Of a stretch of DNA of 64,000 nt, positions 1 through 64,000 are shown piece after piece (position 1 is the first letter of the stretch; each line of letters opens with the position of its first letter). A program made the position numbers and the translations under genes. The stretch comes from Lachnospiraceae bacterium. Its GTDB lineage: Bacteria; Bacillota; Clostridia; Lachnospirales; Lachnospiraceae. The notes under the pieces are model-generated. The model was not told the origin of the DNA and did no database searches. It worked only from the letters and a program-made list of their open reading frames with translations. The DNA lies in the NCBI GenBank assembly GCA_017618075.1, contig JAFZUY010000023.1, forward strand, positions 1 through 64,000. Direction: 5' to 3'.

Positions 1-304
1 CAACTTCTTCTGCTTCAGCATCCTCTGCATCAACTTCTTCTGCAGTTTCCGCTTCAGTCTCTGTTGATGATTCAATTTCTGCATCATCAACTTCAGCAGC
101 TGCAACTTCCTCAATTTCATCCAATGCAATATCTTCCGTCAGATCCGATTCCACCACTTTGGAATATACGGAGTCAACTGTTTCAGTATCGTCCGGAGCT
201 TCCTTTGCAAACGAAATCGTACTGAATGAAGTTGAAAGCATAGCAGTCGCCGAAACAAATGCTATTGTTTTCAGTATTGCATTCTTTACATTCCTTTTTC
301 GCAT
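1..304 (-). CDS. Secreted acidic protein, N-terminal part only
   Basis: An open frame begins with ATG at 304, preceded by a strong GGAGGA ribosome binding site, and runs off the left edge of the window. The translation starts with a basic stretch (MRKRNVKN), a hydrophobic core and an A-x-A-like end (TISFA), which is a classic signal peptide with cleavage expected before KEAPDD. The rest is very rich in Glu, Asp and Ala (for example EIEEVAAAEVDDAEIE), without a recognisable fold. It lies 58 bases downstream of the choline-binding protein gene on the same strand. Its function is unknown. Low-complexity acidic segments of this kind are common just after the signal peptide of clostridial surface proteins, so the informative domain is probably outside the window. 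Confidence 0.8.
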   Translation of the reverse strand, partial: MRKRNVKNAILKTIAFVSATAMLSTSFSTISFAKEAPDDTETVDSVYSKVVESDLTEDIALDEIEEVAAAEVDDAEIESSTETEAETAEEVDAEDAEAEEV

Positions 305-362
305 AATTTCCTCCTTTTACACATTGTTTTATTTATGCTATTAATGTTTGTTATTTCGTCTT

Positions 363-3350
363 TTACGGGTTCAAACAGGCACCGGACGAATTAAAATTAT
401 ACGTCTTGTTTCCTATTTTCCGACTTCCCGTAACCATAACTCCATCCGATGTGAAATAGTACCAGACTCCGCCTTCCTTTAACCAGCCTGTCTTCATTGC
501 TCCGGACGGGGTCAGATAATACCAGTTTCCTCCATACTTTAACCAACCGGTTTTCATAGCTCCGGAAGCCATGAAATAATACCAGCCGCCATCCACTTTT
601 TTCCAACCCGTACACATTTCACCCGTACTGTTAAGAAAATACCATGTGTTTCCTGATTTCAGCCATCCGATACGCATATCGCCTGAGGAATTCAAATAAT
701 ACCATTTATTCGCATATTGAATCCAACCGGTCTGCATTACACCCGAAGCATTCAGATAGTACCATTTTTCTTTAACCAATACCCATCCTGTGCATTTCAC
801 TCCGACCGAGTCAAAGTAATACCATTTTCCGTCTATGGCTTTCCACCCTGTAATTTTCTTTCCGTTCTCGTAATAGTACTGTTTATTCTCTATTGTTCTC
901 CATCCCGATAACATCGGTATCACGTTCTGCTCTTTAAAAACGGTGTTGCACTCCGAGCAGTGGCTTCCTTCCGTCAATCCCGTTTTTTCATAAGTGGGAT
1001 CTACCTGGGGATCAGTCACTATGGTGTGGCCTTTGGGAGGAATAACAGTCTGCTCTTCCAAAACCATTCCACAGACCGAGCAATGACTTCCGTCAGTTAA
1101 TCCGGGCTGGGTACAGGTTGCCGGATATCCGTAGTCAGTCTCGGGAACATGACTGGAATGATTCTCGTAATAAATTGATAATAAACAATTAGAAGGAGCT
1201 TTACCTAAATCGATATAGCTTTCCTCAGACAAACCTCCTTCATCATCCATCACGTACATCTCGCAGGGAAGCGGTATTTTTACTCCTTCAGGAACAAACT
1301 CCGGTGTCTGAATATACTTCAGGTTCGTACATCCTCCAAACGGTAATACTGCAGTCTGAAGATTCTCAAATCTGCATCCGCTAAAGTCAACAGATTCCAG
1401 AGAAGAACAACCATAGAACATACTGTTTACAGTTGTCACCTTTGAGACATCACAATCGGATAAATCAACGGTCTTAAGGTTAGTACACAATCGAAAACAT
1501 GCTGATGCATTATCACCAAAACAGATTCCTTCCTCCGTGGAAAAGCTTTCCAAATTTTTCTCTGTAAATAACCCTTTATACAATCGGTTAATCTGATCGC
1601 TGGTCTGGTAAGTAATATACTTCCCTCTTGCACATACTATATAGGATTCTCCGTTCACATATCCTATTCGGGGAAGCACAATATTTTCTTCATCACTAAG
1701 GTATTTATCAAGATATAAATAAACCGATTTGCCCTGAAAATCCTCTTCGTTTGCGAATTGATAATTCTGTTGCCAAACCGTATCAATATTTACAATACAG
1801 ATATCCTTAAATGCCCCGACAGATGCGGTAATTACCGTTCTTCCGTATCCAACCGCCTGTACCAATCCCGAATTATCGACCGTTGCAACTTCCGGATTGG
1901 AACTTTGCCATATAACAGTTTTCCCTTCAGGGGTCACATTTGCCGTTAACTGAACACTGTCCGTTGTATCCGTAAAAAGAATATAGTTATTATCCAATTT
2001 TACGTCCGCATAATTCCCGTCCAGATAAGCCGAAACATCTACATAATCACTTCCGTTATACTCGGTAATTCTCGGCCCGCTTCCCATATCATAGCGCAGT
2101 CTGCTTCCTACTCTTTCTATTCCGTATATTTCACCGTATAGTGATGTTTGATCGTCACTCAGTTCATATACAAGTTCTGTACTTTCATTGGCAGGATTTA
2201 CCAGATAAATCTGGTTCTCGTTACCGGCAAAGATCAAATCTCCGACGGATACAACCGAACCGTAATAGTGATATGTATATATATTTGCCGGAATCTGCAC
2301 TATCATAGTTCCGGAAATATTATCCGGCGAACAAAGATATAATTTTCCTTCCAGCAAAACATAAAGCAGTCCGTCACTTGAGACTGAAACAGAAACGGAA
2401 TCATGCCAGCAGGCATTGTCATATTCTGTATCATTGTAAAGCCCATATACCTGCTCTCCGTCAATCAGCCAGTCCGTCTCTCCATGTGCAAACGCATCCT
2501 GGCTTTTCAAGAAAAATTTATGCTGGCTGTACATTTTATATGCATAATTCTGAGTTACCTGATCCATCTCAAGGAAAACCGGATCGTCCCATGTACAGTC
2601 CACATAGAAGTAATCTCCATCAATACAAACAATGTTCCAGGCATGGCGGAGTGTGCCGCTTGTTACATACTTTGTTTCAATACCCGCCCTGTTGGCAACA
2701 TCCATAAAAGCAAGAGCATAACCTGTACATACTGCATTTTTCCCCACCAGACAATCGTAAGCGGTTCTTTTCTCCAGGTTTAAGTCATAACTGCAGTTTG
2801 TTGTAATGTAATCATGGATATACATGAGTTTCGCAATCTCACTCCATGACGGATTAACGCCCTGTAATATCGCTGCGACCGCCTGTTCATACTCTCGTTC
2901 TTTGTCCTGAGCATTATTCTCATATGAAAAATATACTTTGGTAATATAATCCTCATCAATTTCTACGCTTACTCCGCTCAAATAGAAATACTGTGGATTT
3001 CGATTTATAAACTCTGCAGTCAGCTCCGTAATCTCTTCCACGGAAAGATCATATTCTTCTATATCTATTTCTTCCGCAAAATCATCTGCTGCCTGATCCA
3101 GCAAATCGCAGATTTCTTCTTCGGTCTTAGAGTCCACGGCATATTCTCCCGATATGCCTTCCATGGAGCCCATCTGGTACACACTGTCAGCCAAATCCAG
3201 TTCTTCTATCTTTTCCGATACTTCATTTTCTTCCGCATCAGGATTCGAGGGTTCGGCATGACAAACACTGAAGAACAGCAAAAAAGACAGGAAAAACACG
3301 CATACAAAAGAAACTGTTCTGTAAAACATTTTCATATATTTGTGTTCCAT
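363..3350 (-). CDS. Choline-binding-repeat surface protein with transglutaminase-like and Big_2 domains
   Basis: A 995-residue secreted protein; ATG follows GGAGGG. A signal peptide (about 1-32) precedes a transglutaminase-like domain (about 165-300) with a plausible triad Cys208 (NAVCTGYA), His236 (RHAWN) and Asp251 (YVDCTWDDP). Next come a Big_2 immunoglobulin-like domain (about 455-525, SSNPEVATVDNSG), BspA/DUF285-type leucine-rich repeats (about 615-690), two GSHCSxC repeats (755-801), and nine repeats of about 20 residues (816-995) of the GW...WYYLNSSG...T type. The last are cell-wall/choline-binding repeats that bind phosphocholine on teichoic acid or lipoteichoic acid in other Firmicutes. 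It is the last gene of the polysaccharide operon, 11 bases after LicD, so it probably docks on the phosphocholine that LicD adds. Whether the transglutaminase-like domain cross-links, cleaves or only binds is unknown. Confidence 0.88.
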   Translation of the reverse strand: MEHKYMKMFYRTVSFVCVFFLSFLLFFSVCHAEPSNPDAEENEVSEKIEELDLADSVYQMGSMEGISGEYAVDSKTEEEICDLLDQAADDFAEEIDIEEYDLSVEEITELTAEFINRNPQYFYLSGVSVEIDEDYITKVYFSYENNAQDKEREYEQAVAAILQGVNPSWSEIAKLMYIHDYITTNCSYDLNLEKRTAYDCLVGKNAVCTGYALAFMDVANRAGIETKYVTSGTLRHAWNIVCIDGDYFYVDCTWDDPVFLEMDQVTQNYAYKMYSQHKFFLKSQDAFAHGETDWLIDGEQVYGLYNDTEYDNACWHDSVSVSVSSDGLLYVLLEGKLYLCSPDNISGTMIVQIPANIYTYHYYGSVVSVGDLIFAGNENQIYLVNPANESTELVYELSDDQTSLYGEIYGIERVGSRLRYDMGSGPRITEYNGSDYVDVSAYLDGNYADVKLDNNYILFTDTTDSVQLTANVTPEGKTVIWQSSNPEVATVDNSGLVQAVGYGRTVITASVGAFKDICIVNIDTVWQQNYQFANEEDFQGKSVYLYLDKYLSDEENIVLPRIGYVNGESYIVCARGKYITYQTSDQINRLYKGLFTEKNLESFSTEEGICFGDNASACFRLCTNLKTVDLSDCDVSKVTTVNSMFYGCSSLESVDFSGCRFENLQTAVLPFGGCTNLKYIQTPEFVPEGVKIPLPCEMYVMDDEGGLSEESYIDLGKAPSNCLLSIYYENHSSHVPETDYGYPATCTQPGLTDGSHCSVCGMVLEEQTVIPPKGHTIVTDPQVDPTYEKTGLTEGSHCSECNTVFKEQNVIPMLSGWRTIENKQYYYENGKKITGWKAIDGKWYYFDSVGVKCTGWVLVKEKWYYLNASGVMQTGWIQYANKWYYLNSSGDMRIGWLKSGNTWYFLNSTGEMCTGWKKVDGGWYYFMASGAMKTGWLKYGGNWYYLTPSGAMKTGWLKEGGVWYYFTSDGVMVTGSRKIGNKTYNFNSSGACLNP

Positions 3351-3361
3351 AATATCCCTCC

Positions 3362-4180
3362 CTATTTTTTGTATGCCCTATAAAAATGATGCCCGATTCT
3401 GTCCTTCTCCGGCGGAAGAATCATATAATCCCCGTATTCATGACGAAGAACTTCATCATAATGTTTGGGAACCCTGAAACTGTAATTTTCAAACGGCATC
3501 ATAATCGTTTCATCAAACCATTCGCGTTTAAAAATATCCTTTTCTCCCCACGAAAGCCAGATTACACAACCGACAAATTCCGAATCATCATATTCTTTCA
3601 TCCCTGCCAGTTTATCCAGTTTATTCTGAAAGAAATTCTTACCGATTATTTTTGAAATCAAAAATACGGGAAATTTTAACACTTTTCTTATCGGAGATAC
3701 TGTTGTCTCCATCGCAAAATGCTTTCTTGTTGCCTGATAGCAAAGAGAAGAAAGTCTGTCTCCCTTTAATCCGTATTTTACTGCCTCATCTTTCGTTTTT
3801 CCGAGCCCGTCGTAAGGATAAATATCAATAAAAATGCCCATTCCGACGCTTTTTTCATTATCCATCTCCAAAATATAACGATCGTCACTTATACGCGTAA
3901 TCATATAAGGATACTCGGGATGTGTATTACGGTTAAAAACCGTCAGATTCGGCAGCTTATGATCTGAAAGATAATCTAACAGCTGATTATAATCAGGACG
4001 CGGCATCATAATATCCACGTCATCATCCCACGGAATATAACCATGGTGACGAACAGCACCAATCAAAGTTCCGTATATAAGTGCATATCGTAAATTGAGT
4101 TTTTCACAAACATCCGTTATATTTTTTAAAATCTCCAGTGATACTTCCTGTATTTCCCTGGTGGATAATTCTTCTTTCAC
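3362..4180 (-). CDS. licD: LicD-family phosphocholine transferase
   Basis: A 272-residue LicD/FKRP-type nucleotidyltransferase-fold enzyme. The family signature is clear near residue 35: YGTLIGAVRHHGYIPWDDD followed by VDIMMPR, with the metal-binding aspartates. LicD proteins transfer phosphocholine from CDP-choline to a sugar of teichoic acid or another surface glycan, and some relatives transfer other phospho-substituents. The start is GTG at 4180, with GGAGG six bases upstream. It lies between the Wzx flippase and the choline-binding protein in one operon, while the choline kinase, cytidylyltransferase and transporter genes are about 12-16 kb upstream. Phosphocholine is the best-supported donor group; a CDP-phosphonate donor cannot be excluded given the phosphonate genes in the same operon. 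Confidence 0.88.
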   Translation of the reverse strand: MKEELSTREIQEVSLEILKNITDVCEKLNLRYALIYGTLIGAVRHHGYIPWDDDVDIMMPRPDYNQLLDYLSDHKLPNLTVFNRNTHPEYPYMITRISDDRYILEMDNEKSVGMGIFIDIYPYDGLGKTKDEAVKYGLKGDRLSSLCYQATRKHFAMETTVSPIRKVLKFPVFLISKIIGKNFFQNKLDKLAGMKEYDDSEFVGCVIWLSWGEKDIFKREWFDETIMMPFENYSFRVPKHYDEVLRHEYGDYMILPPEKDRIGHHFYRAYKK

Positions 4181-4206
4181 CGGGCGCCTCCGTTGTCTAA
4201 TTAAGT

Positions 4207-5658
4207 TTATTTTTTTGCTTTAATGTCTATAAAGAATTTTATGAGTTTCTTCCTGTATATAATGCATAAAATCAATCCGATCAGAATTATTCCATAGCGA
4301 ATATACCAGAACGGGAAAAGGAAATTGCAGGTAATTCCGATTCCTATAATCATAATCGACAAAAGGAAAAGTACTTTTGTATCAAACATGACACCTGCAT
4401 TTTCCCCTATTTTTTCTTTTAGGATACTCTTACTGATAATAAAGTGACCGAAACTGTAAAATACATAGCAAACCAATGTTGTATAACCTGCGGCAACATA
4501 ACCGAATTTATCTATAAAAATAAAATTTAATACGATATTTACCAAAGCCGCCGCAATGGATGCAAAAAGCATGTAATTGGTCTTCTCATAGTAAAACTGT
4601 GGCACTGCCAGAAGATTATACAAAAAGATAAAGAAAACACTTGCAGCTACCGGGGGCACAACATAGACCGCCGATGCATATCCGCTGTCTCCGAAAATCC
4701 AGATTGCTTCCGGCGCAAGCAACATTACACCAAAGGCAATTGCTGATACAAATAGCAGGAGAATATTCACGGTTTTCCCTATTTTTGCGTAATCCTTTCC
4801 TTTGATTTTTTGATACATCCAGGGAATAAACGCATTTCCGATTGCATTCGTAAAAAGTTGAACCAGAAATCCGATATTATATGCAACTCCGTAATATGCA
4901 ACCTTGGATCGTCCCACCAGATGCTCTATGACAACGGTGTCGCCACGATTCAGTATCATTCCGGAAAGATAATGCGGAAGTAAGGGAAATCCGAGTTTCA
5001 GGGCGTACTTCCAGTATTCTTTTACAAAAAATACTTTTCCGCGAACAAACTGGTAAACCATAATTATTCCGCAGATTACGACTTCTACCGCCACAATGGA
5101 TATAATTCTTGCCAAATCTTTTTCTACGGAATAATAAACTGCAATCAGTCCTACTACAGGATTTAACACAGATTTAATAACGGTAACGATAACCAGTTTT
5201 ACATATTTATATTCAAAGCGCTGTTTCCCTGACCAGTAACTCAAAGCGGGTGCAAAAAGCATCTCGATAAACATGATGATCATGTAAACAGGCGCAAGAT
5301 TAATAACTCGATACCATACACCCTGGGTGACGACATAAATGACAAACACAACTGTCGTCATCAAGATGGTCAGACCCTGCATGGATGCAATATATCGATC
5401 CCTGTCATCCTCATACTTCACCATGGCATTATTTAATACACCGTTAAATAAATACAGGGAAGTTACAATTGTCAGCAGGTTTGACCATGTATTGTAAAGG
5501 GTAAATGTACCATACTGCTCATCCGTCATCAATCTGGTAAAAATCGGGACGGTAATGGTCGATATTCCCTTCTGCAATACACTGCATGCCGCAAACCAGG
5601 CAGAAGCTTTTACCTGCGGACTTAATTTATGATATTTGTCTATTGCTTTTCTGATCAT
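4207..5658 (-). CDS. Polysaccharide flippase, Wzx/MATE-like
   Basis: A 483-residue, highly hydrophobic protein with about 12-14 predicted membrane segments spread over its length, as in polysaccharide transport (PST/MOP superfamily) flippases. The N-terminus (SAWFAACSVLQKGISTITVP) has the usual family opening, in which a membrane segment with polar residues is followed by PIFTRLMT. The expected role is moving undecaprenyl-pyrophosphate-linked repeat units across the membrane before Wzy-type polymerisation. The ATG start overlaps the end of the upstream alcohol dehydrogenase gene by four bases (ATGA), so the two are translationally coupled. LicD starts 26 bases further on. Confidence 0.88.
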   Translation of the reverse strand: MIRKAIDKYHKLSPQVKASAWFAACSVLQKGISTITVPIFTRLMTDEQYGTFTLYNTWSNLLTIVTSLYLFNGVLNNAMVKYEDDRDRYIASMQGLTILMTTVVFVIYVVTQGVWYRVINLAPVYMIIMFIEMLFAPALSYWSGKQRFEYKYVKLVIVTVIKSVLNPVVGLIAVYYSVEKDLARIISIVAVEVVICGIIMVYQFVRGKVFFVKEYWKYALKLGFPLLPHYLSGMILNRGDTVVIEHLVGRSKVAYYGVAYNIGFLVQLFTNAIGNAFIPWMYQKIKGKDYAKIGKTVNILLLFVSAIAFGVMLLAPEAIWIFGDSGYASAVYVVPPVAASVFFIFLYNLLAVPQFYYEKTNYMLFASIAAALVNIVLNFIFIDKFGYVAAGYTTLVCYVFYSFGHFIISKSILKEKIGENAGVMFDTKVLFLLSIMIIGIGITCNFLFPFWYIRYGIILIGLILCIIYRKKLIKFFIDIKAKK

Positions 5659-6761
5659 GCCTGTTCCTTTAATATCTGATGATACAATTCATCAATGATT
5701 TCCGAATCCAGTGAAACAGGATGATTTCTAAGTCTCTCAACATTCACGTTTTCCTTCAGAATCATAAACTGTTCTTTTGTTGCAGCCGGTACATCAAGCC
5801 CAAGAGAATCAAAAATTGATACAAACCTGTTCGCACCACTGACTGCATCTTCGCATCCCATGGCAATTCCGATTTCATTTAATGTATCCTTCAGATAGCC
5901 GGCGCCTCTTATATCCGTGCATCTGTCAACATTCTTTATCATCCACGGAAACATAACACGGTTGCAAAGCGCAGCCGCATGTCCGTGTGCACATCCGAAC
6001 ATACTCGTAATCTTATAGCACATTGCATGTCCGGCAGTTGTTTGTGTAATATTAATTGCCTTTCCGGCAGTATATGCCGCCAACAGCATTCCTGCATTTC
6101 CGGCTTCCGTATTGGCAAGATATCCATCCATATTCATCATGATTCCGGCAATTGCATCTTTGCTGTACTTCTTGCTCTCTTCATTGGAATTTACCGACCA
6201 GAAGGATTCGATTGCATGCGATAGCGCATCCATCATTGTTGCCTTCTTCTGATAAACCGGCAATGTTCTTAATACATCCGGATCATGTAAAACAGTCTCG
6301 GGAATAATACTTTCACTCGTAATACTCTGTTTTTTATCATTGTAGTAAATAACCGCATATCGCGTTGCTTCGGAACCCGTTCCTGCAGTTGTCGGCATGG
6401 CAAGAAACGGAATATTGTTCGGCAAAATTTCTTCCTTCAGCCAATCGCCGTTTTCCCCGTTTCCTTTACAACCGGAATAAAGTTTAATGCATTTAGCCAC
6501 ATCAATAGCGGAACCCCCGCCTACAGCCATAATAGCTTCACATCCTGATTCTCTGAATAACTGAACGCCTTCAACCACGCTTTCGTAATCAGGATTCGGT
6601 TTAAAGTTCGAAAAACGAACTAACGGAATATTAATCTCTTTTATTTTTTCATTGAATTTATCCAGAAATCTGACTGCTTCATCGCATACAAACAACACTT
6701 TCTTTCTTTCAGAAAGCCACGCATCCAATTCTTTATAATTGTCTTTCGATGTAATAATCAT
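5655..6761 (-). CDS. Iron-dependent alcohol dehydrogenase, probable phosphonoacetaldehyde reductase
   Basis: A 368-residue group III (iron-type) alcohol dehydrogenase. Visible motifs are the dinucleotide-binding GGGSAID near residue 81, TTAGTGSEAT, and the metal ligands in MDALSHAIESF, TTAGHAM and CAHGHAAAL. The TTAGHAMCYKIT segment resembles the phosphonoacetaldehyde reductases (PhpC/FomC type) that make 2-hydroxyethylphosphonate, and the gene is one base downstream of a PEP mutase fusion, which supports that assignment. The preferred reading is NAD(P)H reduction of phosphonoacetaldehyde in phosphonate side-group synthesis. Substrate identity is inferred from context and similarity, and no phosphonopyruvate decarboxylase is present in the window. 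Confidence 0.8.
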   Translation of the reverse strand: MIITSKDNYKELDAWLSERKKVLFVCDEAVRFLDKFNEKIKEINIPLVRFSNFKPNPDYESVVEGVQLFRESGCEAIMAVGGGSAIDVAKCIKLYSGCKGNGENGDWLKEEILPNNIPFLAMPTTAGTGSEATRYAVIYYNDKKQSITSESIIPETVLHDPDVLRTLPVYQKKATMMDALSHAIESFWSVNSNEESKKYSKDAIAGIMMNMDGYLANTEAGNAGMLLAAYTAGKAINITQTTAGHAMCYKITSMFGCAHGHAAALCNRVMFPWMIKNVDRCTDIRGAGYLKDTLNEIGIAMGCEDAVSGANRFVSIFDSLGLDVPAATKEQFMILKENVNVERLRNHPVSLDSEIIDELYHQILKEQA

Positions 6762-6762
6762 C

Positions 6763-8772
6763 CTAAACCTCGTCCGGAATCATTCGAATAATATCCTTAA
6801 AGGGCATCAGCATCTCATCACATTCCTGAGCCCTGTGATTTTCCAAAATAATTTCTGCAGCCTTCTGCATTGCCGGAACTTCCGCTCTCATAAGCTGATT
6901 TGCATATATGACTATATTTGCTCCACGTTCTTTCCATTCCTCTTCGGTAACGGAATTAAAACTGGTCGGAACCAGAACAATCGGTGTTGTCTGATCTTTT
7001 TCGCGGAACTTTTCAATAAATTCCTGAATCTCGGAAGGGTCTTTTCTGCGGCTGTGAATCATTATGGCATCGGCACCTGCACCTGTGAAAGCAAATGCAC
7101 GTTCCAAAGCATCTTCCATTCCTCTCTCCAGAATCAGGGATTCGATACGTGCGCAAATCATGAATTCCTTGGTTCTCTGAGCTTCCTTTCCTGCTTTTAT
7201 TTTTTCGCAGAAATTTTCAATGCTGTCCTGTGTCTGTTCAACCTCCGTACCAAATAGAGAGTTTTTCTTCAATCCGGTCTTATCTTCAATAATCACCATT
7301 GATACTCCGAGTCTCTCAAGGCTTCGTACCGTGTATACGAAATGCTCGGTCTTTCCGCCTGTATCTCCGTCAAAGATAATAGGTTTGGTAGTTACTTCGG
7401 TAATATCCTCAATTGTTCTGAAACGTGAAGTCATATCTACCAGTTCAATATCCGGCTTTCCTTTCGCCGTACTGTCGCAAAGAGAAGAAATCCACATTGC
7501 ATCAAACTGATGTGCACCTCCGTTCTGGTGAACAATTGTGTTTTCAACAATTAAACCAGTCAAACCGTCATGTGCTTCCATGGCGGTAATCAGGCCCTTC
7601 ATCTCCAATACCCTGCGAAGACGTCTGCGTCGAATATCCGGCATAGCCAGATCCCTTCTGGTATTAAGCTCTATATCTTTGTATTTATCATTTACACTAT
7701 AAGGAAATTCAACCAGTTTACCGCCATAAGAGGCAATACACTCGATTACTTCATCACGAATCGGCTTTTGAAATCCGCTGCACCAGTCATCTCCGTGAAC
7801 TACATATGTCGGCTTATATTTTTCAAGATTTTCCTTATAGGAAAGCGTATTCTGATCAACTACTTTATAAACGCCCGCTATATTCTCAAACATCACTTTT
7901 CTTTCCGATGCGGGAACAAGAGGGAATCGCTTATAGGATGCAACAACCTCATCCGAAAGAACGCCGATTATAAGTCGCCCAAGCCTCTGTGCTTTTTTAA
8001 TGATTGCAATATGACCTCCATGAATAATGTCGGTTGAAAAGCACATGTAAACCGTTCTGTTTTCAATCTCTTTTAACTCCTTGGATACCGCTTCCAAGTC
8101 TTCCTGATTGTCAATTTCCGCGCATAAAAGATCCTTAACATCCAGTGCGGATATATTAGCTTCACCATTCAGTTCATTTAACGCATTTTCGGCATATACT
8201 TTTGTATTGTCGTTTTCGCAAAACTCTGCAATTTTAGAAAGCCATTTGTTCCAGTCTTCCCGGAAAATCTTATAAAAAGCCTGCGCTTCCAAAACATTTT
8301 CCCAGATATCAACTCCGACCTTTAAAACCTTTCCGTCCACCACTTGTGCTTTGAAATCCTTTTGGGGTAACGGAAGAGTTGAAGAAACGCACATACAGGA
8401 TACTTTGCTTTCGCAAATCATATCCATAACTTCATTTTCAAAAACAAGATCTCCGTGCATCAGAATAATATCATCATCCAGATATTCTCTGGCGCAATAA
8501 ATGCTGTAAATATAATTGGTCTTATCGTAAATCGGATTTTTAACAAATGTAATATTTAACGGCAATTCAAGACTGTTACAGTATTCAATTAAAACCTTAT
8601 CAAAATAACCGGTCGTAATTACCACTTCGTTGATTCCGGCTTCCGCAAGAAGTTTTAACTGGCGGGATAAAATTGTCTCCTTTGTGGATATCTCCGTCAT
8701 ACACTTCGGATGTTCACTGGTCAGCACTCCCATTCGTGTGCCCATTCCGGAATTTAAAATAAGCGCTTTCAT
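6763..8772 (-). CDS. Trifunctional fusion: NTP-transferase, cytidylyltransferase and PEP mutase
   Basis: A 669-residue fusion of three recognisable modules. Residues 1-235 are a sugar-phosphate/LicC-type nucleotidyltransferase (LNSGMGTRMG, then HPKCMTEI). Residues 238-370 are a glycerol-3-phosphate/ethanolamine-phosphate cytidylyltransferase-like domain with the HGGH motif at 251-254 and VVHGDDW at 324-330. Residues about 388-655 are phosphoenolpyruvate mutase, with DGDTGG at 468-473 and the diagnostic EDKTGLKKNS at 496-505, the EDK-x5-NS signature that separates true PEP mutases from other isocitrate-lyase-fold enzymes. PEP mutase converts PEP to phosphonopyruvate, the C-P bond-forming step of nearly all phosphonate synthesis. 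The cytidylyltransferase part likely activates a phosphonate as a CDP or CMP conjugate for transfer. The neighbours (CDP-glycerol-type transferase one base upstream, alcohol dehydrogenase one base downstream) fit this. Confidence 0.88.
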   Translation of the reverse strand: MKALILNSGMGTRMGVLTSEHPKCMTEISTKETILSRQLKLLAEAGINEVVITTGYFDKVLIEYCNSLELPLNITFVKNPIYDKTNYIYSIYCAREYLDDDIILMHGDLVFENEVMDMICESKVSCMCVSSTLPLPQKDFKAQVVDGKVLKVGVDIWENVLEAQAFYKIFREDWNKWLSKIAEFCENDNTKVYAENALNELNGEANISALDVKDLLCAEIDNQEDLEAVSKELKEIENRTVYMCFSTDIIHGGHIAIIKKAQRLGRLIIGVLSDEVVASYKRFPLVPASERKVMFENIAGVYKVVDQNTLSYKENLEKYKPTYVVHGDDWCSGFQKPIRDEVIECIASYGGKLVEFPYSVNDKYKDIELNTRRDLAMPDIRRRRLRRVLEMKGLITAMEAHDGLTGLIVENTIVHQNGGAHQFDAMWISSLCDSTAKGKPDIELVDMTSRFRTIEDITEVTTKPIIFDGDTGGKTEHFVYTVRSLERLGVSMVIIEDKTGLKKNSLFGTEVEQTQDSIENFCEKIKAGKEAQRTKEFMICARIESLILERGMEDALERAFAFTGAGADAIMIHSRRKDPSEIQEFIEKFREKDQTTPIVLVPTSFNSVTEEEWKERGANIVIYANQLMRAEVPAMQKAAEIILENHRAQECDEMLMPFKDIIRMIPDEV

Positions 8773-8773
8773 A

Positions 8774-9988
8774 CTATACTGTTTCCTTTCTTAAAACACT
8801 TCCTATAATCTGTTCGGAAGCATTACCCTGTTCATATTCCATAAATTTATTCTTTACTTTTCTGCGTAACTCTTCGCCTGTTTTAGAATCTGTCAGGCAG
8901 CTCTCCAAAGCATTAAGCAGTTCGTCATAATTTCTTGCGGCTGATCCTGCCTGAAACTCGTTTAATTCATAATATAATCCCGAATCCACATCCCTGTAGA
9001 ATTCATAATCATATATGTAATGAATAATCGGTCTGTCCAAAATGGAATAATCCAGAAATGCACCCGAATAATCACTGATCATACAATCCGTAAAGAGAAG
9101 CATTTCCTGTATGTTAACTTTTTTGGGGCAGGAAAGAATATTATCATAACTCTTTCCTTCTTTAGATTCAAATTCACCTGCGTAATGCGCTTTTTCAATC
9201 AGTACGCAGTTGTGTTTATGCAACAGCTCGGATAATCTTTCCTTTTCTTTGGAATCCCGATACACCAGGGATTCGTTCGCAATTCCGCTTCGTCTGAACG
9301 TCGGAACGTACAAAACAACTTTCTGATTCACATCAAAGCCAAGCATTTCGGCATATTTTTGCTTATATTTCAGAATATGCTCTTCGTCATTTTCGAGTAA
9401 AAGCATATCATTTCTGGGAGTACCTGTTCGAAGGTTGTTTTTTTCATTACATCCCCATGATTTCATAGAGGATAAATTTGTTCGAAAATGTGTTTCAGAA
9501 CTGCAGACAAAGTAATCAAGCAGTCTTCGCTTTCCGACAATTCGATCCTGCCATGACGGATTTATGCTTTGTCCTGTCCCCGCATCATCTCCCCATCTTT
9601 TTACGGGGCATCCGTGATGGAGATACGTAATTATCGCTCCTTCAAAAACATTATAGTTTGACAAGTCCTCATAATGCATCTGGGAACAAAACATATATTT
9701 GCACTTTAATAGCGCCGATAAAGACCTAAGCGAGTTCTTCTCATAACAGCAAATCCTGCTGTCGTGCGGCAATTGCGCTGCAACCTCTTTATTCCCAATC
9801 CAGACAAAACGATAATCTTCACCAAGCATTTTTAATGCTGTTTCAAGCAAATATCTCGAATTGTCTATATAAAGTTCGCCCTTCCAGGCACCGAAAGCAA
9901 TCCGGTTTTCTTTTCTTTTCTGCAGCTTGGAAGCAATTATCAGAAAAAGAGAAATAAATACTCTCCAGTATTTTTTTATCCTTCTCAT
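8774..9988 (-). CDS. CDP-glycerol glycerophosphotransferase family protein
   Basis: A 404-residue TagB/TagF-like glycosyltransferase-B-fold protein. Family features are the GAWKGELYIDNSRYLLE N-terminus with a membrane-associating hydrophobic start (residues 8-22), YLHHGCPVKRWG, VPTFRR, and the C-terminal donor-site segment MISDYSGAFLDYSILDRPI. Family members transfer glycerol- or ribitol-phosphate from CDP donors to make teichoic-acid-like polymers. Here a PEP mutase fused to a cytidylyltransferase follows one base downstream, so the donor may instead be a CDP-activated phosphonate such as CDP-hydroxyethylphosphonate. That is inference from context. Its start overlaps the stop of the polymerase gene by one base. 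Confidence 0.83.
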   Translation of the reverse strand: MRRIKKYWRVFISLFLIIASKLQKRKENRIAFGAWKGELYIDNSRYLLETALKMLGEDYRFVWIGNKEVAAQLPHDSRICCYEKNSLRSLSALLKCKYMFCSQMHYEDLSNYNVFEGAIITYLHHGCPVKRWGDDAGTGQSINPSWQDRIVGKRRLLDYFVCSSETHFRTNLSSMKSWGCNEKNNLRTGTPRNDMLLLENDEEHILKYKQKYAEMLGFDVNQKVVLYVPTFRRSGIANESLVYRDSKEKERLSELLHKHNCVLIEKAHYAGEFESKEGKSYDNILSCPKKVNIQEMLLFTDCMISDYSGAFLDYSILDRPIIHYIYDYEFYRDVDSGLYYELNEFQAGSAARNYDELLNALESCLTDSKTGEELRRKVKNKFMEYEQGNASEQIIGSVLRKETV

Positions 9989-11292
9989 TAAGCATCCCCG
10001 CTTTCTCTGTTATTTTCCGATTCTTTTTTTCGAATCTCATTCTGTTTTATGTGAAGCGCCGACACAATTAACATGAGTGTGATTATGACATTGGTTCTGG
10101 AAAAGCACTGTGTATACAATGTAAGTATTAATAATACTCCTGTCAGCACTATGATAAACACGATTGAAATACTTTGCTTAGAATCCCCTTTTATGATGGA
10201 AATACTAAAATACAGATAACTTATTAAAATTGCGATAAAAAACCAAATCCCGATTAACAATACAAAACTGCCAAGATCGCTTTGTCCGAAATGTCTGAAA
10301 TTATGATATCCTGACTGGTTTAAATAAGCGGTTGCAATTCCCTGTCCGAATTTCCATGTTTCAGCTTTTTTAAGTGCATATCCTATAATGGCTATTCTCT
10401 CGTTACTTCCAACCGCCTTTGCCCCGGCATTAAAATTCGACAAAAAATCACTCAGCGTTTTTATCAGCGTGTTGTTAACATATTTATGAATTGACGGAAA
10501 CAAAAAATAAGTTCCTAAAACAATGACTCCAAGCGTTCCCAGTCCGCCCAGAATATATTGGGAAACTTTCTGAGTAATCTTATTGTCCGTCAATACAATA
10601 TACAAAAACAGGAAAAGCGGAAGAAGGAAAAAGAATGCTTTATTATCATTGTTTAATGAAATAAAACAATTCATCAGGGCTATAACAACCGTATAGCACC
10701 AGTTCAACACTTTATGACTCTTGTTTAAATGCTTTCCGTATGACAGATTGTAAAGAATTACAAATATGCAATACAATCCCACTACATGTGTTGAGCCATA
10801 GGAAAACAGTCCACAGATTGTATCCTCATAGTAATCAATCTGAGCCCCCGTAATCCGCGCCTGAATCGAATACGGGAAATAAATTTGAATCAGCATTACC
10901 GCTATATTTAGTATCATCACTGCATTCACAATGAAATAACTTTTGTTTAGAACCCGTTTGATAAATGACGGATTATACAAAAACAAGTAAACCCAATACA
11001 GCATGTATACAAAGGGATAAAAAATCAGTAAAAAATTACTGCTCCAAACTGCACGCTCTCCTCCCTCGGATACAACCGAAAGAACAAACAGCAAAAGAAC
11101 CGTCAGGGATGAAATTATACTGAATTTGGGGAAAAGATGCGGATGAAGGATAATTCGGATAAGAATCAATACCGTAACAACTTTGTTCATTACGGAATTC
11201 AAGCCAAAAAAGCCCAATATAACCAATTGGGAAAAAATCAAAATAACTATAATTAAATCAAGCAGATCGGCTTTTTTAACCTTGATATCCAT
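9988..11292 (-). CDS. O-antigen-polymerase-like membrane protein (Wzy-like)
   Basis: A hydrophobic protein of 434 residues with about 10-12 membrane segments and a large loop near residues 265-345 (SNFNAGAKAVGSNERIAIIG), the usual layout of Wzy/O-antigen ligase-type proteins. Sequence conservation in this family is poor, so the call rests on topology and position between glycosyltransferases, Wzz and Wzx. The start is placed at the ATG at 11292, because TTTTAGGAG lies five bases upstream and the frame there is free of the preceding gene; an earlier in-frame start six codons upstream would overlap that gene. Expected role: joining lipid-linked repeat units at the outer face of the membrane. 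Confidence 0.75.
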   Translation of the reverse strand: MDIKVKKADLLDLIIVILIFSQLVILGFFGLNSVMNKVVTVLILIRIILHPHLFPKFSIISSLTVLLLFVLSVVSEGGERAVWSSNFLLIFYPFVYMLYWVYLFLYNPSFIKRVLNKSYFIVNAVMILNIAVMLIQIYFPYSIQARITGAQIDYYEDTICGLFSYGSTHVVGLYCIFVILYNLSYGKHLNKSHKVLNWCYTVVIALMNCFISLNNDNKAFFFLLPLFLFLYIVLTDNKITQKVSQYILGGLGTLGVIVLGTYFLFPSIHKYVNNTLIKTLSDFLSNFNAGAKAVGSNERIAIIGYALKKAETWKFGQGIATAYLNQSGYHNFRHFGQSDLGSFVLLIGIWFFIAILISYLYFSISIIKGDSKQSISIVFIIVLTGVLLILTLYTQCFSRTNVIITLMLIVSALHIKQNEIRKKESENNRESGDA

Positions 11293-11306
11293 CCACGCTC
11301 CTAAAA

Positions 11307-12605
11307 TCAATATTTTTTCACAAAATGATTGTAAGAAAACTCAATTACGTATGTCCATGGGTTTCGGAAGGTCCTGTATTCTTGGGTTATCGTCTTTTCT
11401 TCCGTCTTGTATTCTTTAAATAATTCATATATCTCTTCATTGTCCGCCAGAGACATCGGTCCGCAGATATCGGACTCTTTGTAGTCTTGCACTTCTTTTC
11501 TGAGAAGAACAAAGTTGTTAAATAACTCGATTAAGTCATTTTCATCCTTTAAAACAAGGCCGGCATGATTCTTTTCTACAAATTGACGAATATTTCCGCT
11601 AATCTCATTGGTAATCAGAAATGCATTGGAAGAAAAGGCTTCCATGCATGTATATGAATATGTTTCCGGAACCTTGGACCAGAATACGGCAATATCAATT
11701 TTGGCTTTTCTCACTGCATCTACCATTGCATTTTGATTTTGCGGCGAGAAGACAACGGGTACCTGATGCATATCGGATTCCTCTGCACTGTTTTTATTAA
11801 AAACATAGAATTCGTATGCCTTCGTTTCTTTGGTTTGTGAAATCAGTTTTTTCCAGACGTCCCATCCCTTTAAATCATTGGCAGCACCGAGATATCCAAC
11901 TTTAAGCGGTGAATTTTCTGACAGAACTTCTTTGTTTTCACGGTATTCGCCAACAAACGACTGATGCGGGATGACTCTGATTTTATCCGCAATTTCTTTC
12001 CAAAAGCTGCAATAAATATCTTTTGTAGCTTCGGATGGTGAAATAAATTCGGCACGGGAAAGGTAGCCCGATACAAAGTCATGCAGCTCTTTTATGAATG
12101 AAACACTGTTTTCGTAGTAAGGGCAGTTTCCGCAGTTTTCCTTATTCAGGCAATGTGAACCGCAGAATACTCCGTTTGGATTCGTAAGATTGTAACTCTG
12201 GCAGCACAGGTAAAAATCATGCAGAAAAAAATAAATTGGAATATCCGAAAACTCATTCAAAAGACTTCCAATTTTATTTCTGTCAGTAAAAAGTAAATGA
12301 TGAATATGAAAATTCAATAGATTGTAACCCATACGGTTCCAACCGGAAAGAATTTTGATAATCTGCTTTATTGAAAAAACTCCGATATATTTTCCGTCTA
12401 CAACCATCCCAAAATAACAAAAGAGCATTTTGGTATCGTTTTGGATGGATTTTTTTACGGAATACAAATATACATAACTCGTGTTGTGTCTGTTAATCAA
12501 AGTCTGATGTGACAGAATTACTTTGGGCATTCCGGATTTCGCCTTCAGATAATTCTTAAATGAAAACGAAACAATATAATTTGTATATTGGGGCTGAACC
12601 TTCAC
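11307..12605 (-). CDS. GT4-like glycosyltransferase with Cys-rich insertion
   Basis: A 432-residue GT-B-fold glycosyltransferase. The C-terminal half has the GT4-type donor-binding layout: PLKVGYLGAANDLKGWDVWKK, then PETYSYTCMEAFSSNAFLIT with the conserved Glu of the EX7E motif. A cysteine-rich segment in the N-terminal half (CGSHCLNKENCGNCPYY, around residue 150) resembles the possible metal-binding insertions seen in some polysaccharide GT4 enzymes. The start is GTG at 12605, with GAGGA upstream; no earlier ATG is compatible. It belongs to the polysaccharide operon and should add one sugar to the lipid-linked repeat. Sugar specificity cannot be read from sequence. Confidence 0.8.
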   Translation of the reverse strand: MKVQPQYTNYIVSFSFKNYLKAKSGMPKVILSHQTLINRHNTSYVYLYSVKKSIQNDTKMLFCYFGMVVDGKYIGVFSIKQIIKILSGWNRMGYNLLNFHIHHLLFTDRNKIGSLLNEFSDIPIYFFLHDFYLCCQSYNLTNPNGVFCGSHCLNKENCGNCPYYENSVSFIKELHDFVSGYLSRAEFISPSEATKDIYCSFWKEIADKIRVIPHQSFVGEYRENKEVLSENSPLKVGYLGAANDLKGWDVWKKLISQTKETKAYEFYVFNKNSAEESDMHQVPVVFSPQNQNAMVDAVRKAKIDIAVFWSKVPETYSYTCMEAFSSNAFLITNEISGNIRQFVEKNHAGLVLKDENDLIELFNNFVLLRKEVQDYKESDICGPMSLADNEEIYELFKEYKTEEKTITQEYRTFRNPWTYVIEFSYNHFVKKY

Positions 12606-12626
12606 TTCAATTCCTCACAAAACATG

Positions 12627-13472
12627 TCAATCATTAAAATACTCAAGATAAACAGACAGAGACTGTATCATATTGCGAAAAACAAATTCCCTGCGTTCGC
12701 GGTTGGAAATCCGAATGGAATTTGTTGCAGAATCCTCTTTATGCCTGACACAAATATCGGGAGCAAAAATCATCTTATATCCCGTATTGTCGCAATAGTG
12801 CTTTAAAATTGCCTCTTCCACATATAAAAATGTTCCCTCGCGAAAGGCAATCTGCTCTTTTTTTATAAAAGAGGGAGAAAAAATCACAAATGATCCGTGC
12901 AGCATAATGCCTTCCGTAATCACATCGGGAATATCCGTTCTTGCCGACCCGGTTCTGACTTTTCCGCCGGATTTCAAGATATCATATATTCCCATTCTGC
13001 TGATGGTAAGAAGCATTTTGTATCGTTTGATTTCTTTACGGACTTCTCCTGCGCTGTGAAAAGATTCTTCCATAGGATTCTGGTGTCCGCCGTCTACCAT
13101 AGAGATAATATCCGGTCCGAGTACATCAAATCCCGTCTTTTCGTAAATTTCCTCTACTCTCTTTGAAAAATCCTGTGTAACTACAGTGATATCATTGTTG
13201 GAAATGGCAATAAAGTCTGCATTAAGAGTATTTCTGGCATATTTATATCCGACATTATTTCCGGCAGCAAATCCGATATTCTCTTTGTTTTTAATAATAT
13301 GAATATTGGAAAAACCTTGGAACTCTTCTTCCACTTTCTCTATACTGCCGTTTTCCGATGCGTTATCCACAACGACGATTAAAGGGTCTTTTTCCACCTT
13401 GCAGATGGAACGGATACACTCTGTCGTATCCTCATCGGTTTTGTAATGAAGAAGAACATAACAAAATTTCAT
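12627..13472 (-). CDS. GT2-family glycosyltransferase
   Basis: A 281-residue GT-A-fold, family-2 glycosyltransferase. The N-terminus has the standard start VLLHYKTDEDTTECIRSI, the VVVDNASENGS nucleotide-binding segment, the IGFAAGNNVGYKYA motif typical of rhamnosyltransferase-like members, and a degenerate DxD region (ISNNDITV). The C-terminal half has FLYVEEAILKHYCDNTGYK, which carries acceptor and catalytic acidic residues. It overlaps the upstream GT4 gene by four bases. It is expected to add a sugar to the surface polysaccharide repeat unit in the cytoplasm; a rhamnosyl or galactosyl donor is possible but unproven. Confidence 0.85.
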   Translation of the reverse strand: MKFCYVLLHYKTDEDTTECIRSICKVEKDPLIVVVDNASENGSIEKVEEEFQGFSNIHIIKNKENIGFAAGNNVGYKYARNTLNADFIAISNNDITVVTQDFSKRVEEIYEKTGFDVLGPDIISMVDGGHQNPMEESFHSAGEVRKEIKRYKMLLTISRMGIYDILKSGGKVRTGSARTDIPDVITEGIMLHGSFVIFSPSFIKKEQIAFREGTFLYVEEAILKHYCDNTGYKMIFAPDICVRHKEDSATNSIRISNRERREFVFRNMIQSLSVYLEYFND

Positions 13473-14629
13473 CTTTTATCCAATTCATCGAGCATTTTTG
13501 CAACAATTACATCCCAGCTGTAGTTTTCACGGATTAATTTTTGGGCATTCGCGCTTATCTTTGCCGAATACTCCTCATCATCCAGATATCTGCAGATTGC
13601 ATCCGCCCATTTTAACGCGTCAAATTCTTTGACAACCTGACCGCATGATTCATCTGTAAGTAATGTGGAGGATCCTCCGTTCCAGCTCGTAATGACCGGT
13701 GTGCCGAAATACATGGCTTCCAAAAGCACCATACCAAAAATCTCAAGAAGAGACGGCAGAATAAATGCTTTTGCCATAGGATAAACAAACTGAAGCTGCG
13801 GGTTATCCACTCTTAACACATGATAAATGGATGCTTTTACTTTATCCGGAACCTTCGTTAACAGTTCCTCATAATAAGACTCATTGCTCTTGCCGAGCAG
13901 TTTGTTGATAAGCGTCTGTTCGCTTTTTCCTATAAGAACAAGCTTAACATCGGGCTTACGTTCCAGAACCTTTTCAAACATCTCAAGAATAAGTGAAATA
14001 TTCTTTCTTTCACTTAGTGTTCCCACGTAAAGAATACACTCATTCTCTTTCATGTAATTGACCAGTTCCGCCGTGCTTTCCTGAATCTCGACATTCTCAA
14101 ATCTCGAAGTATCAAGACCGACTCCGACATCCACCAAATCCGTATAACCCTTTTTCTCAAGATATTCCTTGGCCAACTGGGATTTAACAAATTTTCCTTT
14201 CAGTTCCCGGTCCAGTTTCTTTGTATATAAAACATCATAAATTCCCGAAAAGAAAGGAATCATAAACATATTGTAATAAGGTCCCGAATACATGGATGTA
14301 TTTGGATGACGCTTTGCAATATAATGTGTCATCAGCTGGTTGTATTCACGGCAAATAACAATATCATATTGCGATAAAAACTCTTCCTTCAAAACCTCTC
14401 TGTTGATTCCGGTTCTGAAAATACGGGTTCTGTGTTTAAATATAACTCTTGCCTTGTGATTGTCTTTTTCAAAGACATCTATTGTTTCGTCCTTCGTCTT
14501 GTGAAAATTTAAATAATCACAGTCATAACCAAGCCTGCAAAAGGCTTTGGCAATTCCCACCCCCTGAACATTATATCCGTTCAAATCCTCGTCATACGGT
14601 GTAGACCTTACAAATAAAATTCTTGCCAT
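13469..14629 (-). CDS. GT4-family glycosyltransferase
   Basis: A 386-residue GT-B enzyme with clear GT4 features: the N-terminal VRSTPYDEDLNGYNVQGVG, the ILYVGTLSERKNISLILEMF motif at the start of the donor domain, VKLVLIGKSE, and the PSLLEIFGMVLLEAMYFG segment with the EX7E donor-binding glutamates, then TSWNGGSSTLL. It transfers a sugar from a nucleotide donor, retaining configuration. It is the second gene of the polysaccharide operon, 13 bases after the Wzz-like gene, and is translationally coupled to the next gene. Specificity cannot be predicted. Confidence 0.87.
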   Translation of the reverse strand: MARILFVRSTPYDEDLNGYNVQGVGIAKAFCRLGYDCDYLNFHKTKDETIDVFEKDNHKARVIFKHRTRIFRTGINREVLKEEFLSQYDIVICREYNQLMTHYIAKRHPNTSMYSGPYYNMFMIPFFSGIYDVLYTKKLDRELKGKFVKSQLAKEYLEKKGYTDLVDVGVGLDTSRFENVEIQESTAELVNYMKENECILYVGTLSERKNISLILEMFEKVLERKPDVKLVLIGKSEQTLINKLLGKSNESYYEELLTKVPDKVKASIYHVLRVDNPQLQFVYPMAKAFILPSLLEIFGMVLLEAMYFGTPVITSWNGGSSTLLTDESCGQVVKEFDALKWADAICRYLDDEEYSAKISANAQKLIRENYSWDVIVAKMLDELDKR

Positions 14630-14642
14630 CTTTTATGCCTTC

Positions 14643-16124
14643 CTACTGTAGTAATACGAATCCAAGATTTTTTACTTTACTCTGTTTTGCAAGATCCGTC
14701 TCTTTTAAGATATTGTCAAAGGAAGAATCTCCTGCTTTTTCAATAAATACAACTGCTTCGGAATCCGAAAGATTCTTTAAAGATAAAGGATTATATACAA
14801 TGCATTCTCCCTTTTCAACTTCAAAGCCGTTTTTAAGGTCTGCTTCCAATTTATCCGTTACTCCCATATTGTCTGACGCAGAACCAGTCAAATACACTTT
14901 CGAAATGTTTTCCTTTTCCATGGCAATTCTTATTCCCATGGCAATCATTTCTACTGATTTGTCAAATGTAAAATACATATCTCTTTTATAGAATGCTTTC
15001 GTAATCCACTTGTCCACGAAGCCCAAAAATCTTTTGCGGGAATTCTCCGGCCATATCGTTCCGAAAACATTCTGATTTAAGTCCACAATCAAATTCTCTT
15101 TTACCCGAACTACAGGTGTAAAGATATACTTTATTGCAAGCAACAATACTGCCACAAAAATACCTCCTGCAAGTCCCGCAGCGATGTATTTTTTATGAAC
15201 AAAAGAGATCTTGGAAGTCTTTTTCTGAGTCTGCGGTTCAATGAGATCTTCGGGGTTCTGTTCATACTTATCCCGCAGATTATAGTAATTCATTATCGCC
15301 GTATACAATGACTTCTGGTCTTCCGTCATGCCGCTCAAAATATTTCCGCGACTGGTTCTGATTGTGTTTAATTCGGTCACTCTTTTATATTGTCTGTCAT
15401 AAACGGTGTCATTTACCTGATAACAAAATGAATCAATCACAAGGAAAATGTCATAAGAAGGAAAGTCTTTTTTCACAACCTTATCAAGCTTATTCATTTT
15501 GTCTTTTATGAAATCCTTGGCAATATTACATTTTTCTTCATCCGGTCCGATAATCTCGATATAAAGATAATTATTGATAATGTAATAATAAAAGAGCTCT
15601 CTTACATATACCTCATCAATGCCGTACACTTCAGAAATGTAATCCGTAACCTCCTGGTCAACCAGATACTCCATATATGCTCTGCCGATATCCACACTAT
15701 AGTCATATTCCATAATCATGGGGTATTCCGTCTTGGGATGTGCGTCGATATAATAACGCAGTTTCGCTGTCGGAACATGTTCAAAATCGACTTGCATATA
15801 AAGAGAATTCTCTCTGTAATTCTGTATCTGGCGGAATTGTTCTTCCAGAGAACGCGTTGTTTCAGCCGCATCATAAGCATAAAGAACATCTTTATCGGAA
15901 AGGTTTGACTCCAGAGATTTCACTTTTCTCTCAGCAGACGCCAAAACATCCTCGGGCTCGACTATTGACGGTTTTTCGGACTTTATCTTCTCATAGTCCT
16001 TATAAACGCCATAGAAGTTTCCAAGCAAAGCAAAAACTACTGCACAAACCAGAATGCCTCTCCATCCCAGCAGAATGCGGTAAATCATATTTTTAAAGCT
16101 AATTGTGATGTCTTTATCCTTCAT
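14643..16124 (-). CDS. Wzz/CpsC-like polysaccharide co-polymerase with degenerate kinase-like domain
   Basis: A 493-residue protein with two membrane segments (about 22-40 and 313-335) around a long extracytoplasmic, partly helical domain, the polysaccharide co-polymerase (chain-length regulator) layout. After the second segment is a cytoplasmic domain of about 150 residues resembling a BY-kinase/CpsD Rossmann fold. Its expected Walker A site reads LTGSASDNMGVTD, with no GK[ST], so ATP binding is doubtful. It is the first gene of the long polysaccharide operon; an AAGG-type binding site precedes the ATG. The likely role is control of polymer length with the Wzy-like polymerase. A structural rather than catalytic role for the C-terminal domain is an inference. 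Confidence 0.78.
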   Translation of the reverse strand: MKDKDITISFKNMIYRILLGWRGILVCAVVFALLGNFYGVYKDYEKIKSEKPSIVEPEDVLASAERKVKSLESNLSDKDVLYAYDAAETTRSLEEQFRQIQNYRENSLYMQVDFEHVPTAKLRYYIDAHPKTEYPMIMEYDYSVDIGRAYMEYLVDQEVTDYISEVYGIDEVYVRELFYYYIINNYLYIEIIGPDEEKCNIAKDFIKDKMNKLDKVVKKDFPSYDIFLVIDSFCYQVNDTVYDRQYKRVTELNTIRTSRGNILSGMTEDQKSLYTAIMNYYNLRDKYEQNPEDLIEPQTQKKTSKISFVHKKYIAAGLAGGIFVAVLLLAIKYIFTPVVRVKENLIVDLNQNVFGTIWPENSRKRFLGFVDKWITKAFYKRDMYFTFDKSVEMIAMGIRIAMEKENISKVYLTGSASDNMGVTDKLEADLKNGFEVEKGECIVYNPLSLKNLSDSEAVVFIEKAGDSSFDNILKETDLAKQSKVKNLGFVLLQ

Positions 16125-16162
16125 AATTCAGAAATCCCTTCCTGAAAACAAAATTATCTATT

Positions 16163-16191
16163 ATTATACTATAAAATCAGCGAAAAATAAA
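16163..16191 (-). promoter_or_regulatory. Candidate promoter of the polysaccharide operon
   Basis: On the minus strand a perfect TATAAT (16168-16163) lies 38 bases upstream of the Wzz-like start codon, in an AT-rich stretch. The -35 box at 17-base spacing is weak (TTTATT). The hairpin that ends the upstream lic unit lies just before it, so this is the natural start of the downstream operon. Confidence 0.42.
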
Positions 16192-16209
16192 TAAATCCCA
16201 TAAAAGATT

Positions 16210-16248
16210 CAGAGAACCGCCAATCATATTCCGATTAGCAGTTCTCTG
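16210..16248 (-). terminator. Hairpin after the lic transporter gene
   Basis: A 16-base inverted repeat (CAGAGAAC...GTTCTCTG ends, two mismatches) with a seven-base loop lies 55 bases downstream of the transporter stop and 85 bases before the Wzz-like gene. The bases after it on the minus strand are T-rich but interrupted (AATCTTTTATGG), so termination may be partial. Confidence 0.5.
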
Positions 16249-16302
16249 ATAAACTTTACCTTTAATTATCCGTAATACACCGGTTGTTTAAAGGAATAAT
16301 CT

Positions 16303-17916
16303 TTATTGGTCAGTCACAGGAACCCCTGCTTCTTCAATCACTTCGACTGTTTCAGTCTTTTCTTCCTGTACGGTTTCTACTTCTGATTCCGTTATAACCT
16401 TTCCGGTTTTCAGTTCCTCCAAATAATTTTTCGCATCCTTAAAGAAACTCCATATCATAATAATCATAATGATACCGATAGGAAATGCCGAAATTATGCT
16501 GACACTCTGGATATTGCTCATTGAACTCTCTGAGAATAAGAGTGCAATGGGAAGAACAATAAGTAAAATACACCATAATAATTCAATCAGTTTATGAGGA
16601 TCTTCATTTTCACCAAGTTTCTTGTAGCTGTAGCATGCTGCGGTATAAGCTATGGAATCAAAACTTGTTGAATAGAACAGAATCATTGTAACCATTACCA
16701 GAATCATAATAAAGGTTGATGCCGGCATTGTTTTAATAATCTCGATAATCAGTGCATATAAGTCTCCGGTCTGCTCATAAAGTGCTATGAAATCTGCCGC
16801 ACCCGAATTCTGTAATCCGAGAGAATAGTTACCGAGTACAATAAAGCTTACGATGGTTGAACCTACACCGAATACATATCCTCCTAAAATTGTCTGACGA
16901 ATTGTACGTCCTCTGGAAATATTACCGATAAAGAACGGAGCTGCGATACACCATACCATCCAGTATGCCCAATAGTAAATTGTCCAGTCCTGAGGGAAGT
17001 TGTTGGCACGCTGAGGATCTGCATATGTGGAAAGTTCGATAAAGTGCTGGAACATTTTTCCAAGGCACTGGAAACCGTATTCAAGGATGAATCTTCCCTG
17101 TCCGCCGATAACAAATACGATTGCCAGGAGTCCGAAGAATAAAAAGATACATGCTTTTGAAAAGAAGTTAATACCCTTAAATCCGTGAAGTACCGAAAAC
17201 GTATATACCGCACAGGTAAGAATAAGAATAATAATTGAAATAACCGTATGGTTAATCTGAATTCCAAATAATGTAGCAATGATTTCTGCAAGAAGCGGAG
17301 TAGCTACACTGAAGGTGGTTGCAGTTCCTGCAAGAAGTGCAAAGAGTGCAAACATATCAATTACACGGCCTAAAAATTTATCGGATAACTTGCCGAGAAC
17401 AGGACGACATGCTTCTGAGTATCTCTGTCGTGTTCTCTTTCTAACGTGAAGCATAAAACCGAAAGCAACTGCCAGTACAAGATAAAATGCCCAGGGAATA
17501 AAACTCCAGTGGAAAAGCGGAAATACTCCGGCCCAGTCCTCTACGGGACCCAGTTCGGCAATATGATTGTTAGTTGCATACATTACCCATTCTGCAAAAC
17601 TGTAAAAAAGAATATCTGCTGCCAAACCACAGCAAAACATCATGGCTCCCCATGAAAAAAATGAGTATTTGGGCTTTTCGTTCGGTGAGCCAAGCACAAT
17701 ATCTCCATACTTCGAAAATGCCATAACAAGCGAAACCGCAAGTATCAGAATACCGATCACCAGATAGAAAATTCCAATCGTATCTCCGAAGAAAAACCTA
17801 ATTTGTCCAATTACCGCATTAGATTGCTCCGGGAAAACAAACAATAATCCTGCCACAGACATAATCAACAAAAATGGAATTAATGTTACCATCCAGTCTA
17901 TTTGTCCTTTTTTCAT
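16303..17916 (-). CDS. BCCT-family choline/betaine/carnitine transporter
   Basis: A 537-residue, twelve-segment membrane protein of the BCCT family. The family signature is plain: WMVWCIAAPFFIGNISRGRT (about 320-340), plus FHWSFIPWAFYLVLAVAFG and the helix 4 region with DMFALFALLAGTATTFS. Members take up choline, glycine betaine or carnitine with Na+ or H+. It is third in a unit with a choline kinase fusion and a LicC-like gene, so choline uptake for phosphocholine decoration (the role of LicB elsewhere) is the simplest job. The charged C-terminal tail (about 505-537, Glu/Val/Thr-rich) is cytoplasmic; in osmosensing BCCT proteins such tails regulate activity. ATG follows GGAGG. Confidence 0.9.
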   Translation of the reverse strand: MKKGQIDWMVTLIPFLLIMSVAGLLFVFPEQSNAVIGQIRFFFGDTIGIFYLVIGILILAVSLVMAFSKYGDIVLGSPNEKPKYSFFSWGAMMFCCGLAADILFYSFAEWVMYATNNHIAELGPVEDWAGVFPLFHWSFIPWAFYLVLAVAFGFMLHVRKRTRQRYSEACRPVLGKLSDKFLGRVIDMFALFALLAGTATTFSVATPLLAEIIATLFGIQINHTVISIIILILTCAVYTFSVLHGFKGINFFSKACIFLFFGLLAIVFVIGGQGRFILEYGFQCLGKMFQHFIELSTYADPQRANNFPQDWTIYYWAYWMVWCIAAPFFIGNISRGRTIRQTILGGYVFGVGSTIVSFIVLGNYSLGLQNSGAADFIALYEQTGDLYALIIEIIKTMPASTFIMILVMVTMILFYSTSFDSIAYTAACYSYKKLGENEDPHKLIELLWCILLIVLPIALLFSESSMSNIQSVSIISAFPIGIIMIIMIWSFFKDAKNYLEELKTGKVITESEVETVQEEKTETVEVIEEAGVPVTDQ

Positions 17917-17942
17917 TTTTTCATTCCTCCTTTGGGTATAAC

Positions 17943-18653
17943 TTATAAGTATTTATTATATGTGTTATCTATAGCCGCCAGTTCTTTTAAATCGTCAATC
18001 TCAACAACATCTTCCGCATTCATTTCACGAATGCCCAGTCTGAATTCTTCGGGATAACAAAACATTGCCACATCATCCCAGTAAATCTGCCTGTTTTTCT
18101 TTTCCAGAAACTCTGTTTCCAGATATTTTCTTAGTTTTTTTCCATCTTCTGCCGACCATCTGCTTACGGAATATAATTGCCATCCGTGCTCTCCGCCGTT
18201 TCTTGAGCACCCTGTCACAATTCCGTTCTCAACCTGCATCAGCCATTCCTCAGTTTTTCCTTCGCACCAGATTGCATTATATCCGGAAAGTTCAAACTCA
18301 GGAGAGAGAATCGAAGTATTATATATTATCTGATCCCCATCCAAAATGATGCAGTCTTCCAGGTATTCTCTGGCAGAATAGAGGGAACTTATATTATTGC
18401 ATTCTTTATAAAAAGGATTCTCAATCAAACTGACTTCAGGATATTTAGTTTTAAGGAAATCAAATTTTTCCTTCATATATCCGACTACGATGTGGATTTC
18501 CCGAATGTTATTGACCAGTAATCCCTCTATTACGGTTTCAATCATTCTTACTCCGTTTACGGGAATCAGCGGTTTCGGTATTTCGTAGGTAAGCGGATGC
18601 ATTCTTTCTCCCAATCCCGCAGCCATAATAATTGCTCTTTTAACTGTGTTCAA
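17943..18653 (-). CDS. licC: LicC-like CTP:phosphocholine cytidylyltransferase
   Basis: A 236-residue nucleotidyltransferase with the N-terminal signature MAAGLGERMHPLTYEIPKPL, IHIVVGYMKEKF, NNISSLYSAREYL and a DGDQ metal site (IILDGDQIIYN). LicC makes CDP-choline from phosphocholine and CTP. Its place between a choline kinase fusion and a choline transporter makes phosphocholine the likely substrate. The start appears to be TTG at 18653 (reading TTG AAC ACA), preceded by AGAGGAAG; the next in-frame ATG would remove part of the signature loop. It duplicates the middle domain of the upstream fusion gene, so the two may differ in activity or regulation. Confidence 0.85.
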   Translation of the reverse strand: MNTVKRAIIMAAGLGERMHPLTYEIPKPLIPVNGVRMIETVIEGLLVNNIREIHIVVGYMKEKFDFLKTKYPEVSLIENPFYKECNNISSLYSAREYLEDCIILDGDQIIYNTSILSPEFELSGYNAIWCEGKTEEWLMQVENGIVTGCSRNGGEHGWQLYSVSRWSAEDGKKLRKYLETEFLEKKNRQIYWDDVAMFCYPEEFRLGIREMNAEDVVEIDDLKELAAIDNTYNKYL

Positions 18654-18704
18654 ATTACTTCCTCTTTCCCTTTATATTCCTTTTTATTGTTATTCGAAAT
18701 TTAT

Positions 18705-20486
18705 TCAAAAATCCTTTTTCATCAGTTCCTTCGCATATTTGTAAAAATCTTTTGCGAAGCGATACTGTCTTAATGAATATTCACCAAATTCCACTCCGAA
18801 TTTCCGCTTAAATTCGCACCAGTTTGACCAAAGCAATCCCGAAGAAGCAATATAGCAATATATCTTTGTTCTGGTTTCCTTATCACATTTCCCTTCAAAG
18901 TAAATATCAATCAAATGATCAACCTGTTCTTTACTGTAAAGACTGTAGATACAGAACATTGCTATGTCTACATGCGGATCCTGCATTCCCGAATACTCCA
19001 AATCGGTCAGTTGAAGCTTTTCGGCATCTCCGTCTTTATAAAAAAGGAAATTGTCACAAACAGCATCAATATGAGTTAACGACTTTTCTATGCTTAAAGA
19101 ATCAATGTACTCTTTTAACTCCAGAATATGTTCTTTTGTTGTTGAGTAATCCCTGTATACGGAGGGTGTTCCGCCCCAAAGGGTCTCATAAAATTCAATT
19201 TGCCCGAAAATATCGAATTCGTGATTCACCTTTATTTTCAGATTATGAAAATCACGAAGTTTCTTCATGCACTTTTGTAAATCTTCTTCATCAAAAGCAT
19301 CACAGTTTCTGACTTCATTCAAAAATCTCGTAATTTTATATCCGTTTTCCGGATTGAAATAAACCGGATCATCGCAAATACCATATCCCTGAATTGCTTT
19401 ATAAACGGCCGCCTCGTTCTGTCGGTTAATCAGTTTTTCGGTTCCTTCCCCGGGAATTCTCATAATGAATTTTCCTTCGTTTACCGTAAAAAGGAAGGAT
19501 CTGTTGGTCATGCCTTTTTTGAGGATTTCAATATTTTTAATTTCATCGTTTTTGCACTTAAAAACGTGCATAATAATATCTATCGCATCTGATTTCAGAT
19601 GGTTGGAAGATGAATCAAATTCTCGTAACTGTTCATATGTGTTTATTTCTACTGCCTTATCGTCTTCAACTTCTTTGGACAACACAATCATTCTGTTTCC
19701 TTCAAGAAGAGCATCCTCCCAAAATGAATCATCATACTCTTCCATCATGCTGTATCTTGAAAGATTTTCCTTTAAAACATTTGCTTCTTCGCCGCTTAAA
19801 TAACTTAACCCTATCATTCGGTTTCCGCTTTCCTGCGCAGGAATAGAGACTAATTCTCCTTTACGGTTTATACGAATTGTACTTTCTTCGCACATTTTGT
19901 CGGAAACCATGTACCAGCTGTATAATTCATTCTTGCGGAAAGGGTTCTCGGAAAACCAGACATCGGAGGGTATGATATATGTGTTATCTATTCTGTCTCT
20001 GACAAGATTCAGGGATGAAAGATTATTCTTTATATTGTATTCGTTATTGACCACCAGCTTAACATCATAATCATCAATCAGATACTCAAAAGCCTCTTTC
20101 ATAAAGCCAACAACTACCGTAATATCTTTTATATCAGCCTCATGAAGCTGACGAATTGTTCGTTCAATCAGGCACTCTCCTTTTATCTCAAGAAGTGCTT
20201 TGGGCGAAGAAAGATTAATCGGAACCATGCGCATTCCGAATCCGGCAGCTAAAATAATGGCATTCTTCGGTTTATATTCCTTAAGGATCTTCTCGGCTGA
20301 ATTCGTCAATTTCATATCAGCATCAAGCAAGTCCTCATCAGAAAGCTTTTTAATAGCCTTATTCACGGTACCTACGGAATAACCTGATATCTCTGCCAGA
20401 CTTCTCTGATTTACATACGACTGCTCCGACAGGCACAGCAAAATATCTTCTTCAAATTTACCAAATGACATTTTGTCTTTGTTCAC
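18705..20486 (-). CDS. Fusion: winged helix, LicC-like nucleotidyltransferase and LicA-like choline kinase
   Basis: A 593-residue three-part protein. Residues 8-70 form a winged helix-turn-helix (ILLCLSEQSYVNQRSLAEIS, GYSVGTVNKAIKKL). Residues 75-290 form a LicC-like nucleotidyltransferase (ILAAGFGMRMVP, NNLSSLN). Residues about 300-593 form a choline/ethanolamine kinase domain with the phosphotransferase loop THIDAVCDNF (471-480) and the metal-binding TDLEYSG (494-500). It could phosphorylate choline, activate it to CDP-choline and control its own gene. The start is GTG at 20486 with AAAGGA upstream; an ATG five codons later lacks a well-placed site. It heads the lic unit. The kinase and cytidylyltransferase calls rest on motifs; DNA binding by the N-terminal part is inferred from the fold. 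Confidence 0.87.
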   Translation of the reverse strand: MNKDKMSFGKFEEDILLCLSEQSYVNQRSLAEISGYSVGTVNKAIKKLSDEDLLDADMKLTNSAEKILKEYKPKNAIILAAGFGMRMVPINLSSPKALLEIKGECLIERTIRQLHEADIKDITVVVGFMKEAFEYLIDDYDVKLVVNNEYNIKNNLSSLNLVRDRIDNTYIIPSDVWFSENPFRKNELYSWYMVSDKMCEESTIRINRKGELVSIPAQESGNRMIGLSYLSGEEANVLKENLSRYSMMEEYDDSFWEDALLEGNRMIVLSKEVEDDKAVEINTYEQLREFDSSSNHLKSDAIDIIMHVFKCKNDEIKNIEILKKGMTNRSFLFTVNEGKFIMRIPGEGTEKLINRQNEAAVYKAIQGYGICDDPVYFNPENGYKITRFLNEVRNCDAFDEEDLQKCMKKLRDFHNLKIKVNHEFDIFGQIEFYETLWGGTPSVYRDYSTTKEHILELKEYIDSLSIEKSLTHIDAVCDNFLFYKDGDAEKLQLTDLEYSGMQDPHVDIAMFCIYSLYSKEQVDHLIDIYFEGKCDKETRTKIYCYIASSGLLWSNWCEFKRKFGVEFGEYSLRQYRFAKDFYKYAKELMKKDF

Positions 20487-20514
20487 GAATTTATCCTTTC
20501 TGTATGTTCACGAA
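20480..20514 (-). promoter_or_regulatory. Direct repeat at the start of the lic unit, candidate operator
   Basis: The ten-base sequence TTCGTGAACA occurs twice on the minus strand, at 20514-20505 and 20489-20480, exactly 25 bases apart. The second copy contains the GTG start codon of the fusion gene. The position between promoter and coding start suggests a repressor site, possibly for the protein's own winged helix. This is inferred from spacing only. Confidence 0.45.
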
Positions 20515-20528
20515 CCAGCACAATTTAG

Positions 20529-20557
20529 ATTTTAAATATTTTTTTAGGTATTGTCAA
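20529..20557 (-). promoter_or_regulatory. Sigma-A-type promoter of the lic unit
   Basis: On the minus strand TTGACA (20557-20552) and TAAAAT (20534-20529) are separated by 17 bases, a near-consensus housekeeping promoter. The start codon is 43 bases beyond the -10 box, and the direct repeats lie in between. Confidence 0.75.
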
Positions 20558-20576
20558 GAAAAACATTATTTTGTCT

Positions 20577-20600
20577 AGGGTTCGAATCCCTCCGTCCAGC
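20577..20600 (+). pseudogene. Inverted partial copy of the tRNA-Ser 3' end
   Basis: The stretch AGGGTTCGAATCCCTCCGTC (20577-20596) is identical to the T-arm and part of the acceptor strand of the tRNA-Ser that lies 41 bases away in the opposite orientation. Similarity continues past the tRNA end (GCGCGCA) into a shared terminator, so the two arms form one large inverted repeat. No D-arm or anticodon arm precedes it, so it is not a working tRNA. Confidence 0.75.
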
Positions 20601-20606
20601 GCGCAC

Positions 20607-20637
20607 AAAAAAAGGAATGCCGTTGCATTCCTTTTTT
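20607..20637. terminator. Bidirectional terminator beside tRNA-Ser
   Basis: A perfect 13-base stem (AAAAAAGGAATGC with its complement) and a four-base CGTT loop, with runs of six or seven T on either strand. It directly follows the tRNA-Ser 3' end on the minus strand and is the centre of the inverted tRNA repeat. Confidence 0.85.
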
Positions 20638-20640
20638 GCG

Positions 20641-20726
20641 CGCAGACGGAGGGATTCGAACCCTCGTGACCCGGAGGTCAAACGCATTTCGAGTGCGCCC
20701 CGTTATGACCGCTTCGATACGTCTGC
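20641..20726 (-). tRNA. tRNA-Ser (anticodon CGA)
   Basis: The minus strand folds as a class II tRNA: seven-base acceptor stem GCAGACG / CGTCTGC with a G discriminator, an anticodon stem GCGCA / TGCGT around the loop CTCGAAA (anticodon CGA, reading UCG), a long variable arm (GACCTCCGGGTC) and the T-arm GAGGG-TTCGAAT-CCCTC. CCA is not encoded. A long variable arm with CGA identifies serine. Its 3' end faces the lic/polysaccharide region, the side on which tRNA-targeting elements integrate. Confidence 0.93.
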
Positions 20727-20787
20727 ATGTATTGGTGCCCGCCGTTTGACGCGCACCTTTTTTATGATGTCTTTAAACGCGACTTAA

Positions 20788-21981
20788 CTATTTTACCAAA
20801 CTTGCTGTCTGTCTTGCAATAGCCAATTCTTCGTTGGTAGGAACTACCATAACGGTTACTTTGTCGCCGTCATTTGAAATGATTGCTTCGTCACCGTGAA
20901 CGTTGTTCTTGGACTCGTCAATGCTTGCTCCGAGGTATCCGAGGTACTTGCCTGTCATGGAACGAACTCTTCCGTCGTTCTCGCCGATACCTGCTGTGAA
21001 TGCGATAACATCAACGCCGTTCATAGCTGCTGCGTAAGCACCGATGTACTTAGCAACTCTGTATGTGTATGTCTCGAGAGCCATCTTTGCGAGAGCATTT
21101 CCCTGATCCATGGCTGCGGATAAGTCTCTGAAGTCTGAAGATACCTTTGACATTCCTTCAACACCTGACTTCTTGTTCATGATGGTGTTGATCTCGGAGA
21201 TTGAAAGGTTTTCTTTCTTTGCGATGAACTCGATGATAGCAGGATCGATATCGCCGCATCTTGTACCCATGATAAGACCTTCAAGAGGTGTAAGGCCCAT
21301 GGATGTATCTACGCACTTGCCGTGGTCAACTGCAGAAATACTTGCACCGTTTCCTAAGTGGCAAACGATAATCTTTAAATCTTCTCTCTTCTTGCCGAGG
21401 ATTTCTGCTGCTCTTGCAGATACGAAATCATGGCTGGTTCCGTGGAATCCGTAACGACGAACTTTGTATTTCTCATAATATTCATAAGGAAGTCCGTACA
21501 TATATGCTTTCTCGGGCATTGTCTGATGGAAAGCTGTATCAAATACAGCTACCATGGGAACGCCGGGCATAATCTTTTTGCAAGCGTTGATACCGATAAG
21601 GTTTGCAGGATTGTGAAGAGGAGCAAGATCGTTGCATTCTGCGATTGCATCCATAACTTCGTCTGTGATAACAACAGACTTCGCAAACTTCTCACCGCCG
21701 TGCACAATACGATGACCTACTGCATCGATTTCACTAAGTGACTTAACAACGCCGTGTTCTGCATCTGTCAAAGCATCGATAACTGCCTGAATAGCATAAG
21801 TATGGTCGGGCATCGGAGTTTCTTTTGTTACTTTATCCTTTCCCGAAGGAGTATGCTTGATACAGGAGCCGTCCATTCCGATTCTTTCGCAAAGTCCTTT
21901 TGCAAGCACTGCTTCACTCTCAGAATTAATAAGCTGATACTTGAGTGATGAACTTCCGCAGTTAATTACCAAAATATTCAT
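20788..21981 (-). CDS. ackA: Acetate kinase
   Basis: A 397-residue protein of standard length for AckA. The N-terminal phosphate-binding signature is [12 protein letters not shown]; downstream are [45 protein letters not shown] and [12 protein letters not shown], all diagnostic of the acetate/butyrate kinase family and closest to acetate kinase. It converts acetyl phosphate and ADP to acetate and ATP, the substrate-level ATP step of acetate fermentation. The usual partner pta is not next to it; a TetR gene diverges upstream and a tRNA lies downstream. An AGGAGG site and a consensus promoter precede it. Confidence 0.97.
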
Positions 21982-22050
21982 AAAATACCTCCTAAAATAT
22001 TGAAACGCCGCCGTCTTTAACGCAGGCGAAATCTTTCACGAACATATAGA

Positions 22051-22079
22051 ATTGTAGGCTTTTTTTATGCTTTTGTCAA
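22051..22079 (-). promoter_or_regulatory. Promoter of ackA
   Basis: On the minus strand TTGACA (22079-22074) and TACAAT (22056-22051) are 17 bases apart, with the ackA start 70 bases beyond. A near-perfect sigma-A-type promoter, as expected for a central fermentation gene. Confidence 0.82.
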
Positions 22080-22108
22080 TTCAAAGAGAGTGGCAAAAAA
22101 ACAAAAAC

Positions 22109-22178
22109 CGACTTTTAGTCGAAAAAGTACTTGACAAACAAAATTTCGTGTTGTTATAATAAAACCGACCGATAGTCG
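22109..22178 (+). promoter_or_regulatory. Promoter with paired operators for the TetR operon
   Basis: TTGACA (22131-22136) and TATAAT (22155-22160) lie 18 bases apart. Two matching palindromes flank them: CGACTTTTAGTCG at 22109-22121, upstream of -35, and CGACCGATAGTCG at 22166-22178, just after -10, both inside the larger match AAAACCGA...AGTCGAAAA. The layout fits autorepression by the TetR protein encoded 16 bases further on. Confidence 0.78.
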
Positions 22179-22193
22179 AAAAGGAGAAAAACA

Positions 22194-22796
22194 ATGAAAA
22201 AGGGCGAAAAAAGAAAACTTGAACTCGTACAGATAGCATACCGTATGTTTCTGACAAAAGGATATGAGAACACGAGCGTGGATGAAATCATCGAAGAGGC
22301 AGGAATTGCCAAAGGCACTTTCTACTACTATTTCGAAAGCAAAGAGCTTCTTCTGGAAGAAGTAATCTGCATGATGATTAACAAGGAAGCCGAGGCTGCA
22401 ACGGCAGTTTTAAAGTCCGACCTTCCCATCCCCGTTAAAATCACCGGAATAATCATGTCCCTTCAGCCTGAAAAAGAAGAGTTCACCATCGAAGAGGCAC
22501 TCCTCAACCCGGAAAACGCCCTTATGCATAAAAAAATAAAACAGAAACTGTATGATGTTGCGACACCCATCCTTTCAGAGGTTGTTGAAGAAGGCATAAA
22601 AGAAGGAATATTCGACTGCACAAATATTCCCGAGAGAGTAAAAATGATGCTGCTTGTCAGTAGCGAAACATTTGACGAAGGACAGTTTACCGAAAGAGAC
22701 ATCGAAGTATTCATCGATCTCACGGAAAAACTTTTGGGCGCCAAGAAAGGAACCATGGAATTTGTTCGCGACATGATTGCACGCGGAGAAAGATAA
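22194..22796 (+). CDS. TetR-family transcriptional regulator
   Basis: A 200-residue protein with the TetR/AcrR N-terminal helix-turn-helix: FLTKGYENTSVDEIIEEAGI, then AKGTFYYYFESKELLLEEVI. The rest is a ligand-binding helical domain with no close family that I can name. It is the first gene of an operon with an MFS exporter and a CPBP-type membrane protein, and it has paired palindromes around its own promoter, so it is probably the autorepressor that responds to the exporter's substrate. AAGGAG precedes the ATG. It overlaps the next gene by one base (TAATG). Confidence 0.93.
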   Translation: MKKGEKRKLELVQIAYRMFLTKGYENTSVDEIIEEAGIAKGTFYYYFESKELLLEEVICMMINKEAEAATAVLKSDLPIPVKITGIIMSLQPEKEEFTIEEALLNPENALMHKKIKQKLYDVATPILSEVVEEGIKEGIFDCTNIPERVKMMLLVSSETFDEGQFTERDIEVFIDLTEKLLGAKKGTMEFVRDMIARGER

Positions 22797-24046
22797 TGAA
22801 ACAAAAAAGCAATTTCAATAAATTCCTTCTTCTCTGGTTCGGAGAACTGGTCTCCTCCATAGGAAGCGGCCTGACGGCTTTCGGACTCGGAGTTTACATT
22901 TTCAAAGTGACGGGAAGTGCGGCAAGCATGGCGCTTGTAACTCTTTTAGGATTTCTTCCCTCACTCCTTTTAAGCGTACCTGCAGGCATCTTGGCCGACA
23001 GGTACGATCGTAGACTTTTAATGATGATCGGAGACGGCTTCTCTGCTCTCGGAGTACTTTTCATCCTAATCTGCATGATTCGCGGTGAAGCCACTCTTTT
23101 CCAAATATGTATAGGTGTCTCGGTCAGTGCGATTTTTTCGGCACTCCTTGAACCGTCCTATCGCGCAACCATTACTGATCTTCTGACAGCGGAAGAATTC
23201 TCCAGAGCAAACGGTCTCGTTTCGCTCGCAGGAAGCTCGAGATACCTGTTTTCACCCCTGATTGCCGGATTTCTTCTTACAATAAGCGACGTAAAACTAT
23301 TGCTAATCATTGATATTGCAACCTTCCTTTTAACCGTGACCGGCGCCGCTGTTGTAAGAAAAGGAATCGGCGTAAAAGAAACTGAAGTAAAAGAAGCATT
23401 CTTTGACAGTATAAAATCCGGCTGGAAAATTTTACGCGAAACCGAAGGACTCCTCGCCCTTGTCTCTTTGTCTTCCGTAATCACACTTTTCATGGGAATG
23501 TTTCAGACACTTGTAAAACCGCTCATCCTTTCATTCCAGGATGAGAAAACGCTTGGAATCGCGGAAACAGTCTGTGCCTGCGGAATGCTTGTAAGCGGAG
23601 TAATACTCGGAATCAAAGGAATTAAGAAAAACTATGTGACATACCTCGCCCTTTCACTGTCACTGTCCGGATTGTGCATGTTCGGCTTCGGTCTTTTTGA
23701 AAATATAATTCCCGTATGCACATTCGGTTTTCTCTTCTTTTTGGTACTTCCGGTTGCAAACAACTGCATGGACTATCTGGCAAGAACCAACATACCTGCC
23801 GACATGCAGGGAAGAGTCTGGGGCTTAATCGGATTTATATCCCAGCTCGGATACGTGGTGGCTTACGCCGTATCGGGAGTACTGGCTGATGCTCTCGGCA
23901 AAATCGGAAACCGCGGAGTCGGAAGAGGTTCGGCACTTTTAATCATAATCTCCGGACTTTGCCTCACGGTTTTTTCTTTAGGCATTTTCTTCCGCAAAAA
24001 TATCAAATCACTTGAACACAAGGAGGTAATATATGAAATCGGATAA
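22796..24046 (+). CDS. MFS transporter, drug/antiporter type
   Basis: A 416-residue protein with about 12 membrane segments. The N-terminus FLLLWFGELVSSIGSGLTAFGLGVY resembles the MFS_3 / enterobactin- or macrolide-efflux-like group, and the loop between segments 2 and 3 reads AGILADRYDRR, a form of the MFS motif A. Probably an exporter of a toxic or signalling compound sensed by the TetR regulator; the substrate cannot be stated. The gene overlaps both neighbours, by one base with TetR and 14 bases with the CPBP gene, so the three are coupled. Confidence 0.87.
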   Translation: MKQKSNFNKFLLLWFGELVSSIGSGLTAFGLGVYIFKVTGSAASMALVTLLGFLPSLLLSVPAGILADRYDRRLLMMIGDGFSALGVLFILICMIRGEATLFQICIGVSVSAIFSALLEPSYRATITDLLTAEEFSRANGLVSLAGSSRYLFSPLIAGFLLTISDVKLLLIIDIATFLLTVTGAAVVRKGIGVKETEVKEAFFDSIKSGWKILRETEGLLALVSLSSVITLFMGMFQTLVKPLILSFQDEKTLGIAETVCACGMLVSGVILGIKGIKKNYVTYLALSLSLSGLCMFGFGLFENIIPVCTFGFLFFLVLPVANNCMDYLARTNIPADMQGRVWGLIGFISQLGYVVAYAVSGVLADALGKIGNRGVGRGSALLIIISGLCLTVFSLGIFFRKNIKSLEHKEVIYEIG

Positions 24047-24911
24047 TAAAGATTATAAATACAGACCCGTTCTCTTTTTCGCACTTGCATACCTTTTCAC
24101 ATGGATTTTCTGGATCCCCGCAATCTTCGTCAGTGAAAATTTCGGCGCAGTGTTAATGTTAATCGGACTTCTTGCTCCCGCAGTAGTATCCACGGTATTT
24201 GTGCTCGCATCGGGATCGCCCGCTCTTAAAAGAGATTTAAAGCTTAAGTTAATCGGCTTTTATAAAGTTAAATGGTTGAATGTCCTGCTGGCAATTTTTG
24301 TTTTCGCGGGAATCGTCGCTGCATCAATCTTACTTTCACTTTTATTCGGACAGTCCTTAAATCAGTTTTCTTTTACGAGCGACTTCTCTTTTACGGGCGT
24401 CGGAATCGCCGGAGCGTTCGTTTCGGTAACTGTTGCAGCCATCATCGAGGAAGTCGGCTGGAAAGGATACTGCGAAGATTCAATCGGACAGTATATGAAC
24501 TGGTTCTGGGAGTCGATGATTTTCGGATTACTCTGGGGAATGTGGCACCTTCCGCTTATTTTCATCAAAGGAACTTACCAGGCAACACTCATGGTTAATC
24601 CTTTGTTCGTAATAAACTTCTTTGTCAGCGCAATCCCGATGGGCTTTATCATCACATGGGTTTATCTGACAAGCGGCCGTTCAATCCTCGCCTGCATGAT
24701 TTATCACCTGGTAATTAATTTCCTGCAGGAAAAAATAGCAATGACACCCGAGACCAAATGCGTTGAAACCATCGTGGTAATCATTGTTTCAATAATCATT
24801 GTAATTGCAAACAGAGATATGTTCTTTGAAAAGAGACATGTCGGAAGATTGTTGGACGACATCGATGAAAGAAATAAAAAATTATCTCCAAAGTTAGAGT
24901 GTGCCGAATAA
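24033..24911 (+). CDS. CPBP-family intramembrane metalloprotease-like protein
   Basis: A 292-residue membrane protein with eight or so hydrophobic segments and the CPBP/Rce1 motifs in order: EEVGWKGY (motif 1, around residue 144, with a Trp where many have Arg), GMWHLPLIF (motif 2 with His) and MIYHLVINF (motif 3 with His). Family members include CAAX-like proteases and proteins of bacteriocin self-immunity. The start ATG at 24033 has AAGGAGG upstream, within the end of the MFS gene. Placement with an exporter suggests a shared role in handling or resisting a peptide or small molecule, which is inference. Confidence 0.87.
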   Translation: MKSDNKDYKYRPVLFFALAYLFTWIFWIPAIFVSENFGAVLMLIGLLAPAVVSTVFVLASGSPALKRDLKLKLIGFYKVKWLNVLLAIFVFAGIVAASILLSLLFGQSLNQFSFTSDFSFTGVGIAGAFVSVTVAAIIEEVGWKGYCEDSIGQYMNWFWESMIFGLLWGMWHLPLIFIKGTYQATLMVNPLFVINFFVSAIPMGFIITWVYLTSGRSILACMIYHLVINFLQEKIAMTPETKCVETIVVIIVSIIIVIANRDMFFEKRHVGRLLDDIDERNKKLSPKLECAE

Positions 24912-24928
24912 TTTATTGATCATAAAAG

Positions 24929-24963
24929 AGGGGCGCCGGGAAACCGGCCCCCCTTTCATTTTA
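24929..24963 (+). terminator. Terminator of the TetR-MFS-CPBP operon
   Basis: An 11-base GC-rich stem (one mismatch) around a GAAA loop, followed by TTTCATTTT, starts 17 bases after the CPBP stop. The opposing minus-strand gene ends beside it. Confidence 0.85.
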
Positions 24964-26586
24964 TACTGAAGCATCCTTTTTCTTTTTTCCAAAATTCTTT
25001 GAAAAATTATATATTCCGCTCGAGCAGAGAAGAATAAATATCGGAACAAAATTGTAAAGATATCTCGCTCTCGCCTCAAAAAGCATAATAAACAGAGTTA
25101 TTCCAACTATTGATAAAAGAGATGTAAAACTCATAAAATCAACTGTCTTCTCTTTAAAAAGCCTTATCGAAAAAGATACGCTACTAATGAGGAAGCCGAG
25201 AAGAATCCATATCCATATGAATTGACTGTAAGTGTTGAAAACCAGTTCTCTCTCGCCGCCGTTCCAGTAAAACGATCGTAATACTTCTCTGAAACTCTCG
25301 GACGAAATATCAGGATAGTCTCCATATTTTACACCGCCTTCGCCCCTCCATGTGAATGTTCCGTCGTTATATGTCATAACAAGTTTTTTCAGATAAAACA
25401 AAACACTTTTTACGAAGCCACGCTCATCAATTATTTCTTTTGCAAGTTCAAGTTCTTTTTGACTGCGCTCTGCCTTCGGGCTGAACTGATATTGTCCGAT
25501 AAGCGAAAATGCATCCGAATTGTAAGCCCCGGTCGTCTCCTCGATAAGTCCCATATAAAAATAATGCTGCCAGGACACCGAAAGATTATCAAGAAGTTCG
25601 GCTCCCGTATCTTTATATGTTACCGTCTTCATGCCGAAATATAACGGAATCACGGATAAAACAAGTGCTGCTACGATTGCCATTCTCTTTATGCTTTCTC
25701 TTTTCAAAAAAACTATTCTTATTATTTCCGAAAGAACAATACTTATAAGCACGATGATTACTGTGATTTTTATGAGACTTCCGACTGCGATTAAAAAACA
25801 TGCGGCAAATAATACTACGTATTTGACATTCTTTTTCATCTCAAGATACAGGAAATAAAAACAGAGCCCGAGAATCGGAAAAAGAATCGAAAATGTGTCT
25901 GTGTACGGAATAATGCTCCAGGGAGAAATCCCGATTAATGCCAGATAAAGAATTGTTGAAAGTACTACCGGAAAAATCTTCTTAGTCGAAATATAAGAAG
26001 TAATTCCAAGGACGATTCCCGTGAGCGATTCCAGCGCGCAAAGAATCTGAATCCAGAAAAACTCCGAATAATACGGATAGCCCTGAAATCTTTTGATAAA
26101 ATCTAAACTTCTGTAAAGAATCCAGGCCATCGGAATATTGTTCGGATATGCCGAGTAATACACCTCGGAACCTATCTTTCCTCCGTCAAAAAGAGAATAT
26201 GCTGTTCCCTGTACACAGGACGGATCCCATCCTGTATAAAATGCGATTTTTTTGCTGATTTTTATATTGATTACATACCAGGCGGCATATATCAAAACCA
26301 AAATGATTGTGGTGATGATTAATACTCTTTTGGAATCATCCGAGGATGAATTCTTTTTTTTCAAAATAATAATCGGAGCAGCAAAACCGGCCATTAAAAC
26401 TAAAGCTGTCAAAAACAAAACAAAATTCGGAATCATCAAAGGCAGTTTGCATGCGACGTTTACGTCCCATTTATCTCCGCCGATTACCAACGAGAAAAAA
26501 ATAATCATTCCAAAAGCGACAACCATAACGGATGCCGCCTTTAAAACATTCAATACTATTTTTTCAGTTTTTGTTTTGTTGCTCAT
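24961..26586 (-). CDS. GT-C-type membrane glycosyltransferase
   Basis: A 541-residue protein with about 11-13 membrane segments. After three N-terminal segments, an extracytoplasmic loop contains YTGWDPSCVQG (117-127) and YYSAYPNNIPMAW, features of GT-C enzymes in which the loop Asp is catalytic and a polyprenyl-phosphate sugar is the donor. A C-terminal outside domain (about 345-440) precedes the last helices. Relatives of this layout glycosylate lipoteichoic acids, other polymers or proteins at the outer membrane face, but the target here is unknown. It stands alone between the TetR operon terminator and addA, with start ATG after AGGAA. The nearest named family could be PMT/ArnT-like; I cannot be more exact. 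Confidence 0.68.
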   Translation of the reverse strand: MSNKTKTEKIVLNVLKAASVMVVAFGMIIFFSLVIGGDKWDVNVACKLPLMIPNFVLFLTALVLMAGFAAPIIILKKKNSSSDDSKRVLIITTIILVLIYAAWYVINIKISKKIAFYTGWDPSCVQGTAYSLFDGGKIGSEVYYSAYPNNIPMAWILYRSLDFIKRFQGYPYYSEFFWIQILCALESLTGIVLGITSYISTKKIFPVVLSTILYLALIGISPWSIIPYTDTFSILFPILGLCFYFLYLEMKKNVKYVVLFAACFLIAVGSLIKITVIIVLISIVLSEIIRIVFLKRESIKRMAIVAALVLSVIPLYFGMKTVTYKDTGAELLDNLSVSWQHYFYMGLIEETTGAYNSDAFSLIGQYQFSPKAERSQKELELAKEIIDERGFVKSVLFYLKKLVMTYNDGTFTWRGEGGVKYGDYPDISSESFREVLRSFYWNGGERELVFNTYSQFIWIWILLGFLISSVSFSIRLFKEKTVDFMSFTSLLSIVGITLFIMLFEARARYLYNFVPIFILLCSSGIYNFSKNFGKKKKDASV

Positions 26587-26673
26587 AAAAATTCCTGCCT
26601 AAAATTTATACCTTATCCTTTATTTTAATACTTTCGAAAACGGATTTACATAGATTTATGATTCCTCCGAGGA

Positions 26674-29600
26674 TTAAATTCGAATACATTCTCCAAGCGA
26701 AAACGAATAAATCATAATCTCTGCCACGGGTTTCTTTTCCAGTCTCGAAAGTGCTTCGCTATAATAGTCAAGCTGAGTCTTGTATCTTTTGACAAGTTCA
26801 TCCGCAGTATCCACCCTGTCTGTTTTGTAATCCATCAGAATAAGTTTGCCGTCCTCTTCGAAATAGACGTCGATTACGCCCTGAACCAGCACCTTTTCGT
26901 TCTCGGGGAACTCTTCGTTCACTTCATTTGCAGGGACCGCCAAAACAAACGGTTGCTCAAGATAAAGCTTATCGTTCTTAGCCGCCACGCTCATACGCTT
27001 CGAAAGATCGGTATCAAGGAATTTTAAAATCTTATCTTCGCTTACGAGCGCATCGTCTTCCTCATAGATGAAAAGATTGTCCTTCATCTTCTGCCTGTGC
27101 GCTCTTAAGTTTGCAACGATATCACCCTCATAAATATGCTCAAAGTCCATGAGTTCCATGACTCTGTGATATGCACTGCCTCGCGCAGCACCGCCGTTCT
27201 CCGTATCGGTTTCGGCAATAATCTTCGGAACTCTTACTTCCTCTTCGTGATAAAGACTGTTCTCACCGTCTTCATTCTCCAGGTATGCCGCCTTCTTAAG
27301 CTCGGAAACAGTGGTCTTTACGAAAAGATTGTCGAGAGATTCGTGGGGATATTTATATTCACTGATTCCTTCCGTTGCAGCGATTGCATTAAGCTTATTC
27401 TTTTTTATTTCTCTGTCGGTTTCATCCAGAATTTCGTTAATCTTTATATCCTCAGGGAAAATCTTCTTTACAATAAAGAGTTCTTTTTCCTCAAATATGA
27501 TAGGATAAACCAAGTTCATAAAAGAATTTGCTTTGATAATATCTACGAACGACAAATCATTTTTAATCTTTGGTTCCTTATTAAGCATTCCTGTCATAAA
27601 GAGCTTCTCTCTTGCTCTTGTTAATGCAACATACAGAACTCTGATTTCTTCACCGATGTTGTCTTTGTTTTCTTTAACATAAATTGCTTTTTTAACAGGT
27701 GAAACCCCTTTGGTTCTTTTAGTAAGATTAAACGTATCTCCTCCAAGACCATATTCCTTGTCAACCAGGATTTTGCCTTTGGGTGGCTTAAACTGCGTAT
27801 GCATTGCGCATAAAAAGCAAACAGGGAACTCCAGACCTTTGGACTTATGAACAGTCATAATCTTAACAACATTTGCCTTTTCATCAAGCATGTTGGCCTC
27901 GCCCATATCCTGACGATTCTTGAGTTTCTCCGTATATTTAATAAAATCATGGATACAGAAAATTCCCTGGTCTTCGTACTCATCCGCAGTTTCTGCAAGA
28001 AGATTCACATTTGCAAGTCTCTGCTCACCGCCGGGAAGACTTGATACCATCACAGTATACTCATATTTTTCGTATATCTTTCTGATGATGTCAGATGCAG
28101 ACATGTAAAGAGACTGGCGTCTGAATTCATCAATATCTTCCGTGATTTTCTGTATCTTTTCTTTTAGGCTTTCTTCCTTTCCTTCCAAAAGATAAAGATA
28201 CATGCTGTCAATAAGACGTTTCGTCCTGCCACAAGTTCTTATCTTTGCAATCTCATCCTGAGTAAAATCTCCGATAAACGAATTAAGCAAATGTAAAAGA
28301 GGCAAGTCCTGTCTGGGATTGTCAATGACAGAAAGGTAATTAAGAATAAGCTGAACTTCCCATGCACTGTAATATCCTGATTTGGAGATAACATACGCAG
28401 GAATTCCCGCTTCCTTAAGTGCCTTCTGATAAATCACGTCCTCTCCGCCACTCATACCTCTCATCATGATGGCAATATCAGAAAATTCAATATCCTTCGT
28501 TCCGCCTTTTTCCTGATCAAGCACCTGAAACTTGTTATCAATCAGCTCTCGAATTTTAGTCGCAACGATACGAGCCTCAATTTCATCTTTGGATAAATCC
28601 TTATATTCATTGATCCCCTCAAAATCTTCTTTGCTAAAATACAAAAGTTCAGTTTTATTGTTTTCTTTGCTTTCCTGATAATCAGTTTGGCCAAAATACA
28701 GTTTTGCTTCATCGTCATATAAAACGCCGCCTATATCTTCTTTCATACAGCGTTCAAATATGTAATTTACGGCATCAATGACTTCCTGACGACTTCTGAA
28801 ATTCTTCTTAAGATTGATTCTCTCACTTTGCGGACAGCCTGCGTCTGCGTATTTTTTACACATCTCAATAAATATTGAGGGCTCCGCATGACGGAAACGG
28901 TATATACTCTGCTTAACATCGCCAACCATAAATCTGTTACCGATGGCAGGATCTTTTTTAGAAATCACACTTAATATTGTTTCCTGAACCTCGTTCGAAT
29001 CCTGATACTCGTCAATCATGACCTCTTCGAAATAATTTCTGTAACTATCCGCAGTCTGAGTCGGCTGTTTGTTCTCATTCACGAGAATGCGAAGTGCCAT
29101 ATGCTCCATATCGGAATAATCAACAAGTCCCCTGTCGCGTTTCATTGTTTCAAAGGTTCGAAGATACGCAATCACAAACTTTGCCAGGGCATTGGTGATA
29201 ACACGACCTTCCTTGTAATAGGTTTCAATTTCTTCAACAGTCGCATAATGGATATTTTTCTCTATATCTTTGTATATTTCAACTGCTTCGGCATTTTTAC
29301 TGTCGGCCTCTGCTTTTATCTCTTCTTCCCCGGGAAATTTCTTCGAACCGTATCCGAGAGTTATTGATTTATGAGTCTTATAATATTCTATACGGGTTTT
29401 AAAATCCTGCCCTTTAAGGGTATTAATAAAACTAATCTCATCACAGGCTTTATAATAATGTTTTTTAAGTGAGGTGTTCTCTGTTATATCCCTCATTTCC
29501 GTGAAAAGTTTAAGGGCCTCATCGAGGAACTTGTCTTCGTAATCCGTCAATCCTTTAATTGCATCCGAAGACCATACATCTATATCATCCTCTACTACGA

Positions 29601-30174
29601 AACTCTCAAGAATTTCATACGGATATGGCATACTGTCTACCTTATCGGCGATTCCTTTGATTAGCTCATAAAAGTCTTTGAATATGCCTTTGGGCGCATA
29701 GATTTCCACAAGGTTCAAGAAATCCTCGTTTTCCTCCTTAAACGCTTCTTCTACAGCCTTATTGAACGCATCTTCGGAAATCTGCTTTATCTCTCCTTCG
29801 GTACCGACTGCAAATGCAGGGTCAAGTTCTATTTCCTCAAAATGATTTTTGAGGATATAAAGGCAAAAACTGTCGATGGTTGTAATCTGTGCAGTATGAA
29901 GAATGGCAATCTGCTTTCTGATTTTCGGATTGTCAGGATCCTCTTTTAATTTCTCGCGAAGTTTTTTGCCAATACGGTCTCTCATCTCTCTTGCTGCCGC
30001 GTTGGTAAAAGTTACTATCAGAATTTTATTAATATCCGGACCATCTTTTTCGCAAATTTTATCTGCAATTCGCGTAGAAAGAACGTGGGTCTTGCCACTT
30101 CCTGCCGCTGCCGAGACTATAAGATTTTTATTTCTTGATTCTATTACTTTCTTTTGATCTTCAGTATTAGCCAT
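26674..30174 (-). CDS. addA: ATP-dependent helicase/nuclease subunit A
   Basis: About 1166 residues from the ATG at 30174. It has the superfamily 1 UvrD-like helicase motifs: Walker A in SAAAGSGKT near the N-terminus, YSDMEHMALRIL, IDEYQDSN (motif II), GDVKQSIYRFR (motif III) and VALTRAREKLF (motif VI), then a C-terminal RecB-type nuclease with VYFEEDG and LMDYKTDR. With AddB it forms the clostridial/bacillar equivalent of RecBCD, processing double-strand breaks for recombination. The start is placed two bases after the addB stop; a frame extension to 30222 would overlap addB and shows no good ribosome binding site. Standard length for the family. Confidence 0.96.
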   Translation of the reverse strand: MANTEDQKKVIESRNKNLIVSAAAGSGKTHVLSTRIADKICEKDGPDINKILIVTFTNAAAREMRDRIGKKLREKLKEDPDNPKIRKQIAILHTAQITTIDSFCLYILKNHFEEIELDPAFAVGTEGEIKQISEDAFNKAVEEAFKEENEDFLNLVEIYAPKGIFKDFYELIKGIADKVDSMPYPYEILESFVVEDDIDVWSSDAIKGLTDYEDKFLDEALKLFTEMRDITENTSLKKHYYKACDEISFINTLKGQDFKTRIEYYKTHKSITLGYGSKKFPGEEEIKAEADSKNAEAVEIYKDIEKNIHYATVEEIETYYKEGRVITNALAKFVIAYLRTFETMKRDRGLVDYSDMEHMALRILVNENKQPTQTADSYRNYFEEVMIDEYQDSNEVQETILSVISKKDPAIGNRFMVGDVKQSIYRFRHAEPSIFIEMCKKYADAGCPQSERINLKKNFRSRQEVIDAVNYIFERCMKEDIGGVLYDDEAKLYFGQTDYQESKENNKTELLYFSKEDFEGINEYKDLSKDEIEARIVATKIRELIDNKFQVLDQEKGGTKDIEFSDIAIMMRGMSGGEDVIYQKALKEAGIPAYVISKSGYYSAWEVQLILNYLSVIDNPRQDLPLLHLLNSFIGDFTQDEIAKIRTCGRTKRLIDSMYLYLLEGKEESLKEKIQKITEDIDEFRRQSLYMSASDIIRKIYEKYEYTVMVSSLPGGEQRLANVNLLAETADEYEDQGIFCIHDFIKYTEKLKNRQDMGEANMLDEKANVVKIMTVHKSKGLEFPVCFLCAMHTQFKPPKGKILVDKEYGLGGDTFNLTKRTKGVSPVKKAIYVKENKDNIGEEIRVLYVALTRAREKLFMTGMLNKEPKIKNDLSFVDIIKANSFMNLVYPIIFEEKELFIVKKIFPEDIKINEILDETDREIKKNKLNAIAATEGISEYKYPHESLDNLFVKTTVSELKKAAYLENEDGENSLYHEEEVRVPKIIAETDTENGGAARGSAYHRVMELMDFEHIYEGDIVANLRAHRQKMKDNLFIYEEDDALVSEDKILKFLDTDLSKRMSVAAKNDKLYLEQPFVLAVPANEVNEEFPENEKVLVQGVIDVYFEEDGKLILMDYKTDRVDTADELVKRYKTQLDYYSEALSRLEKKPVAEIMIYSFSLGECIRI

Positions 30175-30178
30175 ATTC

Positions 30179-33100
30179 CTATTCCTCTTCTTCGTCTTCG
30201 CTTTCAGAAGTCTCAGGCCCAATTGCTCTGTATTCGTAACCCTTTATCTTTCGGTCAAATCCGCAGATTCCCTTAAGTGCACAATATTTGCATGCTGTTT
30301 CGTTTTTCAGTTTGTAAGGATTAACATCTATTTTTCCGGCTAAAATATCCCCCGACAAATCAAGTGCTTTGTCCTCGGCAACATCTAAAATATCAAGGAA
30401 TGCTTCATTTGAGCAGACACTTGAATACGCATCAGGCGTATTGTCTTTCTTCTTCTTGATTTTAACAACCTCAGATGCTGTTCCTGCTTCGGCAAGCGAT
30501 TCATCAAGACTTGTCATAACCTTCTCATCATTCACGATTAATCCGCTTGGAATGAGACTCTTCCTGATTTCTGTCTCATAATCTTCTTTGTTAACCACAA
30601 ACGGATCGTCAATTGCATAGTAAAGCATTGCTGCGGGAAGAACATTTTTGTCAGGATGTTTTTCACTGATACTCTCAATGGCTTTCTTCATATAAATCGC
30701 AAGTTGTAAAGAAAGGCCTTCCTTAATCATATCTGTGTTAATAGCATGCTTTGAAGACTTATAATCGATAATCTTTACATATTCATTATTTGCATCATCA
30801 ACATACACATCTGCCCTGTCGATACGACCTTTTAGTTGAATTTCTTTTTTCTCTTCTAATACATCATCCTCAAGGCGATACATTTCATAGTTTCTAACGA
30901 ATTTTTCCTCAAACATTTCAGGCTTATACTTGCCTTTTGAAAGCTGAAATCCCAGTGTCTTCGCCGTACGCTTCATAATCCTTGCAAGCTGTTTGACATA
31001 GTATCTGGTCTTCTCGTCGGATTTTAAAAGATCCCCGTTATATCCGCTTGTAAACTTTTCAACAGCGAGGTCAATTTCCTCATTTAGGAACGCTTCCTCA
31101 GCCGTCGAAAAATCAAGTTTACTGTCATTTAATTTCTTGCCGACTTCTTCAAGCACACCATGAGCGAGGTTTCCCATATCCATACTTTCGAGACCATATT
31201 CTTCTCTCTCTGAAAGTTTGAGTCCGTCTCCCACGAAATATGCGTACTGACACCTTGCAAACTGTTCAAGCGTTGAAATCGATACCTTTAACAAATTTCC
31301 ATACAATTCTTTTGCGGTTTTTTCGTTAATAACAGTAGGCTTGTGTTCTCTAAACGCATTCTCAATAACTTTGTCGCACCATTCCCTGCCTTCTTCCGTA
31401 GTACGCAGTATTCCGATATTCTTAAATAACTTCTCTTCATCCACTTCAAGCCCGGAAACATAGAGTCCGAGAAGACGTCCGGTATCATCTTTGATATCTG
31501 TTTCAAAAAGATTGGGTTTATAAGTTGTACAAATATTAATCGATAGTCCCTCATACATATTCCTTAATACTTCAATCAGGTATGAAGGAATCAGGCTTTC
31601 ACCCTTGCTTCCAACAGTGGCAAAAGAAATGAACAGTTTATCTGTAGGCTTGGTTAATCCCAGATAAATGTACAACTGTTCTATAAATGCAAGCTCGTCA
31701 CTTGTAGGTGCGAGATTGCATTCTGCTCTCTTTAATTCATCTTTGTCAGGAACGGACAAAAGACCGCCCGATACTCCGGAACAGGGAATGTTTCCGTCAT
31801 TAACACCCACGATAAAGAGAGCCTTTATCTCTCTTAGTCTGGTTCTCTGCATATCTCCGACTAAAACAGAATCCACTTTCTGAGGAAGCACGCCAACTCT
31901 GATTTCAGAAAAGCCGACCTTTAATATGTCAGACAGTTCCTTGATGGTATAATCCTCTTCTCCCATAAGGTCTGTCAGAACATCGAATAATTCAATGATT
32001 TTGTTGTATATACCTGCGTACTCCATAGATACGCTGATATCATAGTTTTCTTTAAGTTCCTCGCTTAATTGACCCATTTTATCTGCAACATTGCCTGCCT
32101 CGAGAATGTTGTAGATTTGCTTGATCCATTCCGAAAGTTTTCTCTTTCTTACACCGTTACTTGCGATTTCCTCAAAAATACCGATGAACCTTTCACGAAG
32201 AGAATTCATATAGCTTAAGTTTTCGCCATTATCCCTTTGTTCAGCGCTGGTAAATGAAAACTCGCTTTTCCATTTTGCAGCACCTTTGATTCCTCTTGCG
32301 TAAATGTAATTTTCCAATCTGTCAATTTCCTCATCCTCAAAAGGAGACACGCCGGTTCTAAGCATTTTTAATACATCTTCGATTTGGAAATTATATTTAA
32401 GAATCTCCGTAATCGAAAGTATATATTTTACCAGAGGATTGTTAATGATACTTCGGTTCGCATCAAGATAATAAGGTATGCCGTATCTTGAAAGATACTT
32501 TTCAAGAGGTTTTCTGTACTTCGTCATATCAGCACAGATAAGCGCAATATCACGATATCTGTAGTTCTTTTTCTCAATCTCTTTTAAGATTGCTTCGCAG
32601 ACGATATGGCATTCGCTGTCAACATCGGAGCATTTGTTAATCTCGATAGCTCCGGCTGCCTTCATACTTACGTTTTCTTTTCTGAAAAGATTCTTTTCGA
32701 GAAATGCGAGTTCGGAATTGTTCGCATGTCTATAGTCGGTTGTCAAACGTATATCGTCCTTAATATTAATGCCATTCGGGTCATATTTATCTTTTATTTC
32801 CGACATATTTCTTTTGGTCAGATTAAATATCGAATTATCATCTTTTTTATAATTGTTCGGTTTATCTGCAGGATCATTATCAAACGGAAACGTAATATAA
32901 ACGTCCTTTGCCTTGTTTAAAACAGCGACAATCGCCTTAATCTGTATCGGAGTAAAGCCCGTAAAACCATCGAAAATAACGACGCTCTTTTCCATCTTTT
33001 TGGACAAAGGGAGTCTTTCGATGAACATGTCAAGGAGCTCTTCTCTCGTGATGTATTTGTCTTCGCACTCTTTTAGGAAGACTTCGTAAAGAAGTTTTAA

Positions 33101-33571
33101 ATCGGACAGTTTTTTCTTCAAATCATCGGAGGTGCACTTTTCTTTTATGGTATCGAGGTCCTCGGGACTGACGTTATACTGCATGAATTCGGACAAAACG
33201 GATTTGACTTCTCCCGCCCAGCCTGCATTATCCATTCCCTTGTAAAGCACGAGAAGGCCGTCTTTAATTTTCGAAGCACCTCTCTTAATAAGCAGGCACT
33301 TGCCCGTATCGTCGAGAAGCATTCTTTTAGGCTGTCCGACCTCTTCGAAAACCTTTCTCGGAAGGCGCGAAAAACTTAAGACGTCGATATTGATGATACC
33401 TCCGTCCGGGTGCGAATTCGCCATATCCCACTGCGTCTGCATGGTGAACTGATCGGGAACAATCATGAGGATATTGTTCCTTCTGTCCGCTGTCGCAAGG
33501 TCAATTGCGAGTTTCTTGACATATTCACTTTTACCGCTTCCGGAGCCACCCAAAATAAACTGAAGTGCCAT
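30179..33571 (-). CDS. addB: ATP-dependent nuclease subunit B
   Basis: A 1130-residue protein with the N-terminal ATP-binding loop FILGGSGSGKSEYV, an inactive-helicase middle region, and a C-terminal nuclease domain (DYKSSKHAINTD). Iron-sulfur cysteines are visible: one in EQFARCQYAYF and three in ACKYCALKGICGFD, the four-cysteine cluster of AddB that stabilises the nuclease. Acts with AddA in double-strand break resection. It is the first gene of the addBA operon, diverging from the acetyltransferase gene across 84 bases. AAGAGGAA precedes the ATG. The acidic tail (SEDEEEE) at the end is unremarkable. Confidence 0.96.
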   Translation of the reverse strand: MALQFILGGSGSGKSEYVKKLAIDLATADRRNNILMIVPDQFTMQTQWDMANSHPDGGIINIDVLSFSRLPRKVFEEVGQPKRMLLDDTGKCLLIKRGASKIKDGLLVLYKGMDNAGWAGEVKSVLSEFMQYNVSPEDLDTIKEKCTSDDLKKKLSDLKLLYEVFLKECEDKYITREELLDMFIERLPLSKKMEKSVVIFDGFTGFTPIQIKAIVAVLNKAKDVYITFPFDNDPADKPNNYKKDDNSIFNLTKRNMSEIKDKYDPNGINIKDDIRLTTDYRHANNSELAFLEKNLFRKENVSMKAAGAIEINKCSDVDSECHIVCEAILKEIEKKNYRYRDIALICADMTKYRKPLEKYLSRYGIPYYLDANRSIINNPLVKYILSITEILKYNFQIEDVLKMLRTGVSPFEDEEIDRLENYIYARGIKGAAKWKSEFSFTSAEQRDNGENLSYMNSLRERFIGIFEEIASNGVRKRKLSEWIKQIYNILEAGNVADKMGQLSEELKENYDISVSMEYAGIYNKIIELFDVLTDLMGEEDYTIKELSDILKVGFSEIRVGVLPQKVDSVLVGDMQRTRLREIKALFIVGVNDGNIPCSGVSGGLLSVPDKDELKRAECNLAPTSDELAFIEQLYIYLGLTKPTDKLFISFATVGSKGESLIPSYLIEVLRNMYEGLSINICTTYKPNLFETDIKDDTGRLLGLYVSGLEVDEEKLFKNIGILRTTEEGREWCDKVIENAFREHKPTVINEKTAKELYGNLLKVSISTLEQFARCQYAYFVGDGLKLSEREEYGLESMDMGNLAHGVLEEVGKKLNDSKLDFSTAEEAFLNEEIDLAVEKFTSGYNGDLLKSDEKTRYYVKQLARIMKRTAKTLGFQLSKGKYKPEMFEEKFVRNYEMYRLEDDVLEEKKEIQLKGRIDRADVYVDDANNEYVKIIDYKSSKHAINTDMIKEGLSLQLAIYMKKAIESISEKHPDKNVLPAAMLYYAIDDPFVVNKEDYETEIRKSLIPSGLIVNDEKVMTSLDESLAEAGTASEVVKIKKKKDNTPDAYSSVCSNEAFLDILDVAEDKALDLSGDILAGKIDVNPYKLKNETACKYCALKGICGFDRKIKGYEYRAIGPETSESEDEEEE

Positions 33572-33655
33572 ATAGTTCCTCTTCTTAATTCTTTGTGTTA
33601 ATATAACTATTATACAATAATTTACGGTCGGTTTTCGCTATATTTTTAAACAAAT

Positions 33656-34390
33656 ATGACAGAGATTAAACACATCACCATAAAAGAAATAACCGAATAC
33701 ACACCCTCAAACGAGCCCGCACTTTATATAACGTCTGAAAGAGACGTGGCGGATTATCTGACCTTAAAAGGCGAAGCAGTCTGTATATGTGTGCAAAATG
33801 AGGAGCAGCTGCCCGCCTTTGAAGGTTATAAATATTTTATCACGGAAGGTGTCCAATATTCGGGACACCTGGATATGGTTTACTGTCATATCAAAAATAT
33901 TCCCTACGTAATCGGCGAAGACGAGGATTTCATCATACGTGAGGAATGTCCTGAGGATTTGCCAAAGATACTTGAAATGTACAGGGACCGTGCCTGTAAA
34001 AATTTCTTGGAGCCCCTTCCTCCACTTAATTCTCCGCCCGATTACATCACTCCCGAAGCACGATTTGAATCCGTCAAGAACGGCTATATGCTGTTCGAGT
34101 ACGGAATTTGGATCATAGAACTTAAAGAAACAAACGAAGTCATCGGCCGCGTGGGCTTTGAATACTGCGATGAGTCTACTGTTTCAATGGGCTTTATGAT
34201 TCGTGAGGATAAAAGAAAAAAAGGCTATGCTTTCAGAGCATGCCTTAACTGCATCACATATATGAAGGTAAATCACCCGGAGCTTAAGATTGTGGCGAGG
34301 GTTAGTAAGAAGAATAAAGCTTCACTTGGACTGTTAACCAAAATAACAAATATGCTGCCGGGGGTTGTAGAAGTACTCGTGGAAAAATAG
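33656..34390 (+). CDS. GNAT-family N-acetyltransferase
   Basis: A 244-residue protein. The C-terminal two thirds (about 90-240) match the Gcn5-related acetyltransferase fold: FIIREECPEDLPKILEMYRD at the start, WIIELKETNEVIGRVGFEYC (strands 2-4), and the acetyl-CoA-binding segment MIREDKRKKGYAFRACLNCI, a variant of the Q/RxxGxG/A loop. The first 90 residues are an additional alpha/beta domain with no recognisable family. The substrate is unknown. It is a single gene on the plus strand, divergent from addB, with only a weak ribosome binding site. It ends at a strong palindrome shared with the convergent kinase gene. Confidence 0.82.
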   Translation: MTEIKHITIKEITEYTPSNEPALYITSERDVADYLTLKGEAVCICVQNEEQLPAFEGYKYFITEGVQYSGHLDMVYCHIKNIPYVIGEDEDFIIREECPEDLPKILEMYRDRACKNFLEPLPPLNSPPDYITPEARFESVKNGYMLFEYGIWIIELKETNEVIGRVGFEYCDESTVSMGFMIREDKRKKGYAFRACLNCITYMKVNHPELKIVARVSKKNKASLGLLTKITNMLPGVVEVLVEK

Positions 34391-34414
34391 AATATAGACC
34401 TAGCTTTTGACACG

Positions 34415-34462
34415 GGGGACGAGGGTGTAGTGTCACAAATGTGACACTACACCCCCGTCCCC
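34415..34462. repeat. 23-base-pair palindrome, bidirectional hairpin
   Basis: Two 23-base arms with one mismatch and a two-base loop lie between convergent genes. The outer ends read GGGGACG and CGTCCCC. No clear T-run follows on either strand, so it may be a dispersed palindrome that also acts as a transcription block rather than a plain terminator. It shares the GGGACGG/CGTCCCC edges with the larger element at 46557-46757. Confidence 0.8.
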
Positions 34463-34467
34463 TTGCT

Positions 34468-37140
34468 TTACTTTTCTTTGAAGAGAAGGCCAAAGGTTCC
34501 CGGGCCGCAGTTAACTGCGATGGAAGCGCAGGCCTGCTTGAAGATAATCTGGTCGAATTTCATTTTCTTTTCGATATATTCTCTTATCCAGTCCATATCT
34601 TTTTTACTGAGTCCGACATAGGTTACAAACAAAACTTTCGTATCTATTTTCGAACCTGCGGAAAGACATGCGTTGATGTAGTTTTTCCACGCATTCTTTG
34701 AAGAACCGAAGTAAATCTTTCCAAGCTTCATCCTGCCTCGTTTTAATACGAGTACCGGACGTCCCATCAGGGATTTTACGAGGTTTGCCATACGCGAAGA
34801 AACCTGTTTTGCTCTGGCGAGATAATCAAGGTTGTCAACGATAAAGCTTGTATGAATTTTACCTTTGATATTTTCAAGTTCTTCGATGATGTGCTTCGGA
34901 CTCATACCGCTTTCTGCGAGTCTGCAGGCTTCAAGTACCATTAAGCCCTGTGCACTGGACAAGTGTCCCGAGTCGACTACAAATACATTGTCGAAAGCTT
35001 TGGCTGCTTCCATTGCGCTCGGACATCCGCTGTTTTCAATTCCCGAAGAAATCGAAATATGAATGACATTGTTGGCATACGAAAGCTGCTTCGCAAAGAA
35101 TGCTTCATGCTCTTTGGCATCGGGTGCCATCGGCAGGATCTCATTGGTGGAGTTTTCCATGTATTTGATTACGCCCGCCGTATCAATTTCATAGCCGTCC
35201 TTAAACATACCTTCCGCGGTACGTACTCTGTGCGGAATAATGGCAATGCCGTAATTCTCTATAAAGCCCTTGGGAAGATCTGCTACGCTCTCGGTTGAAA
35301 TCGCAACCATCTTTCTCTTCTGGCTGCCGTGCATCCATGAAATGGTCTCTTCGAGGATTTCCTCGTCACCGCCCATAACCTTTACCATGTCCTTAGGCAG
35401 CTGACGTAAGAGTTCGCTTTCAAGTTCGCTTCCGCTGACAGGTTTTACGAGGTAACCGTCAAAGGCTTCTTTTGCATATAAATCTCTGTTTTCCTCGCCT
35501 GCATTGGCGGTAAGGATAACGATTTTACTGTTTCTTGAACTGCCGCCCGTCTGATTTCGAATGCGTTTCTTACATTCGATACCGTCCATTTCAGGCATCA
35601 GATGGTCCATAAATATTACATTGTATTCGATGTTCTGTGTCAGTTTAAGTGCAGCTTCACCGCTTCTTACGGTATCGATTACAACCTTTGTGTCACGTAG
35701 AAGTTTGGATACAACCATGAGGTTGGCTTCGTTGTCGTCGACCACGAGGATTCTTGCCTCAGGCGCTTCAAATTTCTGCTTATAATTGCTCTTCTTACCG
35801 TATCCGTGATTCTTTTCGAAATCGTATTCACCGATCTGCTTGTCATTTACAAGCTTCTGGGGAATCTCTACGATGAATGTCGAACCCTTGGTATAAACGC
35901 TGTTAACTGCGATTTTACCGCCCATCAGATCAAGGAACTGTTTTACGATTGAAAGACCGAGGCCCGTACCTTCGATATGTGTCGTGGCATCCTCATCCAC
36001 TCTTTTATAAGCGGAGAAAAGGAACGGAATATCCTCTTTTTTGATGCCGATACCCGTATCGGAAACCGAGTAAATAATGTTGGCGGTTTCATTGTCAAGC
36101 ATTTCGCACTGAACGTTTAAAGAAACCGAGCCTTCCTTGGTGTATTTTATGGCGTTGTTTAAAACATTTATGAGTATCTGCTTGATTCTGACTTCGTCTC
36201 CGATTAATTCCGCGGGAACATCGGGAGATACATTGATTCTAAACTGCAGATTCTTTTCTCTTGCCCTGATCCAGAGCATTCCGACAAGATCGGAGAGCAT
36301 ATTGCCCGTGTTGTACGGTGCGATTAAAAGATGCATTTTGCCGGATTTGAATTTGGACATATCAAGAATGTCGTTAATCAAATTTAAAAGAAGTTTTCCG
36401 GCAGAACGGATGTTTACCGCATCCTCGACTACCTCATCGTTGATGTTTTCACGAAGAATCATTTCGTTAAGACCGATGATGGTATTAATCGGTGTACGGA
36501 TTTCATGGCTCATGCTCGAGAAGAACTGATTTTGTGCGGCATTGAGCATTTCGATTTCTTTTTTCTGCTCCTCCGCTCTCTTTTTCTCCTTCGTGAAAAG
36601 TCTTACTTCAAGGCCGACTAAAACGCTGATTGCAAGGCCAATGAGTACAAGAGAAACAAATGAGAAAATATTTCCCATGATTCGTGATGACTCAACCACG
36701 ATTTCAGGAAGCATGATGTTGATGTAATAGCAACCCGTTGCAACGAAAAGTTCCATCACGTAGAAAATAATTCTGGTCTTTCCTTCTAAAAGAATGCTGA
36801 TTACCAGTATCGTGTAAATAAACCAGATAGGTGCATCTCCGTTGATTCCGCCGCCGTAAATAAACGTCATCGGGAAGAAAATAAATCCGAGCATAAAACA
36901 TATCATGCTTGCGCCGAATTTAATCTTTTTCTTTTTGACGGAGAAAATGGCTATGGCAAAAACAAACAGAATAGCCACTCCTATAAGAATTCTGTCTAAA
37001 AGTCTGTCGTCCGTTAAAAAGATTTCTATCAGAGACACCGCTAAAAGAATTTCCGTAATCAGTGTGGTTAGTACAAAGAGGCGCTGTCGGATGTCTATGT
37101 CGTTGTTATACAGTTTATCCTTAAATCCTTCGTGTTTCAT
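34468..37140 (-). CDS. Hybrid histidine kinase with receiver and C-terminal DegV domain
   Basis: An 890-residue fusion. About six membrane segments (20-180) precede a HisKA domain with the phospho-acceptor His212 (SSMSHEIRTPINTI), an HATPase domain (VLNNAIKYTKEG, VSDTGIGIK, GTGLGLSIVKQ), and a receiver domain (about 462-582) with Asp512 in FMDHLMPEMDG. From about 612 to the end is a DegV/FakB-like fold: AISTESVADLPKGF, IHISISSGIENS, VVDSGHLSSAQGL, IVDNLDYLARAKQVS and CGPGTFGL. DegV proteins bind a single fatty acid, and FakB members hand it to fatty acid kinase. A sensor kinase covalently joined to such a domain is unusual and may sense fatty acids. It overlaps the upstream kinase gene by four bases. 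Confidence 0.9.
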   Translation of the reverse strand: MKHEGFKDKLYNNDIDIRQRLFVLTTLITEILLAVSLIEIFLTDDRLLDRILIGVAILFVFAIAIFSVKKKKIKFGASMICFMLGFIFFPMTFIYGGGINGDAPIWFIYTILVISILLEGKTRIIFYVMELFVATGCYYINIMLPEIVVESSRIMGNIFSFVSLVLIGLAISVLVGLEVRLFTKEKKRAEEQKKEIEMLNAAQNQFFSSMSHEIRTPINTIIGLNEMILRENINDEVVEDAVNIRSAGKLLLNLINDILDMSKFKSGKMHLLIAPYNTGNMLSDLVGMLWIRAREKNLQFRINVSPDVPAELIGDEVRIKQILINVLNNAIKYTKEGSVSLNVQCEMLDNETANIIYSVSDTGIGIKKEDIPFLFSAYKRVDEDATTHIEGTGLGLSIVKQFLDLMGGKIAVNSVYTKGSTFIVEIPQKLVNDKQIGEYDFEKNHGYGKKSNYKQKFEAPEARILVVDDNEANLMVVSKLLRDTKVVIDTVRSGEAALKLTQNIEYNVIFMDHLMPEMDGIECKKRIRNQTGGSSRNSKIVILTANAGEENRDLYAKEAFDGYLVKPVSGSELESELLRQLPKDMVKVMGGDEEILEETISWMHGSQKRKMVAISTESVADLPKGFIENYGIAIIPHRVRTAEGMFKDGYEIDTAGVIKYMENSTNEILPMAPDAKEHEAFFAKQLSYANNVIHISISSGIENSGCPSAMEAAKAFDNVFVVDSGHLSSAQGLMVLEACRLAESGMSPKHIIEELENIKGKIHTSFIVDNLDYLARAKQVSSRMANLVKSLMGRPVLVLKRGRMKLGKIYFGSSKNAWKNYINACLSAGSKIDTKVLFVTYVGLSKKDMDWIREYIEKKMKFDQIIFKQACASIAVNCGPGTFGLLFKEK

Positions 37141-39743
37141 TCTTCCTCCATGGGTGCAAACTCAAGTACATCATCGGATGACTTCTCTTCCATGCTGCCT
37201 TCAGGCTTAAATTCGAGGACTTCGCTGTCGCCTTCACTGCCCGAATCAAAACCGGTAGCCTGATTTATCTTTTCTTTTAATACCTCATATACACTCATCA
37301 CGTGATCGTGATTGTCAAAGATATAATTCTCTTTCTTTTCCTTGGCAGCCTTTTCAAGTTTCAAAGCTTCCTCGGATAAGTCCATCGCACCGATCATCTT
37401 CGACGTGCTCTTTAACGCATGAACAATTATCTCGTAATTGCCCCAGTCTTTCTGCTCATAAAAGTTCATCAGGGCAGGGATTTTCTCTGAGGCTTCGTTT
37501 GCAAACTGGATAAGAAGCGTATTATAAAATTCCTCATCTCCGAGGCAATACTTTAATCCCGCTTCAACATCTATATTGCTGCCTTCAAGCTTTTCGGCCA
37601 GAGTCTTCTTTTCCGATTCTTTTATGATGACTTCTTTGGCCTCGCTCTCTTCTTCCTCTTCTCCGATGTATGAGTTTCCATCTTCGTCCTCAAACTCGAA
37701 GCTTAATAAAGATTTAGGAAGTACCTGTTTTAATACACGCTCCAGTTCCTCTATTTCAATAGGCTTGGAAACAAAACCGTCGAAGCCTTCGGATAAAAAC
37801 ATCTGCTTGGCCGAACTCATTGCATTGGCGGTAAGCGCAACGATGGGAACATTGTTGTCGAGTCCTGTTACATCGCCTCTTATCTTCTTCATGGCTTCGA
37901 CACCGTCCATGCCGCCCATCATATGGTCCATAAATATAATGTCAAACTGCTTTTCCCTGCAGATATCGATGGATTCCGGTCCGCTCGTTGCGGTAGAAAC
38001 AACCATACCGTATCTCTTGAAAATACTCTTTCCAACGACAAGGTTCATTGGTTCGTCATCGACAACTAAGGCTCTTACGCCGTTAAGACGAAGCTTTCCG
38101 CCCTCTTTTATACGCGTGTTGATATCGGTATTAAGAATAGCGGTAACGGGGAAGCAGTAGAACGGCTTTTCCATGATTCTTGCATTGGACTTTGCGGGAA
38201 GTGTGAAATCCTGGTTTGCCACAACCACAACAATCATTTCCTTGGCCAGTTCTTCCATCAGTTCGATATCGGAGCAGTATTCTTCTTCTCCGACGAAAAG
38301 ATGTGTCATGTGAAGAGATTCTCTTAATCTCTTTAAGTTGTCTGTATTATCAACTCTGTGCATCTGAATGCCGAGGCCGTTAACAATGTTAAGAACCATC
38401 GAATTGTAGTATTCACGCACAACAGGGTTTTCGTATTTTTCGAAATGAAGGAATGCACCGAGACAGAGCTTGTCGGGATTGTTAACCGACATGCAGCTTG
38501 ATGCATCGACAACCGTCTGAGGAAGGGAAACATGTACAGTGGTTCCGACATCGGGTTTACTCTTAATGATCATAAAACCGCCGAGAAGCGATACAAAGCC
38601 CGAGACGATTGAAAGACCAAGTCCCAAACCGCCGCCGAGTCTGGCTCTGCCGGAATCCACCTGATAGAATCTTTCGTATACTCTCTCGAGTTCTTCTTCG
38701 CTCATACCGATACCGGTATCGGTTACTTCTATGGAAAGATTAACGCCGTAATCCTGGTCTTCACAGGAAATACGAACATAAACACCGCCGTCATGGGTGT
38801 ATTTTAAGCCGTTCGAAATCAGCGCTCTTAAAATCTTCTTTATCTTCGTCGCATCGGAATTCATGACCGAAGGAATCGCGGGATCGACATCGATTATAAG
38901 TTCGACATCCTTTGACTTGTACTCGCGGATTTCCGTTACAAGGTCGTTTAAAATGGATGAAAGCATGTAGTCTTCACAGTTAACGACGATGTTTTTACGG
39001 TCGATTTCCGAATAATCCAGAATATCGCCTATCTGCTCGGCCACTTTTCTACCTGCATTTCTGACAGAAATCATATCGCGACGGATATCATCCTTTTCTT
39101 CCTTGTCTATACAGATTCCGGATAAACCGATGACTGCGTTGACGGGTGTACGAAGTTCATGCGAAACGTTTGCAAGAAAATCGTTTAATCTGTTGGTTGC
39201 ATCGGTAAGCATTACTATCTCGTCTTTGGATTTATCAAGTACCTGCGTCCATTTGTCGATAATTGCCTTTGAAAACCATCCGATTAAAAAGATAATGAGA
39301 CAGTGCATTACGGTTCTGCTTATAACAAGCGAATCAAACTGTTCCCCAGCCAGAATCATCACGGTTATGGCATAACCCATCGACAGATAATATGTAATTA
39401 CAGCAAAATTAATGAGCGCCTTTTTTCCTGTAAGGGTATACAAAACCATGATTCCGGACATTACAACCGCAAGGTCAAATGTACTGGTCTGGTGAATACC
39501 GTAAAAGAAAAACGAGAACATCATTAAAATGGCATAAAACCAGAGTCTGGCATTGGTCGACAAAAGCTGGCGGATATGGAATATCCAGCTGAAAACCATT
39601 CCGACGGTAATAGGGATTAATGCCCATTTTTCCCATCCCATCAGGAAAGACTCCACTATAAGAATGACTGCAAGAATCGTATAACCGATCAGCAGCATTA
39701 AGTGTGACGCCTGAAAATTGTCGTTTTTATCATCATTCTTCAT
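37137..39743 (-). CDS. Hybrid histidine kinase with receiver and HPt domains
   Basis: An 868-residue membrane kinase. Six or so membrane segments (about 14-165) are followed by HisKA with His195 (ANVSHELRTPVNAV), an HATPase domain (LISNGLKYTHDGG, VTDTGIGMS, GGLGLGLSIVSGF), a degenerate receiver-like region (about 430-550, without the phospho-Asp), a true receiver (VRALVVDDEPMN, IIFMDHMMGGMDG) and a C-terminal HPt domain (VHALKSTSKMIGA). This is a full phosphorelay in one chain, apart from the final output regulator. It overlaps the upstream cyclic-di-GMP gene by 11 bases and the downstream kinase by four. The terminal acidic stretch has no known role. The sensed signal is unknown. Confidence 0.93.
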   Translation of the reverse strand: MKNDDKNDNFQASHLMLLIGYTILAVILIVESFLMGWEKWALIPITVGMVFSWIFHIRQLLSTNARLWFYAILMMFSFFFYGIHQTSTFDLAVVMSGIMVLYTLTGKKALINFAVITYYLSMGYAITVMILAGEQFDSLVISRTVMHCLIIFLIGWFSKAIIDKWTQVLDKSKDEIVMLTDATNRLNDFLANVSHELRTPVNAVIGLSGICIDKEEKDDIRRDMISVRNAGRKVAEQIGDILDYSEIDRKNIVVNCEDYMLSSILNDLVTEIREYKSKDVELIIDVDPAIPSVMNSDATKIKKILRALISNGLKYTHDGGVYVRISCEDQDYGVNLSIEVTDTGIGMSEEELERVYERFYQVDSGRARLGGGLGLGLSIVSGFVSLLGGFMIIKSKPDVGTTVHVSLPQTVVDASSCMSVNNPDKLCLGAFLHFEKYENPVVREYYNSMVLNIVNGLGIQMHRVDNTDNLKRLRESLHMTHLFVGEEEYCSDIELMEELAKEMIVVVVANQDFTLPAKSNARIMEKPFYCFPVTAILNTDINTRIKEGGKLRLNGVRALVVDDEPMNLVVGKSIFKRYGMVVSTATSGPESIDICREKQFDIIFMDHMMGGMDGVEAMKKIRGDVTGLDNNVPIVALTANAMSSAKQMFLSEGFDGFVSKPIEIEELERVLKQVLPKSLLSFEFEDEDGNSYIGEEEEESEAKEVIIKESEKKTLAEKLEGSNIDVEAGLKYCLGDEEFYNTLLIQFANEASEKIPALMNFYEQKDWGNYEIIVHALKSTSKMIGAMDLSEEALKLEKAAKEKKENYIFDNHDHVMSVYEVLKEKINQATGFDSGSEGDSEVLEFKPEGSMEEKSSDDVLEFAPMEEE

Positions 39744-42114
39744 TCTTCTTTTCCCTCAGATTATAGTCCGTGTCTTCGTGAATAATGGAAAGCATTATAT
39801 CAGCGTACTTAGGATCAAACTGCGTTCCCCTGCCTTTTTCGAATTCTTTTATGATTATATCCTGGTCGAGAACGTCTCTGTAACTTCTGTAACTTGACAT
39901 TGCATCATAGGAATCGGCTACGGCGATAATCTTTGCAAATTCTGCGATACTGTCACCTGCCAGGCCTTCCGGATATCCGCTTCCGTCGTATCTCTCGTGA
40001 TGGCACTTTGCGCCGAGTGCGAGATTCGGATCTTCTTTAATGTTGTCAAGTATTTTGGCACCCATCACAGGGTGTCTTTTGATTATTTCGTATTCTTCTT
40101 CGTTTAACTTGTCGGGCTTGTTGATTACGGCATCGGGAATTCCGATTTTGCCGATATCATGCAAAAGCCCCATGATGTAAATCTCTTCCTGGTCCTTTTC
40201 GGAGAATCTTGCACGCTTTGCAATTTCTCTTGAATAATCCGCTACTCTCTGCGAATGACCGTTGGTGTAATTGTCTTTTGTATCGATAGCAACCGCGAGT
40301 GATTCCACGAGATGAAGGAACAGATTTCTGTTTTCCCTGGTCTTTTCTTCAACCTCTTTGCTAAGCTGCTTCTGAAGTGTCAAGAGTTCGAGAATGTGGC
40401 TTACTCTTAAGCGGAGAATTTCCGGTACAAAAGGCTTTTTGATAAAGTCCATCGCACCCATCGAAAGGCCCTTGCTTTCTGCCTCGCTCGTTTCGTCTGC
40501 GGTTAAGAAAAGTACGGGTACCTGCGAAGCCTCGCAATCTTTTTTCCTTAATTTCGAAAGTGTTTCGAAGCCGTCCATTTCAGGCATTTTAATGTCTAAA
40601 AGAATGAGGTCGGCATTAGTTCCCGGAGTGTCAAAATAATCAAGCAGTGCCTGTCCGGATTTAAGCGCAATTACATGAATTCCGCTCATGCTAAGTGCCT
40701 TGCCCGCTACCTGTAAATTCAATACGTCATCATCGACGATAATGACTTTTTTCTCTTTTTTAACATTGGAAACAAAATTGCTGTCTCCGACAAATTCGGT
40801 CTCGTAGGAAACGGCTAAATCGTTTTCATAATTTTCATGCCATCTTGTGATGATGTGCTCAAGTACCGTTCCTGTCGAATCTTCTCTTACATCGGTTAAG
40901 AATACAAAGTACTGATTGTATCTGTTACGCATGAGGATGTCGGATTTACGAAGCGATTTTCTGACATGATTGCCGAATTCATCGCACGCATCCTTGTAAA
41001 CAAGGTCACTCATATCGCCTTTTTTACTTAATGTAAAAAGAATCTTGCATGCGCCCAAATGATGACGGAGTATGTATCTTATGACATATCTGTAAACATG
41101 TGCGAAGGCTTCGGCGTCAAGCTGAAGTGCCACATTGGGAATGGTTCTTTCTCCGAGGATTTCCGAAATCGTCTTGATGTCGGGCAAGGGAGAATTCACT
41201 TCGTCTTCGGAGAAAAGTTCCGAACTGAAAAGATCGTATCCGTGTTTACCGTTTTTCTTAACTTTGTAAAGGGATTTGTCGGCAAGTTTTAAAAGTGAAT
41301 TGTAATCGTTGCCGTGTCTGGGAACAAAGACAGCTCCGACAGAAGCTCCCAGAGGAATACTCATATCCGCACCCATCAGACTTTTAGCGGATTTCATGAG
41401 TTTTTCATTTAGATTTGAAGTGATGGATGCTACACCTTCTTCGGTTTCAACGCCGTTGCAGAACGCAACGAACTCATCGCCGCCGATACGACCGCATTTG
41501 CTGCCTGCGGGAATGGAGTCGCGAATAATCTGGGCAAACGAAATTAAAACCTCGTCACCCATCTCATGTCCGTAAATATCATTTACGAGTTTGAATGAAT
41601 CAAGGTCAATCATCATCAGGGCACCGACGGAAGATACGCATAATGCGGGCATCTGAGCGTTGGTAGCGGCCTTGTTTAAAAAGCCTGTCAGCTTGTCGGT
41701 AGTAGCCTCTGTTTTAAGATTGTTCATTTCCTTCTGAACGGAAACTACATTGTCGATTCTTTTAAGAAGTACTTCGGGATTGAAGGGCTTTCTGATGTAA
41801 TCGGACACGCCCATTTCAAAGCCTTTGGTCTCTGTATTGGTATCTTCGTCAGCGGTTAGGAAAATAACGGGAATCTCTCTGATTCCTTTTTCTTTTTCCA
41901 TCTCGCGGAGACGCTTGAGAGTTTCAAAACCGTCCATTTCGGGCATCTTAATATCAAGCAGAATAAGATCGGGTATTCCCTTGTCTTTGATATAATCAAG
42001 CAAAAGGGCACCGGATCTAAGTGCGGTAACTCTCATGTTGTTTTTGCTTAAGATATGACCTGCCATCTGAAGATTGGCAGTATCGTCGTCAACTACAATA
42101 ATCCATCTGGTCAT
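39733..42114 (-). CDS. Response regulator with GGDEF and HD-GYP domains
   Basis: A 793-residue soluble protein. Order: receiver 1 (Asp54 in LLDIKMPEMDG), an intact GGDEF diguanylate cyclase domain (GGDEF at 211-215, no RxxD inhibitory site just upstream), a degenerate GGDEF-like domain (about 330-430, with RNRYNQY at the motif position), receiver 2 (Asp507 in LLDIKMPEMDG) and HD-GYP phosphodiesterase (HDIGK at 652-656, HHERYDGSGYP ending at 715). It can in principle both make and break cyclic-di-GMP under the control of two receivers. It heads the signalling run together with the metallophosphoesterase, and the two kinases following it are likely partners. ATG at 42114. Confidence 0.93.
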   Translation of the reverse strand: MTRWIIVVDDDTANLQMAGHILSKNNMRVTALRSGALLLDYIKDKGIPDLILLDIKMPEMDGFETLKRLREMEKEKGIREIPVIFLTADEDTNTETKGFEMGVSDYIRKPFNPEVLLKRIDNVVSVQKEMNNLKTEATTDKLTGFLNKAATNAQMPALCVSSVGALMMIDLDSFKLVNDIYGHEMGDEVLISFAQIIRDSIPAGSKCGRIGGDEFVAFCNGVETEEGVASITSNLNEKLMKSAKSLMGADMSIPLGASVGAVFVPRHGNDYNSLLKLADKSLYKVKKNGKHGYDLFSSELFSEDEVNSPLPDIKTISEILGERTIPNVALQLDAEAFAHVYRYVIRYILRHHLGACKILFTLSKKGDMSDLVYKDACDEFGNHVRKSLRKSDILMRNRYNQYFVFLTDVREDSTGTVLEHIITRWHENYENDLAVSYETEFVGDSNFVSNVKKEKKVIIVDDDVLNLQVAGKALSMSGIHVIALKSGQALLDYFDTPGTNADLILLDIKMPEMDGFETLSKLRKKDCEASQVPVLFLTADETSEAESKGLSMGAMDFIKKPFVPEILRLRVSHILELLTLQKQLSKEVEEKTRENRNLFLHLVESLAVAIDTKDNYTNGHSQRVADYSREIAKRARFSEKDQEEIYIMGLLHDIGKIGIPDAVINKPDKLNEEEYEIIKRHPVMGAKILDNIKEDPNLALGAKCHHERYDGSGYPEGLAGDSIAEFAKIIAVADSYDAMSSYRSYRDVLDQDIIIKEFEKGRGTQFDPKYADIMLSIIHEDTDYNLREKKNEE

Positions 42115-42124
42115 AAAAAACCTC

Positions 42125-43111
42125 TCAATATAATGTTACTTTTACTATTCCCCTCTCAAACGCAGGTTTTGCGGTTACCTGCACACCGTTATTGTTTATT
42201 TTATCTCTGTGATAAAAATGTATGTGTCCGGCTAAAAGAAGTCTTACCAATCCGTCATCTTCCGAAGCAAATGATACAAGGTATCTTGTTGCACCCTTAG
42301 GGTAAATTGCTTCGTCTCCCATTAAGACTCTGGATTTTCCGTTTTCGTCGCCGCCCCAGACCTCATTGGTCCGCTCCACTATGTCCGTTTCCTCATAAAG
42401 TGGAAGGATTGGAACATGCTCGGCGATGATTACTTCCTTGCCTTTTTCTTTTAATTCTATGATTGCATCAAGTGTCTCTTCGCAGACCTGATTGTTTTGA
42501 TCGTCTAAAAGAAGTATGGCAAAATCGTCATATTCTTTTATCTGACAGCCATCTTTATCTTCGTTTAACGAGTCATACCTCGTAAAATAATCAGTATAGG
42601 CTTTGTCACTGAAATACTCGCTTCCGTAGGCGAAATCGTGATTTCCCATTAAGAATAAATACGGGCATTTCAGTTTATTAATCTCTTTTTCTATGTATTC
42701 AATCGAGGCATAGGTTGCTTCATCAGCTATGTCTCCGCCGAATATCACAAGGTCGGGATTTTCTTTTCTTACATAATCCATGACGATGGAAAAGTTCTTT
42801 TCGGAACCCTTTGAAAAGCGCTCGAATTCCTTATATCGGCTCGCGCAGATATCCTTAACTTCCGCGTCTCTGTCATCGCAAAGACATATATGCGCATCGG
42901 CTATAAAAATAATCGTAAAAGGATCTTCAAGCCCCTCGATATCAACTTTTTCTTCGTAAACGGTAACTTCTTTGTCTGAAAGAGCACGGATCTTATTAAA
43001 TGCTCTTTGCGGGACGCCGAAATGTGCCAGCAATACTCCGGCCAAAATCAGTATGATAATGAGGAGAATTATCGGCAGCACCGCCGTTTTTAATTTTTCT
43101 TTACCCGTCAT
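42125..43111 (-). CDS. Membrane-anchored metallophosphoesterase
   Basis: A calcineurin-like phosphoesterase anchored by one N-terminal membrane segment (LPIILLIIILILAGVLLA). Metal-binding motifs are visible in order: FIADAHI (a D-x-H variant), VIFGGDIAD, LMGNHDFAY, IIAEHVPIL and LAGHIHFYH, the five-block pattern of the superfamily. The active domain faces outside if the segment acts as an uncleaved signal anchor. The substrate is unknown. The start is set at the ATG at 43111; a TTG seven codons upstream (43132) is possible, but neither has a strong ribosome binding site. It ends ten bases before the GGDEF/HD-GYP gene and is probably cotranscribed with it. Confidence 0.85.
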   Translation of the reverse strand: MTGKEKLKTAVLPIILLIIILILAGVLLAHFGVPQRAFNKIRALSDKEVTVYEEKVDIEGLEDPFTIIFIADAHICLCDDRDAEVKDICASRYKEFERFSKGSEKNFSIVMDYVRKENPDLVIFGGDIADEATYASIEYIEKEINKLKCPYLFLMGNHDFAYGSEYFSDKAYTDYFTRYDSLNEDKDGCQIKEYDDFAILLLDDQNNQVCEETLDAIIELKEKGKEVIIAEHVPILPLYEETDIVERTNEVWGGDENGKSRVLMGDEAIYPKGATRYLVSFASEDDGLVRLLLAGHIHFYHRDKINNNGVQVTAKPAFERGIVKVTLY

Positions 43112-43153
43112 TTTTCTTAATAAATCCCTCAAACCGAAAAAAGGTTACCCTTT

Positions 43154-43183
43154 ATAATAACCTAAACTTTCAATGAATGTCAA
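43154..43183 (-). promoter_or_regulatory. Promoter of the metallophosphoesterase-signalling operon
   Basis: TTGACA (43183-43178) and TATTAT (43159-43154) on the minus strand, 18 bases apart, with the coding start about 43 bases beyond. It appears to be the only strong promoter for the run down to 34468. Confidence 0.7.
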
Positions 43184-43240
43184 TTGTAGGACTAACCATA
43201 AAAAACACGCTTAAGATGTGAAAAATAACGGCATAAATGT

Positions 43241-43279
43241 AAAAAAGTGTCCGACTCCCTCACGGGTGCCGGACACTTT
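43241..43279 (-). terminator. Terminator after the VYGPP lipoprotein gene
   Basis: The minus strand carries AAAGTGTCCGGCACCC...GGGAGTCGGACACTTTTTT, an imperfect 15-base stem followed by six T, 25 bases after the stop. It ends the glgP-lipoprotein unit and belongs to the same GTGYC-GGCAC palindrome type found at other gene borders here. Confidence 0.8.
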
Positions 43280-43303
43280 GAATAATCAGATATTTAATTT
43301 GCT

Positions 43304-43510
43304 TTAGGTTGCACTTTCCTCTGCATCGGCAACTGACAGAATTACATCTGCTTCAGGTGCTTCTTCGGTCGACTCTGCCACAGTTTGAGCGTCCCTAAGA
43401 CTATCCAAAAACGAATCGGACTGCGGAGGTCCGTAAACACAGCCGTTAAGGTTGAGTGCGGCGGAGAAGATTGCTGTGGCTACTACTGCTTTTTTAACTT
43501 CTTTCTTCAT
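43304..43510 (-). CDS. Small lipoprotein with VYGPP motif
   Basis: A 68-residue peptide with a basic start (MKKEVKKAVV), a hydrophobic core and the lipobox LNGC at 21-24, so Cys24 should be lipidated. The mature part begins VYGPPQSDSF and continues as an acidic tail. GGAGG precedes the ATG, and the gene starts 28 bases after glgP on the same strand, ending at its own terminator, so it is real and probably cotranscribed. The VYGPP motif at the mature N-terminus is the same as that repeated eight times in the DUF805 protein at 58026-58982. Its function is unknown. It has only one copy of the motif and no adjacent modifying enzyme. Confidence 0.72.
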   Translation of the reverse strand: MKKEVKKAVVATAIFSAALNLNGCVYGPPQSDSFLDSLRDAQTVAESTEEAPEADVILSVADAEESAT

Positions 43511-43538
43511 AATAACCCTCCTTTTCCCACTATACTCC

Positions 43539-46469
43539 TTACAGTGTTACGTGGTCAAGATGCCAGATTTCATCGACATACTGCTTGATGGTTCTGTCGG
43601 ATGTGAACTTGCCTGAGCAAGCTACGTTCATCATTGCCATATAAGCCCATCTCTTCTTATCCATGTAAGCTTCTTCCACTCTCTTCTGTGCTGCGGCATA
43701 GGATTTGAAGTCTTTTAAGATAAAATATGTATCTGCCTTGCTGGTTGAAAGTGTGTTAAGAAGTGAGTTGTAAAGCGGTCTGAAGAGCTCTGTATCTTCG
43801 GAATATGTTCCGTTGATAAGCTGCATGAGAACCTTTCTTACGTCGGGATCGTTATTGAAAATTTCCATGGGATCGTAGCCACCGTAGTTTTCGAAACGAA
43901 TAACTTCGTCCGATGAAAGACCGAAGATAAATGCGTTGTCTTCACCTACTTCTTCAACGATTTCAACGTTTGCACCGTCCATTGTACCGATTGTTACGGC
44001 GCCGTTTAACATAAACTTCATGTTACCGGTTCCCGAAGCTTCCTTGGATGCAGTGGAAATCTGCTCGGAAACATCTGCTGCCGCAAAGATAATCTCTGCG
44101 TTCGATACTCTGTAGTTTTCTATAAATACAACCTTGATCTTACCGTCGATGGACTTGTCGTTGTTGATAACATCCGCTACGGAATTGATAAGTTTGATTG
44201 TAAGCTTGGCATTTCTGTAGCCTGCAGCTGCTTTTGCACCGAAGATGAATGTTCTGGGGAAGAATTCCATCTCGGGATGCTCTTTGATTTCATTGTAAAG
44301 ATACATGATATGAAGAATATTGAGTAACTGTCTCTTGTACTCATGAAGTCTCTTTACCTGAACGTCAAAGATTGATCTGGGATCTACGTCGATTCCATTA
44401 TGCTCTTTTATGTACTTTGCAAGTCTTACCTTGTTCTTGTACTTGATGTTCATGAACTCGGCCTGAGCTTTTTTATCCGAAGCATAAACCTTTAAGCCCT
44501 TAATCTTGGGAAGGTCTGTAATCCAGTCGTCTCCGACATGCTCGGTTACCCAGTCTGCGAGAAGGGGATTTCCGTGAAGAAGGAATCTTCTCTGGGTAAT
44601 ACCGTTGGTCTTGTTGTTGAATTTATTCGGGAACATCTCATAAAAGTCTTTTAATTCCTGATTTTTAAGGATTTCCGTATGAAGTCTGGCAACACCGTTT
44701 ACGGAGTAGCCCGCAACGATTGCAAGATGTGCCATTTTAACCTGACCGTCGTAAACAATTGCCATCTTGGCGATTTTATCCTTGTTGCCGGGATATTTTG
44801 CTTCGATTTCGGCAATAAATCTTCTGTTGATTTCTTCCACAATCTGATAGATTCTGGGAAGTAATCTTGAGAAGAGCTCGATGGGCCATTTTTCAAGTGC
44901 TTCCGCCATGATTGTGTGGTTGGTGTAAGCACATGTTCTGGTTGTAACTTTCCATGCCTCATCCCATGTAAGATAATACTCATCCATAAGTATTCTCATA
45001 AGTTCTGCGATAGCAACAGTGGGATGTGTATCGTTTAACTGGAAGGTAACCTTCTCATAAAACTTCTTGATGTCTTTGTGATTTCTCATGTATTTCGCAA
45101 CAGCTTCCTGAACCGATGCGGAAATAAAGAAATACTGCTGTTTAAGTCTTAGTTCCTTGCCTGCGTAGTGGTTGTCGTTAGGATAAAGTACTTCAACGAT
45201 GTTTCTTGCAAGGTTTTCCTGCTCAACGGCTTTCTGATAATCACCCTTGTCAAAAGAATCAAGTCTGAAGCAGTCAACAGGCTCTGCATCCCAGATACGA
45301 AGCGTATTTACGATGCCGTTGCCGTAACCTACAATCGGATGATCGTAAGGAACTGCCTTTACTGCCTGATAGCCTTCCTGATAGTAGTGATTTCTGCCCT
45401 TTTCGTCAGTTCTAACGGAAACATATCCGCCGAAACGAACTTCCTTGGTGTATTCGGGACGACGAAGCTCGAAAGGATTTCCGTTGTCAAGCCAGTTGTC
45501 GGGAACTTCTACCTGGAAACCGTCACGGATTTCCTGCTTGAACATACCGTATCTGTATCTGATACCGCAGCCGTAAGCTGAATATCCGAGTGTTGCAAGT
45601 GAATCAAGGAAACATGCTGCAAGACGTCCGAGACCACCGTTACCGAGTGCCGCATCGGGCTCCTGGTCTTCGATGACATTGATGTCAACACCGAGTTCTT
45701 CAAGTGCATCCTTAGCATCCTTGTAAGCCATTAAGTTAATCATGTTGTTGCCGAGTGCTCTTCCCATAAGGAATTCCATCGAGAGATAGTAAACCGTCTT
45801 GGGATCCGTCTCTTCGTAAGCTTCCTGGGTCTTCATCCAGTAATCGACAATCTGATCCTTGATTGCATAGGAAACGGCCTGGAATACCTGCTGAGGTGTG
45901 GCCTCTTCCATATTCTTTCTGTAAAGTGTTCTTACATTGTAAAGCACACTTCTCTTGAATAATTCTTTATCAAATGTAATTGTAGGCTTTTTAGCTCTCG
46001 GAGCTTTCTTAACGGGAGTTTTTGCCGTAGTTTTAGCTGTTGTCTTTGCTGCTGCCTTTTTAGCGGGAGCCTTTGCAGTTGTCTTTGCTGCTGTCTTTTT
46101 TGCAGTCGTCTTTGCTGCAGGCTTTGTTGCTGCTTTCTTTGTTGTGGTCTTTGCTGCTGTTTTAGCAGGTGCTTTCTTTGCAGGAGCTTTAGCTGCAGTC
46201 TTTGTAGCAGTCTTTGCAGTGCTCTTTGTGGGAGCTTTTGCTGCAGTCTTTGCTGCGGGTTTAGCTGCTGCCTTGGTTGTTGTTTTAGCTGCGGGCTTTG
46301 CTGCGGGTTTCTTTGCAGGAGCCTTTGCTGATTTTGTTTCTGTTTTTGCGGCTGCCTTCTTTACGGGTGCCTTAGCTGTAGTTTTTGCTGTTGTTTTAGT
46401 AGTAGTTTTCTTGTCGGTCGAGGTTTTTTTAGCAGTTGTCTTTACAGTTTCCTTTTTTGCTGCTGCCAT
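43539..46469 (-). CDS. glgP: Glycogen/maltodextrin phosphorylase with H1/AlgP-like N-terminal tail
   Basis: A 976-residue protein. Residues from about 163 on are a normal-length glycogen phosphorylase: DPKTVYYLSMEFLMGRALG, GNGGLGRLAACFLDSLATL, the C-terminal VIPAADVSEQ-like IIFAAADVSEQIS, and the PLP-lysine motif EASGTGNMKFMLNG. It releases glucose-1-phosphate from glycogen. The first 162 residues are entirely Lys, Ala, Thr and Pro repeats (KTTAKTTAKAPVKKAAAK style), like histone H1 or AlgP tails, and would be strongly positive and disordered. The ATG has GGAGGA 11 bases upstream and the frame runs unbroken from tail to enzyme, so the fusion is real in this sequence. The tail might bind nucleic acid, glycogen-associated anions or the cell envelope; its role is unknown. 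Confidence 0.95.
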   Translation of the reverse strand: MAAAKKETVKTTAKKTSTDKKTTTKTTAKTTAKAPVKKAAAKTETKSAKAPAKKPAAKPAAKTTTKAAAKPAAKTAAKAPTKSTAKTATKTAAKAPAKKAPAKTAAKTTTKKAATKPAAKTTAKKTAAKTTAKAPAKKAAAKTTAKTTAKTPVKKAPRAKKPTITFDKELFKRSVLYNVRTLYRKNMEEATPQQVFQAVSYAIKDQIVDYWMKTQEAYEETDPKTVYYLSMEFLMGRALGNNMINLMAYKDAKDALEELGVDINVIEDQEPDAALGNGGLGRLAACFLDSLATLGYSAYGCGIRYRYGMFKQEIRDGFQVEVPDNWLDNGNPFELRRPEYTKEVRFGGYVSVRTDEKGRNHYYQEGYQAVKAVPYDHPIVGYGNGIVNTLRIWDAEPVDCFRLDSFDKGDYQKAVEQENLARNIVEVLYPNDNHYAGKELRLKQQYFFISASVQEAVAKYMRNHKDIKKFYEKVTFQLNDTHPTVAIAELMRILMDEYYLTWDEAWKVTTRTCAYTNHTIMAEALEKWPIELFSRLLPRIYQIVEEINRRFIAEIEAKYPGNKDKIAKMAIVYDGQVKMAHLAIVAGYSVNGVARLHTEILKNQELKDFYEMFPNKFNNKTNGITQRRFLLHGNPLLADWVTEHVGDDWITDLPKIKGLKVYASDKKAQAEFMNIKYKNKVRLAKYIKEHNGIDVDPRSIFDVQVKRLHEYKRQLLNILHIMYLYNEIKEHPEMEFFPRTFIFGAKAAAGYRNAKLTIKLINSVADVINNDKSIDGKIKVVFIENYRVSNAEIIFAAADVSEQISTASKEASGTGNMKFMLNGAVTIGTMDGANVEIVEEVGEDNAFIFGLSSDEVIRFENYGGYDPMEIFNNDPDVRKVLMQLINGTYSEDTELFRPLYNSLLNTLSTSKADTYFILKDFKSYAAAQKRVEEAYMDKKRWAYMAMMNVACSGKFTSDRTIKQYVDEIWHLDHVTL

Positions 46470-46556
46470 ATGTTTTTCAGTCCTCCGTTTTATTTTAATC
46501 GAACATTTTATCCCAAATACATATCGTCCGATTTTAGCAATTATTTAACATGTTAA

Positions 46557-46757
46557 GGGACGGTTCTTTAAAGGCTTTCTTCGGGAGCCGACCGTATGAT
46601 GCACAAGCGGGTAATATAAATGCGTCGGTACTTAGTGAGACAAGCACAAAGTGCGAAGTCGAACTTAGTATCCGCTACGTATTTATCTTAGCGAGAGCGT
46701 GCCCGCGGTGTATCGTGCGGTCGGCTCCCGAAAGTACCCCCTAAAGGAACCGTCCCC
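46557..46757. mobile_element. MITE-like inverted-repeat element, about 200 bases
   Basis: The ends match in inverted orientation: GGGACGGTTCTTTAAAGG on the left and CTAAAGGAACCGTCCCC on the right. Further inside, TTCGGGAGCCGACCGTATGATGCAC on the left pairs with most of GTGTATCGTGCGGTCGGCTCCCGAA on the right, and ATAAATGCGT pairs with ACGTATTTAT closer to the middle. The whole element could fold into one long imperfect hairpin. It holds no convincing gene and fills the space between glgP and ileS. The GGGACGG edge recurs at 34415-34462. Non-autonomous transposable element or structured RNA are the two readings. Confidence 0.65.
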
Positions 46758-46769
46758 CCTTATACAATT

Positions 46770-49700
46770 TTAAATCTTTTCTACGCCGAGGAATACTTTC
46801 TCGCCGTTGATGTTCCATTCTTTTGCGGCGTCGTTCTTGGTACCGTAGAGTACTTCGTTGGCAAGAACCTTGTCGGCGATTGCTTTTTCGTTCTTCTTAA
46901 CGATATTTTCAATCTTGTCGTTGCCTTCTACGTATACTTTGATGCGATCCATTACTTCGAAGCCGGAATCCTTACGCATTGTCTGAAGCTTGGAAATGAT
47001 TTCGTTTACGCAACCCTCTTCAAGAAGTTCTTCTGTAAGGTTGGTATCGAGAACAACTGTTACGTAGTTGTCGGCCTCTGTTACATAGCCCTCTTTCTGA
47101 GTCATTTCGATGAGGAGATCTTCCTCTGCGAGTGAAATCTCTACTCCGCCGACTTCAAACTTGATTGCGCCGTCAGCCTTGAGTTCAGCCATTGCTTTGT
47201 TGCCGTCGACATTTGCAAGGTATTCTTTTATGCCGCCGAGCTGTTTGCCGTACTTGGGTCCGACTGTCTTAAGCTGGGGCTTGAAGTTGTATGTTGTAAG
47301 TTCGCTTACATCATCGGTGAAGGTTACTTCTTTTACGTTTAATTCATCCTCAATGATTTCTTTGTAGAACTCGTCGAGTGTGAAATCTGCTTTTACGAAC
47401 ATATTTGCGATGGGCTGTCTGTTCTTGATAGCTGATGCATTTCTGCAGGCACGACCCATAACTACTGTCTTAAGTACAGCGTCCATGTTCTTTTCAAGTT
47501 CTGTATCAATCATCTTCTCGTTAACTGTAGGGAAGTCGCAGAGATGAACGGAAATAGGAGCATCCTTGTCGATTGAGCAAACGAGGTTTCTGTAGATCTG
47601 CTCGCTCATAAAAGGAATCATAGGCGCTGCAGTCTTTGCAATCGTTACAAGTGCTGTGTAAAGAGTCATGTAAGCGTTGATCTTATCCTGCTCCATACCC
47701 TTTGCCCAGAAACGCTCTCTGCCGCGACGAACATACCAGTTACTCATCTCGTCCACAAAGTCGTCAAGTGCACGGCCTGCTTCGGGGATTCTGTAATTTT
47801 CAAGGTTGTTGTCTACTTCGCGGATTGTTGTATTAAGTCTTGATAAGAGCCACTTATCCATTACGGGAAGCAAGGCATAATCAAGTGTGTACTTTGTAGC
47901 ATCGAATTCATCGATGTTAGCGTAAAGTACGAAGAATGCATATGTGTTCCAGAGTGTTCCCATGAACTTTCTCTGACCTTCAACAACTGTTGCATCCGAG
48001 AACTTGTTGGGAAGCCAGGGTGCCGAGTTGGTGTAGAAATACCATCTGATGGCATCTGCGCCGTGCTTCTTAAGTGCTTCGAAAGGATCTACGGCGTTAC
48101 CCTTTGACTTACTCATCTTCTGTCCGTTCTCATCAAGCACGAGACCTAAAACGATAACGTTTTCATAAGGGCTCTTGTTGAAAAGAAGTGTGGACTCAGC
48201 CATAAGTGAGTGGAACCATCCTCTTGTCTGGTCGACAGCTTCTGAAATAAACTGTGCGGGGAACTGTGATTCGAAAAGTTCCTTGTTTTCAAAAGGATAG
48301 TGATGCTGTGCGAAAGGCATTGCACCGGAGTCAAACCAGCAGTCGATAACTTCGGGAACTCTGTGCATTTCCTTACCGCAGTCGGGACACTTAATGGTTA
48401 CTGTATCGATATACGGACGGTGAAGCTCGATGTTTTCAGCTTCAGCCAGACCGCTCTTTTCTTTTAATTCTGCTCTGCTTCCGATACATTCGAACTTGCC
48501 GCATTCGCACTCCCAGATATTAAGAGGAGTACCCCAGTAACGGTTTCTCGAGATTGCCCAGTCCTGAATGTTCTCAAGCCAGTTACCGAAACGTCCTTTA
48601 CCGATGGATTCGGGAATCCAGTTAACGGTATTGTTATTTCTGATAAGATCATCTCTTACTGCTGTTTCTTTTATGTACCATGATTCTCTTGCATAGTAGA
48701 TAAGCGGAGTATCGCATCTCCAGCAGTGAGGATATTCATGCTCGAACTTCGGAGCATCGTATAAAAGTTTTCTTGATGATAGTTCTTTGATAACTTCGGG
48801 GTCTGCGCTTACTGCGCCTCTTTCCATTTCAGCAGCGGTGGGCTTACATCTCATTCCGCCGAAAGGAGTTTCGGGAAGCATTACGCCCTTGTCGTCAACC
48901 ATCTGTACGAAAGGAAGGTCATAATTTCTTCCGACATTGGCATCGTCTTCACCGAAAGCAGGTGCGATATGAACGATACCGGTACCGTCTGACATTGTAA
49001 CGTAGTTGTCACATGTTACGAAGAAACCTTTTTTGTTCTGCTTGTCAGCTACTGCTTTTGCACATTCGTATAAGGGTTCGTATTCTTTGTACTCAAGATC
49101 CTTTCCGACATATTCTTCAAGGATTTCGTATGCTGCTTCGCCTTCTTTTGCAAGAGGTGAAAGAACGCTGTCCAAAAGCGCTTTTGCCATGTAATATGTA
49201 TTGCCGTCTGCTGCTTTTACCTTGCAGTAAGTATCCGAAGGGTTAACGCAGAGTGCAACGTTTGAAGGAAGTGTCCAGGGTGTGGTCGTCCATGCAAGGA
49301 AGAATGCATCTTCGTCTTTTACCTTGAAACGAACGATAGCTGAACGTTCCTTTAATGTCTTATAGCCCTGTGAAACCTCGGCAGTCGAAAGAGGGGTTCC
49401 GCAACGGGGACAGTAAGGCACGATCTTAAAGCCCTTGTAAAGAAGGCCCTTATTCCAGATTTCCTTAAGTGCCCACCACTCAGACTCAATATAATCGTCA
49501 TGATATGTAACATAGGGATCGTCCATGTCTGCCCAGAAACCAACTGTTCCCGAGAAGTCTTCCCACATGCCTTTGTATTTCCATACGGATTCCTTGCACT
49601 TGTCAATGAAGGGCTCCATACCGTATTCTTCAATCTGTTCCTTGCCGTTTAAGCCGAGAAGCTTTTCAACTTCGAGCTCTACGGGAAGTCCGTGGGTATC

Positions 49701-49955
49701 CCAGCCGGCCTTTCTCGGAACCATATAACCCTTCATGGTACGGTATCTGGGAATCATATCTTTTATGACTCTGGTAAGTACGTGACCGATGTGGGGTTTT
49801 CCGTTGGCAGTAGGCGGTCCGTCATAAAATGTATATGTCGGTCCTTCCTTTCTGTTTTCCATACTTTTTCTGAAAATGTCATTTTCTTTCCAGAAATTTT
49901 CGACTTCTTTTTCTCTCTGGACAAAATTTAAGTCAGTTTCGACTTTGTTGTACAT
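46770..49955 (-). CDS. ileS: Isoleucyl-tRNA synthetase
   Basis: A class I synthetase of about 1061 residues from the ATG at 49955 (AAAGGAG six bases upstream; an in-frame start eight codons earlier lacks a site). Signatures are HIGH as PHIGHV, KMSKS as QKMSKSKGN, the editing domain with WTTTPWTLPSN, FISEAVDQTRGWFH, and metal-type cysteine pairs CPRCGTP and CPDCGKE. The length and the DQTRGWF context fit the longer, eukaryote-like IleS form (type 2) rather than the 920-940-residue standard bacterial form; type 2 enzymes are known for reduced mupirocin sensitivity. It has a simple promoter and a short leader, so there is no T-box. Confidence 0.95.
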   Translation of the reverse strand: MYNKVETDLNFVQREKEVENFWKENDIFRKSMENRKEGPTYTFYDGPPTANGKPHIGHVLTRVIKDMIPRYRTMKGYMVPRKAGWDTHGLPVELEVEKLLGLNGKEQIEEYGMEPFIDKCKESVWKYKGMWEDFSGTVGFWADMDDPYVTYHDDYIESEWWALKEIWNKGLLYKGFKIVPYCPRCGTPLSTAEVSQGYKTLKERSAIVRFKVKDEDAFFLAWTTTPWTLPSNVALCVNPSDTYCKVKAADGNTYYMAKALLDSVLSPLAKEGEAAYEILEEYVGKDLEYKEYEPLYECAKAVADKQNKKGFFVTCDNYVTMSDGTGIVHIAPAFGEDDANVGRNYDLPFVQMVDDKGVMLPETPFGGMRCKPTAAEMERGAVSADPEVIKELSSRKLLYDAPKFEHEYPHCWRCDTPLIYYARESWYIKETAVRDDLIRNNNTVNWIPESIGKGRFGNWLENIQDWAISRNRYWGTPLNIWECECGKFECIGSRAELKEKSGLAEAENIELHRPYIDTVTIKCPDCGKEMHRVPEVIDCWFDSGAMPFAQHHYPFENKELFESQFPAQFISEAVDQTRGWFHSLMAESTLLFNKSPYENVIVLGLVLDENGQKMSKSKGNAVDPFEALKKHGADAIRWYFYTNSAPWLPNKFSDATVVEGQRKFMGTLWNTYAFFVLYANIDEFDATKYTLDYALLPVMDKWLLSRLNTTIREVDNNLENYRIPEAGRALDDFVDEMSNWYVRRGRERFWAKGMEQDKINAYMTLYTALVTIAKTAAPMIPFMSEQIYRNLVCSIDKDAPISVHLCDFPTVNEKMIDTELEKNMDAVLKTVVMGRACRNASAIKNRQPIANMFVKADFTLDEFYKEIIEDELNVKEVTFTDDVSELTTYNFKPQLKTVGPKYGKQLGGIKEYLANVDGNKAMAELKADGAIKFEVGGVEISLAEEDLLIEMTQKEGYVTEADNYVTVVLDTNLTEELLEEGCVNEIISKLQTMRKDSGFEVMDRIKVYVEGNDKIENIVKKNEKAIADKVLANEVLYGTKNDAAKEWNINGEKVFLGVEKI

Positions 49956-49992
49956 GGCAAACTCCTTTATTTTATGCAAAAATCAACTATTT

Positions 49993-50021
49993 ATTATATC
50001 ATTCAAGGTATTACATGTAAA
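49993..50021 (-). promoter_or_regulatory. Promoter of ileS
   Basis: TTTACA (50021-50016) and TATAAT (49998-49993) on the minus strand, 17 bases apart, with an extended TGA before the -10 box. The ileS start is 38 bases downstream, leaving about 30 bases of leader, too short for a T-box. Confidence 0.75.
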
Positions 50022-50201
50022 GATTCCGCTTTTTTGCAAATCGCACTTTTTTTAGGGTGTTTTTACGGTTTTACTGTCATTTATGCACATCACAGAGTTA
50101 TGTTTGTCTAACACCTTGATATTTTAAACGTTTTATAATACACTTATCATATATGTACGGCTAACATATGTTTTTTATATAATGGTAAGGAGGAAAAAAT
50201 A

Positions 50202-50372
50202 ATGGCTTACGTTATTGGTGATTCATGTGTAATGTGTGGCGCATGTGCAGCTCAGTGTCCTGCAGGTGCTATCGCAGAAGGCGACGGAAAGTATGAAATC
50301 AACGCTGACGCTTGCATCGAATGCGGCGGATGTGCTGACGGATGTCCCGCAGAAGCTATTACACAGGCTTAA
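50202..50372 (+). CDS. 2[4Fe-4S] ferredoxin
   Basis: A 56-residue clostridial-type ferredoxin with two CxxCxxCxxxCP motifs, CVMCGACAAQCP (9-20) and CIECGGCADGCP (38-49), each with the proline after the last cysteine. It carries low-potential electrons between pyruvate:ferredoxin oxidoreductase, hydrogenase and similar enzymes. It stands alone on the plus strand. The ATG follows AAGGAGG, and a TATAAT at 50134-50139 may be its -10 box, without a clear -35. It is followed 24 bases later by a bidirectional terminator. Confidence 0.95.
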   Translation: MAYVIGDSCVMCGACAAQCPAGAIAEGDGKYEINADACIECGGCADGCPAEAITQA

Positions 50373-50396
50373 TAGTTGTTTGAAATCATAAAAGAT

Positions 50397-50434
50397 AAGT
50401 GCCAGGCACCCTTTGGGAGCCAGGCACTTTTTTT
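50397..50434. terminator. Bidirectional terminator between ferredoxin and dnaB
   Basis: AAGTGCCAGGCACCC and GGGAGCCAGGCACTT pair with two mismatches around a short loop, followed by seven T on the plus strand. It sits between convergent genes. It has the same GTGCC-GGCACC core as the palindromes at 52311, 56665 and 60938. Confidence 0.8.
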
Positions 50435-50480
50435 ATAAAATGAAGGCAGCTCGTTAAACGAACTGCCTTTTTTATTGTCT

Positions 50481-51821
50481 TTATTCTGTTTCTTCTTTGA
50501 CAAGAGATCTGTCCATATCCCTGAACTGCGTGTATTTGGGAAGCCACATAAGATTGACGTCGCCGATGGGGCCGTTTCTTTGTTTTGCGATGATTATGGT
50601 CGCTTTGTTGGCCTCTTCGTTTTCGCTTCTTTCTCTGTCGATAAACATTACAACATCGGCATCCTGCTCGATGGCACCTGATTCACGAAGGTCTGAAAGC
50701 TGAGGTCTGTGATCGGACCTTTCCTCTGCCTTTCTGTTTAACTGCGAAAGCGCAAGGATGGGTACCGAGAGTTCTCTGGCGATAGCCTTTAAGGATCTTG
50801 AAATCTCCGATACTTCGTTCTGACGGGACTCTGCTTTTTTAGAACCGGACATTAACTGCAGGTAGTCGATGATAATCATATCAAGGCCCTGCTCCATCTG
50901 AAGCTTGCGGCATTTGGATCTTAATTCGGAAACTGTAATACCGGGCGTATCGTCGATAGCAAGTAAGGACTTGCCGACTGTCTCTGCACCTTCGATAAGT
51001 GCGGCCCACTCGTTATCCTGAAGGTTTCCTGTACGAAGCTTCTGTGAATCGACATGCGATTCCTGGGATAAAAGACGCTTAACCAGCTGTTCCTTGCTCA
51101 TTTCCAGCGAGAAAATCGCAACATGCTTTCTCTCGACTGCTGCCACGTGAAGCGCAATGTTTAAGGCAAGTGCCGTCTTACCCATTGAAGGACGTGCTGC
51201 AAGAAGAATTAAATCCGAAGGCTGGAAGCCTGTGGTCTTGTAATCAAGGTCCGTAAATCCCGAAGCGATACCTGTTACCGTTCCGTCGGTATTGTGAGCT
51301 TTTTCGATATTTTTTAGGGACTCCATTACTACCTTGCTGATAGGAGTGAAATCCTCCGTGTTTCTTTTTTGAACTATTTCGAATACGGTCTTTTCCGTGG
51401 TGTCTAAGATTTCTTCAAGATCACCTTTTCCGTATGCCTTTGAAACAATACCCTCTCCGGCTTTGATAAGACGTCTTCTGACTGCTTTTTCATACACGAT
51501 ATTGCAGTGATGTTTAAGTCCCATCGAAGTGGTTGCTACATCGACGAACGAATTGATTTTATCGTCCGAGAATGCTTCCTCGGGAAGGTTTGTTTCTCTT
51601 AATTTATCCTGCAACGTGACGGGATCAAGCGTTATTTTGTTGTTATACATCTGGAGCATGGTATCAAAAATAATGCCGTGTTCCCTTAAATAAAAATCAT
51701 CCCCTGTTATAATGTCGGAGGCATTGATAACGCCTTCCGGCTCTAAAAGGATGGATCCTAATATGCTTTTTTCGGCAACGAGATCTTTGGGCATCTCCTG
51801 CTTAACAATAGCTTCTTCCAT
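50481..51821 (-). CDS. dnaB: Replicative DNA helicase
   Basis: A 446-residue DnaB-type hexameric helicase. The N-terminal domain (AEKSILGSILLEPEGVI) and the RecA-like motor are clear: Walker A ARPSMGKTALALN, MIIIDYLQLMSG (Walker B), and LSQLNRKAEER. It unwinds DNA at the replication fork. Follows rplI by 24 bases and gdpP before that, the same gdpP-rplI-dnaB order found in many Firmicutes. ATG at 51821. Standard length. Confidence 0.97.
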   Translation of the reverse strand: MEEAIVKQEMPKDLVAEKSILGSILLEPEGVINASDIITGDDFYLREHGIIFDTMLQMYNNKITLDPVTLQDKLRETNLPEEAFSDDKINSFVDVATTSMGLKHHCNIVYEKAVRRRLIKAGEGIVSKAYGKGDLEEILDTTEKTVFEIVQKRNTEDFTPISKVVMESLKNIEKAHNTDGTVTGIASGFTDLDYKTTGFQPSDLILLAARPSMGKTALALNIALHVAAVERKHVAIFSLEMSKEQLVKRLLSQESHVDSQKLRTGNLQDNEWAALIEGAETVGKSLLAIDDTPGITVSELRSKCRKLQMEQGLDMIIIDYLQLMSGSKKAESRQNEVSEISRSLKAIARELSVPILALSQLNRKAEERSDHRPQLSDLRESGAIEQDADVVMFIDRERSENEEANKATIIIAKQRNGPIGDVNLMWLPKYTQFRDMDRSLVKEETE

Positions 51822-51845
51822 TTTGCTTCCCCAATATATTACGAA

Positions 51846-52292
51846 TTATTCAGAATCAACATTTACGCTTAAGTCAGCGCTTACCTGTGTGTGAAGTTTA
51901 ACCGTTACGGTGAAACTGCCGACACTTTTAATCGGATCTGCCACAACGATTTTCTTTTTGTCGATATCGAGGTTATGCTGCTTTTTTAATTCTGCTGCGA
52001 TTTCCTTTGCGGTGATCGAACCGAAAGTCTTTCCGCCTTCGCCAGTCTTAATCTTCATGTTGACTTTGATTTTCTCAAGTTTTTCAGCAAGCTCTTTTGC
52101 ATCGGCAAGCTGCTTTGCAGCAATCTTTTCCTGATTTGCTTTTTGAAGCTTTAAGTCGTTGGCGTTTGCCGCAGTTGCTTCCACTCCGAGTTTTTTGGGA
52201 AGAATGTAGTTTCTTGCGTATCCGTCGTTTATTTCAACCACATCGCCTTTTTTGCCATGCGGTTTTACGTCCTGTAATAAAATAACTTTCAT
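51846..52292 (-). CDS. rplI: Ribosomal protein L9
   Basis: A 148-residue L9 of the large ribosomal subunit: the N-terminal RNA-binding domain MKVILLQDVKPHGKKGDVVEI, then GYARNYILPKKLGVEATA, a long connecting helix, and a C-terminal domain with GGKTFGSITAKEIA. It lies between gdpP and dnaB in the usual order, with a palindrome in the 56-base gap after gdpP. AAAGGAA precedes the ATG. Acts at the base of the L1 stalk in translation. Confidence 0.97.
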   Translation of the reverse strand: MKVILLQDVKPHGKKGDVVEINDGYARNYILPKKLGVEATAANANDLKLQKANQEKIAAKQLADAKELAEKLEKIKVNMKIKTGEGGKTFGSITAKEIAAELKKQHNLDIDKKKIVVADPIKSVGSFTVTVKLHTQVSADLSVNVDSE

Positions 52293-52310
52293 GTCTGTTC
52301 CTTTCTTTTA

Positions 52311-52342
52311 GGAGCCGGGCACCCTTCGGGAGCCGGGCACCT
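52311..52342. repeat. Palindromic intergenic repeat
   Basis: GGAGCCGGGCACCC, TTC, GGGAGCCGGGCACC: two near-identical halves that can fold into a hairpin with three mismatches. It lies between gdpP and rplI. Same family as 50397, 56665 and 60938. Confidence 0.7.
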
Positions 52343-52348
52343 AAGCCT

Positions 52349-54385
52349 TTAGTCGTCTATCATTGAGTCGAGTATTTCTTTTAATCTGTCGATTGCTTCC
52401 TCTACGGAAACGCCCTCGAACTGGGCACCTGCAATGTTCATATGTCCGCCGCCGCCGAGTTTTTCGGTTACTACCTGAACGTTAAGCTCGTCGATCGAAC
52501 GTGCGCTTAAATAAACCTTGCCCTGGTATTCTGTAAATACGAAACTTGCTTTAATTCCGTTGATGTTAAGAAGTTCGTTTGCAGTCTGTGCAGCCACGAT
52601 GGTAGGGCTCTTGCAGCCTGTGGAATCACATACGGAAATGGCATAATCGTTTCTGTAAATGTTTGTGTCTTTTATGGTCTTTGCTTTTGCAAGATATTCG
52701 GAAGCGTCCTCTCTGAAGAGCTTGCGGACTCTGGTTACATCGGCGCCGCTTCTTCTTAAGTATGCGGCTGCTTCAAATGTTCTGACACCGGTCTTGGTCA
52801 TAAAGTTGTTGGTGTCAATCATAATGCCCGAATAAAGTGCATCTGCCTCGATACCTGACAATCTGACGCCTTCGTCGATGTACTGAAGGATTTCTGCAAC
52901 CATTTCACTGGCTGATGAAGCGTACGGCTCGACGTAGGAAAGTGTCGCGTTATCGATGATTTCCTCGCCCTGTCTGTGGTGATCGAGCACAACGATTGCC
53001 TTACAGTATTTTAAGATGTCCGCACATTCGCACATTGAAGGCTTGTTGGTATCAACTACTACAAGTGCTGCGTTGTTGCCGACATTAAGCAATGCGTTTT
53101 CTCCGTTTACAAGCATGCCGGGATACTGTTCTTCGTTGTTGGCAAAGAGGTCTACGAGGGGCTTAAGTGAAGGTGTTACGTCATTTATGATGATGCTTGC
53201 CTTTTTATCAAGCGCTCTTGCGATACAGTATACGCCTACTGCGGAACCGAACGAGTCCACGTCGGGAAGCTTGTGACCCATGATATAAATCTGGTCCTTG
53301 TTAACAAGGATTTCACGAAGCGCCTGAGCTTTAACTCTGGCCTTAACTCGTGTATTCTTCTCTGAAGACTGGCTCTTGCCGCCGTAGTACTGAACGTTGC
53401 CCGGAGATTTGATAACCGCCTGGTCACCGCCACGGCCGAGTGCAAGGTCGATTGCGGCTCTGGCAAATTCATTGTTCTGGCTGTATGTAAGGCCATCCAG
53501 ACCGATACCGATACTGAGTGTAATCGGTCTTTCGTTACCGATGCTGACGGTCTTAATCTCTTCAAGGATATCAAACTTTGATTCCTTAAGTTCACTCAAG
53601 GATTTCTTTCGTAAAATAAGCAGATATTTGTCTTTTTCGGTCTTACGGACGATACCGTCAAGAGACGAAATACACTGTGTAATCTTTCTGTCGACTAATG
53701 CTAAAAGAAGCGATCTTCTGACATCGTCCACGTTTTCGAGAGCTTCTTCGTAGTTGTCGATATAAATCATGCCGACTACAACGCTCTGATCGTCGAGTTC
53801 TTTTAAAGCTATTTTAAGAGCGGTCTCATCAAAGAGATATAATCCGTAAAGGAACTCTCCGTTGCCGGTTTCCTCTAAAAATCTGCTGTTTTCCACCATG
53901 TTGTCGATGGAGATTTTTTTGATGTTTGCTCTGAATTCTCTGGATTCGAATGTGATGTTTACTTCGTTTTCCATGCTTTCGACAGGGAAAGTTTCCTCGG
54001 TCAGTTCTTCAAAAAATGAGGAAACGTCTTTTCCGAAACCTCTGTCGGAGCCGATTACTTTTTCGAATTCGCCGTTGGTCCAGACGATTTTTCCTTTATG
54101 GTCTAAAAGTGCATGAGGCAGGTTTAATTCTTTTAGGATCTGTTTCTGTATCTGCCCGTATTCCGTGGCGAAGTTGACCATCTCGTCAATGAAGAACTGC
54201 CTGAAATAAATCCACATCACGATTATTCCGACAAAATAAATCACAAGGAAGACGGATATTACGACTCCCGAAATGATATTAAGAATGTATATAGGAATAT
54301 TAATAATTGCAAGGATAATTCCAAAGGCAAGAAGAAGTGTAAAGTACAGTTTTAACTTGCCTTTAATTCTAACTTTTTTAGCCAT
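52349..54385 (-). CDS. gdpP: Cyclic-di-AMP phosphodiesterase, GdpP type
   Basis: A protein of 678 residues from the ATG at 54385 (GAGAGG upstream; an earlier in-frame TTG at 54412 is less likely). Two N-terminal membrane segments are followed by a degenerate PAS region, a degenerate GGDEF domain, and the DHH-DHHA1 phosphodiesterase: GHKLPDVDSFGSAVG, VVDTNKPSM, VVLDHHRQG (the DHH motif) and GGGGHMNIAGAQF. It degrades cyclic-di-AMP, which controls potassium and osmolyte uptake and wall homeostasis. It heads the gdpP-rplI-dnaB group and lies after the rpsF-ssb-rpsR operon terminator. Confidence 0.96.
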   Translation of the reverse strand: MAKKVRIKGKLKLYFTLLLAFGIILAIINIPIYILNIISGVVISVFLVIYFVGIIVMWIYFRQFFIDEMVNFATEYGQIQKQILKELNLPHALLDHKGKIVWTNGEFEKVIGSDRGFGKDVSSFFEELTEETFPVESMENEVNITFESREFRANIKKISIDNMVENSRFLEETGNGEFLYGLYLFDETALKIALKELDDQSVVVGMIYIDNYEEALENVDDVRRSLLLALVDRKITQCISSLDGIVRKTEKDKYLLILRKKSLSELKESKFDILEEIKTVSIGNERPITLSIGIGLDGLTYSQNNEFARAAIDLALGRGGDQAVIKSPGNVQYYGGKSQSSEKNTRVKARVKAQALREILVNKDQIYIMGHKLPDVDSFGSAVGVYCIARALDKKASIIINDVTPSLKPLVDLFANNEEQYPGMLVNGENALLNVGNNAALVVVDTNKPSMCECADILKYCKAIVVLDHHRQGEEIIDNATLSYVEPYASSASEMVAEILQYIDEGVRLSGIEADALYSGIMIDTNNFMTKTGVRTFEAAAYLRRSGADVTRVRKLFREDASEYLAKAKTIKDTNIYRNDYAISVCDSTGCKSPTIVAAQTANELLNINGIKASFVFTEYQGKVYLSARSIDELNVQVVTEKLGGGGHMNIAGAQFEGVSVEEAIDRLKEILDSMIDD

Positions 54386-54512
54386 ACATTTAACCTCTCG
54401 CAAAACACCCAAAAGATAAGTGTATTATATCACTTTTTTTATTCGCATTCCATTACTACATATGGTATATTAACGCGTGCGAACGCCATATAAATGCATT
54501 TTATTGTAGGAA

Positions 54513-54543
54513 CAAAAAAAGGATGCGGTTTCCCACATCCTTT
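54513..54543 (-). terminator. Terminator of rpsF-ssb-rpsR
   Basis: The minus strand reads AAAGGATGTGG, GAAA loop, CCGCATCCTTTTTTT: an 11-base stem with one G-T pair followed by seven T, starting eight bases after the rpsR stop. Confidence 0.88.
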
Positions 54544-54550
54544 AAAGTTA

Positions 54551-54817
54551 TTATTCTACTGAATAAGGCATTAATGCTACGTGACGAGCTCTCTTGATTG
54601 CAGCTGTTAAAGCTCTCTGATGCTTAGCACATGTACCGGTAATTCTTCTGGGAAGAATCTTTCCGGACTCTGATACGTATCTTTTAAGCTTTGCTGTATC
54701 TTTGTAATCGATCTCGTTATCTTTGCCACAGAATACACATACTTTTTTTCTTCTGCGGATATTGCCTTTCCTCTTTAATGCAGGATCGGCTGTTTTATTA
54801 TCTTTAACGAATGCCAT
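54551..54817 (-). CDS. rpsR: Ribosomal protein S18
   Basis: An 88-residue S18, small-subunit protein that pairs with S6. Recognisable by [18 protein letters not shown], the [19 protein letters not shown] core and [20 protein letters not shown]. It retains the zinc-type cysteines (C-x-x-C in VCVFCGK, and C in GTCAKHQ), a form common in anaerobic Firmicutes. Third gene of the rpsF-ssb-rpsR operon. GGAGG lies upstream of the ATG. Confidence 0.97.
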
Positions 54818-54835
54818 GATTAATCCTCCTAAAAA

Positions 54836-55264
54836 CTAAAACGGCATATCATCCTTTACTCCGGCGTCAATGTTCATGAAATCGCCGTCGTCCTGAATGG
54901 TATTATTCGAAGATGAATTTGCTTCTGTCTGTCCCCCGTTATTGCCTGAAGCGTTCTTGCTCTCGGCAAATTCCTGATCTTCGGCTATAACATCTGTTGT
55001 ATAAACCTTCTGACCATCCTTGTTTGTGTAACTTCCGGTCTGGATACGACCAGTTACAACAACCTTGATACCCTTTTTGAGATATTTCTCAGCAAACTCT
55101 GCTCCTTTTCCAAAAACAACGATGTTGATGAAATCCGTGTTGTTTTCTTCACTTCTGGAGAATCTTCTGTCTACTGCAAGAGTATATCTTGCAACAAGAC
55201 CTGTGCCTTCACCTCTCATATCGGGATCTTTGGTTAAACGTCCCATAAGAATAACTTTATTCAT
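54836..55264 (-). CDS. ssb: Single-stranded DNA-binding protein
   Basis: An OB-fold SSB of 142 residues from the ATG at 55264, with AGAAGG upstream; a longer frame start at 55300 would overlap rpsF. The N-terminus MNKVILMGRLTKDPDMR, FSRSEENNTDFINIVVFGKGA and GRIQTGSYTNKDGQKVYTTD are typical. A Gly/Asn/Ser-rich linker leads to the acidic C-terminal tip DDMPF, which recruits partner proteins. It coats single-stranded DNA during replication and repair. Located between rpsF and rpsR, as in most Firmicutes. Confidence 0.97.
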   Translation of the reverse strand: MNKVILMGRLTKDPDMRGEGTGLVARYTLAVDRRFSRSEENNTDFINIVVFGKGAEFAEKYLKKGIKVVVTGRIQTGSYTNKDGQKVYTTDVIAEDQEFAESKNASGNNGGQTEANSSSNNTIQDDGDFMNIDAGVKDDMPF

Positions 55265-55277
55265 ATATACCTTCTTT

Positions 55278-55568
55278 CTATTGTTCGTCTGTTCTGACAA
55301 CTAAGAATCTTAATACGTTGTCCATGATACGAACGCGGTTTTCGATTTCAGCGGGAGCAGTTGCTTCTGCATCAAAACGAATGAAATAGTAGAAAGCCTC
55401 GTGCATATGCTGAATATCATATGCTAATTTTTTCTTACCGGCATCCTCAACTTCTGTGATTGTACCGCCGAATCTTTCGATGTAAGCCTTGCACTTATCA
55501 ACTACCGCAGCTCTCGCATCGTCTTCGATCTTAGCATTGACAACAATACATAATTCATACTTATTCAT
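55278..55568 (-). CDS. rpsF: Ribosomal protein S6
   Basis: A 96-residue S6 from the ATG at 55568, which has a strong AGGAGG eight bases upstream; the frame extends further but without a site. Features: YELCIVVNAKIEDDAR, FGGTITEVEDAGKKKLAYDI, HEAFYYFIRFDA and the final NVLRFLVVR. First gene of rpsF-ssb-rpsR, binding S18 on the platform of the small subunit. Confidence 0.96.
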   Translation of the reverse strand: MNKYELCIVVNAKIEDDARAAVVDKCKAYIERFGGTITEVEDAGKKKLAYDIQHMHEAFYYFIRFDAEATAPAEIENRVRIMDNVLRFLVVRTDEQ

Positions 55569-55641
55569 GCTTGTTACCTCCTTTTGGTCTCTGGCCCTTA
55601 CCTTATGTAAGAGCAAGGAAATTATTTCATCACGGACTTAT

Positions 55642-55670
55642 ATGATAACACAGCGATTTTCAAATCGCAA
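55642..55670 (-). promoter_or_regulatory. Promoter of rpsF-ssb-rpsR
   Basis: TTGCGA (55670-55665) and TATCAT (55647-55642) on the minus strand with a 17-base spacer, about 74 bases upstream of the rpsF start. The leader between them contains no structure that I can assign with confidence. Confidence 0.6.
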
Positions 55671-55703
55671 GGAAAAATTTTTATATCCGTGAGATTTTCT
55701 TTC

Positions 55704-55877
55704 TTATTTAACTGCCTTTATGTTTTTTTCGATTTTGCTCCTGGTAATTTCAATCTGATGACCGCAGGTTACGCACTCAAGACGGCAGTCGCTTCCGACA
55801 CGTAAAACCTTCCATGTATTGCCTCCGCAGGGGTGCTTTTTCTTGAATTCCAGGATGTCGTTTTCTTTTATGATCAT
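55704..55877 (-). CDS. DUF951-family small protein
   Basis: A 57-residue protein beginning MIIKENDILEFKKKHPCGGN. The cysteine pattern (PCGGNTWKV ... LECVTCGHQIEITR) suggests a small zinc-binding fold and matches DUF951, a conserved Firmicutes protein often found near rpsF-ssb-rpsR. The ATG at 55877 overlaps the stop of the sirtuin gene by four bases, so the two are translationally coupled. Its role is unknown. Confidence 0.85.
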   Translation of the reverse strand: MIIKENDILEFKKKHPCGGNTWKVLRVGSDCRLECVTCGHQIEITRSKIEKNIKAVK

Positions 55878-56635
55878 AACTGTGAGAATACCTCTCCGAT
55901 TTTGCCTGCAATGCAAAGGTTTGCGTACCTGTCGCGCGGTGTGGGCTGAAGATTTACAAGCACAAGCTTATTGCCCCTGTAATAATCTATGAGGCCTGCT
56001 GCGGGATAAACCGCAAGCGATGTACCGCCGATAATGAGCACGTCCGCATTCTGGATGTACTGAACGGATTTCTGCATTGTAAGTCCGTCGAGGCCTTCTT
56101 CGTAAAGAACTACGTCGGGTTTTATGATGCCGCCGCACTTGTCGCATTTGGGAACCATGTAGTCCGCATCGCCGGGTTTGTATTTTTCCGCTGCCTCGTT
56201 GACTTTTTCTTTTATGGCCGTAAAATCATAAAACGCATGGCATTTCATACAGTAGTTTCTCTGGACGCTTCCGTGAAGCTCCATGACTTCCTTACTGCCG
56301 GCGTCCTGATGAAGGCCGTCTATGTTCTGGGTGATGACTGCTTTAAGCTTGCCTGCCTTCTCTAACTCGGCAAGCTTAAGATGAGCCTTATTTGGTTTGG
56401 CACCTTCTAAAAGAAGTTTGTCTTTATAAAACTTATAAAATTCGCTCGTTTTTCTCATAAAAAACGTGTGGCTTAAAATCGTCTCGGGCGGATAATCATA
56501 TTTCTGATTGTAAAGTCCGTCCACGCTTCGAAAGTCCGGAATACCGCTCTCGGTGGAAACTCCCGCGCCTCCGAAAAATACGATGTTGTCACTCTCGTCA
56601 ACCCACTTTTTTAATGTAGCGATTTTTTCGTCCAT
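55874..56635 (-). CDS. cobB: Sirtuin NAD-dependent deacylase
   Basis: A 253-residue sirtuin of the bacterial CobB/SIR2 type. The NAD-binding GAGVSTESGIPDFRS, the TQNIDGLHQDAG core, the catalytic LHGSV His, and the zinc cysteines (CMKCHAF and CDKCGG) are all present, as is IGGTSLAVYPAAGL. It removes acetyl or other acyl groups from lysines, using NAD. It is directly upstream of the DUF951 gene and downstream of a palindrome that separates it from the radical SAM group. ATG at 56635. Confidence 0.95.
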   Translation of the reverse strand: MDEKIATLKKWVDESDNIVFFGGAGVSTESGIPDFRSVDGLYNQKYDYPPETILSHTFFMRKTSEFYKFYKDKLLLEGAKPNKAHLKLAELEKAGKLKAVITQNIDGLHQDAGSKEVMELHGSVQRNYCMKCHAFYDFTAIKEKVNEAAEKYKPGDADYMVPKCDKCGGIIKPDVVLYEEGLDGLTMQKSVQYIQNADVLIIGGTSLAVYPAAGLIDYYRGNKLVLVNLQPTPRDRYANLCIAGKIGEVFSQL

Positions 56636-56664
56636 AGTGTTACCTCCCCAATTTTTTTCTTTTA

Positions 56665-56716
56665 GGAGCCGGGTGCACCGACGGGAACGAAGTTCCCTAG
56701 TGTGAGCCGGGCACCT
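56665..56716. repeat. Palindromic intergenic repeat, expanded copy
   Basis: GGAGCCGGGTGCACC and GAGCCGGGCACC flank an inserted segment that has its own small inverted repeat (GGGAACGAAGTTCCC). It lies between the DUF6472-like gene and the sirtuin gene. Longest copy of the local palindrome family. Confidence 0.65.
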
Positions 56717-56721
56717 TTATT

Positions 56722-56898
56722 TTACATCTGATGTCTTACGACTTTGTACTCGTCGCCGCACTGATAATACGGGCACTGATAATGCGAGTCCGTGTTTAAA
56801 CGGATGTAATCGTCTTCGTCCATGCTCACGCAGCAGACATATTCTTCTTCGTCGTCATCGAATACAAAATTTGCACATTCTTCACATGAGATATCCAT
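56722..56898 (-). CDS. DUF6472-like small Cys-rich protein
   Basis: A 58-residue protein, MDISCEECANFVFDDDEEEY to KVVRHQM, with six cysteines (C5, C8, C22, C23, C42, C47). The pattern CxxC...DDDEEEYVCC...DEDDY...CPYY is that of DUF6472, a family of short proteins with possible metal sites found widely in Clostridia. The start is at the ATG at 56898, with AGGAGA upstream; a longer frame to 56931 would overlap the radical SAM gene and lacks a site. It starts eight bases after the radical SAM gene and is surely cotranscribed with it. Function unknown; a partner or iron-sulfur/metal helper for the radical SAM enzyme is one idea. Confidence 0.78.
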   Translation of the reverse strand: MDISCEECANFVFDDDEEEYVCCVSMDEDDYIRLNTDSHYQCPYYQCGDEYKVVRHQM

Positions 56899-56906
56899 AA
56901 TTTCTC

Positions 56907-58004
56907 CTAAAATAAAATACCCTTCATGCACAGATTTGGTTCCATGGTGTCAAAGTTCCAGGTGTGGAAAGAATCTGCGGCACAGAATTTATAATCGGGA
57001 CAGTCGGCACATTTGCCTGTTTTACGAAAATCGTTTCTGAAATTAACGAACTTGTTTTCCCATACTTCTTTTAGGTTATCTGTTCTGATGTTGCCCTGAA
57101 TAAGTTCGGGACGTCTTTCGATATCAAGGCATCCGCCGATATCGCCGTTGTACATGATACTTGCTGTGTAAACGCCTGCGTTACAGAGGAAATACCACTG
57201 TCTGACCTCGCGCTCCATATCTGTACCGAGGTAATGCGAACAGCCGTAGGTAACTTCCATTTCGCTTTCAAATCTCTTTTCGCGGATGAAATCAAACATC
57301 CTTATGTATTCGTCTTTTGAAAGCATCAGTTCTGCATTGTCTTTGGCTCTTCCGATAGGTTCGATATTGATTACACGCCATGAACGAACGCCGACTTTTT
57401 TGAATTCCTCATACATTGCGTCGAGCTCGCCGATGTTTTTATGATAAATAACCGTTGTTATCTGCACATGTGAAATGCCGACTTCGAGCATGTTTTTGAT
57501 GCCCTCTATCGTCTTTTCGTAACATCCGGGCGACTGTCTGAACCATTCGTGGTTTTCCTTTAGACCGTCGACGCTGACGGAAACCGTTCTTAAGCCGGTT
57601 TCTGCGAGCTTTCTGGCGGCTTCCTTGTCTACCAGGGTTCCGTTTGAAGTCATGCCCCAGCCGAAACCAAGCTTGTTTGCCTCATCCATTATTTCAAAAA
57701 AGTCGGTGCGAAGCAGAGGCTCACCGCCTGTTACGCAGAGGCGCATTCTTTTTATGTTGAAATCTCTTTTAACCTGTTTTAATGCAGTTATTATTTCGTC
57801 TTTTGTAAGCATTCCGGACACATCGATATCGCCGCATCTTGAACCGCAGTGCAGGCAGTGCTCATTGCAAAACGGTGTAATTTCCAAGAAAAGAGACCTG
57901 AGCTCCGGATGGGGTCTCAGTGTCTCTTCTCTGTATTCAGCAAGCTGCTGCATATGTTCGTTTTTTATTTTCGCATTCAGTCCGGAGTTGTTTTTCTTTT
58001 TCAT
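56907..58004 (-). CDS. Radical SAM/SPASM-domain protein
   Basis: A radical SAM enzyme of 365 residues from the ATG at 58004 (GGAG upstream; an in-frame TTG at 58016 is less likely). CxxxCxxC as CNEHCLHC (C46, C50, C53) binds the SAM iron-sulfur cluster, followed by VTGGEPLLR and TSNGTL. The C-terminal SPASM region has further cysteines (CNAGVYT, GGCLDIE, CADCPDYKFCA and a final C near NLCMKG) for auxiliary clusters. SPASM enzymes commonly modify peptides or proteins. The gene lies 21 bases downstream of the DUF805-YGPP gene and just before the DUF6472-like gene in one operon, so the repeated YGPP tail is a plausible substrate. This assignment is inferred from context, not from known homology. 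Confidence 0.9.
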   Translation of the reverse strand: MKKKNNSGLNAKIKNEHMQQLAEYREETLRPHPELRSLFLEITPFCNEHCLHCGSRCGDIDVSGMLTKDEIITALKQVKRDFNIKRMRLCVTGGEPLLRTDFFEIMDEANKLGFGWGMTSNGTLVDKEAARKLAETGLRTVSVSVDGLKENHEWFRQSPGCYEKTIEGIKNMLEVGISHVQITTVIYHKNIGELDAMYEEFKKVGVRSWRVINIEPIGRAKDNAELMLSKDEYIRMFDFIREKRFESEMEVTYGCSHYLGTDMEREVRQWYFLCNAGVYTASIMYNGDIGGCLDIERRPELIQGNIRTDNLKEVWENKFVNFRNDFRKTGKCADCPDYKFCAADSFHTWNFDTMEPNLCMKGILF

Positions 58005-58025
58005 TTTTTTCTCCAAACAGGATTT

Positions 58026-58982
58026 TTATTCGAACCAGTCGGGCGGTCCGTAAACCGTCGGCTGCATATTTATATCGACATTGAAATCATCTTCTTCAAG
58101 AGGATCGATATTAAGGCCTTCCGTATCATCATTTCCTTCGAACCACTCGGGAGGGCCGTATACGTCTTCGTTTATATTGACGTCGGGATCGAAATCGTCA
58201 TCATCGTCATCATTAAACCACGAAGGCGGTCCGTATACATTCTGATTGTCATTATTCTGAGGTAAATACTCATCCTCGTCGAAAGGAGGCGGTCCGTACA
58301 TCGGTACAGTATCATTGTTTGAAGGATCGTAATCATCATTACCGTCTTCAATCCATACAGGCGGGCCGTACTCTGTCTGAGGCTCGTTATATGAGGGATC
58401 AAACCAGTCGGGAGGGCCGTATACCCCGTTATTCATATTGTCATCGGGATCGTACGGAGGTCCGTATACATCGTCATTCTGATTGTATGAGGGATCATAC
58501 CATTCGGGTGGTCCGTACACAGACGGCTGAATGTTGTTGGCCGCAAAGAATGCTACTCCTGCCACTGCTGAACCGAGAGCACAGAGGATTAAAAGAATTA
58601 TATGACCGATTCCGACGAATAAAAGAAGGATGGTCCACCAGCCGCTCTTTCCCGCATCACGAAGTCTTCTGACAGTAAGTGCAATCCACGGGATAATTGA
58701 TAAGCCGAGATATATAAGAATCAAAACTGCGGGTATAAGCAGAATAATATGAAGTATCGTTAAAAGAATGGATTCATCAACAAACTCCTGTAAGAGGAAT
58801 ATTCCCGAAGATAAAAGCATACCGAAAAAAGCAAGAATTCCTAAAATAGCATGGAACAGAAAAGCAAACCAGTATTCTTTCCTGGTGCTTGTTCCTTTGT
58901 AATTAAAAATTCCTGCCCATAATCTTATTTGTGCCGAGAAAAAATTTGCGTCTTTTCTTTCCATATTTTTCCCCCACTCCAT
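58026..58982 (-). CDS. DUF805 membrane protein with eight YGPP repeats in its tail
   Basis: A 318-residue protein. Residues about 37-150 are a DUF805 membrane domain: hydrophobic segments at 37-63, 72-103 and 116-147, with the family motif RRLRDAGKSGWW at 105-116. The rest (155-318) is an acidic, Asp/Asn-rich tail with eight copies of YGPP, mostly VYGPPxWF[DEN], at 155, 172, 187, 204, 228, 249, 274 and 310, the last ending the protein as VYGPPDWFE. The DUF805 family normally has no such tail. The first in-frame ATG (58982) has no clear ribosome binding site, while ATG at 58964 has GGAG...GGGGG upstream, so the true start may be six codons later. Nine bases after the acyltransferase gene and 21 bases before the radical SAM gene. 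Confidence 0.82.
   Translation of the reverse strand: MEWGKNMERKDANFFSAQIRLWAGIFNYKGTSTRKEYWFAFLFHAILGILAFFGMLLSSGIFLLQEFVDESILLTILHIILLIPAVLILIYLGLSIIPWIALTVRRLRDAGKSGWWTILLLFVGIGHIILLILCALGSAVAGVAFFAANNIQPSVYGPPEWYDPSYNQNDDVYGPPYDPDDNMNNGVYGPPDWFDPSYNEPQTEYGPPVWIEDGNDDYDPSNNDTVPMYGPPPFDEDEYLPQNNDNQNVYGPPSWFNDDDDDDFDPDVNINEDVYGPPEWFEGNDDTEGLNIDPLEEDDFNVDINMQPTVYGPPDWFE
58029..58520 (-). repeat. Coding repeat region: eight VYGPPxWF units
   Basis: The coding sequence for residues 155-318 of the DUF805 protein holds eight irregular units of 9-36 residues that share YGPP, usually with Trp and Phe or Tyr two to three residues later and acidic linkers. The DNA copies of the core (GT-TAC/TAT-GG-CCN-CC) differ at third positions, so selection acts on the peptide rather than on recent DNA duplication. 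Confidence 0.9.
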
Positions 58983-58990
58983 AAACGGAT

Positions 58991-59899
58991 TTATTCTTCC
59001 GTCTTTTCTTCCTTTTTCTCTTCCTTCTTAACACCCGGTACTATTGCCTCGGGATCGATTGGGTTGCCGTTCTCATCCTTGCCGTGTGTAATGTTCTCGT
59101 AAATAAGCTTGAACGCATGCTCTGAAAGGCCTGCGGTATTTAACTCTTTTACCTTTTCAGCAGATACGACATCCACGATTTTTAAATAAACATCCGATCT
59201 TCTCGGAATTCTTTTCTTTACAAATTCAGTGCCGCTGATTGCGATGATAACCACGGGGCAGTTTGCCTTGGTTGCAATCTTAAAAGCGCCGTTTTTAAAC
59301 TCTAAAAGAGGCTTTTGTGTTCTGTTTCTCGTTCCTTCGGGGAAGATAAACACGCTGGTCAAATCATCTTTGATATAGCCTGCTGCCTTGTTGATTGTAA
59401 CAAGTGCGTTTTTAACATGGTCTCTGTCGATAGCCATAAAACCTGATTTGTGCATCATGGCTCCGGTAAGAGGAATGTTAAAGTTTTCGGGCTTGCTGAC
59501 AAAGACAAGCATATGTTTTCTGAGTGCGTAAATTACACTCATGGGATCGTAATTTGAAAGATGGTTTGCAACAACCAAAAATCTTGTGCCGGGCGCAGGA
59601 AGTTTTTCCGCACCTTCAACATGAACATGCACATTAAGGAAAAACAATCCGATTCTTGTGGATTCGGTAAAAATCCATTTGTAAAACTTTGAAGGCTTTG
59701 TAACTTCTTTTTTCTTGTTGATACAAAGTGACCAAAGATAAAGAACTACCCAGTAAATAACCTCCCAAAGGATGATTCCTGCTAAAAGAAGTCCTATGGC
59801 AACAAGGATATTCCAGGGCAGGGGCAGTGCGTACCATCTGCAAACAATGTATGATACTGCAGCAGAGATTATTCCAAGAAGTGTAAGTATTAAAAGCAT
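58991..59899 (-). CDS. 1-acylglycerol-3-phosphate O-acyltransferase (PlsC-like)
   Basis: A 302-residue PlsC-family acyltransferase with two N-terminal hydrophobic segments (1-50). The catalytic NHLSNYDP (NH-x4-D) at about 113, GFMAIDRD, and FPEGTRNRTQK are present, followed by VIIAISGTE. It acylates lysophosphatidic acid in phospholipid synthesis at the inner membrane face. The C-terminal tail is Lys/Glu-rich and probably disordered. It is nine bases upstream of the DUF805 gene and likely in the same transcript, which may be incidental. GAGG precedes the ATG. Confidence 0.88.
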   Translation of the reverse strand: MLLILTLLGIISAAVSYIVCRWYALPLPWNILVAIGLLLAGIILWEVIYWVVLYLWSLCINKKKEVTKPSKFYKWIFTESTRIGLFFLNVHVHVEGAEKLPAPGTRFLVVANHLSNYDPMSVIYALRKHMLVFVSKPENFNIPLTGAMMHKSGFMAIDRDHVKNALVTINKAAGYIKDDLTSVFIFPEGTRNRTQKPLLEFKNGAFKIATKANCPVVIIAISGTEFVKKRIPRRSDVYLKIVDVVSAEKVKELNTAGLSEHAFKLIYENITHGKDENGNPIDPEAIVPGVKKEEKKEEKTEE

Positions 59900-59958
59900 T
59901 TTTATTATTTCCTCTTTTCAATTATACGTTTCAAGTTTGTTTTTTTATGATAAAAATT

Positions 59959-60915
59959 TTAGCCAAGGTTAAGACCGGTTTCTTCGGGTAAGCCGAGGCG
60001 GATATTCATGCACTGGATGGCTGCGCCCGAGGCACCTTTTCCGAGGTTGTCGAAGATGGATGTTATAAGGATTCTGTCTTCGTTACCCGTGATGTAAATC
60101 TTTGCATCGTCGCGGCCTGCGTAGTCGTTTGCGTGAAAGAAATTGCCGAGTTCTTCTTCTGAGCCGAAGGGCATTACTTTTATGAACTGTTCTCCTGCGT
60201 AGAATTCTTCAAACATCTTCCGGACGTCTGCGGGAGTGGCTTTCTTCGTCATAAGGTTTGTGTATACGGGGAATGTTACGATCATTCCGCAGTAATAATC
60301 ATCGACTACAGGCACAAAAAGCGGTGTGTTTGCAAGGCCTGCGATCTTTTTCATTTCTTTTAAGTGCTTGTGATTCTGAGAAAGAGCATACATTCTCGGA
60401 GCGTATAACTCGTTCTTTTTGTCTTCGGCTTCGTACATTGCGATGCCCTTTTTGCCTGCTCCCGAGTAGCCTGATAATGCGTTTACGCATACAGGGTAAT
60501 CGTTTGCGATGTATCCCTTATTTACCATGGGGTAAACATCCATTATAAAGCCTGATGCATAGCAGCCGGGAACTGCGATTCGATTGCCCGTGCGAATGTT
60601 TTCCCTGAATGTGCTTCCGAGTTCCGGAAGACCGTATGCCCAGCCTTCGTCCGTTCTGTGTGCGGTTGATGTGTCGATGATAACCGTCTTGTCATTATCT
60701 TTGTCAACGAGGCCTACCGCTTCAATTGCTGCCGCATCGGGAAGGCAGAGGAATGTGATGTCCGATGCATTGATGAATTTCGCTCTTTCTTCGGGATCTT
60801 TTCTTTTGTCGGAATCGATATGAAGAATCTCCACATCATCCCTGTTTTCAAAACGCTCGTTTATTCGTAATCCCGTTGTTCCTTCGCTTCCGTCTATGTA
60901 TACTTTTGTTTTCAC
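59959..60915 (-). CDS. argC: N-acetyl-gamma-glutamyl-phosphate reductase
   Basis: A 318-residue ArgC of the shorter type-2 form. N-terminal VYIDGSEGTTGLRINERF binds NADP, the catalytic cysteine is in AVPGCYASGF, and HANDYAGRDDAKIYI and SGASGAA-like GKGASGAAIQCMN complete the fold. It reduces N-acetylglutamyl phosphate in arginine synthesis. It stands outside an arg operon here. The start is GTG at 60915, preceded by AAAGG. A palindrome separates it from the methyltransferase gene. Confidence 0.94.
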   Translation of the reverse strand: MKTKVYIDGSEGTTGLRINERFENRDDVEILHIDSDKRKDPEERAKFINASDITFLCLPDAAAIEAVGLVDKDNDKTVIIDTSTAHRTDEGWAYGLPELGSTFRENIRTGNRIAVPGCYASGFIMDVYPMVNKGYIANDYPVCVNALSGYSGAGKKGIAMYEAEDKKNELYAPRMYALSQNHKHLKEMKKIAGLANTPLFVPVVDDYYCGMIVTFPVYTNLMTKKATPADVRKMFEEFYAGEQFIKVMPFGSEEELGNFFHANDYAGRDDAKIYITGNEDRILITSIFDNLGKGASGAAIQCMNIRLGLPEETGLNLG

Positions 60916-60937
60916 TTTGTTGCCTTTCTATTTAATC

Positions 60938-60972
60938 GGAGCCAGGCACGCGAGCGAGCCAGGCACCTTTTT
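60938..60972. repeat. Palindromic intergenic repeat with T-run
   Basis: GGAGCCAGGCACG, CGA, GCGAGCCAGGCACC, then six T on the plus strand. It lies between the methyltransferase stop and argC. The T-run is on the strand opposite the genes, so it is unlikely to be a plain minus-strand terminator. Confidence 0.7.
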
Positions 60973-60976
60973 TATT

Positions 60977-62410
60977 TTAAAATTTTATTCTTAGCCCCTT
61001 CGGATAGTGGTTTTTAAGGCTTCCGTTTACTGCCTTGCACCACCCGAGCGATACGCCGCCAACGCACACAAGCGTCCAGCCGTTTTCACTTTCTTTCCTT
61101 AACTCTTCGCCGTGTCTGAATTTTAACGCTTCATCCTCGTTTAGTTCAACTGCACGTTTTGCTTTTCTCTTCGATAAAAACATTGCAAGCGAATGTGAGG
61201 GCTCAAATCTGTCTTTTTTAATGTCTCCGAGATGTAATCCCGGACGTACGACCTTCAGGCCTTTTAAGTTCTTTTCAAATCCTTCGGGTAAAAGATATAC
61301 CGAATCCTTAAAGCAGACCGTCCTGTCCCGGTCGAATTCAAAATCCCTTATATTATCCCTCATAAAAGAAATAATCAGCTCTCCGGCTTTCTTGTCCGCA
61401 CGGATTTCTCTGTTTGGATTTTTGTCTGCGCCTTTTTTCTTTTTGCCGGATTCGGTTTCTTTTATGCTTTCAAAACTATCGTCGTCCGCGCGTTTTAAGA
61501 TGCAGATAAAATGGCCTTCGCCGTTTATTTTATGAGGCCAGAGTCTGGCACATTTTTTAATCGCTTCTTTATTGTCGTCAGTGGAAACCCACTCTGAATT
61601 TCCGCAGTCAAAATATTTAAAATTCGGAACGTCTGCGACTTCAAATTCGGGGTATCTCTTTAGGAAACTGATTATCTGTTCCTCATCCTCTGCGGGAGCA
61701 AAGGTGCAGGTCGAATATACCAGATATCCGTTTGGAGCAACCGTTTTTACGGCTTCGTCCAAAATGTCTTTTTGCCTTTCGGCGCACATTTTTACGTTGT
61801 CGCTGCTCCATTCTTTTATGGCCGTTTCGTCTTTTCGAAACATTCCTTCGCCCGAGCAGGGTGCGTCCACAACGACTACATCGAAAAATTCTTCAAAAAC
61901 CAACGCGATTTTCTCGGGAGTTTCGTTTAAGACCACTGCATTTCCAATGCCGCATCGCTCGATGTTGGACGATAGAATATTTGCTCTGTCACGGTTGATT
62001 TCGTTTGAAACAAGTATTCCTTCGCCGCCCATATATGAGGCAAGCTGTGTGGATTTACCGCCGGGAGCTGCGCAAAGATCCAAAACCTTTTTGCCCTTTA
62101 AATCACATATTCCCGCTATGCTTGCAGCAACGGCCATGGCCGAGGGCTCCTGCATGTAAAATGCGCCTGCATCATGAAGTGCGCTTCGTCCGTATTTTTC
62201 GTCAGAGGCCGCTTCAAAGCCTGTGTCGCACCACAAAACCGGCGATAATTCATACGGGAATATTCTTTTAAAATCTTCAACCGGCACCTTTAGGGTGTTT
62301 ACCCTGATGCCGGTTTTCTTTTTTTCGTCATATGATGCCCTGAAATCTTCATACTCGTCGCCGAGCATTTCTTTCATTCGGCTTTCAAATTCTTCGGGCA
62401 GTTTTATCAT
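60977..62410 (-). CDS. RsmF/RsmB-type RNA (cytosine-5) methyltransferase
   Basis: A 477-residue NOL1/NOP2/Sun-family methyltransferase. SAM-binding LDLCAAPGGKSTQLA, VVVDAPCSGEGMFRKD with the catalytic Cys, and LVYSTCTFAPAEDEEQI with the second Cys are clear. The C-terminal extension with LKGLKVVRPGLHLGDIKKDRFEPSH and NGWTLVCVGGVSLGWCK is the PUA-like region of RsmF-type enzymes, which methylate 16S rRNA, or tRNA in some members. The ATG at 62410 follows the NlpC/P60 gene by 20 bases. Probably cotranscribed with that gene. Confidence 0.93.
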   Translation of the reverse strand: MIKLPEEFESRMKEMLGDEYEDFRASYDEKKKTGIRVNTLKVPVEDFKRIFPYELSPVLWCDTGFEAASDEKYGRSALHDAGAFYMQEPSAMAVAASIAGICDLKGKKVLDLCAAPGGKSTQLASYMGGEGILVSNEINRDRANILSSNIERCGIGNAVVLNETPEKIALVFEEFFDVVVVDAPCSGEGMFRKDETAIKEWSSDNVKMCAERQKDILDEAVKTVAPNGYLVYSTCTFAPAEDEEQIISFLKRYPEFEVADVPNFKYFDCGNSEWVSTDDNKEAIKKCARLWPHKINGEGHFICILKRADDDSFESIKETESGKKKKGADKNPNREIRADKKAGELIISFMRDNIRDFEFDRDRTVCFKDSVYLLPEGFEKNLKGLKVVRPGLHLGDIKKDRFEPSHSLAMFLSKRKAKRAVELNEDEALKFRHGEELRKESENGWTLVCVGGVSLGWCKAVNGSLKNHYPKGLRIKF

Positions 62411-62430
62411 TCTTCGTATCCGTTTTCTTA

Positions 62431-63525
62431 CTAATCGATAATATTCTTAACACCCATAATTGTGTTGTAAGTTGCATTACCGATGTATGTATTCTGTCGG
62501 CTGTTTGCGGCATGAACAATCTTTCCGTCGCCGATGTAGATTGCAGCATGTGTACAAACGCCGTTTTTACCGTAAATAATGATATCGCCGGGCTGAGCTT
62601 CCGCGTAGGTTACGAGCTTACCGTTGTTGTTGTACTGTCCGGAAGGCGTTCTGTCTATGCCGTATCCGAAGTGTGCGTAGATAAGTTTCGTGAAGCCCGA
62701 ACAGTCGGTACCTGTTTCAAGGGAGTTACCGCCCATTACGTACTTAAGTCCTACGAACTGGCAGGCGTAATTAACCAGATCTTTTCTAAGCTGTGTTGTA
62801 TCTTCGAGAGAATATGCATTGCCTGCTTCCATTGCAGCCCTTCTTGCAGCTTCCTGCTCTTTGGCGATTCTTTCTCTTTCCTTACGCTCTTCCTCTTCCT
62901 TTGCAAGTCTGATTGCTTCCTCTTCTTCGAGAGTAATACCTACGGAATAGCTCTTATCCACGAGGAGTTCTTCTCTGGTGTAAGGCTCATCCATAAGAAT
63001 CTGCTCTGCAAGATGCTCTCCGTAAAGGAAGTACTGGGACATTACATAGCCTTCGGCATTTCCGGATTTGATTCTGAACCAGTCTCCGTCTTTTTCGTTG
63101 ATAAATACTACTGCGCCGTCATATATTTTGGCAGTCGGTTCGGCATTCACATCGGGAGCTGTACGTACATTTACATATGAATCGCAGCACGCGATACCAA
63201 TCTGGCCGCCAAGAGTATTGCTTATATCCATTAAAAGCTGTGCTTCGGGGCTTATTACCTCTTTGTTGCAGCCGTCTTCAAGTTCCATCTGTCTGGAAAC
63301 GCCTGTAATCTGTGCCTCAGCAACCTCATAGGAATCCATACCGATTGAAGCATTGAACACTGCCTGCTGGCGGATTTTGGTATTTTCCCACTGGCCCATT
63401 TCGGTGTCAGTGGCTGCCATACTGCTGTATGAAGATATAAAGATGGCAAAAAAGAGCGCACTTAAAGCCGCCGTCTGAATCGCACTTATTTTGGTTATGC
63501 TGAATACCTTTCCCAATCTTAACAT
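62431..63525 (-). CDS. NlpC/P60 cell-wall peptidase with SH3 domain
   Basis: A 364-residue secreted hydrolase. A signal peptide or anchor (about 13-36) is followed by an SH3_3 domain (YVNVRTAPDVNAEPTAKIYD, GNAEGYVMSQYFLYGE), a Glu/Arg-rich coiled coil (about 200-235), and a C-terminal NlpC/P60 domain with the catalytic Cys in TGTDCSGFTKLIYAHFGYG, the His in CTHAAIYIG, and the third polar residue in KIVHAANS. NlpC/P60 enzymes cut gamma-D-glutamyl-diaminopimelate bonds in peptidoglycan during growth or separation. AAGGAG precedes the ATG. It lies downstream of the thioesterase gene. Confidence 0.93.
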   Translation of the reverse strand: MLRLGKVFSITKISAIQTAALSALFFAIFISSYSSMAATDTEMGQWENTKIRQQAVFNASIGMDSYEVAEAQITGVSRQMELEDGCNKEVISPEAQLLMDISNTLGGQIGIACCDSYVNVRTAPDVNAEPTAKIYDGAVVFINEKDGDWFRIKSGNAEGYVMSQYFLYGEHLAEQILMDEPYTREELLVDKSYSVGITLEEEEAIRLAKEEEERKERERIAKEQEAARRAAMEAGNAYSLEDTTQLRKDLVNYACQFVGLKYVMGGNSLETGTDCSGFTKLIYAHFGYGIDRTPSGQYNNNGKLVTYAEAQPGDIIIYGKNGVCTHAAIYIGDGKIVHAANSRQNTYIGNATYNTIMGVKNIID

Positions 63526-63567
63526 GTTCCGTCTCCTTAAAGTTAACGCCTGTGGATTGTTCTTTGT

Positions 63568-63963
63568 TTACTTGCGGGTATTGTAGCCCGTGGTTAAAAC
63601 CGTTGCCAAAAGGTTTCCGTTCTCGTCTGTCAAAGACATTTCGTAAACGCAGGTTGTCCTGCCCCACTTAATCTGCTTTGCTTCACAAATAATCTTTTCG
63701 CCCTTGGCAATTGTATTAAAAGTAATGGTTGAGCTTAAAGACACGATGCCTGGTTCGTCATGGTTGGTTGCTACCGCGAAGGTAAAATCCGCGAGCGTAA
63801 AATACACGCCGCCCATTACGTTTCCGACCGCATTCATATGTCTTTTATCAATTTTAAGACTGCATATAGCCGTCCTATCTCCCACCGAATCGATTACCAT
63901 TCCGTTTTCGGTGGCATATCTGTCATTTTCAAAGAACTGTCTGATTTCGTTAATGTCTGTCAT
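63568..63963 (-). CDS. PaaI-like hotdog thioesterase
   Basis: A 131-residue hotdog-fold protein. HMNAVGNVMGGVYFTLADFTFAVATN holds the family core (GNVMGG with an Ala-rich helix), and SSTITFNTIAKGEKI follows. PaaI/YbgC-like members hydrolyse acyl-CoA thioesters such as phenylacetyl-CoA, although many have no known substrate. The stop lies 42 bases before the NlpC/P60 gene. ATG at 63963 with AATGAGAAA upstream. It is the last complete gene in the window. Confidence 0.88.
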   Translation of the reverse strand: MTDINEIRQFFENDRYATENGMVIDSVGDRTAICSLKIDKRHMNAVGNVMGGVYFTLADFTFAVATNHDEPGIVSLSSTITFNTIAKGEKIICEAKQIKWGRTTCVYEMSLTDENGNLLATVLTTGYNTRK

Positions 63964-63991
63964 TTATTCATTTCTCATTTTCATTTATTTT

Positions 63992-64000
63992 AGGAGCCCT
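63992..64000. repeat. Start of another palindromic repeat, cut by window edge
   Basis: The last bases, TTTTAGGAGCC, match the opening of the GGAGCC palindromes at 52311 and 56665 and are at the same place relative to the adjacent gene (upstream border). Only the first few bases are visible. Confidence 0.35.

Follow-up and report, generated by a model that had tools for sequence, protein, structure and literature searches.

Pairing of a radical SAM/SPASM enzyme with YGPP-tagged proteins in Lachnospiraceae and its candidate role as a stand-alone splicease

In a 64,000-nucleotide stretch of Lachnospiraceae DNA (hereafter the window), we found a radical SAM (rSAM)/SPASM enzyme whose pairing with proteins carrying YGPP units is near certain. 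The enzyme very probably acts on these units, because the two co-occur across genomes far beyond chance, including cases in which their genes are unlinked. This agrees with the initial annotation in so far as it had the enzyme modifying the Tyr/Trp/Pro units of a tail; the W-F-[DEN] core that it considered was not supported. The best reading is that the enzyme is probably a stand-alone splicease whose substrates are anchored proteins. The chemistry is our inference: enzyme kinship and tag shape together suggest excision of the tyrosine.

The three-gene run in the window

Table 1. Features of the putative tagging system and neighboring genes in the window.
Feature	Position	Strand	Description
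Membrane protein with a DUF805 domain and an acidic C-terminal tail of eight YGPP units	58026..58982	-	318 aa; Pfam DUF805 7.4e-17; predicted substrate
Tail from residue 148, units [FY]xPxxNxxxx[VLI]YGPP	58026..58541	-	unit profile, composition
Radical SAM/SPASM enzyme	56907..57983	-	358 aa from ATG; Pfam Radical_SAM 4e-26, SPASM 1.7e-9; predicted stand-alone splicease
DUF6472 protein	56722..56898	-	58 aa; Pfam 1.1e-23; adjoins enzyme, system membership improbable
Lipoprotein	43307..43510	-	68 aa; lipobox LNGC then VYGPP; second predicted substrate in the window

The initial annotation described a run of three minus-strand genes with small gaps; ORF positions and Pfam domains bore this out, with gaps of 42 and 8 bases (Table 1). 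The tail of the DUF805 protein has 171 aa with 45 D/E and no K/R, and its YGPP units lie at residues 156, 173, 188, 205, 229, 250, 275, and 311. The count of eight was therefore correct, but the description of the units as mostly VYGPPxWF[DEN] fits only four of them (units 3, 6, 7, and 8). This protein matched no NCBIfam family, and similar proteins adjoin the enzyme in loci L052-L061. The lipoprotein gene follows a carbohydrate phosphorylase gene on its strand, and a near-identical protein is present in another genome (G738, locus L226).

Of 92 loci, 11 have the DUF6472 gene next to the enzyme gene, and these 11 are confined to the window's own locus and its nearest kin. DUF6472 was matched in 86 of 196 order genomes, and the enzyme was not nearby in any of the 30 DUF6472 loci fetched from those genomes. 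The earlier suggestion that this protein is part of the system was thus rejected, and its position beside the enzyme is probably incidental.

Pairing of the enzyme with YGPP units across genomes

Close homologues of the enzyme were found in 11 of 150 family genomes. A profile of the YGPP unit matched seven of these 11 genomes and not one of the remaining 139 (p = 1e-9). A zinc-ribbon carrier of YGPP is present in three of the 150 genomes, all enzyme-bearing, and the union of profile and zinc-ribbon matches covers nine of the 11 enzyme-bearing genomes compared with 0 of 139 others. Two genomes, G737 and G748, have the enzyme without a profile match. At the level of loci, 73 of 80 named loci have a YGPP ORF on the same strand as the enzyme, and 70 have at least two units. 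Six loci of a single clade lack a nearby YGPP ORF, and five of those six genomes have YGPP proteins elsewhere. A homologue that has lost the CxxxCxxC motif (L014/G041) had no YGPP match.

Among ORFs of at least 40 aa in the 80 homologous loci, which include close relatives and are thus not independent, the YGPP count is 346 on the strand of the enzyme and two on the opposite strand (enzyme ORF left out). Seven permuted motifs reached a maximum of four on either strand of the same loci, and YGPP is absent from 30 control loci (93 kb, compared with 887 kb for the homologous loci). This abundance and strand bias beside the enzyme is not chance. Substitutions of the tyrosine (FGPP 1, WGPP 0, and HGPP 1) and of the glycine (YAPP 4, YSPP 1, YDPP 0, and YNPP 0) are rare on the enzyme's strand, and YGAP (11) and YGPA (8) are somewhat more frequent; Tyr and Gly are hardly exchanged, and the Pro positions vary more. 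YGPP also occurs in the P-loops of RuvB and RarA in the window's own genome (protein names assigned by eye), such that YGPP alone is insufficient as a tag.

The consensus of 318 distinct units is [FY]xPxxNxxxx[VLI]YGPP. The residue before YG (YG being fixed by the search pattern) is V/L/I in 86% of the units, and P follows YG in 98% (the pattern required P at +2 or +3). These units bear directly on the initial annotation, according to which Trp could be linked to Asp/Glu/Asn in W-F-[DEN]. That motif is present in four of the eight window units, but W occupies +5 in 17% and F occupies +6 in 33% of the 318 units, and many partner proteins have no WF. Because W-F-[DEN] is not conserved, in contrast to the hardly exchanged Tyr, we rejected it as the core and regard such a cyclophane as highly unlikely.

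The tag is independent of DUF805, because lipoproteins, dockerin proteins, a zinc-ribbon protein, and small peptides also carry units. Among 110 YGPP ORFs, Pfam matched seven families, including Dockerin_1 in 38 ORFs and DUF805 in 22. The membrane-anchored tail emphasized by the initial annotation is real, but it is one of several carrier types. In the window's own genome, further carriers are the lipoprotein in Table 1 and a dihydropteroate synthase, which has the motif in its tail. Alternatively, the tail could be a repeat with a structural role or one in binding (e.g., of metal or the cell wall), with the rSAM gene as an unrelated neighbor. Binding of ions or ligands is common among acidic repeats rich in Pro. 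However, the genome-level co-occurrence includes unlinked carriers, and the unit is common to carriers of different families, which makes this explanation very improbable.

Across 70 loci (ORFs of at least 90 aa; L052-L061 left out), no further gene is shared by the majority, and a conserved extra neighbor such as a protease or an exporter was thus rejected. The largest neighbor cluster, in 13 of these loci, is an antisense frame of the enzyme (judged by eye), and the next, in nine, is an ABC ATPase. No PlpY/RRE-like partner was found among the same ORFs.

Family relationships and candidate chemistry

The enzyme has the motif CNxxCxHCGSxC, six Cys in the SPASM region, and an invariant C248 (alignment of 11 sequences). 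The CxxxCxxC motif, the SPASM cysteines, and the fold place it in the rSAM/SPASM superfamily. Its AlphaFold2 model (pLDDT 85.3) best matched SkfB (a sactipeptide maturase; 5why), BlsE, DesII, SuiB, and PqqE in the PDB, and no solved splicease structure was recognized in that search.

The closest NCBIfam family is TIGR04133 (288 bits, under its cut-off of 425), which the enzyme joins in a tree at 100/98. This family had two matches at E 1e-60 over 398 phylum genomes. The enzyme and the PlpX/GDL rows appear as sisters in three trees, with support of 89/97, 99/97, and 93/88 from a thin sample without WgkB; the last value, which is not starred, was obtained after four PapB-like outgroup rows were added. 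CxHCG is present in all 27 ingroup rows and none of the nine outgroup rows. The search for a WgkB row returned 0 of 299, and no control matched in it either. Literature searches on TIGR04133, YGPP with radical SAM, DUF6472, and VYGPP found no paper, and TIGR04134 was unmentioned among the listed matches on radical SAM and Bacteroides lipoproteins. A survey by Scott et al. from 2022 reportedly predicted 939 systems, and the YGPP-associated enzyme family may be among them.

In Bacteroidota and Treponema, TIGR04133 enzymes are paired with TIGR04134 lipoproteins. In all three cases fetched, the lipoprotein gene is beside the enzyme gene and YGxP is located at the lipid Cys or immediately downstream of it. 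The window lipoprotein (LNGC-VYGPP) shares this placement of YGxP, although its gene is not beside the enzyme. Unlike that system, which has a single YGxP at the lipid Cys, the present one has up to eight YGPP units and a wider range of carriers, and TIGR04134 was not among the 14 NCBIfam families matched by the 110 YGPP ORFs (E 0.01).

The PlpX/PlpXY-type spliceases are similar in being a probable sister rSAM/SPASM group with the CxHCGS motif and several sites per substrate. According to one report, PlpXY excises tyramine at XYG and converts X, and the sequence PIRPGYGLPI was effective in some of the proteins tagged with it (PMC10533398). The YGPP partners carry the XYG motif that is required of PlpX-type substrates (YGPP predominates, with few variants), and YGxP is shared in the cases seen. 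Related enzymes have partners with LYGLPPELF (Nostoc, precursor end), CEYGSP (a Parabacteroides lipoprotein with its own TIGR04133 enzyme), CEYGTP, and CYGMP. There is also counter-evidence: GDL peptides do not keep YG, Aureibacter has PYG in one of three peptides and YA in the others, Azospirillum has MYM, and in the Nostoc stretch xYG is found in one of three annotated leader-type precursors, the one beside the enzyme. The enzyme also differs in scoring 125.3 bits against TIGR04103, which we take to include PlpX itself, under the cut-off of 725 (a Nostoc relative scored 853), and in that no PlpY was found among neighbors of at least 90 aa. The nitrile-hydratase/Nif11 leader of PlpX-type precursors was not found in the 110 YGPP ORFs, none of which had a Nif11 match in Pfam. 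The predicted substrates here are instead lipoproteins, membrane, dockerin, and housekeeping proteins, with an FxPxxN element upstream of many sites.

Two other chemistries were weighed against splicing. A different rSAM modification of Tyr or X (oxidation, epimerization, side-chain loss, or a decarboxylation-like reaction) would be consistent with the scores of AhbD (151 bits) and NirJ2 (137 bits), both above TIGR04103. We consider it rather unlikely given the XYG motif shared with the proven splicease and the sister position in the trees. A Tyr-Pro ring within Y-G-P (a three-residue cyclophane from the Tyr ring to a Pro carbon), or another cross-link, would remove 2 Da per unit. SPASM enzymes make aromatic-X-X links, to which YGP and its frequent Pro would conform, cross-linking systems (WgkB and DynA were scored) likewise combine an rSAM/SPASM enzyme with repeated aromatic cores, and the WgkB family scored 124.7 bits, close to TIGR04103. 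However, known cyclophane enzymes accept Trp/Phe, whereas Tyr is hardly exchanged here. The closest relatives in the sample, in trees without WgkB, belong to TIGR04133 and the PlpX type, and the partners of these relatives (YGLP, YGSP, YGTP, and YGMP) have a non-Pro residue at +2. Such a ring is thus unlikely.

Proposed splicease mechanism and its biological meaning

From the pairing, the motif, and the kinship, a reaction, its timing, and its use may be sketched. The enzyme and the YGPP units would form a two-part protein-tagging system, in which [FY]xPxxN-x4-[VLI]YGPP is recognized in unfolded tails of proteins that are still cytoplasmic. The tyrosine would be excised from the backbone as tyramine (-135.068 Da per site), leaving a reactive group, presumably a ketoamide. 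A lipid, a dockerin, or the DUF805 membrane domain would then display the tagged proteins on the surface, unless they remain soluble. As tethered groups, the ketoamides may serve to inhibit proteases or to react covalently. Cellulosomes are known to have protease inhibitors borne on dockerins; the system proposed here resembles these in combining a dockerin with a possible inhibitor group and differs in that the group is a predicted backbone ketoamide and not a folded inhibitor domain.

A broader version, in which one stand-alone enzyme is a general protein-tagging splicease and rewrites the backbones of several proteins that are unrelated but share a cell, is possible at slightly under an even chance. 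The proteins concerned would be the membrane protein with up to eight sites, lipoproteins, cellulosomal dockerin proteins, the zinc-ribbon protein, and the dihydropteroate synthase tail. If true, such general tagging would produce arrays of anchored ketoamides, as a routine post-translational backbone modification and not a RiPP natural product.

If the splicease reading is right, the tag would be a portable element of ~15 residues, used singly or in arrays, and would offer protein chemistry a stand-alone tag-and-enzyme pair. The DUF805-tail, dockerin, and lipoprotein carriers, so far unexplained, would gain a role that can be tested, and the chemistry of the TIGR04133/TIGR04134 lipoprotein systems could be predicted. 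Ordinary envelope proteins in rumen and gut Clostridia would then undergo backbone editing to beta-amino acids.

Pairing of the enzyme with YGPP proteins

The three minus-strand genes reported in the initial annotation are present as described, namely those for a DUF805 protein with eight YGPP units, a radical SAM (rSAM)/SPASM enzyme, and a DUF6472 protein. The DUF805 tail contains 171 residues (45 D/E and no K/R), with WF[DEN] following four of the eight units. The positive loops of this protein, including RRLRDAGK ahead of the last membrane helix, suggest that the tail is extracellular.

The suggestion that this rSAM family sits next to YGPP proteins across genomes was borne out. Among the best 80 of 584 relatives, which are biased to near kin and include some loci from one assembly or nearly identical ones, a same-strand YGPP ORF was found at 73 loci and two or more units at 70. 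A strict test for a YGPP ORF just upstream was passed by 66 loci; L077, L082, L091, L095, and L131 failed solely through overlapping stop-to-stop frames, and L106 and L110 have YGPP ORFs downstream of the enzyme. In these 80 loci, 346 instances of YGPP lie on the strand of the enzyme vs. two on the opposite strand, seven permuted motifs had at most four occurrences, and YGPP was absent from 30 control loci.

Of 150 family genomes, 11 encode a close homologue of the enzyme (E ≤ 1e-60). Besides the window's genome, YGPP proteins adjoin the enzyme (≤1.5 kb) in six of ten (loci L011, L012, L013, L017, L018, and L019), two (L015 and L016) have a zinc-ribbon protein in which the motif reads YGPMP or YGPKP, and no partner was found beside the enzyme in two (L010 and L014). 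One locus outside this 11-genome set (L051) has a YGPP lipoprotein adjoining the enzyme. A tag profile (A2; 24 columns, 40 units hand-picked from 73, one per locus) was searched with the sampling settings of the enzyme search (family, n = 150; the genome handles shown agree). Matches (E ≤ 0.01) were found in seven of the 150 genomes, all among the 11 enzyme-bearing ones (Fisher p = 1.1e-9), and the zinc-ribbon protein in three, every one enzyme-bearing. Their union covers 9 of 11 enzyme-bearing genomes vs. 0 of 139 others (p = 6.6e-13, genome kinship ignored). Outside this union, enzyme-bearing genome G052 has a YGPP lipoprotein (L019) scoring under the profile threshold, and G041 has no profile match even at E ≤ 1. 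The enzyme homologue of G041 (L014) has lost CxxxCxxC, and the system there looks as if it has decayed or switched to another role. We have very little doubt that the pairing of the enzyme with YGPP proteins is real.

The tag and its carriers

Among 318 distinct units (dropped if <12 residues before the Tyr or <14 from it onward), the upstream positions are [FY] at -11 (51%), D at -10 (38%), P at -9 (50%), N at -6 (46%), P at -4 (37%), and V/L/I at -1 (86%). YG is present in 100%, as imposed by the search pattern, and is followed by P (98%), P (91%), and E or P (54%), beyond which no strong residue preference is seen. Exchanged motifs in the best 80 of 584 loci provide evidence on Y and G independent of that pattern. 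On the enzyme's strand, the counts are FGPP 1, WGPP 0, and HGPP 1 for Tyr; YAPP 4, YSPP 1, YDPP 0, and YNPP 0 for Gly; and YGAP 11 and YGPA 8 for Pro. On the opposite strand, these motifs mostly number 0 to 3 and YSPP reaches 11, such that counts near ten can be background. The four letters YGPP are insufficient alone, since they also occur inside two AAA ATPases of the window's genome (by eye RuvB and RarA; LLYGPPGLGKTT and LIFYGPPGCGKTT).

Among 110 non-redundant YGPP ORFs from the best 80 of 584 loci, Pfam identified Dockerin_1 in 38 and DUF805 in 22. By a rough lipobox rule (a heuristic, not a trained predictor), 33 are lipoproteins and some are anchorless. TIGR04134 is not among the 14 NCBIfam families matched by these ORFs. 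Ruminococcus-type loci (L115, L116, L117, L128, L129, and L130) have three to eight serial YGPP ORFs ahead of the enzyme, many with dockerin-like repeats.

Seven of these 80 loci have no nearby YGPP ORF. Six (L062, L063, L064, L067, L068, and L075) belong to one clade, and the sequence of the seventh (L092) starts within the enzyme gene. Profile matches were found elsewhere in five of the six genomes searched for these loci (G120, representing L075, and G733, G734, G735, and G736), and in all five the unlinked carrier is of the DUF805 type and ends in a YGPP tail (L164, L157, L158, L160, and L159); the sixth, G737, has no match. In a search of 12 genomes, 10 have matches and G737 and G748 have none.

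In the window's own genome, a second lipoprotein bears LNGC-VYGPP, and dihydropteroate synthase (contig C46; Pterin_bind) has the tail TFEPPMNEPMCIYGPPEML. Its homologues in three near relatives (L223, L224, and L225, from among those 12 genomes) also have a C-terminal FEPPxNEPxx[IV]YGPP. This is a housekeeping enzyme bearing one full tag unit. Small soluble YGPP peptides were found at L139, L227, and L228. Several short proteins (L227, L228, and four in the table) contain CIYGPPEM[LI] or a similar sequence and lack a clear signal peptide; some are near the enzyme and others distant. The zinc-ribbon protein of the three enzyme-bearing genomes above is a double one (L165, L180, and L181), with a YGPxP loop between the ribbons.

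Coordinates of the features discussed
Feature	Locus	Position
DUF805 protein with tail	window (minus)	58026-58982
rSAM/SPASM enzyme	window (minus)	56907-57983
DUF6472 protein	window (minus)	56722-56898
Second lipoprotein	window	43307-43510
Enzyme homologue of G041	L014	1498-2538
Dihydropteroate synthase	L163	579-1580
Short CIYGPPEM[LI]-type protein	L093	5123-5317
Short CIYGPPEM[LI]-type protein	L098	4989-5246
Short CIYGPPEM[LI]-type protein	L103	4516-4899
Short CIYGPPEM[LI]-type protein	L104	5099-5320
35-aa ORF, Agathobacter rectalis plasmid	L170	~3722-3934

Kinship of the enzyme and partners of its relatives

The top NCBIfam match of the enzyme is TIGR04133 (288 bits vs. a cut-off of 425), followed by AhbD (151), NirJ2 (137), TIGR04053 (135), the PlpX-type TIGR04103 (125.3), and WgkB (124.7). 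The splicease family thus does not stand out by bit score alone. Our trees have arbitrary roots, long branches for MftC and NirJ, and no WgkB row, none having been found; in the first, the PlpX/GDL group adjoins the YGPP and TIGR04133 enzymes (support 89/97). The second, which gained four NirJ2 rows and one AhbD-like row and lost PqqE and three YGPP rows, separates a 27-row group (YGPP, TIGR04133, and PlpX/GDL) from nine others (99/97), and the third, with four PapB-like rows added, kept this grouping in its best tree (93/88, not a starred value). Gly47 of CxHCG is present in 27 of 27 ingroup vs. 0 of 9 outgroup rows.

In Nostoc sp. C057, a Nif11 precursor ending IALYGLPPELF is directly followed by a TIGR04103 enzyme (853 bits) and a 71-aa ORF; YG is absent from two other leader-type precursors in the same stretch. 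The TIGR04134 lipoprotein precedes the TIGR04133 enzyme in Parabacteroides (CEYGSP) and Treponema (CYGMP) and comes after it in Phocaeicola (CEYGTP). In Treponema, Phocaeicola, and Parabacteroides (L166, L167, and L168), YG-x-P lies at or next to the lipid cysteine, a placement that predicts the same modification site. YG is not conserved in the GDL branch (LYA, MYA, and PYG at one place in Aureibacter peptides; MYM in Azospirillum), so xYGxP is common to TIGR04133, the Nostoc TIGR04103 system, and the YGPP family, not to every sister enzyme. On an Agathobacter rectalis plasmid, a 35-aa ORF ending VMYGTGVRM lies directly ahead of a PlpX-related rSAM gene and is possibly an unannotated splicease precursor.

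Proposed modification and its role

The splicease literature puts further systems at 27 characterised and 939 predicted. PlpX is described as operating with the RRE protein PlpY (PMC11002830). No paper on VYGPP, YGPP with radical SAM, TIGR04133, or DUF6472 was found in the literature searched, which covered few subscription journals. We lean toward the enzyme being a splicease in its chemistry. It would be a leaderless one, recognising FxPxxN in line with the reaction site, [V/L/I]-Tyr-Gly, and yielding X-ketoamide-Gly-Pro-Pro. The DUF805 protein would have up to eight sites (-1080.55 Da). Modification would precede export, since rSAM enzymes require a reduced cytoplasm.

The YGPP system would be new as a splicease variant unless it is already in the Scott et al. 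(2022) listing of predicted systems. Because splicease products are described as inhibiting proteases in two reports (PMC10373908; PMC11117315), our guess, by analogy, is that the modified tags may serve as surface or cellulosome-borne protease inhibitors.
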